From: a virus
Reading direction: 5' to 3' (one strand)
Virus record (IMG/VR): IMGVR_UViG_3300005613_000226
Location: 1-34,346 of that record
Length of the DNA stretch: 34,346 bases
Shown here: positions 1-34,346 of the stretch, one piece after another
Layout of the letters: the number at the start of each line of letters is the position of its first letter
How positions within the stretch are numbered: position 1 is the first letter of the stretch
The notes under the pieces: generated by a model
What the model saw: the letters and a program-made list of their open reading frames with translations, nothing else
What the model was told of the DNA's origin: nothing
Databases searched by the model: none
Translations under genes and position numbers: made by a program

Positions 1-25
1 AAACAATTATTAGAGGAGTGATCTT

Positions 26-175
26 ATGGCCGTCAAGTCAAAAATTGGAGCAAATGGAGTTTTTATTAGTGGAAAACCAAAATTAACTCGTCAGGGATGC
101 GGAAAGAACACAAAATATGCGGCAACGTCGCGTAACTCGTCTCGCAAGAAGTATAGGGGGCAAGGAAAGGGCTAA
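26..175 (+). CDS. small basic protein, unknown function (49 aa)
   Basis: This is a 49-residue reading frame with a good ribosome binding site (GAGGAG about 8 bases before the ATG). It ends with TAA directly before the ATG of the next gene. The protein is rich in Lys, Arg, Gly and Ser, has one Cys (in RQGCGKN) and ends in a basic tail (RKKYRGQGKG). There is no membrane segment or signal peptide. The composition would fit a nucleic-acid-binding or virion-internal protein, but that is inference. A short conserved protein of this style is familiar from T4-like cyanophage genomes near the baseplate genes, with no known function. A TAG at 11-13 may be the stop of the preceding gene. Confidence 0.75.
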   Translation: MAVKSKIGANGVFISGKPKLTRQGCGKNTKYAATSRNSSRKKYRGQGKG

Positions 176-775
176 ATGATACTAGATTCTCACGAAGAGT
201 GGAATTCTATACATCATGAAGATCTTTGGGTTTATAATAAGTTATTTTTAAGTCAACGTTTGGGGCATCTCTGTGGACCTACAGGGGTGCCTGTTTTATG
301 TTCTGGACATTATATTGTTCGACCAAGTATTAATCTTCTTGGAATGGGTCGTTTTTCTCGGATTGAATGGATTGAGAATTCGACGGATCATTTTCATCCT
401 GCAGAATTTTGGTGTGAGATCTTTCAAGGACCTCATATCAGTGTTGATTTTCAGAATCAGATTTCAAAATTAGTTGTTTTAGGTGAAAGAGATTCTTCTG
501 ATTCACTTTATCGATGGAAAAAGTGGACTCAAATAAATGAGGAGATTGAATTTCCTTCAATTTTATCAGATCTATCTGGTGATTATGAATGGATTAACTG
601 TGAGTTTATTGGAAATCATCTGATTGAGGTGCATTTTCGACAAAATCCTGATTTTCGATTTGGAAATTCCGTTGCAATACCCGTCTGGAATGATGAAAAG
701 GTCAAAAATCATGAGAATTTAACTTTCGTAAGTGATGAGGATTATCATCGAAAAGGATTTTATATTGATTTGTAG
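176..775 (+). CDS. conserved T4-like cyanophage protein, unknown function (199 aa)
   Basis: The protein starts immediately after the stop of the preceding small gene, with a purine-rich GGAAAGG upstream, so the two are probably co-translated. It is soluble, rich in Trp and aromatics, and has no signal peptide. Recognisable stretches are GPTGVPV, YIVRPSINLLGMGR, EFWCEIFQGPHISVDF, EWINCEFIGNHLIEVHFRQN and IPVWNDE. The last part, with an acidic residue and an Asn around EVHFRQN, loosely recalls the metal-binding end of ATP-grasp enzymes, but the nucleotide-binding half is not evident, so I do not assign that function. The position before gene 25 might suggest gp53, but the sequence does not resemble T4 gp53. 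It is probably a late gene of unknown role. Confidence 0.8.
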   Translation: MILDSHEEWNSIHHEDLWVYNKLFLSQRLGHLCGPTGVPVLCSGHYIVRPSINLLGMGRFSRIEWIENSTDHFHPAEFWCEIFQGPHISVDFQNQISKLVVLGERDSSDSLYRWKKWTQINEEIEFPSILSDLSGDYEWINCEFIGNHLIEVHFRQNPDFRFGNSVAIPVWNDEKVKNHENLTFVSDEDYHRKGFYIDL

Positions 776-782
776 ATAAATA
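775..782 (+). promoter_or_regulatory. putative T4-type late promoter (GATAAATA) before gene 25
   Basis: The octamer GATAAATA differs from the T4 late-promoter consensus TATAAATA only at the first base. It begins on the last base of the preceding stop codon and ends 21 bases before the gp25 ATG. It lies in one of only four gaps longer than 20 bases, and all four contain such an octamer. T4 late promoters need only this -10-like element plus the gp55 sigma and gp33/gp45 co-activation. Confidence 0.6.
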
Positions 783-803
783 CACAAAGATCAAGGTCGA
801 TAA

Positions 804-1205
804 ATGGCAGTCAAGAGGATTTCACAAGCATTTAAGGACATTTCACTGTCTTTTGAGCCTCATCCTGTCACAAAAGATCTTCCAATTCTCAAAAATGAGA
901 GAGCGATTCAAAGAGCCGTTCGTAATTTAGTTGAAACTCAGTTTAATGAGAGGTTTTTTCGACCAGATTTAGGTTCTTCAGTGGGTGATTTACTCTTTGA
1001 ATTTGTAGATTATGGTAGTTCAGGTCAAATTCGACAAGAAATTCGGAATGTAGTCGAACAATATGAACCTAGAGTCGATAATGTCAGTGTGAATGTGAAA
1101 CCAAATCCTGATTTAAATGAATTTGAGTGTGTTGTGGCATATAATATTGTCGGTTTATCCGTTCCAACTCAAGAATTTACGTTTATCTTAGAGGCAACAC
1201 GATAA
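804..1205 (+). CDS. 25: baseplate wedge protein gp25
   Basis: This 133-aa protein is nearly the same length as T4 gp25 (132 aa) and belongs to the GPW/gp25 family, a core of contractile-tail baseplate wedges. gp25 helps join the wedge to the sheath and is related to proteins of type VI secretion baseplates. The family's lysozyme-like label in databases is historical. Supporting features are the N-terminal DISLSFEPHPVTKDLPIL, the middle block ERAIQRAVRNLVET with FRPDLGSSVGDLLFE, and the EPRVDNVSV motif (the conserved Glu-Pro-Arg). A weak AAGG lies ahead of the ATG. The stop TAA shares its last base with the ATG of gene 6, implying translational coupling of two wedge proteins that bind each other in T4. 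Confidence 0.95.
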   Translation: MAVKRISQAFKDISLSFEPHPVTKDLPILKNERAIQRAVRNLVETQFNERFFRPDLGSSVGDLLFEFVDYGSSGQIRQEIRNVVEQYEPRVDNVSVNVKPNPDLNEFECVVAYNIVGLSVPTQEFTFILEATR

Positions 1206-3115
1206 TGCCATTTACAAAATATGCAAATCTGGACTTTGACCAGATTAAAGAGCAAATCAAGGACTATTTAAGAGCAAATTCTGACTTTACGGACTTTGAT
1301 TTTGAAGGATCGAACTTTTCTGTCCTGATTGATGCTCTTGCATACAATACTTACATCACTGCGTTTAATGCGAACATGGTGGTGAATGAATCTTTTATTG
1401 AATCTGCCTCATTAAGAGAGAATGTTGTCTCTTTAGCAAGAAATATTGGGTATATTCCTCGTTCAAGAACTGCCGCAAAGTCAACAATTACATTTTCTGT
1501 CCGATTTAATGGTGAAAGTCCCACTTTGACTCTTAAGGCTGGTCTTGTTTGTGTAGGATCCACAAGAAATAGTAGTTTTGTCTTTTCAATTCCAGAAGAT
1601 ATTACGACAATAGCACCTTTAGATAATCCTCTAGACGGTTTAGTCGGAGATCGAACAGCGACGTTCTCCAATATTGAGGTTTATCAAGGTTCTTATGCTA
1701 CAAAGAAGTTTAATGTTGATCAATCACTAGATCAGAGATTTATTATTGATAATTCCTTTGTAGACACATCAACATTAATTGTCAGAATCAAGGGCCCTAC
1801 AGATCCTACAGCAGGAAAGGAGTATGTAAGGTCTGATAATATCATTTCGATTAATGAAAACTCAGAAGTTTACTTTATTCAAGAAGTCAAGGATGAAAAG
1901 TATGAATTATTGTTCGGTGATGGAATTCTTGGTAAGAAGTTAGAAACTGGAAGTCAAATTGTTGCGACATATATCATTACTGATGGAATTGTAGGTAATG
2001 GTGTTACCAATTTCAGTTTTTCTGGTCTCTTAAAAGGTTCTTCAGACGAAACAATCTCACCATTAACTACTATTTCGATTACAACCAACTCTAAGGCGCA
2101 GGGAGGCGCCGAGATTGAGTCTTTACAGTCCATCAAGTACTTTGCCCCCGGAACATACTCATCGCAGTTCAGGGCGGTTACGGCTAGCGATTACGAAACA
2201 ATCGTCAAACTTATCTATCCTGATGCAGAATCTGTCTCTGTTGTTGGTGGAGAGGAATTAACGCCTCCTAGATTTGGTGAAGTTGAAATTAGCATCAAAC
2301 CAAAGAATGATTTCTTTGTTTCTGACTTCAATAAGCAACTGATTCTTAACCGACTCAAGAATTACTCTTTGGCTGGAATCAAACAGACCATTGTTGATCT
2401 TGAGATTCTTTCCATTGAACTTGATTGCTTTGTTTATTACAATAGCAGTAAGGTTACAAGTGTTGAAGACCTCAAGAGTTCTGTGACTAACACTCTTGCA
2501 GAATTTTCACAATCAACAGATCTGAATAATTTTGGTGGAAGGTTTAAGTATAGTAAACTACTGAATATTATTGACTCAACAAGTGATGCAATTACATCAA
2601 ATATTACAAAGGTTAAGATCAGAAGAGATTTAAAGACTGTTTTGAATCAACCAACACAATATGAACTTTGTTTTGGAAATAAGTTCCATGTAGTTTCAAG
2701 TGGAAGAAATATTAAGTCTACTTATTTCAATGTGAGTGGAATATCAGGAAACTTGTATATGACTGATACTCCAAATTCAGATCTTTTGACCGGAATTATT
2801 TCATTTATCAGAATTACTACAAGTGGAACACCACAAGTCGTAGTTCAAAATGCAGGTACAGTCAATTATCAGACTGGAGAGATCATTCTATTTACAACTA
2901 ATATTACAAATACTGAAATTCCATCTGGAATTGTTGAAGTTCAAGCATTTCCAGAAAGTAATGATGTCATTGGACTCACAAATTTGTTTGTTGAATTGAC
3001 TATCGACAAAAGCACTATAAATATGGTGAAAGACACTATCAGCTCTGGTGAGCAGGTATCGGGAGTTGGATTCCCAGTTACTTCAAGTTACTCAAACGGA
3101 CAACTAACAAGGTAA
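1205..3115 (+). CDS. 6: baseplate wedge protein gp6
   Basis: The 636-aa length is close to T4 gp6 (660 aa). gp6 forms the continuous ring of the baseplate as a dimer in each wedge and belongs to the baseplate J-like superfamily. The N-terminal segment (residues about 1-90) has the expected pattern: DFDQIKEQIKDYLRAN, then VLIDALAYNTYITAFNANMV and ESASLRENVVSLARNIGYIP. A beta-rich middle contains YELLFGDGILGKKLETGS, the FGDG turn typical of J-like domains, followed by AVTASDYETIVKLIYPDAES and PPRFGEVEISIKP. The gene overlaps gp25 by one base and is followed one base later by the gp7-position gene. The last 120 or so residues are a beta-rich tail with a less familiar sequence. Confidence 0.93.
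   Translation: MPFTKYANLDFDQIKEQIKDYLRANSDFTDFDFEGSNFSVLIDALAYNTYITAFNANMVVNESFIESASLRENVVSLARNIGYIPRSRTAAKSTITFSVRFNGESPTLTLKAGLVCVGSTRNSSFVFSIPEDITTIAPLDNPLDGLVGDRTATFSNIEVYQGSYATKKFNVDQSLDQRFIIDNSFVDTSTLIVRIKGPTDPTAGKEYVRSDNIISINENSEVYFIQEVKDEKYELLFGDGILGKKLETGSQIVATYIITDGIVGNGVTNFSFSGLLKGSSDETISPLTTISITTNSKAQGGAEIESLQSIKYFAPGTYSSQFRAVTASDYETIVKLIYPDAESVSVVGGEELTPPRFGEVEISIKPKNDFFVSDFNKQLILNRLKNYSLAGIKQTIVDLEILSIELDCFVYYNSSKVTSVEDLKSSVTNTLAEFSQSTDLNNFGGRFKYSKLLNIIDSTSDAITSNITKVKIRRDLKTVLNQPTQYELCFGNKFHVVSSGRNIKSTYFNVSGISGNLYMTDTPNSDLLTGIISFIRITTSGTPQVVVQNAGTVNYQTGEIILFTTNITNTEIPSGIVEVQAFPESNDVIGLTNLFVELTIDKSTINMVKDTISSGEQVSGVGFPVTSSYSNGQLTR
3016..3023 (+). promoter_or_regulatory. possible internal late promoter (TATAAATA) before the gp7-like gene
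   Basis: This is an exact match to the T4 late-promoter octamer, inside the end of gene 6 and 93 bases before the ATG of the giant gp7-like gene. Another NATAAATA lies at about the same distance before the second giant gene. In AT-rich DNA such an octamer can occur by chance inside a coding region, so this call is tentative. Confidence 0.3.
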
Positions 3116-3116
3116 A

Positions 3117-6100
3117 ATGATTGAGACAGGAATTGATACAAGAGTTAAGATTAACCAACTCATCCAGGGTCAATTACCATCTTATGTTCAAAGTGAAAAC
3201 CCAAAAACAATTGATTTTCTAAAGCAGTATTATCTGTCTCAGGATTCTCAGGGATCCCCTGCGGATATTATTGATAATTTAGATCAATACTTAAAGTTTG
3301 ACTATCTAACTCCCGAAGTTATTAGTGGAATTACCACTTTAACAACAAATGTTTCTGTTGATGATTCTACAGTTTTTGTAGATTCTACAAAAGGGTATCC
3401 AAATAGTGATGGCCTTTTTCAAGTCGGAAATGAAATCGTATATTATACTGGAATTACAACAAATAGTTTTACTGGATGTGTTAGAGGGTTCAGTGGCATC
3501 ACTGGATATTCCTCTGGGGAAATTGTATTCAGTTCAACTTCTGCAGAGTCTCATGAATCTGGCGATACTGTCAAGAATTTAAGTGTTGTCTTTTTACGTG
3601 AGTTTTTTAGAAATTTAAAAGTCTTATTTGCACCTGGATTTGAAGATGAGTCTTTTGTTGAAGATCTAAACGTCAATAACTTTGTCAAAGGACTTAGATC
3701 TTTTTATAAATCAAAAGGAACAGAAGATTCTTTCAATATTCTTACTTCTGCATTATTCGGTCAAAACTCAACGATTAGAAATCAGTCACAATTCCTCATT
3801 GAACCTTCTGAAGCAGAATTTAAAAACAGACTATTACTAGTTGCAGAAAAAGTAAGTGGTGGAGATCCAATTAAACTCTCTGGACAAACTTTATATCAAG
3901 ATACAAATTCAAATAATTCAGAAATTGGAGGAGCTTCTGCACCGATTTCTGAAGTTGAGTTTATTGTTAGAGGTGGGAAAGAATATTATAACATCTATCT
4001 ATTCAAAAGATTTTCAGATCCTGCTCCAGGATTTGAAGGAACATTTTCAATAACTCCCAGCACCAAATGTATTGGTGGGGCATCTGTAGGATCTGATGTA
4101 ATTACTGTTGATACTACTATTGGTTTCCCAAATAGTGGGCTCATTGTCTCTGGAAATAATGTTATTACATATACTGATAAATCAATCACTCAATTTTTAA
4201 ATTGCTCTGGAATTGATGAACCCATTAATTCTGGGGATGATGTTAGGACAAATGATGTTGCTTATGGTTTTTCAAATGATGATGGTACAAAAGTTGAACT
4301 TAGACTGACTGGGATTATTAATGAATTTCAAAAGGGTGGTAATATTTACTACTCTGATATTGGTGAGGTTTTTGAAACAAAGACTGTTGGTAAAAAAATC
4401 ATAAATCCATCACAAAATAAAACCATTGAGCAAATTACCTTCAACTCTTGGGTCTATAATACAGCTTCAAGAATTAAGATTTCCAATTTTTCTGGATCTA
4501 CATTTGTTTTAGAAGTTGATATTGATAAGTCGTATCTCCGTGATAATGATATTGTTGAAGTTATAAATCGTGCAAATGATCAAGTTGTTGTTTCAGAAGC
4601 AACAGTAACTGTATCAGGTGTCAATGAAGTTATTTTGTCTGGATCTGGAATTGGTACTTTGGTTCCAAATATTGGATATGATATTAGAAGAAAGATTAGA
4701 AAAGCGACCAGTTCTGGTATTGAATTGGAGTATGGAAACAATAAACTTTCATCCAACATTCTAAACACTTATATCACAGAAGATAATCAGCAAATTTATG
4801 TTGCTTCAAATTCTCTACCATCTTATGAAATAGATATTGAAACTATTAAATCATCAATTCCACAAGCTACAATATCTTCAGGTGCTATTCAGGATCAGAA
4901 TCTACTCACTGGAAACTATAATATAATTTCATTCCCAGCAAATGTTCCATTCATTACAGGCGATGAAGTTGTATATGTTGGTGGAACTTCTACAACTCCA
5001 ATTCAGGGACTTGAATTTGGAAGAAGTTATTATGTTGAAGTTTTAACTCCAGCAAACAGAGTTAAACTTTATGTTGCAAGATCCTTTATTGAAGTTGCTG
5101 ATAATATTGAAATCAATGTTCCGCTTGATAATGATCTTGGTAGCCATGACTTCATTCTAGCACAGCAATACAATAAAAAGATTTCTCCACAAAAACTACT
5201 CAAAAGATTTGATCTAGTAAAATCCTTTGATACTGGCAATCAAATTCAAACCATTCCTGGTGCAATCGGAATGTTGGTAAATGGAGTTGAGATTTCTAAT
5301 TATAAGATTGATGATAAAATTTACTTCGGCCCATTAAAGAGTGTTACCGTAATTAATGGTGGAGATGGATATGATGTAATCAATCCTCCAAAAATAAGTA
5401 TTTCAAATCCAAGTTCTGGAGGTTCTGTAGCTCTTGCAAATGCTGCTGTAAGAGGGGAACTTAAAGATATTTTAATTGATCCCCAGGACTTTGGTATTAA
5501 TAATATTAGCGAAATTTCTGTTACTGGTGGAAATGGTTCTGGAGCAGAAGTTGAACCAATTCTCACAGATGTCTTTAGAGAGGTTGGATTTAGTGGAAAA
5601 TACTTTACTGATGGTGGTGGGGTTTCTGTTTATGAAGACAAAATCATCACAATAAACAATCATAACTTTAAAAATGGTGAACCAGTAGTTTATAATCCAA
5701 ATGGAAACCCATCAATTCCAATTACTGGATTTGGACTAACAAATATTACTGGCAATTTCTTAGAAACGGGTGGAGTTTACTATACTGAAATTCTGTCTCC
5801 AACATCATTTAGAATTTATGATACTATTTCTGATTTCAATGGTGGTATTAACACAATTGGATTTAGCACTGGAAGCACCAGTGGTGGTCTTCATATTTTC
5901 AGACTAAGAGATTCAACCAAACAGTTAACTGGGGTCAATATTATTAATTCTGGTTCTGGGTATGAAAATAGGGAAGTTGCAATTAAAACTACAGGAATTT
6001 CAACAGTTTCAAACTCTTTAACATTTACCAATCATGGATACAATACTGGTGAACTTGTAACATACTCAACTACAGGTGCAGCTATAACTGGTCTAACCAC

Positions 6101-9100
6101 CTCAAATCAATATTACGTCACCAAAATTGATGACAATAGTTTTAGACTATCAGATGCTGGAATTGCTGGAACTGATAAAACAAACTTTGATAGAGGATTA
6201 ACTCAAAAATTTAGTGGAATTGGAACTGGACTTCATATTTTCAACTATCCAGAAATTCAAGTCAATGTTGTTGCATCAATTGCAAATACTGTTGGTGTCA
6301 TTACAGCAACTCCAATTGTAACTGGTCAAATCGTAGATTCCTTATTATATGAAAAGGGATCTTCTTATGGTACTAAAATTTTAAATTTTGAAAAGAGACC
6401 AATTATTCAAGTTCTGACTGGAAGTGGTGCAGAATTTAGACCAATTATCCAAAGTGGTAAAATTGTCAGTATTTTAGTGACTGATGGTGGATCAAATTAT
6501 TTCTCTCCTCCAGATATTGTAATTAGTAGTTTATCTGGAAATGGTGCTTCTGCAAGATGTATTATTGATGATCAAGGAAATGTCACTAAGGTAATAGTTC
6601 TTAAACAAGGTAGGAATTATTCCTTTGATGACACTTTTGTGAATGCGATTTCAAGAGGTTCTGGAGCATTCTTAAACACAAGAATCAGAGACTTAACAAT
6701 CAACAATAGATCTAGATTTAAACAGTATAATGGAGAAACTGTTTTAGATCGTGGTGAGAATGGATTGGAATTTTCTGTTATTGGATATAATGAAAATTTA
6801 GCAACCGTTCTTCAAGATACAAATCCTAATGCACACTCACCTCTCATTGGTTGGGCTTATGATGGAAATCCAATTTATGGTTCCTATGGTTATGAAGATT
6901 CTACAGACTCAACTTCAGGAATCAAACTAATTGAATCTGGATATGAGATTGATATTTCTCAAGTTGAAAACAGACCATCTGGATTCGATTCTGGTATTTT
7001 TGTAGAGGATTATGCATTTAAAGCATCTGGTGATCTTGATGTTCATAATGGAAGATTTACAAAAACTCCTGAATTTCCAAATGGTGTTTATGCATATTTT
7101 GCAACTTTAGTAAATGATCCCTTAACTGGAGATCCGGTATCCAGTTTCCCATACTTTATTGGTAATACATATAGATCTGATGTAGTTGAGGTCAATCTTG
7201 CTGGTGCATCCTTCTCAATTACTCAAGACTTTGACTTTAATAACTCAAACTTAATTAGAAACACTTATCCATACATTGTCAATGATGATGGTGCAGATTA
7301 TGATTTCTTTGTTGAGCCATATAAAATTGATCAACAAAGAGTTGTCGTAGCATCCAAAGGTAATGGTGGAGTCGATGGCGTTGATGTTGTTGAACCTGGA
7401 GATGGATATAAGATTGGTGATGATGTTGTTTTTGAAATTGAACAGTTTGGCGGTGGAGCTGGTGCAGAGGTATCAGAACTCATTGGAAATAATGTAAATA
7501 ACATCACAAATGAATTTCTCTCATATGAGAACTTTGTTTTTGAAAGAATTAATTCTACACAGATTGCTGGTTATATTTCTACCTATCATGATCTTGAAGG
7601 TGGAAATGTTGTTAATATCAGTGGACTTTCCACATTTATATCTGGGTTGACTGGAAATAAGAGAATTGGTGTTCAAATTGATGACTTTAGAATGCTGGAT
7701 AACATGCCAGCAGAACCAGTTGGTGGGATAGTCACTGATATTGCGGTAACTCCAATTCCAGAATATCTTAGACCAAATACATTAATTCAGATCAATGATG
7801 AAGATCTAACAATTTTAAATGTATTCAAACCAAGAAATATCTCTAGTAGATTTAATGGAATCATTCGTGCATTAAGAGGAACTTCTGGAAGTGGCCATAC
7901 TGTTGGATCTGCAATAACTGCAAAACCAAACTCAATTATTATCGATTTTCCTGGTGAGAATTTTAATTCTAAGGTTAATGATCTTTTCTACTTTGATCCC
8001 AATGAAGTTATTGGATTTGGCACTGAAGTTGGTATTTCAACTCTCAGAGATTATTCTCTTGATGGAATCGTAACAAGTAGAAGTATACCAACCAAATCAA
8101 TTTACATTGAGAATCATCCATTTAAAAATAATCAAAGAGCTTTCTTCGTAAAACCATCTGGAAGAAATCCTGTATCAGTATCAACAGTTGGTGGCGGTGT
8201 AACATTTGATTTGCCAGAATCTGGCGATAGTCAAATTGTATATCTGACCAATGTTGGTAAGAACTTAATTGGAATTAAAACTACTCTGAATTCTTCAGAA
8301 TTATTCTTTAATGATATCGATTCTCCTGACTATCAATATTATATTGAATCTGATAATCCACAGATTTATGGAAATATTAAGAGATTATCATCCAGAGTTT
8401 CAACATCATCAACTCATGGATTGCAGGTAGGAGATTCCATAACATTTACCGCTAAGCCAAATCTATCTGTTGGAATTGGAACGTCTGCAAATATTAAAGT
8501 CCTATTTGAAGAGATTATTCAAAATGTTATTGTAAATCCCATTGGATTTACTTCATCATCTATTGGATTATCAAGTTCAAAGATATTTGTCGATAATCAT
8601 GGATTTGTAACTGGAGATTTAGTATTCTATAATGCATCAGAACTTCCTGGAGGAATTGAGACTGGAAAATACTTTGTTTATTCTGGCGATGAAAATAGTT
8701 TCTCTTTGGCAGAAACTATTAGTGATATTTCTGGTGACGAGTTAAATCTAGTTTCATTCACCTCTATTGGTGGCACATCTCATACAATTGCAAAGGTTAA
8801 TCCACAAATTGAAGTTATCAGAAATAATGACATAGTTTTTGACATATCTGATGAATCTTTATCTGGATATGATTTTAAGATTTATTATGATCAACAGTAC
8901 AGGAATAGATTAGTTGGTACTGGAAGATCAAATATTTTTGAAGTTGTTCAAGAAGGCACAACTGGAATTGGTACTACAACTGCGACTTTAACTATAAAAT
9001 TCAATGAATTTTTACCTGAGCAACTTTACTACAATATTGAAAATAAATCAAACAATACTACAGTTGAACCAGACTTTTCATTACAAAACTATTCTAGAAT

Positions 9101-12100
9101 ACTTTATGTTGATAGCGTCTTCTCTGGCAAAACTAATGTCATTGGAGTTGGATCAACATCATTCCTGATTACTTTAAATATCATACCCGAAAAAGATTCT
9201 TATCTCTCATCAGAGTGTGATGATCTATCATATGTTACAAATTCTGAAACTGCTCTTGGTGGAATTTCAAAAATTAGAATGCTGTCCAAAGGAAATGGAT
9301 ATGATCAACTTCCAGGCATTTCTACAATTACAACTGAATTTGGTAAAGATTCTCAAGTTATCGCAAGATCGAATCAAATCGGTGTATTAAAAACTGTTGA
9401 AGTTAAAAAATCTGGTTTTGATTTTTCTGTCGATAAAACTCTAAAACCAATAGCAGATATTCCAACATATTATACAATTAAAAACTCCAAAAAAGTATCT
9501 TCTGTAATACCCATTTTTGGTGGAAGAAATTTTGTTACACCGCCAGAATTAGTTCTAGTTAACTCCATTACAAAAGAAGAGATTGAAGACGCTGAGCTAA
9601 TTCCTGTAATGGGAAGTGGAGCTATTGAATCTGTTGAAGTAATATCACCTTCTTCAGGTCTTTCTGGTGTTGGTCATAGTGTTTATTCGTTGACTAACAG
9701 TAATGGAATTAATATAATTTCTGCTGATAGTGTGAATACTGGAATCATGACTCTAACTGTCGTGACTCCAGCTTTAGGATTCTCAACAAATCCACTAAAT
9801 CCTGGTGATCAGGTTTTTGTTGATGGTATTGGGAAGTATGGTGATGATGGTGATGGATTTAATTCCAGAGATTATGGATTTATTTTCTTTTCAGTTCAAA
9901 GCTTTAATGGTGGAGTAGTTCCATCCACAGTAACGATTGATTTGAGTGGTATCAGCACAAATCCTGGAATTGCAGCAACCTCTGTTAATTTTGGAACTAT
10001 CATCAAAAAAGAAAATTATCCAACATTTACAGTAAATCTTGAAGACAGTAAGTTTACCATCAATGAAACACTTCTTGTCAGAAGAGGAGTAAACATCGTT
10101 AGAACAGATCTTAAAGTAACAAAGTCGGATGGATTCATTCTTAAGACTTTGGGTGAATATGAATTAGTAGTTGGGGATGTAGTTACTGGAGAGCTGTCTG
10201 GATCTAAGGCTACAATTGAATCAATCGAAAGATTCAGTGGATCATATAATGTTAGTTATGGTTCTGAACAAAACTTTGGATGGTCAAACAATAAAGGATT
10301 CTTAAATGAGGATTCTCAAGTAATTCCAGATAATGATTACTATCAAAAACTTGCATATTCCATCAAGAGTCCAATTGAATTTGAAGATCTTATTGATCCA
10401 GTAAACAGACTCACTCATATTTCAGGAACAAAGAACTTTGCAGATACTGAAGTCAAATCATCTGGTATTGCAATTACAAATTATGTTGAACCAGGGGGAC
10501 AAACATTAATTATTGATATATTTAATGAATCAGATGTTACTACAATTAATAACTTTGACTTTGCAGTTGATACTAATGTTGTAACCAATTCACCACAAGC
10601 TACCAACTCTATCAAATTTGGCAATAAGAGACTTACAAACTATATTGAATGTAGGACAAATAGGGTATTGGCTATTGATGATATTAGTTCTGAATTTATT
10701 GATTCTGAAAACACAGTTGCTGGTTATAAGGACATTATTTCCTACCCAGCAGGAACTGGACTATCTAGATTCATTGTTCTCGTAACGGATGTTATAGATA
10801 TAACTTCTTATGAAGTTCATGAAGTTGTAATTCTTCCTGATGGGAGTCAAAACTCATTTATACTTGAAAAGTCTAGAATCAAATCAAATCCATTTATTGA
10901 AGTTTTTGATGATTTGGAAAAAGAAACTCTTGGTGAAATATCCTCAGTTTATAATGATGTTGAAGGGACATTAAATCTAAGATTTACACCATCAAACCCA
11001 CAAAAAACTTACGATATTAAAGCATTCCGTCAACTTTTTGATTCTAGAACCACTGGAATTGGTTCTGTAACAATTGGTGATACTGAACTCTTTGGATCAA
11101 CATTGACTTTAGGTGCTGGATCCACTTCAAGTTTAGTTGGTGTTGGAATTTCATTCTATAATTCACTTTTTGCATACGTTGAAATTACAGATCTTGTAAC
11201 GTCTGAAAGAGATTATGCAGAACTATCAATTCTTCATGATGGCGAAAATGCGTATCTTGGAGAATATGGGTTCAATACTACAGATAGACTTCTTTCATTC
11301 AACCCAATTGGCACTTTTGGTGTTAGTATTGATTCAAATGTCTTGCATTTAAACTATTCAAATAATTCTTCCAACAGTATTCGTGCAAAAGGAAGTATTG
11401 TTGGATTTAAAACAACAAATGTTGGGTTGAGATCTACATTCTTTAAATTAGAAACTCAGTTAGATGGTTCTGAAAGAACAGCTAGAGTTGAATCTAATGT
11501 CATTGAGGAAACAATAACTGGATTAGGAATTACTGTAGTTGGAATTACCTCATTAACTGATCGCTTATCAAAATCAGTTATAAGAGTGTCCTCTGGAAAT
11601 ACACAATCAATGAGTCAAGTTCTTATGACTCAAGATCATATTCAAGAACAAAGTTTTATTGTTGAATATCCACAACTTGGAATAAACACAGCTACTGGAT
11701 TGGGAACCTTTACATCCCAATATAATGGAAGATTTGTAGAGGTTATCTTTAATCCCGACAGCAAATATATTGGAGATGAGATTAGAATTGAAGAGTTTAG
11801 TGAAATTGTTTATTCTGATCAAGACACAAACATTTTACAGATTCCTCCATTTGGATATGGAACAGTCATTGAAGAGGTAATTCAAAACAGATACACTCCA
11901 AGTAATAGAACTTCTTTTGAACTTACTTATGAAGGATTCCCAATTTTTGCAAGAAGATTTAATCCACAAAATCCAACGGTTTTTGATACTACTACTGGAA
12001 ATATCTTTATTGAAAGTCATTTCTTGAATACTGGTCAAGATATTGTTTATTCACCAGGATCTACGATTATTGGTGTTAATTCTGAATCGATTGGTATCGG

Positions 12101-15100
12101 AACAACTATATCTGGTGGAGATAGTGTTGTTGGAGATATTCGACAAAACTCTACATTAGTTTCTGCAGCAAGCACGAATACAGGCATATCCGTTGGAGAA
12201 GAGTTCTTTGGTCCTGGGATTGGTGCTGGAGCAACTATTGTCAGTATTGGATCTTCCTTTAGATTCTTTATCGGAAATTCTGATGGAACCAATATAATCA
12301 CTGGAGTTGCAAATACATCGGTTCTTTCTATTGGAGATACAATCAGAGAGTTAATTACTGAGACTGGGTTTGGAACTATCACATCAATTGGCATCAACTC
12401 TATTACTGTTGACAATAATGTTCCAGTTGGTGTTGGAAGCACATATTATTCAGAAAATCTTGGAATTGCTATTTCAATGTCAACTGTTGCAACTGCAACA
12501 ACATCTAGACAAACATTTACTTCTGGAATCACAACTGATATTTTACCTTCTAACCTATTTGCTATTAGAATTGATAATAACAATATTAAATTAGCGACTA
12601 AAAAAGACTTTGCCATTGCTGGAATTGGGATTATTCCCACAACAACGGGATCTGGAAATAACCACCTAATTGATACTACCAAAAAACTTGAAAAATCATT
12701 AATTATTCTTGATGGTGTCGTACAGAGTCCTGTTGCAAGAACTCTCGTTGAATATGAACTTCAGGAAAATATTGGAATTTCTAAGACATTCTTCCCACTT
12801 TCTGGTATTTCGACTCTCACGCCAGATTACATTTTAAAAATTGATAATGAGTTAATGAATATTAACAATGTTGGAATTGGAACAAGTTCAGACGGTCCAA
12901 TTACTGGTTTTGGAACTTTTGGTCTTGTAAATGTTGAGAGAGCATATATTGGAACAAATGCAGAAGAACATGCAGATGGATCTACAGTAATTCTTCATAG
13001 AGGATCTTACAATATCGTAGAAAGTACTATTCATTTTGTTGATCCACCAAAAGGTGCTGGTGCTGACTTCATTCTTGATAATAGAAATCTTGAATATACA
13101 AGATCAAATTTCAATGGAAGAGTATTCTTAAGATTGGATTATACATCCAATGAAATTTATGATGATGTTTCTCCAAGTTTTACCGGAATTGCTCAAACAT
13201 TCTCACTAACTATTGGTGGTGGAAACTATCCAACTGGTTTAGACACTTCTGGTGGCAGTGGTGTTCTATTCATTAATGGAATTCACCAAGGACAAACAAC
13301 TGATAATAATCCATCAAATGTTTATTCAATTTTTGAATCATCAGGAGATGTAAAACTTGAATTTAGTGGAGTAAAACTTCTTAGTGGCGACCAATTTATT
13401 AGTGAAAATGATCCTATATTGAATCAATTGCCAAATGGAGGAACAATTGTTTCGTTTGCAAGTTCTGGTGGCATTGGAATTGCCCCCCCAGTTGCAGCTT
13501 CAGTAATCGCATCTATTGGTGTCGGTGGAACAATTACAGGAGTTGTGGGTGTTGACACTGTAGGAACATATACCACAATTACAAACTTTGAATATGATAA
13601 TATCAGCGGAATTGCAACTGTTACAACTGATGGCCCTCATGGATTGGAATATTCTGAATTTGTAAGTTTGAAAGATATTGAACTTGAGTGTACAAAAGGA
13701 TATGACAACCTAGTTGGCATTTCAACTCTTGATTATGATCATTTTTCTGGAATTATGACTGTCACAACGACTTCAGATCATTATCTGAACAAGGATATGA
13801 GAGTCAGATTTGATGATTTGAATTTTGAATGCTCTAAAGGATCTTTTGATTCGACTTATTCTATTTTTGATGCTGTTTATGATGAGACGACTGGAACTTT
13901 AAATGTAACCACATCAACAGCACATGATCTTAATGTTGGCATGTCAATCAGACTATCAGATCTTGAATTCTCATGTGCTGCGGCTCATGCAGGTGTGACT
14001 ACAACCATTTTCCCCGATGGTACAAATGGAAGAATATTTAATGAGGTAACTTCTGTTGTAAGTGATAATGAATTTGTTGTAAATGTTGGGGTTTCAACTA
14101 TTGCACACACATATCAAAGCGGTGGACTAGTTGAAGTTGGAATCACGACAACAATATTCCCAAGTGATCTTGGTGTTCAAAGAGCTATATCTGGTGCTGC
14201 ATATACGGAGTCAACTGGTGGTCTTGTAATTACTACTAGAAGAAATCACAATTTCTCAAATGGGGATATTGTAAGACTTTCAGGACTTGAATTCTCATGT
14301 GCTGCACCTCACGCTGGTGTTACCACGACTATTTTCCCAGATACAATCATTGATGAATTTGAAATTCTAAATGTTTATGATCCAACTTCTTTTGAAATTA
14401 ATGTTGGCATCTCCACGATTGCACATACATTTGTAACTGCAAATAGACGTGGACATGTAATGAATGTCAAGTATACTGACAGTTATCTTGTTGAATCTGT
14501 AGTTGGCCCAACAACATTTGTAACTAATGTTCTTCCAGTTGGATTTGCACACACTTATATTGGTGGGGGAACTGTAGAGACTGGATTTACTACAACCAGA
14601 TTTCCAGATCCTAGGGGAATCCCATTTGCAATTTCCAATTTTGAATATGATAAGACCACTGGATTTGCAACTATCACAACCAAGAAAAATCATAGTGGTA
14701 TTTCAATTGACGATCAGATTAATCTTTCTGGAATTGCTTTTACATGTCCTGGCGGATCTGGAATTACTACCACAATTTTCCCAGATGGAACTCAGGGTAA
14801 CACCTTTAAGGTATTTGATGTTCCCGCACCAAATCAAATCATTACCAATGTTGGCATTTCAACCATTGATCACATTTATGATGATCATGGAATTGTCTTT
14901 GGTGTTAAGTATGCTAATCCATATCCAATTAAAACCATTATTTCAGATAATCAATTCCAAATTGATGTGTTTAAGGTTGGATTTGCACATACTTATATTC
15001 CAAGTAGAAGAAAGGGTGTTCCTAGCGGTGAAGTCGCTCAATTCTATCAGGGACTAACATTTGGTTCTGGTTATTTTGGTTCTGCAGAAGTGGAGGTAAT

Positions 15101-17060
15101 TGAAGAAGGTCATACAGGTGCAGCAGCAACGATTACGGCAACTATTGGTATTGGTGGAACATTATCATTTAATGTAATTGGTCCAGGATCTGGATACACA
15201 AATCCAACCATTAATGTTTCTGATCCCAGTTATTCAAATCTACCAATCGAGGGTGTTTTCAGAACTGGCATTGGAAGTACAACTGATACTGGAAAGGGTC
15301 TGACAGTTAGTGTTATTCCATCATCTGGAACTACTTCAGGAATTGGATCAACAGTCTTTGTTGTTAAAAACTTCAGTCTAAGTTCTAAAGGATTCTCATT
15401 CAAAAAAGGCGATATATTCCGACCAGTTGGAATTGTAACTGCAACTGGTATTGGAACTGCATATGAAGAATTTGTAATTGAAGTTCTTGAAGTCTTTAAT
15501 GATGAATTTTCATCCTGGAATTTTGGTCAAATTGACTATATTGATTCTATTAGGAGTCTTCAAGATGGAGTTAGAACAAGATTCCCACTAAACTTAAATG
15601 GCAATCCATTAAGTTTCCAAAAAGATCCAACAGATCAAAGATCTGTGGAGATTGATTTGGATGCAGTTCTTCTACTCTTTGTTAATGGCGTTGTTCAGAT
15701 TCCCAAAAAAGATTACTTCTTTGAAGGTGGAACTAGTTTCAACTTTAACTTTACTTCTCCTCCAGGACCAGAAGACAACATTTCAATTTACTTCTATAGA
15801 GGCACTAGAGGTGTTGATAGTGATATCGTAACAGTTTTTGAAACTCTTAAACCGGGAGATAATGTACAACTTCTAAAATATGATCCAAATGACACTCCAA
15901 CACAGAAAGAGAGAACAATCTTCTCAATTATAGATTCTAGTGAAGTTGAAACAAACGTATATCGTGATAGAGGAATTGATGATGTTCTATTCCGCCCAAT
16001 CAACTTGACAAGACAAAAGAGAGACTTGTTTATCTCTGAACAACCAGAATATAAAGTTAGAGATTCTCTAGAATCTCAAATTATGCCGGTTGGTAAAGTG
16101 ATTGGAGATTTTGGTGTATCTGATACGGAAATTTTCTTGGATGATTCAAGATTCTTCCAATATGAAGAGGATGCTGATGGATCAAATCTTGGAGAAATTG
16201 TTTGTGATGCTTTAATTGTAGATTATAATGAACCAATTTCAGCTTCTGTTTCTGCAACAGTTTCAGAATTGGGTACAATTTCATCACTTACAATTAATGA
16301 TGGCGGTTCAGGATACACTGATGGTAGTGTTTCAATCGCAATTGCAGCACCACCTAGAGTTGATAATGAAAAGTTTGGAATCATTGGTGTAGGAACCACT
16401 GCAACAGCGACAGCAAGCGCCACAAACGGCATTGTGACCTCTGTAACTCTTGATAACCCTGGACTAGGGTATACAAATACAAACCCACCACAGGTCATTG
16501 TAGAGGTCCCTCAGGCATCGACTGATTTTCTTACAGAGACTCCTGTGATTGTTGGATATTCTGGAATTATTACTGGAATTTCAACAACCACTGGATCTGG
16601 TGGGCATCCACTAGCAATTCAGTTCCAAGTCGATTTAAGCAATTCTGGTTCTGTTTCTCTGTTCCCAAATCTTCTAGAAGGTTATCCAATTCTAGTAAAA
16701 GATACTATTGTTGGTTCTGGAGTAACCTCAGTGAATAATTCAGATTCTGAAATCATTGGTATTAGCACAACAAATGTTGATAACATCTACATTTTACATG
16801 GTTATACAATTGAAGGATCTACTGGAATCATGACTTGTAATATTAAGTCAGATACTGTTGGCATTGCATCAACAACTGGACCCGACATTGGTCAATTCTC
16901 TTGGGGTAAGTTGAGTGGATTCCAAAGATCCACTGATCCAATTTCATTGACTGTTACAGGAAAAACTTTTGATGTTGGATTGTCAACATATCCATCTGTA
17001 ACCAGAAGGGGTGTTGGTTTGAGAAATACTGGAAACATTTCTAAGAAAGTTTTCCTATAA
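3117..17060 (+). CDS. 7: giant gp7-like baseplate wedge / virion structural protein (4647 aa)
   Basis: This protein occupies the gene 7 position between 6 and 8 but is about 4.5 times the length of T4 gp7 (1032 aa). Residues 31-60 (IDFLKQYYLSQDSQGSPADI) and about 152-217 (FLREFFRNLKVLF, FVKGLRSFYKSKGTEDSFNI) match in pattern a helical block of T4 gp7 (AYIQYLSDGYGTQYNNL, FFESRSYDFYSTKGIEASYK), which supports a wedge-initiator core. The rest is beta-rich modules: an EIVYYTG-type module set inside the core (about 70-150); GxGY modules (near 745, 940, 1118, 1421, 2053, 4018, 4388, 4441); NHGF-TGD modules (near 846, 967, 1825); a YHYH-like domain (about 1228-1353, LIGWAYDGNPIYG); VNGV-Q-P modules (near 3192, 3381, 4182); and a tandem array (3491-3961). 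There is no signal peptide, membrane segment or frameshift. Most of its length probably projects from the baseplate; a role in host contact is inference. Confidence 0.85.
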   Translation: MIETGIDTRVKINQLIQGQLPSYVQSENPKTIDFLKQYYLSQDSQGSPADIIDNLDQYLKFDYLTPEVISGITTLTTNVSVDDSTVFVDSTKGYPNSDGLFQVGNEIVYYTGITTNSFTGCVRGFSGITGYSSGEIVFSSTSAESHESGDTVKNLSVVFLREFFRNLKVLFAPGFEDESFVEDLNVNNFVKGLRSFYKSKGTEDSFNILTSALFGQNSTIRNQSQFLIEPSEAEFKNRLLLVAEKVSGGDPIKLSGQTLYQDTNSNNSEIGGASAPISEVEFIVRGGKEYYNIYLFKRFSDPAPGFEGTFSITPSTKCIGGASVGSDVITVDTTIGFPNSGLIVSGNNVITYTDKSITQFLNCSGIDEPINSGDDVRTNDVAYGFSNDDGTKVELRLTGIINEFQKGGNIYYSDIGEVFETKTVGKKIINPSQNKTIEQITFNSWVYNTASRIKISNFSGSTFVLEVDIDKSYLRDNDIVEVINRANDQVVVSEATVTVSGVNEVILSGSGIGTLVPNIGYDIRRKIRKATSSGIELEYGNNKLSSNILNTYITEDNQQIYVASNSLPSYEIDIETIKSSIPQATISSGAIQDQNLLTGNYNIISFPANVPFITGDEVVYVGGTSTTPIQGLEFGRSYYVEVLTPANRVKLYVARSFIEVADNIEINVPLDNDLGSHDFILAQQYNKKISPQKLLKRFDLVKSFDTGNQIQTIPGAIGMLVNGVEISNYKIDDKIYFGPLKSVTVINGGDGYDVINPPKISISNPSSGGSVALANAAVRGELKDILIDPQDFGINNISEISVTGGNGSGAEVEPILTDVFREVGFSGKYFTDGGGVSVYEDKIITINNHNFKNGEPVVYNPNGNPSIPITGFGLTNITGNFLETGGVYYTEILSPTSFRIYDTISDFNGGINTIGFSTGSTSGGLHIFRLRDSTKQLTGVNIINSGSGYENREVAIKTTGISTVSNSLTFTNHGYNTGELVTYSTTGAAITGLTTSNQYYVTKIDDNSFRLSDAGIAGTDKTNFDRGLTQKFSGIGTGLHIFNYPEIQVNVVASIANTVGVITATPIVTGQIVDSLLYEKGSSYGTKILNFEKRPIIQVLTGSGAEFRPIIQSGKIVSILVTDGGSNYFSPPDIVISSLSGNGASARCIIDDQGNVTKVIVLKQGRNYSFDDTFVNAISRGSGAFLNTRIRDLTINNRSRFKQYNGETVLDRGENGLEFSVIGYNENLATVLQDTNPNAHSPLIGWAYDGNPIYGSYGYEDSTDSTSGIKLIESGYEIDISQVENRPSGFDSGIFVEDYAFKASGDLDVHNGRFTKTPEFPNGVYAYFATLVNDPLTGDPVSSFPYFIGNTYRSDVVEVNLAGASFSITQDFDFNNSNLIRNTYPYIVNDDGADYDFFVEPYKIDQQRVVVASKGNGGVDGVDVVEPGDGYKIGDDVVFEIEQFGGGAGAEVSELIGNNVNNITNEFLSYENFVFERINSTQIAGYISTYHDLEGGNVVNISGLSTFISGLTGNKRIGVQIDDFRMLDNMPAEPVGGIVTDIAVTPIPEYLRPNTLIQINDEDLTILNVFKPRNISSRFNGIIRALRGTSGSGHTVGSAITAKPNSIIIDFPGENFNSKVNDLFYFDPNEVIGFGTEVGISTLRDYSLDGIVTSRSIPTKSIYIENHPFKNNQRAFFVKPSGRNPVSVSTVGGGVTFDLPESGDSQIVYLTNVGKNLIGIKTTLNSSELFFNDIDSPDYQYYIESDNPQIYGNIKRLSSRVSTSSTHGLQVGDSITFTAKPNLSVGIGTSANIKVLFEEIIQNVIVNPIGFTSSSIGLSSSKIFVDNHGFVTGDLVFYNASELPGGIETGKYFVYSGDENSFSLAETISDISGDELNLVSFTSIGGTSHTIAKVNPQIEVIRNNDIVFDISDESLSGYDFKIYYDQQYRNRLVGTGRSNIFEVVQEGTTGIGTTTATLTIKFNEFLPEQLYYNIENKSNNTTVEPDFSLQNYSRILYVDSVFSGKTNVIGVGSTSFLITLNIIPEKDSYLSSECDDLSYVTNSETALGGISKIRMLSKGNGYDQLPGISTITTEFGKDSQVIARSNQIGVLKTVEVKKSGFDFSVDKTLKPIADIPTYYTIKNSKKVSSVIPIFGGRNFVTPPELVLVNSITKEEIEDAELIPVMGSGAIESVEVISPSSGLSGVGHSVYSLTNSNGINIISADSVNTGIMTLTVVTPALGFSTNPLNPGDQVFVDGIGKYGDDGDGFNSRDYGFIFFSVQSFNGGVVPSTVTIDLSGISTNPGIAATSVNFGTIIKKENYPTFTVNLEDSKFTINETLLVRRGVNIVRTDLKVTKSDGFILKTLGEYELVVGDVVTGELSGSKATIESIERFSGSYNVSYGSEQNFGWSNNKGFLNEDSQVIPDNDYYQKLAYSIKSPIEFEDLIDPVNRLTHISGTKNFADTEVKSSGIAITNYVEPGGQTLIIDIFNESDVTTINNFDFAVDTNVVTNSPQATNSIKFGNKRLTNYIECRTNRVLAIDDISSEFIDSENTVAGYKDIISYPAGTGLSRFIVLVTDVIDITSYEVHEVVILPDGSQNSFILEKSRIKSNPFIEVFDDLEKETLGEISSVYNDVEGTLNLRFTPSNPQKTYDIKAFRQLFDSRTTGIGSVTIGDTELFGSTLTLGAGSTSSLVGVGISFYNSLFAYVEITDLVTSERDYAELSILHDGENAYLGEYGFNTTDRLLSFNPIGTFGVSIDSNVLHLNYSNNSSNSIRAKGSIVGFKTTNVGLRSTFFKLETQLDGSERTARVESNVIEETITGLGITVVGITSLTDRLSKSVIRVSSGNTQSMSQVLMTQDHIQEQSFIVEYPQLGINTATGLGTFTSQYNGRFVEVIFNPDSKYIGDEIRIEEFSEIVYSDQDTNILQIPPFGYGTVIEEVIQNRYTPSNRTSFELTYEGFPIFARRFNPQNPTVFDTTTGNIFIESHFLNTGQDIVYSPGSTIIGVNSESIGIGTTISGGDSVVGDIRQNSTLVSAASTNTGISVGEEFFGPGIGAGATIVSIGSSFRFFIGNSDGTNIITGVANTSVLSIGDTIRELITETGFGTITSIGINSITVDNNVPVGVGSTYYSENLGIAISMSTVATATTSRQTFTSGITTDILPSNLFAIRIDNNNIKLATKKDFAIAGIGIIPTTTGSGNNHLIDTTKKLEKSLIILDGVVQSPVARTLVEYELQENIGISKTFFPLSGISTLTPDYILKIDNELMNINNVGIGTSSDGPITGFGTFGLVNVERAYIGTNAEEHADGSTVILHRGSYNIVESTIHFVDPPKGAGADFILDNRNLEYTRSNFNGRVFLRLDYTSNEIYDDVSPSFTGIAQTFSLTIGGGNYPTGLDTSGGSGVLFINGIHQGQTTDNNPSNVYSIFESSGDVKLEFSGVKLLSGDQFISENDPILNQLPNGGTIVSFASSGGIGIAPPVAASVIASIGVGGTITGVVGVDTVGTYTTITNFEYDNISGIATVTTDGPHGLEYSEFVSLKDIELECTKGYDNLVGISTLDYDHFSGIMTVTTTSDHYLNKDMRVRFDDLNFECSKGSFDSTYSIFDAVYDETTGTLNVTTSTAHDLNVGMSIRLSDLEFSCAAAHAGVTTTIFPDGTNGRIFNEVTSVVSDNEFVVNVGVSTIAHTYQSGGLVEVGITTTIFPSDLGVQRAISGAAYTESTGGLVITTRRNHNFSNGDIVRLSGLEFSCAAPHAGVTTTIFPDTIIDEFEILNVYDPTSFEINVGISTIAHTFVTANRRGHVMNVKYTDSYLVESVVGPTTFVTNVLPVGFAHTYIGGGTVETGFTTTRFPDPRGIPFAISNFEYDKTTGFATITTKKNHSGISIDDQINLSGIAFTCPGGSGITTTIFPDGTQGNTFKVFDVPAPNQIITNVGISTIDHIYDDHGIVFGVKYANPYPIKTIISDNQFQIDVFKVGFAHTYIPSRRKGVPSGEVAQFYQGLTFGSGYFGSAEVEVIEEGHTGAAATITATIGIGGTLSFNVIGPGSGYTNPTINVSDPSYSNLPIEGVFRTGIGSTTDTGKGLTVSVIPSSGTTSGIGSTVFVVKNFSLSSKGFSFKKGDIFRPVGIVTATGIGTAYEEFVIEVLEVFNDEFSSWNFGQIDYIDSIRSLQDGVRTRFPLNLNGNPLSFQKDPTDQRSVEIDLDAVLLLFVNGVVQIPKKDYFFEGGTSFNFNFTSPPGPEDNISIYFYRGTRGVDSDIVTVFETLKPGDNVQLLKYDPNDTPTQKERTIFSIIDSSEVETNVYRDRGIDDVLFRPINLTRQKRDLFISEQPEYKVRDSLESQIMPVGKVIGDFGVSDTEIFLDDSRFFQYEEDADGSNLGEIVCDALIVDYNEPISASVSATVSELGTISSLTINDGGSGYTDGSVSIAIAAPPRVDNEKFGIIGVGTTATATASATNGIVTSVTLDNPGLGYTNTNPPQVIVEVPQASTDFLTETPVIVGYSGIITGISTTTGSGGHPLAIQFQVDLSNSGSVSLFPNLLEGYPILVKDTIVGSGVTSVNNSDSEIIGISTTNVDNIYILHGYTIEGSTGIMTCNIKSDTVGIASTTGPDIGQFSWGKLSGFQRSTDPISLTVTGKTFDVGLSTYPSVTRRGVGLRNTGNISKKVFL
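13587..15000 (+). repeat. tandem divergent protein repeats (EYD...TTIFPD type) in the gp7-like gene
   Basis: Five diverged units begin near 13587, 13731, 13872, 14194 and 14637. Each opens with a pattern like FEYD-x-x-TGIATVTT-x-x-HG and runs to a Cys-containing strand (LECTKG, FECSKG, EFSCAAAHAG, EFSCAAPHAG, AFTCPGGSG). The last three add GVTTTIFPD and then a VGISTIAHTY-like strand. Units 3 and 4 are closest: both hold LEFSCAA-HAGVTTTIFPD, with clear DNA similarity around 13960-14020 and 14280-14340. The first two units are about 145 bases and the later ones 320 to 440 bases, so spacing is irregular. Confidence 0.8.
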
Positions 17061-17067
17061 CTTAAAG

Positions 17068-17075
17068 CATAAATA
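17068..17075 (+). promoter_or_regulatory. putative late promoter (CATAAATA) before gene 8
   Basis: The octamer CATAAATA lies in the 37-base gap between the giant gp7-like gene and gene 8, 22 bases before the gp8 ATG and at nearly the same spacing as the octamer ahead of gene 25. It is followed by an A-rich run. It fits the T4-like late-promoter pattern in all but the first base. Confidence 0.6.
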
Positions 17076-17097
17076 AAAAAAATAAATGTAGATAGTA

Positions 17098-18660
17098 ATG
17101 GCGGCTATTGTAACAGACCAATTTAGAATATTAAATGTCAATAACTTCATTGAATCTGTAGAAGACCCTAACAATTCTTACTATATTTTTGCATCTCTTC
17201 CAAATCCAACTTTAACAGTTGGATATGGAAGAACTTTTGATTGGAATACAAATACTGTTGGGCCGCCAAGTCCAATTGATAATTTCAACTATAGCAATCA
17301 TGTTTATGATACGATGCTGTTTGGTAGAAAAATTACCGCAGCAAATATTCGTAGAGTTATTAGAAGGGTAGATTGGCAACAAGGTAACGTTTATGAAAGA
17401 TATCGTCACGATTACAGCATAAATCGTCTTTCTCCTACAACTGGTGCGACAAGACTTTATGATGCACGATATTATGTTATGAACTCTGACTACAGGGTTT
17501 ATATTTGTATCGAAAATGGTTCAACACCATCAAACCCTGCAGGTAATGCATCTCAGGATGAACCAACATTTACAGATCTTGAACCAACTAAAGCTGGAGA
17601 AAGTGGTGATGGGTACATTTGGAAATATCTATTCACTGTAAGTCCATCCGACATTATTAAATTCGACTCTACCGAATATATTACTCTTCCCTCAAATTGG
17701 GATACATCAACAGATCCCCAAATTGAAAGTGTTCGTAATAATGGAAACTCTGATATCAACCAAAATCAATTAAAATCAGTTTCTATTGAAAAATCTGGAT
17801 TTGGTTATGGTCTTGGTCTTGATGCCGAATTAGATATTTTGGGTGATGGTACTGGTGGAAAAGTCGTTGTATCGACAGATAGTAGTGGAAGAATTGTAAA
17901 CGCTCAAATATCTGCTGGTGGAAAGGGATACAGTTATGGAATCGTAGATCTTGGCCCAGTTCAAAGTGGAAGTTTGACTGAGTTTGCAGAACTTATTCCA
18001 ATCATTCCACCATCAAAAGGTCATGGATATGATTTGTATAAAGAACTTGGAGCAGAAAAAGTCCTTACTTATGCACGTTTTGATGACTCAACGAAAAATT
18101 TTCCAACTGATACACAATTTGCTCAGGTTGGAATTCTGAAGAATCCTACATCATTTGGATCAACTGAGACATTTACTTCAAATGATTTTTCTGCTACAGG
18201 TGCTATTAAAGTAACTAATGTTAGTGGAAATTTGGTTGTTGGAGATACGATTAAGCAGATTGTTGGTACAACAACTGCTATTGGATATGTTGCTTCTTTT
18301 GATGAAGAAACTAACGTAATCAAATATATTCAAGATCGTTCACTGTATTTCAATAAAACTACTGGGACTCAGCGTGACTACATTGGGGTCACATCAGAAT
18401 CAAGATATGTAAATTTTGAATCAACATCTGAATCTATTACATCTGATAGTGGATTCTCCGCTTCTGTTGATACTGGATTTAGTGGAATTACAACAACTAC
18501 ACTTGATGCAACCATTAATTTGGGAGTAAATTTTGTAGATGGTATCGCAAGTCCCCAGATAAATAAAAGATCAGGAGAGATAATTTATCTTGACAATAGA
18601 CCAACAATTGCAAGAAATTCTCGCCAAAAAGAAGATATTAAAGTAGTCTTGGAATTCTGA
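17098..18660 (+). CDS. 8: baseplate wedge protein gp8, enlarged
   Basis: T4 gp8 is a 334-aa baseplate wedge protein that acts as a dimer; this one has 520 aa. The N-terminal part matches in pattern: AAIVTDQFR, then YIFASLP-type strands, IRRVIRRVDWQQG (T4 has a PRRDWGD segment here) and GESGDGYIWKYLFTVSP (T4 GDGYVWEYLFEIPP). The C-terminus RSGEIIYLDNRPTIARNSRQ followed by EDIKVVLEF is close to the T4 ending HSGEMIYMENRPPI, so both ends are intact. The extra length is internal: residues about 225-288 hold a double GxGY module (SGFGYGLG, GGKGYSYG), and about 381-415 a VVGDTIKQIVGTTTAIG segment like modules in other tail proteins here. A late-promoter octamer lies just upstream. Confidence 0.95.
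   Translation: MAAIVTDQFRILNVNNFIESVEDPNNSYYIFASLPNPTLTVGYGRTFDWNTNTVGPPSPIDNFNYSNHVYDTMLFGRKITAANIRRVIRRVDWQQGNVYERYRHDYSINRLSPTTGATRLYDARYYVMNSDYRVYICIENGSTPSNPAGNASQDEPTFTDLEPTKAGESGDGYIWKYLFTVSPSDIIKFDSTEYITLPSNWDTSTDPQIESVRNNGNSDINQNQLKSVSIEKSGFGYGLGLDAELDILGDGTGGKVVVSTDSSGRIVNAQISAGGKGYSYGIVDLGPVQSGSLTEFAELIPIIPPSKGHGYDLYKELGAEKVLTYARFDDSTKNFPTDTQFAQVGILKNPTSFGSTETFTSNDFSATGAIKVTNVSGNLVVGDTIKQIVGTTTAIGYVASFDEETNVIKYIQDRSLYFNKTTGTQRDYIGVTSESRYVNFESTSESITSDSGFSASVDTGFSGITTTTLDATINLGVNFVDGIASPQINKRSGEIIYLDNRPTIARNSRQKEDIKVVLEF
18558..18565 (+). promoter_or_regulatory. possible internal late promoter (GATAAATA) before the 2460-aa gene
   Basis: GATAAATA occurs inside the end of gene 8, 99 bases before the ATG of the second giant gene. 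The distance resembles that of the octamer at 3016-3023 to the first giant gene. Chance occurrence in AT-rich coding DNA is possible. Confidence 0.25.
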
Positions 18661-18664
18661 ACCA

Positions 18665-21600
18665 ATGCCACAAAAAACTAATTTAAACGTCACTCCATAT
18701 TATGACGACTTTAATCCTGAAGACAACTTTTACAAAGTTTTGTTCAAACCAGGATTTCCGGTTCAAGCTAGAGAATTAAATAATCTTCAATCAATCTTAC
18801 AAAATCAGATTGAGAACTTTGGCGATCATTTCTTCAAAGATGGTTCTGTCGTAATTCCTGGTGGAGTTACTTATGATAGTGAATATTATTCAGTAAAGAT
18901 AAATCCAGATTACTTAGGTATTTCAGTATCAGCATATATTGACAATTTTATTGGAAAAATTATTAAGGGACAAACAACTCAAGTCACTGCGAATGTTATA
19001 AATATTCTTTCCGCAGAAGACTCTGATGATGGGCAGTTAACACTTTATATCAAATATTTAAATTCAAATAGTGATGGTGAATTTGTAACATTTGATAATA
19101 GTGAATTATTACTTGCCGACGAAGATGTTACCTATGGAAACACGACTATTAATTCTGGTTCATCTTTTGCTCAGGTAGTTTCTCAAGATGCAACTTCAAT
19201 TGGATCAGCAGTATCCATTGCTGATGGTGTTTATTTTGTTCGTGGTTTTTTTGTAAACGTTTATAAACAAACTCTAATTCTAGATCAATATAGTAATAGC
19301 CCATCGTATAGAGTTGGTCTCAACATTATTGAAAGAACAGTCAATTCAAGTGAAGACTCAAATCTTTTTGATAATGCAAGAGGTTTTAATAATTTTTCAG
19401 CTCCTGGAGCAGATCGATTTGAATTTGAACTAGAGTTAATTAAAAAGGATATTGATGATATTGACGATCGTTCATTCATTGAAATTCTTAGACTTGTTGA
19501 TGGAAGAACAGAAAAGGCAGAACAAAAGACACAATATAATATTATAAAAGATTATTTTGCACAGAGAACTTTTGATGAATCTGGAAACTATACTGTTGTT
19601 CCATTTTCATTAAATCTCAATGAGTGTCTCAATGATGAACAGGGTAATGATGGCATTTTTGATGAGACACAAACTACTAGACAAGGAAATATTCCATCAG
19701 ATGATTTATTTTGCCTCACTGTCGGACCAGGAAAGGCATATGTAAATGGTTATGATGTTCAAGTAGCTGGATCTCGTATTTTAGATATTCCCAAACCCAG
19801 AGATACTGAAAACGTTGAAAATTCTCTGGTGCCATTTGATCTTGGAAGTAATCTCAAGATCAACAATGTTTTTGGCACACCAGTAATTGGATTGAATAGA
19901 GATTCAACTTATGCAATTAATCTCTATGATCAAAGAAAGAATAGCAATACTGCAGGAACTGGAGAGAAAATTGGAGAAGCGAGAGTATACTCATTTGCAG
20001 TAACTGATGCATCTTATGATGGTGATGAGACTGAATGGGATCTTCGTTTGTTTGATATTCAAACATATACTGAAATTACCCTAAATGAGTCTTATGAATT
20101 TTCTAAAGGTACATATTTTAAAGGATTGAGTAGTGGAGCTTCTGGATATGCTGCAGAAGCATTTGTAAGTGGAAATAAAGTAAAACTACATCAGACTTCT
20201 GGAGTATTTTTAAATGGTGAGCAAATTTCCATTGATGGTGTTACAGAATTTCCAAGAACAATTAAAGATATTAGAGCATATAGTATAAATGATATAAAGT
20301 CTGTATATCAAGATGCATCTTCTCTCGGACTAACATCAGACTTTGCTGCAGATGTTGTTCTTACAAGTAGAGTTGCCTCGGGATTTAATGTCACTGATAA
20401 AATTACGATTACAAGTGGTGGAACAGTAACTTCTGCTGGCAAAAAGTTCACTGGAATTTCCACAAATACAATTATCAGATATCAAAATACAGAAGATGGA
20501 TATGCTGATGAAGTCTATAATAGGGTAACTAATGTTTCTGCTGATGGTAGCAGCATGACAGTTGTTACTACTCCAGATGTTTCTGGAATTAGTACTGGAT
20601 TATTACCAACAACAACAATTAACGTAGATTTTAGAGTTGGTGCAACAGACTTTTCATTTGGAAATAGTGGAGGATCTCTCTTTATACCACTTAATAATCC
20701 AAATATTAGTACAATTGATCTATCAAGTGCAAATCTCCCAGTTTACAGTCAGCTAGATGGACTTTCCACTAATGCAAATGGAGAACTAACTGTCAATGTT
20801 AGTTCTGTCGGAATCTCTAGTGCATTATTTGATAATTTTGATGCTGAAAGATATTCAATTCACTATTCTGATGGATCTATTGAAGATTTAACCTCTGATC
20901 AATTCAATATTACCAGTGATGGTACTGAAATTACATTTACAGGTCTTACTCCAAGTGAATCAAATATTGTTCTAATTTCCACTGCAAAGAAAAGAGGATT
21001 AAGATCTAAAATTAAACAATATACCAGAAGCACGAAACTTGTAGTTGATAAATCCAAAAATAGGTCATCTGGAGTTACAACAAATACAGCTAACGGTCTT
21101 GATTTCAATTCATTCTATGGATTAAGAGTTGAAGATGAGGAAATTTCCCTAAATGTTCCTGATGTTGCAAATATTGTAGCAATTTATGAATCAACTACAA
21201 GTTCTGATCCTGTTTTGGACAGACTAACATTTGAAACGGGTTTAGGACTAAATGTAAATTCAATTCTTGGTGAGTATATTAAAGGACCAAATAACTCAGC
21301 TCTTGCACAAATTGTAACTCGTTCTTCTCCAACAGAGATTGAAATTGTTTATTTGAATGATCAGAGATTTGCAATCGGTGAGCAAATAACATTCCAAGAA
21401 TCTGGTATTATTGGAACAATTCAAGCAATCACAAATGGTCAGTATGCTGATAGAACTGATGACTATGTTCTTGATGCTGGACAAAGACCGGACATATATG
21501 ATTATTCCAGAATTGTTAGGAACGATGGTATAAAAGTTCCTAGTAAGAGACTTTTGGTAATTTATAATCATTATACAATTTTAAGTACAGATGAAGGAGA

Positions 21601-24600
21601 TGCATTCACTGTTCTTTCATATGATGCTGAGAGATATAAGAAAGATATTCCTACAATTTTCTATCCAAATACAATCAACCAGTTTAGTTTCGTAAGAGCA
21701 ACTGATACCATCGACTTTAGACCAAGAGTTTCTCCATTCTCTGGAACTACAAGTTCTCCATTTGATTATGATTCCAGAGATTTTTCAAATATTGGATCAA
21801 CAACAAATCTAATTCCAAAGGCTAATGAGAGCACAATCATTGGTTATGATTATTATCTACCAAGAATGGATAGGGTAATTCTAACAAAAGAGGGTGTATT
21901 TAAAGTAATTACCGGAACTTCTTCGCCACAACCACAACCCCCAACAATTGTTGAAGATTCAATGACTCTTGCGACAATTGATTGTCCTCCATACTTATAT
22001 GATGTTAATAATGCAGTGATAACTCTTATCGATAATAAGAGATATACAATGAGAGACATTGGTGCAATTGAAGATAGAGTTAAAAATCTTGAAGAGGTTT
22101 CATCTCTATCAATGCTTGAAAATGAGACTAGAACTCTACAGATTCAAGATGCCGATGGTCTCAGCAGATTCAAAACTGGTTTCTTTGCTGATGATTTCAA
22201 AAATGAAGATCTTCTTGATACTACATCTACAACTTGTGTTGTGGATCCAGGAATTAAACAACTGTCTGTTCCATCCAGTAGAATTACAGTAACTCCACAA
22301 TTAGCTCCAGAAACTGAAGAACCTGCTTCTACAATTGATCTCTCAACAAATTATCCACTTCTAGATCCAAATCTACAAAAAACTGGAAATGTGGTTAGTT
22401 TGATATATCAAGAATCTGAATACGTTAAGCAAGCTTTTGCCACTAGAACTGAAAATGTAAACCCATTTAACATCATTGATTTTATTGGGACAATAACATT
22501 AGAACCCTCAACTGATACATGGGTCACAAATAGAACTGAATCTAGAACAGAAACAATTCAAAGGTTTAGAACTATTAACAATAGAAGTCAAAATGTAGTT
22601 AATAGATTTGTTGTTGGAAGACCTCAGGGAAGACCAACAAGTATGAGTACTCAGACAACAAGGTCCTCCGAAACTACATCTACAACTTCAAGTGCAATTA
22701 CAAATGTAAGCACTGATATTGATGTTCAAGAAGCTCAAGATCAGTTTATTAGAAGTCGAAATGTTGCATTCTATGCAGAGGGACTCAAACCATTTACAAG
22801 ATATTATCCATTTTTTGATGCATCAAGAAGAATTGATGTTATTCCAAAACTTATTGAAATTGAAAATGTAACTGGTTCTTTCAGAGTTGGTGAAACTGTT
22901 GAAGGTTACCTTTCAAATAATGGTAGGTTATCTACAAGAATTGTTGCATTTAGACTTTGTAGACCTGATCATAAAACTGGAAATCATCTAAATCCAGAAA
23001 GCACATTTGATGTAAGTCCATATAATATCAATCTATCTTTGGCAAGTACAAGAACATATAACACTTCATCTACGTTCTTGAATGTGGATATTGCCTCAAT
23101 GGGACTGAGCCAACAAGGTCTTTTCTTTGGAAGGATTCAATCAAGAATTATTTTAGTTGGAAGAACGAGTGGTGCTCAGGCAACCGTAAGTCAAGTTCGT
23201 TTAGTTACTGATAGTATTGGTAGTGTATATGGATCAATCTTCTTCAGAAATCCAAGTGATAGACCCAGATTCAATACTGGTACAAGAGTATTTAAATTAA
23301 CAAATGATCCAAATGATTCTGTATCCCTTCCTGGTTCACTGAAGCATAGTGAAGCAGAATCTGCATATACTGCTACTGGAACGACTAGAAGAACAACATT
23401 AACAACAACACAAACTCGACTTACAACAACAACGAATAATACTGTAACTACAGTTACAAATACCAATACATTCAGATTCCAAACACTTCCACCACCACAG
23501 GTTATTATTAGGAATCAAATTGTAGAGAGAACTGTTGTTCGTCAACCTCAAATTATTAGAACAATTGAAACAAGAGAAATTAGAACAAGAGAAGTAGAAA
23601 GAGTTATTGAGAGAGAAGTTGAAAGGAGAGATCCTTTGGCTCAAACTTTCTTAACTGATAAAAAAGGTGCATTTATTACTTCTGTTGACATTTACATGGC
23701 AACAAAAGATCCAACAGCACCTTTAACAGTTGAGATTAGAACTGTTGAACTTGGTACTCCCACACTCATTCTTGCCTCTAGAGAAGCTCAAGTAGTTCTT
23801 TCACCAAATCAAATTAATGTCTCAGATGATGCTAGTGTTGCAACAAGAGTAACTTTCCCAGCACCAATTCCAGTTCTCCCAGAGACTGAATATGCAATTG
23901 TTCTTCTTGCTCCAACAAGTGATAAGTACAATGCTTGGATTGCAAAACTGGGTGAAAGGACTGTAAATACTCAAGAACTTTCAGGTCCAGAATCTGTCAT
24001 ATATTCTAGACAGTATGGTGCAGGTTCTCTATTTAAGTCACAAAATGGTTCTACTTGGACACCAACTCAATTTGAGGATATGAAGTTCCAGGTGAACAAG
24101 TGTGAGTTCTTGGCAGATAGTGGTACTGCAACTTTCTATAACCCAGATATTAGTTATAATTCTGGTATTCTACCAAAACTTCCAACAAATCCAATTAAGA
24201 CACTTCCAAGACAACTTGAAATTGGTATTACTACGGTAACTCAGACAACTATGCAGGAAATTCTAACTCCTGGTAGAAAGGTTGGATCTGGAACAACCGT
24301 AACTGGATTTATTGGTAATGTTGGTGGACCAATCTCAAATCTAAATGTAAATATTGCTGGAATTGGTTATTCAACTGGAACTTATAGTGGTGTTTCACTC
24401 TTCTCTCTCAGTGGCAATGGATCTGGAGCTGTAGGTGTAGTAACTGTTGCCTCTGGTGGAGTTACTCAGATTTCAATCACTGAACCAGGAAATGGATACA
24501 TCGTTGGAGATACTTTGGGAATCACTACAAGTGATGTTACCAAAGGTGCAAAGGCACAAATCTCAGTTTCAAACATTTCTGGATATGACAAACTTTATTT

Positions 24601-26047
24601 AACGAATGTTAAGGGAGAACAATTCTCTGTTGGCAATCCTCTCGTTTATTATGATGATACTTCAACTGCCGTCTCTCTCGGTTCTACAAACGTATTGAGT
24701 TCTACTTTATCTGATGAGGTTTACTCTGGAAACGTAATTGAAGTATTGCATCCAAATCATGGAATGAGATCTATTAACAATTTGGTTGAAATTCATGATG
24801 TCCAACCAACAAGAACTCCAACAAAACTATCTACAAATATCAACTCAACTGTAACGACAGTTTCTGTTGCGGATACATCAATCTTTGCTACATTCCAAGG
24901 TGTCTCAACTTCATCTGGATATGCAATTGTTGGTAAAGAAGTAATGTTCTACGATAGTATTGGAAGTGGAACTCTTGGCATTTCCACAAGAGGTGCTGAA
25001 GGAACTTCTGCAACTCGACATTCAATTAATGATCTAATTTATCCTTATGAGTTCAATGGCATCTCCCTAACACAAATTAATAAAACTCATGAAATGCCAT
25101 CAAATGTGACTTTACAGAATAATAAAACCATTGACACTTATTATCTACAAATTGATCGTGGAAATAGAAAAACTGGTGATAATCAATTGAGTTTTGATAG
25201 TGAACTTATTTCTGGTGGTTCTGATGTTTGGGCTTCTGGAAATATCCAGTTTGATAGACTCACCCCAAGACTTGATATTGTCACACCTAGAGAAACTTCA
25301 ATTGAAACTCGTATCAGAACAATCACGGGAACAAGTGCTGGTGGAAATGAACCATCTTTTGTAGATACTGGATTTGTTGTGACAGAACCAACTGGAACAA
25401 TTCTATATCCAGCTCCAAGAATGATTGCGTCAAAAGTAAATGAAGACGAAAGTCTAGAAAGTCTACCAAGAAATAAATCATTTACAATTGAAGTTGATCT
25501 AAGAACTGATGATGGAAATTATTCTCCATTCATATATCTTGATAACTGTGCTGTTGACTTAGATAGGAGTAGATTGAATAGTCCAATTCAAGATTATGCT
25601 ACTGACTCAAGAGTTAACACCACAAATCAAGATCCACATGCTGCAATTTATGTTTCTCGTAGAGTTGATTTGAAGAATCCTGCAACTTCAATCAAACTTC
25701 TAACATCTGCATACGTTGATCTGACTTCTGATATTAGAGCTCTATATAAGATATTCCCAGTGGATTCTGGAAATACTGAACAATCATTCATTCTGTTCCC
25801 AGGATATGATAACTTAACTGATACAGATGCTGATGGATTTGGAGATTTGGTCATTGATCCTGCCAATAATTCTGGTAGACCTGATCAACAAGTGATTGCA
25901 AATGGCGATAATGTCTTTAGAGAATATCAGTTTACTGCAGATAATCTCCCACCATTTACAGCATATCAGGTAAAAATTGTCTTTAGTGGAACAAACGAAG
26001 CCTTCGCTCCTCGTTTGAATGATCTAAGAACTCTGGCACTGGCATAA
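18665..26047 (+). CDS. large virion structural protein, DUF4815-like N-terminus (2460 aa)
   Basis: The N-terminal part (residues about 13-67: YYDDFNPEDNFYKVLFKPGF, PVQARELNNLQSILQNQIE, FGDHFFKDGSVVIPGG) has the hallmark of the DUF4815 family found in T4-like cyanophage tail proteins. It follows gp8 by four bases, so a baseplate or fibre role is likely but unproven; T4 gp9-gp12 are not recognisable in it. Other landmarks are a Ser/Thr-rich stretch around residue 1340, a Thr-rich linker at about 1568-1604, a charged ETREIRTREVERVIEREVER segment (about 1632-1652) likely to form a helix or coiled coil, then DPLAQTF and a beta-sandwich-like region to about 1816. A GxGY pair lies at about 1889-1957, and an EVMFYDSIG/RGAEGTSATRH module at about 2062-2120. 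Near the C-terminus, D2386, D2388, D2390 and D2394 form a calcium-loop-like motif. Confidence 0.85.
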   Translation: MPQKTNLNVTPYYDDFNPEDNFYKVLFKPGFPVQARELNNLQSILQNQIENFGDHFFKDGSVVIPGGVTYDSEYYSVKINPDYLGISVSAYIDNFIGKIIKGQTTQVTANVINILSAEDSDDGQLTLYIKYLNSNSDGEFVTFDNSELLLADEDVTYGNTTINSGSSFAQVVSQDATSIGSAVSIADGVYFVRGFFVNVYKQTLILDQYSNSPSYRVGLNIIERTVNSSEDSNLFDNARGFNNFSAPGADRFEFELELIKKDIDDIDDRSFIEILRLVDGRTEKAEQKTQYNIIKDYFAQRTFDESGNYTVVPFSLNLNECLNDEQGNDGIFDETQTTRQGNIPSDDLFCLTVGPGKAYVNGYDVQVAGSRILDIPKPRDTENVENSLVPFDLGSNLKINNVFGTPVIGLNRDSTYAINLYDQRKNSNTAGTGEKIGEARVYSFAVTDASYDGDETEWDLRLFDIQTYTEITLNESYEFSKGTYFKGLSSGASGYAAEAFVSGNKVKLHQTSGVFLNGEQISIDGVTEFPRTIKDIRAYSINDIKSVYQDASSLGLTSDFAADVVLTSRVASGFNVTDKITITSGGTVTSAGKKFTGISTNTIIRYQNTEDGYADEVYNRVTNVSADGSSMTVVTTPDVSGISTGLLPTTTINVDFRVGATDFSFGNSGGSLFIPLNNPNISTIDLSSANLPVYSQLDGLSTNANGELTVNVSSVGISSALFDNFDAERYSIHYSDGSIEDLTSDQFNITSDGTEITFTGLTPSESNIVLISTAKKRGLRSKIKQYTRSTKLVVDKSKNRSSGVTTNTANGLDFNSFYGLRVEDEEISLNVPDVANIVAIYESTTSSDPVLDRLTFETGLGLNVNSILGEYIKGPNNSALAQIVTRSSPTEIEIVYLNDQRFAIGEQITFQESGIIGTIQAITNGQYADRTDDYVLDAGQRPDIYDYSRIVRNDGIKVPSKRLLVIYNHYTILSTDEGDAFTVLSYDAERYKKDIPTIFYPNTINQFSFVRATDTIDFRPRVSPFSGTTSSPFDYDSRDFSNIGSTTNLIPKANESTIIGYDYYLPRMDRVILTKEGVFKVITGTSSPQPQPPTIVEDSMTLATIDCPPYLYDVNNAVITLIDNKRYTMRDIGAIEDRVKNLEEVSSLSMLENETRTLQIQDADGLSRFKTGFFADDFKNEDLLDTTSTTCVVDPGIKQLSVPSSRITVTPQLAPETEEPASTIDLSTNYPLLDPNLQKTGNVVSLIYQESEYVKQAFATRTENVNPFNIIDFIGTITLEPSTDTWVTNRTESRTETIQRFRTINNRSQNVVNRFVVGRPQGRPTSMSTQTTRSSETTSTTSSAITNVSTDIDVQEAQDQFIRSRNVAFYAEGLKPFTRYYPFFDASRRIDVIPKLIEIENVTGSFRVGETVEGYLSNNGRLSTRIVAFRLCRPDHKTGNHLNPESTFDVSPYNINLSLASTRTYNTSSTFLNVDIASMGLSQQGLFFGRIQSRIILVGRTSGAQATVSQVRLVTDSIGSVYGSIFFRNPSDRPRFNTGTRVFKLTNDPNDSVSLPGSLKHSEAESAYTATGTTRRTTLTTTQTRLTTTTNNTVTTVTNTNTFRFQTLPPPQVIIRNQIVERTVVRQPQIIRTIETREIRTREVERVIEREVERRDPLAQTFLTDKKGAFITSVDIYMATKDPTAPLTVEIRTVELGTPTLILASREAQVVLSPNQINVSDDASVATRVTFPAPIPVLPETEYAIVLLAPTSDKYNAWIAKLGERTVNTQELSGPESVIYSRQYGAGSLFKSQNGSTWTPTQFEDMKFQVNKCEFLADSGTATFYNPDISYNSGILPKLPTNPIKTLPRQLEIGITTVTQTTMQEILTPGRKVGSGTTVTGFIGNVGGPISNLNVNIAGIGYSTGTYSGVSLFSLSGNGSGAVGVVTVASGGVTQISITEPGNGYIVGDTLGITTSDVTKGAKAQISVSNISGYDKLYLTNVKGEQFSVGNPLVYYDDTSTAVSLGSTNVLSSTLSDEVYSGNVIEVLHPNHGMRSINNLVEIHDVQPTRTPTKLSTNINSTVTTVSVADTSIFATFQGVSTSSGYAIVGKEVMFYDSIGSGTLGISTRGAEGTSATRHSINDLIYPYEFNGISLTQINKTHEMPSNVTLQNNKTIDTYYLQIDRGNRKTGDNQLSFDSELISGGSDVWASGNIQFDRLTPRLDIVTPRETSIETRIRTITGTSAGGNEPSFVDTGFVVTEPTGTILYPAPRMIASKVNEDESLESLPRNKSFTIEVDLRTDDGNYSPFIYLDNCAVDLDRSRLNSPIQDYATDSRVNTTNQDPHAAIYVSRRVDLKNPATSIKLLTSAYVDLTSDIRALYKIFPVDSGNTEQSFILFPGYDNLTDTDADGFGDLVIDPANNSGRPDQQVIANGDNVFREYQFTADNLPPFTAYQVKIVFSGTNEAFAPRLNDLRTLALA
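23368..23475 (+). repeat. threonine-rich low-complexity linker
   Basis: About 36 residues of the 2460-aa protein here are mostly Thr with Asn and Arg (for example TTLTTTQTRLTTTTNN), encoded by repeated ACA/ACT/ACC codons. It joins the N-terminal region to a proline-containing segment (FQTLPPPQV) and a Glu/Arg helix. A flexible or extended linker, such as a fibre hinge, is the simplest reading. Confidence 0.7.
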
Positions 26048-26049
26048 TT

Positions 26050-26256
26050 ATGAATTATAAAAGAATAGAGCAGGATCACGATTATGTTCGTGATCCTGAA
26101 ACAAATGCTGTAATTAATACTAATGATCAAGCATATGAAAATTACATAAAGTCAAGAAAACTGCGAAATAGTAGGAGAAGAGAAATTGAAGAATTGAAGA
26201 GTGAGATTGATGAAATAAAGGATATGTTAAAGTCTCTTATTGATAATAATAAATAG
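26050..26256 (+). CDS. small charged coiled-coil protein, unknown function (68 aa)
   Basis: The gene starts two bases after the stop of the 2460-aa gene. The N-terminal half (YKRIEQDHDYVRDPETNAVI) is polar and carries a VRDPET segment familiar from short cyanophage proteins. The C-terminal half, residues about 36-66, is a long charged helix with heptad-like spacing (RRREIEELKSEIDEIKDMLK) and probably forms a coiled coil. It sits between baseplate and neck genes and is likely co-expressed with the upstream giant gene. It could be a small structural or assembly protein; no function can be assigned. A late-promoter octamer overlaps its stop codon. Confidence 0.8.
   Translation: MNYKRIEQDHDYVRDPETNAVINTNDQAYENYIKSRKLRNSRRREIEELKSEIDEIKDMLKSLIDNNK
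26248..26255 (+). promoter_or_regulatory. putative late promoter (AATAAATA) before the small-gene/neck block
   Basis: The octamer AATAAATA overlaps the stop codon of the coiled-coil gene and ends 30 bases before the next ATG at 26286. No strong Shine-Dalgarno sequence is visible in the gap. It would drive a tightly packed run of two small genes and 13-14-15-16, all overlapping or nearly touching. Confidence 0.55.
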
Positions 26257-26285
26257 TCATATAGACTCCCGTTGGCACCTCAAAA

Positions 26286-26624
26286 ATGGCTGTATATGTC
26301 CACAATATCACAATTCAACAGGGTGCAACTTTTAATTTGACATTTGAGGTTGAGGGCACTCAAACAAATGCACCTAAAGATTTAACGGGTTATTCCTCAT
26401 CTTCACAATTAAGAAAGACTTATAGTAGTTCATCTGCTGTATCTTTTGCATCAACAATTACTGATCCAATTGAAGGTGCCGTTAAAATTTCTATGGCTTC
26501 AACAGTGACTTCTTCACTGAAACCAGGAAGATATGTTTATGATGTCAAAATTGAAAATCCATTAGAAATTGTCAGAGTTGTAGAAGGTACAGCACTAGTT
26601 AGACCGGAGGTAACTAAGTCATGA
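26286..26624 (+). CDS. predicted beta-rich phage structural protein (112 aa)
   Basis: This short protein looks like a single beta-sandwich: VHNITIQQGATFNLTFEVEG, a D-L-T-G-Y strand pair, then PGRYVYDVKIENPLEIVRVVEGTALVRPEV. The arrangement recalls small Ig-like or BppU N-terminal-type virion domains that begin with a QG-x-T-F/D motif, but no family is assigned with confidence. It overlaps the next gene by four bases (ATGA), so the two are translationally coupled. Its place between the large tail protein and the neck genes is where T4 carries wac (fibritin), but the sequence is unlike fibritin. It is likely a minor virion component. Confidence 0.8.
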   Translation: MAVYVHNITIQQGATFNLTFEVEGTQTNAPKDLTGYSSSSQLRKTYSSSSAVSFASTITDPIEGAVKISMASTVTSSLKPGRYVYDVKIENPLEIVRVVEGTALVRPEVTKS

Positions 26625-26866
26625 GCGTAAAGATAAAGGTATCCCCATCCAGGACTAATACTGTCAGAATTGGTCAAACAAATGCAGTCAGAACACTCAA
26701 GTCTGATCGTGTTGCATACTTAAGGGAACTATTGGATGTTGATTTAGATGGAGTTACTGATGGTTCTATTCTAATTTATGAACCAGTTACAAATAAGTTT
26801 GTTGCAACAAATACTTTAACTGCGGGGACAGAATATAACTTTGACATTGATGGAGGTGAATTCTGA
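26621..26866 (+). CDS. small phage protein with fibre-like DGSILIYEP motif (81 aa)
   Basis: The N-terminal third is basic (MSVKIKVSPSRTNTVRIGQT). The middle, LLDVDLDGVTDGSILIYEPV followed by TNKFVATNTL, resembles the LxDVD..G..DGxVLxYd...kfv motif common in phage tail fibres and other trimeric beta structures. The acidic C-terminus ends in DGGEF. The gene is joined to both neighbours by overlaps: ATGA with the upstream gene and TGATG with gene 13. The motif and its position next to the neck proteins suggest a small virion protein, possibly at the collar or a fibre attachment point. This is inference; I recognise no T4 counterpart. Confidence 0.8.
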   Translation: MSVKIKVSPSRTNTVRIGQTNAVRTLKSDRVAYLRELLDVDLDGVTDGSILIYEPVTNKFVATNTLTAGTEYNFDIDGGEF

Positions 26867-27705
26867 TGGCATCTCCAACTACAAGACAAGAACTTATAGA
26901 TTACTGTTTGAGAAGACTGGGTGCTCCAGTTCTTGAAATTAATGTTGACGATGATCAGATTGATGATCTGGTTGATGATGCAATTCAATATTTTCAGGAA
27001 CGTCATTATGATGGTTCTGAGAGAATGTATTTAAAATATCAAATCACGCAAGAGGATATTGATAGAGGAAAAGCAGGTGGTTCTGGTGGGGTTGGGATTG
27101 TAACAACCACTGGAACATCAACAATTGCTGGTGCAGCTACAACGTTTAGTTTTTATGAAAACTCAAACTATATTAAAGTTCCTGATCAAATTTTAGGAAT
27201 CAATAAAATTTTCAAGTTTGATACTAATTCAATTTCTGGTGGAATGTTTAGTATCAAATATCAACTATTCCTAAATGATTTGTACTATTTCAGTAGTGTT
27301 GATCTATTACATTATTCAATGGTAAAAACATACCTAGAAGATATTGATTTTCTCTTAACTACTGATAAGCAAATTAGATTCACAAAGAGGCAGGGAAGAT
27401 TATATCTGGATATTGATTGGGCGGCACAAACTCCAAATGATTTTATGGTAATTGATTGTACAAGAGCTTTGAATCCAGGAGATTTCCCCAAAATATATAA
27501 TGATAGTTGGTTAAAGAGATATCTAACCTCAATGATTAAAAAACAATGGGGGGCAAATATGATGAAATTCAGTGGAACTAAACTTCCTGGTGGAATTGAA
27601 CTAAATGGTAGACAGTATTATGAAGATGCGGTTGCAGAATTGAGAGATATTGAGGATAAGATGCAATCAACTTATGAACTGCCACCAATGGATATGATAG
27701 GATAA
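26866..27705 (+). CDS. 13: neck protein gp13
   Basis: In T4, gp13 and gp14 form the neck that seals the packaged head and receives the tail; T4 gp13 has 309 aa and this one 279. The N-terminal signature TRQELIDYCLRRLGAPVLEI and DQIDDLVDDAIQYFQERHYD is typical of this family in T4-like phages. Further conserved-looking segments are YIKVPDQILGINKIFKF, the YLEDIDFLL region, and the C-terminal WLKRYLTSMIKKQWGANMMK with LPGGIELNGRQYYEDAVAEL. A Gly/Thr-rich loop at residues about 70-92 (GGSGGVGIVTTTGTSTIAGA) looks like a small decoration. It starts on the last base of the upstream stop and overlaps gene 14 by one base. Confidence 0.93.
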   Translation: MASPTTRQELIDYCLRRLGAPVLEINVDDDQIDDLVDDAIQYFQERHYDGSERMYLKYQITQEDIDRGKAGGSGGVGIVTTTGTSTIAGAATTFSFYENSNYIKVPDQILGINKIFKFDTNSISGGMFSIKYQLFLNDLYYFSSVDLLHYSMVKTYLEDIDFLLTTDKQIRFTKRQGRLYLDIDWAAQTPNDFMVIDCTRALNPGDFPKIYNDSWLKRYLTSMIKKQWGANMMKFSGTKLPGGIELNGRQYYEDAVAELRDIEDKMQSTYELPPMDMIG

Positions 27706-29090
27706 TGGCACTCAATCCCTTCTTTCTACAAGGATCTTCTAGTGAGCAGTTTTTACTGCAAGATCTTATTAATGAGCAATTGAAAATCTATGGAATAGAT
27801 GTATATTACATCCCAAGGAAGATTATTGGGACAGAATCAATTTCCAAAGAAGTTACTATGTCCAAACTTGATGATAACTTTATCATTGAGGCCTATCTTG
27901 ATAATTATGAAGGGTATGGTGCCAATTCTGATATTATGTCAAAGTTTGGTATTCAATTGACAAATGAGATATCTCTTACAATATCAAAAGAAAAGTTTGA
28001 AGTTCTTATTGAACCTTTTTTAGAAGATTATAAAACTTTGGATAATGGTGAAATCATAGTTTCTGCCAGACCAAGAGAAGGGGACGTAATATTTTTTCCA
28101 TTAGGAGAAAGACTTTTTGAGATTAAGCGTGTAGAGCATGAAAAACCATTTTATCAGTTAGGAAAAAATTACGTTTATACATTATCTTGCGAACTTCTTA
28201 GACTTGAAGATGAAATTATTGATACTTCTGTTGAGGCAATTGATTCTGTAGTAGAGGATACTGGTTATATTACAGCACTATCACTAGTTGGTGTTGCATC
28301 TACCGCAAGTGCTATTGCAGTACTCGCAGAAACAGGATCTGTAAGAAAGATTGGTCTAATTAACGATGGATATGATTATAGATCAACACCAACCGTAGCA
28401 ATTTCAACATCTCCAGTTGGTGTTGCAAGTGCAAATGCAACGGCAGTCGCAATTAGAAGTGATAGATCGATTTATGATGTTCTAATTACAAACTCTGGAT
28501 TTGGTTATTCTACAACTCCAACGGTAACTTTCTCTGGAGGTGGAGGATCTGGAGCAGCTGCAACTGCAATTCTTGGTGATGGATCAATTCAATATATTAG
28601 TATTGCAAATACTGGAGCACTATATGTGGTTGCACCCACTATTACAATTAGTGGACCATCCACAACGGCAGCAGGATCTTCCGCAACTGCAACTGCAACT
28701 ATTGGTGCTGGTGGATCTGTTACATCAATTCTTATGAGCAATGCGGGATTTGGATATACTCAGGTTCCAAATATTGGAATTGGATCTGCACCGCAGGTTG
28801 GAATTGGAACTTTCTTAAGTAACGAAACCATTACTGGAAGTCTTTCTGGAGCAACTGCTAGAGTTAAAAAGTATAGTGCTGACACAAATGTATTAGAGGT
28901 TTATATAAATAGTGGTAGTTTTACTCCTGGTGAAACGATTACTGGTTCAGAATCAAATGCGGTTCATGTGTTGAGTGCATATGATTCTGACCCTGGTTTA
29001 AGAATTCCATTTTCTCAAAATCAAGAAATTGAGGATTTGGCTGATGACATATTAGATTTTTCAGAATCAAATCCTTTTGGTACATACTGA
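27705..29090 (+). CDS. 14: neck protein gp14 with internal repeat insertion
   Basis: T4 gp14 has 256 aa and this protein 461. Residues 1 to about 185 carry the conserved body: NPFFLQGSSSEQFLLQDLIN, YGIDVYYIPRKIIG, PREGDVIFFPLGERLFEIKR and KPFYQLGKNYVYTLSCELLR. The C-terminal tail (QNQEIEDLADDILDFSESNP followed by FGTY) is also in the family style, so both ends are intact. Between them lie about 245 residues of insertion: three to four Gly/Ala-rich units with GFGY, GYDY or similar turns (about 211-362), then an ETITGSLSGATARV / GETITGSESNAVHV pair (about 374-424). The insert would decorate the neck surface without breaking the gp13-gp14 interface (inference). It overlaps genes 13 and 15 by one base each. 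Confidence 0.93.
   Translation: MALNPFFLQGSSSEQFLLQDLINEQLKIYGIDVYYIPRKIIGTESISKEVTMSKLDDNFIIEAYLDNYEGYGANSDIMSKFGIQLTNEISLTISKEKFEVLIEPFLEDYKTLDNGEIIVSARPREGDVIFFPLGERLFEIKRVEHEKPFYQLGKNYVYTLSCELLRLEDEIIDTSVEAIDSVVEDTGYITALSLVGVASTASAIAVLAETGSVRKIGLINDGYDYRSTPTVAISTSPVGVASANATAVAIRSDRSIYDVLITNSGFGYSTTPTVTFSGGGGSGAAATAILGDGSIQYISIANTGALYVVAPTITISGPSTTAAGSSATATATIGAGGSVTSILMSNAGFGYTQVPNIGIGSAPQVGIGTFLSNETITGSLSGATARVKKYSADTNVLEVYINSGSFTPGETITGSESNAVHVLSAYDSDPGLRIPFSQNQEIEDLADDILDFSESNPFGTY
28333..28790 (+). repeat. GxGY-type Gly/Ala-rich repeats inside gene 14
   Basis: Successive units are GSVRKIGLINDGYDYRSTPT, SIYDVLITNSGFGYSTTPTV, SIQYISIANTGALYVVAPTI and GSVTSILMSNAGFGYTQVPN. Each is a short strand, a Gly-aromatic turn, a proline-containing strand, and then a Gly/Ala/Ser-rich linker (GGGGSGAAATAIL, AAGSSATATATIG). 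The unit length is about 35-45 residues. Like units occur in the gp7-, gp8- and DUF4815-type proteins of this window. Confidence 0.8.
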
Positions 29091-29887
29091 TGTTAGGAAC
29101 TTATTACTATCACGAAGTTATAAGAAAGACAATTGTTGCTTTTGGAACTTTGTTTAATAATATTCATGTTAAACATACGAGTAATGACAGTAATACTATA
29201 AGCGATATTGAAGTTCCTTTAGCATATGCTCCACAGCAAAAGTTTTTAGCAAAACTAGAGCAACAGGAACAGTTAAGTAAACCAGTTGCAATGACGTTGC
29301 CAAGAATGTCATTTGAGATGACAGGCATTTCTTATGATCCATCAAGAAAGTCAAATGTTACTAAAACCTTTAAGGCTCTAGATGGTGAAGAACTAAAAAA
29401 AGTATATCTTCCAGTACCATATAACATTAATTTTGAATTGTCAATATATTCAAAATTAAACGATGATGCACTACAAATCATTGAACAGATTTTACCATAT
29501 TTTCAACCATCTTTCAAGATCACAATAGACTTAATAAGTGCAATTGGTGAGAAAAGAGATGTGCCAATAACTTTGAATAACATTTCTATGAGAGATGATT
29601 ATGAAGGAAATTTCACAACTAGAAGAGCATTAATTTATACATTAAACTTTACAGCAAATACATATCTATTTGGTCCTATTGCGGATTCAACAGAGGGACT
29701 AATTCGTAAAGTTCAAGTTGATTACTATAGCAGCACAGATGTGCAAAATGCTAAGAGAGAAGTTAGATATACTGCAGTTCCAGATCCGATCGATGCTGAT
29801 CCCGGCGATGATTTTGGTTTCACTGAAACCTATGAATATTTTGCCGATGGCAAAAACTATAGTATCGCTCAAGGTCAGGATTTGTAA
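29090..29887 (+). CDS. 15: tail sheath stabilizer / head-proximal tail protein gp15
   Basis: T4 gp15 forms the hexameric tail terminator that caps the sheath and joins the neck. T4 gp15 has 272 aa and this one 265. The match to T4 is direct: the start YYYHEVIRKTIVAFGTLFNN (T4 has FRRYATLMGDLFSN), VPLAYAPQQKFLAKL (T4 VPITYASKEHFMMKL), LPRMSFEMTGISYDPSRKSN, and DDALQIIEQILPYFQPSFKI (T4 DDMFQIVEQILPYFQPHF), then TEGLIRKVQVDYYS. Unlike gp14, it carries no repeat insertion, consistent with a buried ring interface. It starts on the last base of the gene 14 stop and ends 6 bases before gene 16. Confidence 0.95.
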   Translation: MLGTYYYHEVIRKTIVAFGTLFNNIHVKHTSNDSNTISDIEVPLAYAPQQKFLAKLEQQEQLSKPVAMTLPRMSFEMTGISYDPSRKSNVTKTFKALDGEELKKVYLPVPYNINFELSIYSKLNDDALQIIEQILPYFQPSFKITIDLISAIGEKRDVPITLNNISMRDDYEGNFTTRRALIYTLNFTANTYLFGPIADSTEGLIRKVQVDYYSSTDVQNAKREVRYTAVPDPIDADPGDDFGFTETYEYFADGKNYSIAQGQDL

Positions 29888-29893
29888 TCTATT

Positions 29894-30322
29894 ATGTCTA
29901 AATCATTCGATAAAATCAGTTCTTCACTTAACACTGAAACTGAAATCATAGATGTTTCTGCAACAGAGACATCAAAAGAAATTATAAATGATGATTCAGA
30001 TTCTCTAGGGGATTTGATTGAACAAATTAAAAAAGATTATGATTACACTAGAGCAAATTTGTATTCTTTGATTGAGAAAGGTCAAGAAAGTCTTAATGGG
30101 ATTATGGAATTAGCTCAGGAATCTGATTCCCCAAGAGCATATGAAGTTGCAGGTCAAATTATGAAAAACGTCGCAGATACTGCAGATAAATTAATTGATC
30201 TCCAGAAAAAGATGAAGGAACTTAATAAAGAAGAAGAACAGGGCCCAAAGAGAGTTACTAACAATGCTCTATTTGTTGGATCCACTGCAGAACTTGCCAA
30301 ATTCCTGAAAAGTCAGAAGTAA
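29894..30322 (+). CDS. 16: terminase small subunit gp16
   Basis: gp16 is the small terminase of T4-like phages; it binds DNA and regulates the large terminase gp17 during packaging. T4 gp16 has 164 aa and this one 142. A Ser/Glu-rich N-terminal tail of about 40 residues precedes a long helical region: KKDYDYTRANLYSLIEKGQE, AQESDSPRAYEVAGQIMKNV and ADTADKLIDLQKKMKELNKE. These correspond to the T4 segment with ADSPRHMEV and LHKDMKDI, a coiled-coil oligomerisation core. The C-terminal VTNNALFVGSTAELAKFLKS matches the T4 NATVFMGSPTELM block, thought to contact gp17. Gene 17, adjacent in T4, is not found directly downstream; an unrelated 937-aa gene follows. Confidence 0.93.
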   Translation: MSKSFDKISSSLNTETEIIDVSATETSKEIINDDSDSLGDLIEQIKKDYDYTRANLYSLIEKGQESLNGIMELAQESDSPRAYEVAGQIMKNVADTADKLIDLQKKMKELNKEEEQGPKRVTNNALFVGSTAELAKFLKSQK

Positions 30323-30326
30323 AATT

Positions 30327-30334
30327 CATAAATA
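30327..30334 (+). promoter_or_regulatory. putative late promoter (CATAAATA) before the 937-aa gene
   Basis: CATAAATA lies in the 39-base gap after gene 16, 27 bases before the next ATG. It is identical to the octamer before gene 8. It would separate expression of the mosaic and capsid-type genes downstream from the neck-terminase run. Confidence 0.6.
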
Positions 30335-30361
30335 TAAAAGAAGCAATACCCACCAAATACA

Positions 30362-33175
30362 ATGAATGAAGATCTTCGGGATTGGTTTGGAAAAGGTGGA
30401 AAAGGTGGTGTTGGTGGTGGCGGATGGGACCGTTATAACACCAAAGGTGAACGAATTGGAAAATGTGCCCGTGAACCCGGAGAACCTAAACCAAAATGCC
30501 TCTCTAAAGAAAAAGCAGCAAAAATGTCTAAGGACGAAATTGCCGCTTCGGTAAGGAGAAAAAGAAAAGCAGATCCAGTAGCTGACAGAAAAGGTAAAGG
30601 GGGAAAACCAAAGATGGTATCCAATAAAATTGGAGAACAATCTCAACCAGATTATGGAAAGTTTGATCGCAGAGTAAATGCTGCAAGAGCGACTAAAAAT
30701 AAAGATTTAAAGATCAAACTATTGAAGAGTGCGATTCCCCTTCGCCCCGAAAACATAAAGGATGAGTATGGTGGAGAAAAGAGATTTTGTCCTCTATGTG
30801 GTAAAGAAGAGACTAGATCTGAATGCTCTTATGGTCCAAAAATGTGGGACAAATTTAGCATCGCCACTGTACATCCAGCAAACGAAGAATTAACTACAAT
30901 GAACTATACCGAAAACGATCTTTTTATTGATCTATCGAATCTTTGTTTTGAAAATAATATCTTTGAAACAGAAGAGGAAACTTATTATTTTGTAGAATCT
31001 ATTATTCAGCAAGAATTAATTTATATCTTTCTAGAAGATCTTGCAGAAGAGTTAAACATTAATATCTCAGATTACCTTGTTGAAGGTCTTGTTGGAAATG
31101 TCATTAAAGGAATCAAAGGCGGATATGGAGCAGCAAGAGGTATCATTAACGCATTGAGTAAGTCTGGTAGGGCAAAGGCTGGAGTAAAAGCGGGATCTGC
31201 TCTTGGTAAAAAACCAGAGAGTGCTGTTAAAGGTGCTGCAGCTTCACAATCAATTAGATCTGCAAGAAAAGCACAAAGAGCAGCAACTAAAGGACCAAAA
31301 CCAGATGTTGCAAATCGTTATTTACAAGCACTTCAATCAAAAAGAGCTGCCAGAGGTCTTCCACCCGCTGGCGGAACATCTGCAGGAACACCAAAAGCAA
31401 TTCGTTCAAGAGCACAAGTTAAAGCAAAAAAATCTGAACTATCCCAAAAGGGCAAGGATGCTCAGCAGTGGCAAAGGTATCAAGGATCTGCAAGGAAGGA
31501 AGTTGAAAGAACTCGTCAAGCACCAAAACCTGAATGGGATAGGCCAAAATTACCCGCTGCTAAAACTCAGAAACCCAAACGTGGGTCTGGACTAACTGAT
31601 ACTGTAAGGGCAACAGGAGATGTTGGTCCATATAAAGGTCTAGAAAAATACAAACCAACTTCAACTGCACCCACTAAAAAACCAAAAGGTGCTGGTGTAA
31701 CCGCTGCTGCTGGAACTGCTGCTGCAGCATCTAAGACTAAGGATCAAAAACCTTCAACAAAATCATCTGCTAGTTCTAGTATTGGTAAGTACAATACTAT
31801 GGATCCTAGTGGTAAGGTTAGAAGTCGCCTAAAGGTTGGAGAAAAGAAAGTTGGTGAAAAAAAGGTTGGTACTCAAGCACAAAATTTTGACAAATCATTT
31901 TCTGCAGCAAGAAAGGCTGGAAAATCTGAATTTGAGTGGAAAGGTAAAAAGTATACAACCAAATTGAAAGAAGATCATAAAGAGGTTGCAAGTGGTAAAA
32001 AAATAGATGATGAAGGATATATGGCTCGTACAGAGTTAGATAAGATTGAAAAGGCAGTTGGTGAACTTCGTGGTGTGATTAAGTCACCTAAAATGCAACT
32101 TCCTGCATGGGTCCAATCAAAAATTACTAAAGCTGTTGATTATCTGGATACTGCTGCAGATTATCTTCAAACTGATGAAGTAAGTGAAGAAAAGGATCCT
32201 TGTTGGAAAGGATATAAGCAAGTTGGAATGAAGAAGAAGGGAAATAAAATGGTTCCTAACTGCGTTCCAGAGGGACTTGAAGAAAGATTTGAAAGAATTA
32301 ACACTACTGGAAAAACATATAGAGTTTTCTTCATCTTTAGAGGAAAGTATGATTCAGTCCAGTTCTTCTTCCCAACATCAAAGAGGCCAAGTAAAGAAGA
32401 AGTAGTAATTCAATTGAGAAAGATTTATCCAGATGCAAATTTGGTCAATTATATTGAAAGAGATCGTGAGCCAAATGCACCGTTAATTCAAGTTGAAGGT
32501 GCGACAACATTTAATAAGTTTTTGGAGAATGTTCAAAGTGGTCCACTACTTCCTGGAGAGGGGAGAAAAGTCTACCCAAAGGATAAGGCCCCAAAGCCAA
32601 CTGGGGCAAAACTTCCGTTGGCAAGTAGAGGAAAAGGTGGGAGTCCTTATGAACCATATACTGGACCAGAAAAAAAAGGACCTTATGTTCCAGCACCCCA
32701 AAGACCAAAACCACAAATGGCATCTTATGAACCAGAAGGTGACTTAGTTGATGAAAATCTTATAGATACTGTTAAAAACTTTGTTGGATTGGCAAAAGAT
32801 AGGGATCGAAAGGTTTCTGAAAAAACTCCAATGGGAAAAGCGGTAACTGGTCTTCAAAAAAGAAGGCAGGAAACTGATAAGTATCTAAAGATGCTAAGAA
32901 ATGACTATCAAATGGAAGATTGGCAAAAAGTCAATCGTAAAGATAAAACTGATGGTTTAAGTCAAAAGGCAGTAAATGCATATCGTAGTGAGAATCCCGG
33001 TTCAAAATTACAAACTGCTGTAACTGAAAAAAAGCCTACTGGCAAAAGGGCTGAACGTCGTAAGTCCTTTTGCCGACGTATGTCTGGGATGAAGTCAAAA
33101 CTTACTTCTGCAAAAACTGCTAGGGATCCAGATAGTAGAATCAATAAAGCTCTTCGTCGTTGGAACTGTAACTAA
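30362..33175 (+). CDS. basic multi-module phage protein, unknown function (937 aa)
   Basis: I do not recognise a T4 counterpart. The protein is a chain of short modules: a Gly-rich N-terminus with GGGGWDRYNTKGERIGKCAR; a Cys cluster (C143, C146, C155 in FCPLCGKEETRSEC); an acidic helical region (about 175-240) ending in YLVEGL; a long Lys/Ala/Pro-rich disordered stretch (about 245-505); FDKSFSAARKAGKSEFEWKG (about 508-540); EGYMARTELDKIEKAV with LPAWVQSKITKAVDYLDTAA (about 549-607); DPCWKGYKQVGMKKKGNKMV and PNCVP (about 610-637); a small domain with YRVFFIFRGKYDSVQFFF (about 652-712); and a C-terminus RRKSFCRRMSGMKSKLTSAK ending WNCN. Several modules are familiar as pieces of other marine phage proteins. 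The strong positive charge suggests DNA contact or a head-internal location (inference). It overlaps the next gene by one base. Confidence 0.8.
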   Translation: MNEDLRDWFGKGGKGGVGGGGWDRYNTKGERIGKCAREPGEPKPKCLSKEKAAKMSKDEIAASVRRKRKADPVADRKGKGGKPKMVSNKIGEQSQPDYGKFDRRVNAARATKNKDLKIKLLKSAIPLRPENIKDEYGGEKRFCPLCGKEETRSECSYGPKMWDKFSIATVHPANEELTTMNYTENDLFIDLSNLCFENNIFETEEETYYFVESIIQQELIYIFLEDLAEELNINISDYLVEGLVGNVIKGIKGGYGAARGIINALSKSGRAKAGVKAGSALGKKPESAVKGAAASQSIRSARKAQRAATKGPKPDVANRYLQALQSKRAARGLPPAGGTSAGTPKAIRSRAQVKAKKSELSQKGKDAQQWQRYQGSARKEVERTRQAPKPEWDRPKLPAAKTQKPKRGSGLTDTVRATGDVGPYKGLEKYKPTSTAPTKKPKGAGVTAAAGTAAAASKTKDQKPSTKSSASSSIGKYNTMDPSGKVRSRLKVGEKKVGEKKVGTQAQNFDKSFSAARKAGKSEFEWKGKKYTTKLKEDHKEVASGKKIDDEGYMARTELDKIEKAVGELRGVIKSPKMQLPAWVQSKITKAVDYLDTAADYLQTDEVSEEKDPCWKGYKQVGMKKKGNKMVPNCVPEGLEERFERINTTGKTYRVFFIFRGKYDSVQFFFPTSKRPSKEEVVIQLRKIYPDANLVNYIERDREPNAPLIQVEGATTFNKFLENVQSGPLLPGEGRKVYPKDKAPKPTGAKLPLASRGKGGSPYEPYTGPEKKGPYVPAPQRPKPQMASYEPEGDLVDENLIDTVKNFVGLAKDRDRKVSEKTPMGKAVTGLQKRRQETDKYLKMLRNDYQMEDWQKVNRKDKTDGLSQKAVNAYRSENPGSKLQTAVTEKKPTGKRAERRKSFCRRMSGMKSKLTSAKTARDPDSRINKALRRWNCN

Positions 33176-33489
33176 TGAAATCATTCAAACAATTTTTATC
33201 CGAAAGCGTCACCATTCAGGGAGACTTCACTGGTAACATGTATATCGGTGGGTCTTCTCAAGAACCTCGACAGGTTGGTGAGAACTACGTTGCAGATGTA
33301 ATGTGGAATGGGTCACTATATAGAATGGAACTTACTTGTGAAGGTATGCCGTCCAATAAAGAGTTGTCTGAACAACTTCAAAGTGAATATCCTGGTGCAA
33401 TTGTCCACAACATTTATCCAGTACAGGAAGGATCTGTAAATATTACAAGAACTAAAAGATACCACCCCTCAAAACTAGATTGGGTTTGA
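33175..33489 (+). CDS. putative capsid-targeted internal protein (104 aa)
   Basis: The N-terminus MKSFKQFLSES aligns without gaps to the capsid-targeting sequence of T4 internal proteins (MKTYQEFIAEA in IPIII, recalled from memory). Met1, Lys2, Phe7 and Glu10 are the same and the others are mostly conservative. In T4 the gp21 prohead protease cuts after I/L-x-E, and here L8-S9-E10 followed by S11 fits that site. The rest is a Gly-rich segment (FTGNMYIGGSSQEP) and a small alpha/beta domain (about 38-86: YVADVMWNGSLYRMELTC, PSNKELSEQLQSEYPGA) that resembles residues about 652-712 of the preceding protein. The start shares one base with the upstream stop. Injection with DNA or head packing is inference; function is unknown. 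Confidence 0.75.
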   Translation: MKSFKQFLSESVTIQGDFTGNMYIGGSSQEPRQVGENYVADVMWNGSLYRMELTCEGMPSNKELSEQLQSEYPGAIVHNIYPVQEGSVNITRTKRYHPSKLDWV

Positions 33490-33492
33490 TTT

Positions 33493-34346
33493 ATGGCTCA
33501 GTGGAATAAGACTACACAAGACTTCTTAAATCAAGAGAGAAGTCTCTTTGAGGTATATAATATCGCAGATCACTGGGGAAATCAGACTGATTGGAGACCT
33601 CAGTTTTCTGACAATAATAGACTAAAGGTTGCTCCCTTCCAAACAGTTTTCTTCAATACCTTTCAGTATGGTAAGGAGACTGATGTTTGGGATGAGAGCT
33701 TAGTTGGTGTTGCAACTGCTACTCATAATCCTGCTTCCAGTAATGTTGTTATGGAAGTTGGCTCTACTGCTGGTAGTAAGGTTATCAGGCAAACCAAACA
33801 GGTAATGAGATACATTCCTGGTAGACCAGCAACTCTCGCATTTGCAATTCGTCTAGAAGCACCACAAGTCGGTATTCGCAGAAGATTCGGATTGTTTAAT
33901 GAGACTGATGGTGCTTACTTTGAGGATGATGGAGGCACATATTCTTATGTAATTCGCAGCAGTACATCTGGTATCACTACAGAAACAAGAGTAACCAGAG
34001 ACAACTGGAACGGTGAAAAGTTTGATGGTAATGGATACACTGGTGTAACTGCTGATGCTACAAAACAGCAGATGATTTCCATTAACTATGAATGGTATGG
34101 TGCAGGTGGTGTAACATTTAATTGGTTAATGAAAAATGAGACTATTGTTAGCCATGAATTTGAGAACTCAAATGTCAATGATTTAGTTTGGTGTAGAAGT
34201 CCATTCCTTCCAATTCGTTGTGAGATTGAGAATGTAACTGGTGTTGCTGGAACTCATTATCTTTATCAGGGCTCTAACTCTCTTATCCAAGAAGGTGAGC
34301 CAGAAAAACTTGGTGCTTTGTTGAGTATCTCAAATGACATCACTGG
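33493..34346 (+). CDS. virion structural protein, N-terminal part (runs off window end)
   Basis: An open frame starts three bases after the preceding stop and continues for 284 codons to the window edge without a stop, so the gene is cut only by the window. The N-terminus MAQWNKTTQDFLNQERSLFE has the style of a large marine T4-like phage structural protein family. Other marked segments are MRYIPGRPATLAFAIRLEAP, VGIRRRFGLFNETDGAYFED, SYVIRSSTSGITTETRVTRD, QQMISINYEWYGAGGVTFNW and VWCRSPFLPIRCEIENVTG. The pattern suggests a lectin- or jelly-roll-like beta sandwich, perhaps on the virion surface. It is not terminase gp17: no Walker A motif is seen. The function is unproven. Confidence 0.8.
   Translation, partial: MAQWNKTTQDFLNQERSLFEVYNIADHWGNQTDWRPQFSDNNRLKVAPFQTVFFNTFQYGKETDVWDESLVGVATATHNPASSNVVMEVGSTAGSKVIRQTKQVMRYIPGRPATLAFAIRLEAPQVGIRRRFGLFNETDGAYFEDDGGTYSYVIRSSTSGITTETRVTRDNWNGEKFDGNGYTGVTADATKQQMISINYEWYGAGGVTFNWLMKNETIVSHEFENSNVNDLVWCRSPFLPIRCEIENVTGVAGTHYLYQGSNSLIQEGEPEKLGALLSISNDIT

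Follow-up and report, generated by a model that had tools for sequence, protein, structure and literature searches.

The window analysed here, 34,346 nt in length, is a viral-contig record in its entirety and comes from a T4-like cyanophage. Its genes include those for the baseplate and gp13-gp16-like ones, together with a modular 937-aa ORF, an ORF of 104 aa and the start of a phrog_1645 gene. The 104-aa protein, which is the target of this analysis, begins MKSFKQFLSESVTIQGDF, its N-terminal residues being MKSFKQFLSES, and the ATG of its gene overlaps the stop codon of the upstream ORF (TAATG). The features of the locus are as follows.

29894..30322, + strand: terminase small subunit gene (gp16-like), which places the window in the head and packaging module
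30362..33175, + strand: modular 937-aa ORF with DUF6321 at its end; the annotation of its homologue SSCSM1_29 reads 'virion protein'
32279..32515, + strand: part of the upstream ORF, a domain to which the body of the 104-aa protein is related (93% probability and E = 2e-7 in a profile-profile comparison)
32504..32530, + strand: degenerate tag copy inside the upstream ORF (TTFNKFLEN; KSFEQFIGE at the equivalent site in S-T4 gp187)
33175..33489, + strand: 104-aa ORF (target protein), phrog_1742 (profile match, E = 5e-42)
33175..33204, + strand: capsid-targeting-like decapeptide MKSFKQFLSE, with positions 4, 7, 8 and 10 as in T4 (PMC9026906)
33202..33207, + strand: predicted prohead-protease bond E10/S11 (L-S-E, then S), based on the conservation of E10 and S11
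33205..33486, + strand: predicted mature protein (calculated: 94 aa, 10.6 kDa, pI 5.0)
33280..33420, + strand: small beta-beta-alpha-beta domain, residues 36-82 (AlphaFold model, pLDDT about 84-91)
33493..34344, + strand: start of the gene for the phrog_1645 virion structural protein, the usual downstream partner (E = 1e-126)

The coordinates, the start and the N-terminus that a first-pass annotation had given for the 104-aa ORF agree with the sequence. The phrog_1742 profile, to which no function is assigned, covers residues 1-99 and is the sole match of the protein in the PHROGs search, while the Pfam search returned no match. Homologues occur in 138 phage records, all of which are cyanophages. 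Among isolates, Synechococcus phage S-T4 (Kyanoviridae) is the nearest; its gp186 is 77% identical to the target protein, and the gene order is shared.

The capsid-targeting sequence (CTS) of T4 IPII and IPIII was reportedly described by Mullaney and Black in 1996. The first-pass annotation had likened MKSFKQFLSES to this tag and given the T4 sequence as MKTYQEFIAEA; this is correct, as both IPII and IPIII begin with these residues in NC_000866. Over the first 11 positions, the 104-aa protein is identical to the two T4 proteins at residues 1, 2, 7 and 10, is conservatively substituted at 3, 4, 6, 8, 9 and 11, and differs at 5. In the T4 CTS, the main determinants are residues 4 and 7 for targeting and residues 8 and 10 for processing (PMC9026906). 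F4, F7, L8, E10 and S11 of the 104-aa protein provide all four T4-critical positions and the small residue at position 11, so that the (I/L)-x-E site at residues 8-10 and the small residue after it, both pointed out earlier, are present; the four critical positions are, moreover, near-invariant among homologues. Judged by its sequence, the N-terminus is best read as a T4-type CTS. A CTS-like start is also found in T4 itself outside the ip genes, in gp61.1 (MKTFKEFIKED), a 54-aa protein with no assigned function whose gene (NC_000866, 18966-19130) adjoins 61.2 (adfA).

The tag was formalised as a T4-derived rule, M..[FYW]..[FYW][ILVMF].E, in a widened form that also accepts F at position 8, and applied to five complete cyanophage genomes (S-T4, Syn9, S-SZBM1, S-CREM2 and S-SCSM1). 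At longest-ORF starts the rule is matched by 7 of 3064 ORFs, compared with a mean of 0.375 after shuffling of residues 2-41. A DNA-form pattern gave 43 matches in 20 records, compared with 7 for the reversed control; 17 of the 43 belong to the 104-aa gene family, and T4 IPII and IPIII were recovered as positive controls. The narrower pattern proposed for a genome-wide search by the first-pass annotation occurs once in the 34 kb of the window, which is the whole record, and the wider set of tagged proteins comes from the related phages described below.

Of 158 homologous loci, 156 keep the motif MK[SN][FY]..[FY][LIM].E where the body itself starts. In the remaining two, the ORF opens with MKSF, and about 40 and 150 inserted residues precede the body; since insertions occur at this point, tag and body are separable modules. 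One long-insertion relative retains the junction NLGE/SVNISGD, the cut point lying between E and S. All 60 representatives have E10, and 58 have S at position 11, where A and G also occur. Position 4 is occupied by F or Y and position 7 by F in 59 and Y in one, while L, I or M stands at position 8. One locus set was fetched by N-terminal patterns and therefore carries no independent weight for N-terminal conservation; less biased sets agree. Taken alone, a match of ten residues noticed by eye is weak evidence, and chance similarity was considered as its explanation. It was rejected in view of the shuffles and the reversed-pattern control, and the conservation in 156/158 loci already refutes it, leaving it with next to no probability.

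At annotated starts in the five genomes, the rule picks only the 104-aa family, cytidylyl/NMN-transferases, a SAM lyase, an APH-like kinase, a basic protein encoded next to terS and a DUF6321 protein, and none of these families is a known replication enzyme or another purely intracellular enzyme. The tag is carried by a small set of families in related phages, several of them detected in virions; the first-pass annotation had suggested that the tag, if borne by many genes of the phage, would define an internal protein set. Its worry that the same N-terminus might be common in non-virion proteins does not apply to related cyanophages. For the cytidylyltransferases, the S-CREM2 protein alone retrieved one locus, and an alignment query was used instead. 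Among 80 homologues fetched by catalytic motifs, with the N-terminus disregarded, 78 have a tag-like start, 70 of them in exact T4 register, and residues 3, 5, 6, 9 and 12 are variable. Tagged cytidylyl/NMN-transferases include S-T4 gp137, Syn9 gp184, SSCSM1_91 and S-CREM2 gp154. In most cytidylyltransferases the tag is followed by a G-H-G-W/Y module, which is also present in the nuclease-like and kinase proteins of S-CREM2.

Other tagged proteins were noted in S-CREM2 and in relatives of the window. S-CREM2 gp6 (3837-5081) starts MKDFDSFLEE; it is a SAM lyase by Pfam (PF23780, E = 2e-19) and was detected in virions. In the gp12-gp14 stretch of the same phage (7704-12846), gp12 has LRFASFMAEA at residues 17-26, gp13 starts MKDLHSFLTE, and gp14 is the APH-like kinase, with a GTG start and the tag-like sequence KRFDAFLTEE. 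The label 'Cas9' borne by gp12 is unsupported by Pfam or PHROGs. Two further small proteins carry the tag, namely MKTFKQFISEASEGGSPYREY, of 151 aa, encoded immediately upstream of the 104-aa gene in relatives, and MKTFQQFIAEIKTISFKMAKPHK, of 59 aa, which is Lys/Gly-rich; their loci are L130, L136 (G013:28398) and L138 (G002:92994).

Mass spectrometry detected cytidylyl/NMN-transferase in the virions of S-CREM2, S-SCSM1, S-SZBM1 and S-SM1. The S-CREM2 virion list also holds the SAM lyase, the kinase, the basic protein gp136, gp13 and gp12, and the products of all S-CREM2 genes with the motif at the annotated start (4/4) are in the virion proteome. When three phages were pooled, 5 of 8 motif proteins were virion-detected, compared with 127 of 719 genes overall (Fisher p = 0.006), and p was 0.0001 against non-structural virion proteins only, in a test based on small numbers and on a rule finalised after part of the data had been seen.

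Homologues of the 104-aa protein were absent from the two virion proteomes consulted. S-SZBM1_191, which offers six usable tryptic peptides, is missing from the S-SZBM1 table, and SSCSM1_30, which offers four short ones, is not reported for S-SCSM1; both proteomes are of limited depth. To map the gene tags used in the S-SZBM1 paper, the RefSeq number was subtracted from 276, with the capsid, scaffold, protease and portal genes as anchors. Both gene neighbours of the homologue were detected in S-SCSM1 virions, and the downstream neighbour in S-SZBM1 virions. A 'virion protein' annotation of the homologue in relatives was discarded, as S-SCSM1 calls SSCSM1_30 'hypothetical' and places it between two genes labelled 'virion protein'. 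The first-pass annotation had suggested that the protein is head-packed or injected and had named absence from virions as a finding that would speak against it. The sequence tests bear out the T4-type tag; a place in the mature, injected head is so far unsupported, the homologues having gone undetected in the S-SZBM1 and S-SCSM1 proteomes, which goes halfway towards the absence named.

The phrog_1645 gene lies downstream of the 104-aa homologue in 131 of 156 loci, and the gene pair occupies two sites. At the first, which is that of the window, the pair lies between DUF6321/terS and terL. At the second (78/156 loci), it follows the portal gene and a small gp67-like ORF, and gp21, gp22 and gp23 are found downstream where the contig extends. 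The order in T4 is 20-67-68-21-22-23; in these 78 loci the order 20-67-68-21 is matched on the portal/gp67-like side, so that half of the relatives carry the gene where T4 has gene 68. The small acidic-tailed ORF occupies, in the interval from portal to gp21, the position that gene 67 has in T4; it is present in 78 loci (for instance, at 2838-2999 in L232 and at 129480-129656 in S-T4); gp67 has been called absent from cyanophages (PMC2984593).

The AlphaFold model of the 104-aa protein predicts residues 1-32 to be disordered. The best match of the small domain among solved structures is T7 Gp2 (Z 4.8, 2.2 Å over 50 residues; Foldseek E 0.16). Small alpha/beta folds of ribosomal proteins score almost as high, and the resemblance to Gp2 was for this reason kept at low probability. 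Sequence relatives were not found among solved structures (best E 0.2), and the searches of Pfam, PHROGs and solved structures returned no family with known activity, and no clear enzyme or inhibitor family, for the body. A BLASTP comparison of the 104-aa protein with the upstream ORF was not significant (E = 0.11), while the later profile comparison was, and viral predicted structures agree with the relation between the body and the domain in the DUF6321 protein. In S-SZBM1 the equivalent module is a separate gene starting MKTFKQYITEA. The 937-aa ORF (30362-33175) looks like a chain of modules, each a gene of its own in relatives; it contains tag-like segments and is possibly a head polyprotein.

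A gp21-type protease gene was not found within the 34-kb window and is present in relatives. In all relatives examined, the T4 gp23 cleavage point is preserved in cyanophage gp23 as L-x-E followed by A or T, and since the T4 processing point is kept in this way, trimming of the 104-aa protein at E10 is likely, the tag probably being cut between E10 and S11. The gp21 C-termini of S-T4, Syn9, S-SZBM1 and S-SCSM1 end in F..FL..L-like sequences that resemble the F..FL core of the tag; to judge from this similarity, the C-terminus of cyanophage gp21 may dock at the same core site as the tag.

We propose, with a probability of about 0.7, that the 104-aa protein is a component of the prohead interior that uses a T4-type CTS. 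The protein would be made from a conserved two-gene cassette together with the phrog_1645 structural protein, and its first ten residues would be the working equivalent of the T4 CTS. During head assembly, we infer, the tag would bind the protein to the prohead core, the aromatic residues 4 and 7 forming the docking face, and a gp21-like prohead protease would cut after E10, leaving a 94-residue protein beginning SVTIQGDF. The reading is supported by the T4 match and its conservation, the tag on virion-detected enzymes, the gp21 and gp23 of relatives, the head-gene surroundings, and the relation of the body to a domain of the DUF6321 protein that S-SCSM1 labels a virion protein; the undetected homologues, Ser in place of Ala at P1' and the acidity of the mature protein speak against it. 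The mature protein would then either stay in the virion in few copies and be injected, or leave with the core; given the negative proteomes, a core role or a low copy number is favoured. These two fates are sub-cases that together make up the proposed reading. That the protein is packaged, cut at E10/S11, kept with the DNA and injected, its mature domain acting early on a cyanobacterial target, is suggested by a tag of the kind found in T4 internal proteins and cyanophage virion enzymes, and by a separate small folded domain behind an N-terminus predicted to be disordered. This fate is nevertheless somewhat unlikely, given that the homologues are missing from two virion proteomes and that the 94-aa body belongs to no clear enzymatic or inhibitor family. 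The other fate, that of an assembly-only core protein standing in for gp68, which enters by the tag, helps to build the core or to load phrog_1645 and is removed or degraded at maturation, would account for the missing detection. It is plausible, if short of an even chance: a gene position that in half of the loci falls between the portal/gp67-like ORF and gp21, the frequent pairing with phrog_1645 and the acidic character of the protein speak for it, but the protein has no sequence similarity to gp68, which is basic, just one further L-x-E site (LSE, residues 64-66) is available and lies within a predicted helix, and the other half of the loci, window included, have the gene before terL.

The same gene pairing (131/156 loci) could mean that the N-terminus is a short amphipathic helix that docks on an operon partner, either phrog_1645 or the DUF6321 protein, and has no part in targeting, and the tag-like segments within the neighbouring polyprotein fit this idea. 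Yet the decapeptide pattern also starts unrelated virion-detected enzymes encoded elsewhere in the genome, and E10 and the small residue after it, superfluous for docking, are kept, making a docking helix improbable. More speculative still is the idea that one N-terminal code loads an NAD-making enzyme, the SAM lyase, the kinase, a nuclease-like protein and the 104-aa protein for injection, the last being a head-delivered, Gp2-like RNA polymerase modulator in the role of T4 Alt; we regard it as a long shot.

If the tag acts as proposed for the prohead interior, it would have a bearing beyond this locus. In studies of cyanophage virions that contain metabolic enzymes, the authors were unable to say whether the enzymes are packaged or contaminants (PMC10665884, PMC9602691). 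A T4-type tag on virion enzymes would provide a mechanism by which NMN-transferase and SAM lyase could enter cyanophage virions, and the tag could serve as a genome-wide predictor of cyanophage cargo carried into the cell. If the SAM lyase of S-CREM2 is packaged in the head, it would, as an anti-restriction enzyme, parallel T4 IPI. Our literature search found no report tying a capsid-targeting sequence to cyanophages, and none naming the tag sequences as text. The 104-aa protein itself represents a highly conserved tagged family with no assigned function.

Four known systems can be compared with the 104-aa protein. T7 Gp2, an inhibitor of the host RNA polymerase, is the top fold match, but its scores fall within the range of a common arrangement and there is no sequence match; Gp2 is not known to be packaged in the head. 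T4 gp68 is matched in gene position by the 104-aa gene in half of the loci (downstream of a gp67-like ORF, upstream of gp21), whereas the order in the window differs, and gp68 is a larger, basic protein with no sequence similarity to the 104-aa protein. The cyanophage virion cytidylyl/NMN-transferase (phrog_395) shares the tag start MKSF..FL.EA, and both proteins come from T4-like cyanophages; in contrast to the small, virion-undetected 104-aa protein, the transferase has 290-430 aa and a catalytic domain and is detected in virions. As regards the T4 internal proteins, differences are found in the P1' residue (Ser in the 104-aa protein, Ala in IPII/IPIII), in charge (the 104-aa protein is acidic, with a calculated pI of 5.3 at full length and 5.0 in the predicted mature form, while the T4 proteins are basic), in the body, which is unrelated in sequence to IPI-III, in gene location (a head/packaging operon rather than the ip locus) and in virion presence, which is established for the T4 proteins and went undetected in two proteomes for the homologues. 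Being acidic and unrelated in sequence, the 104-aa protein is outside the IPI-III families and would work like a CTS-tagged protein. With IPII and IPIII it shares the decapeptide, with aromatic residues at positions 4 and 7, I or L at 8, E at 10 and a small residue at 11, and all are small proteins of phages from a family that has the gp21 protease and the gp22/gp23 core genes.
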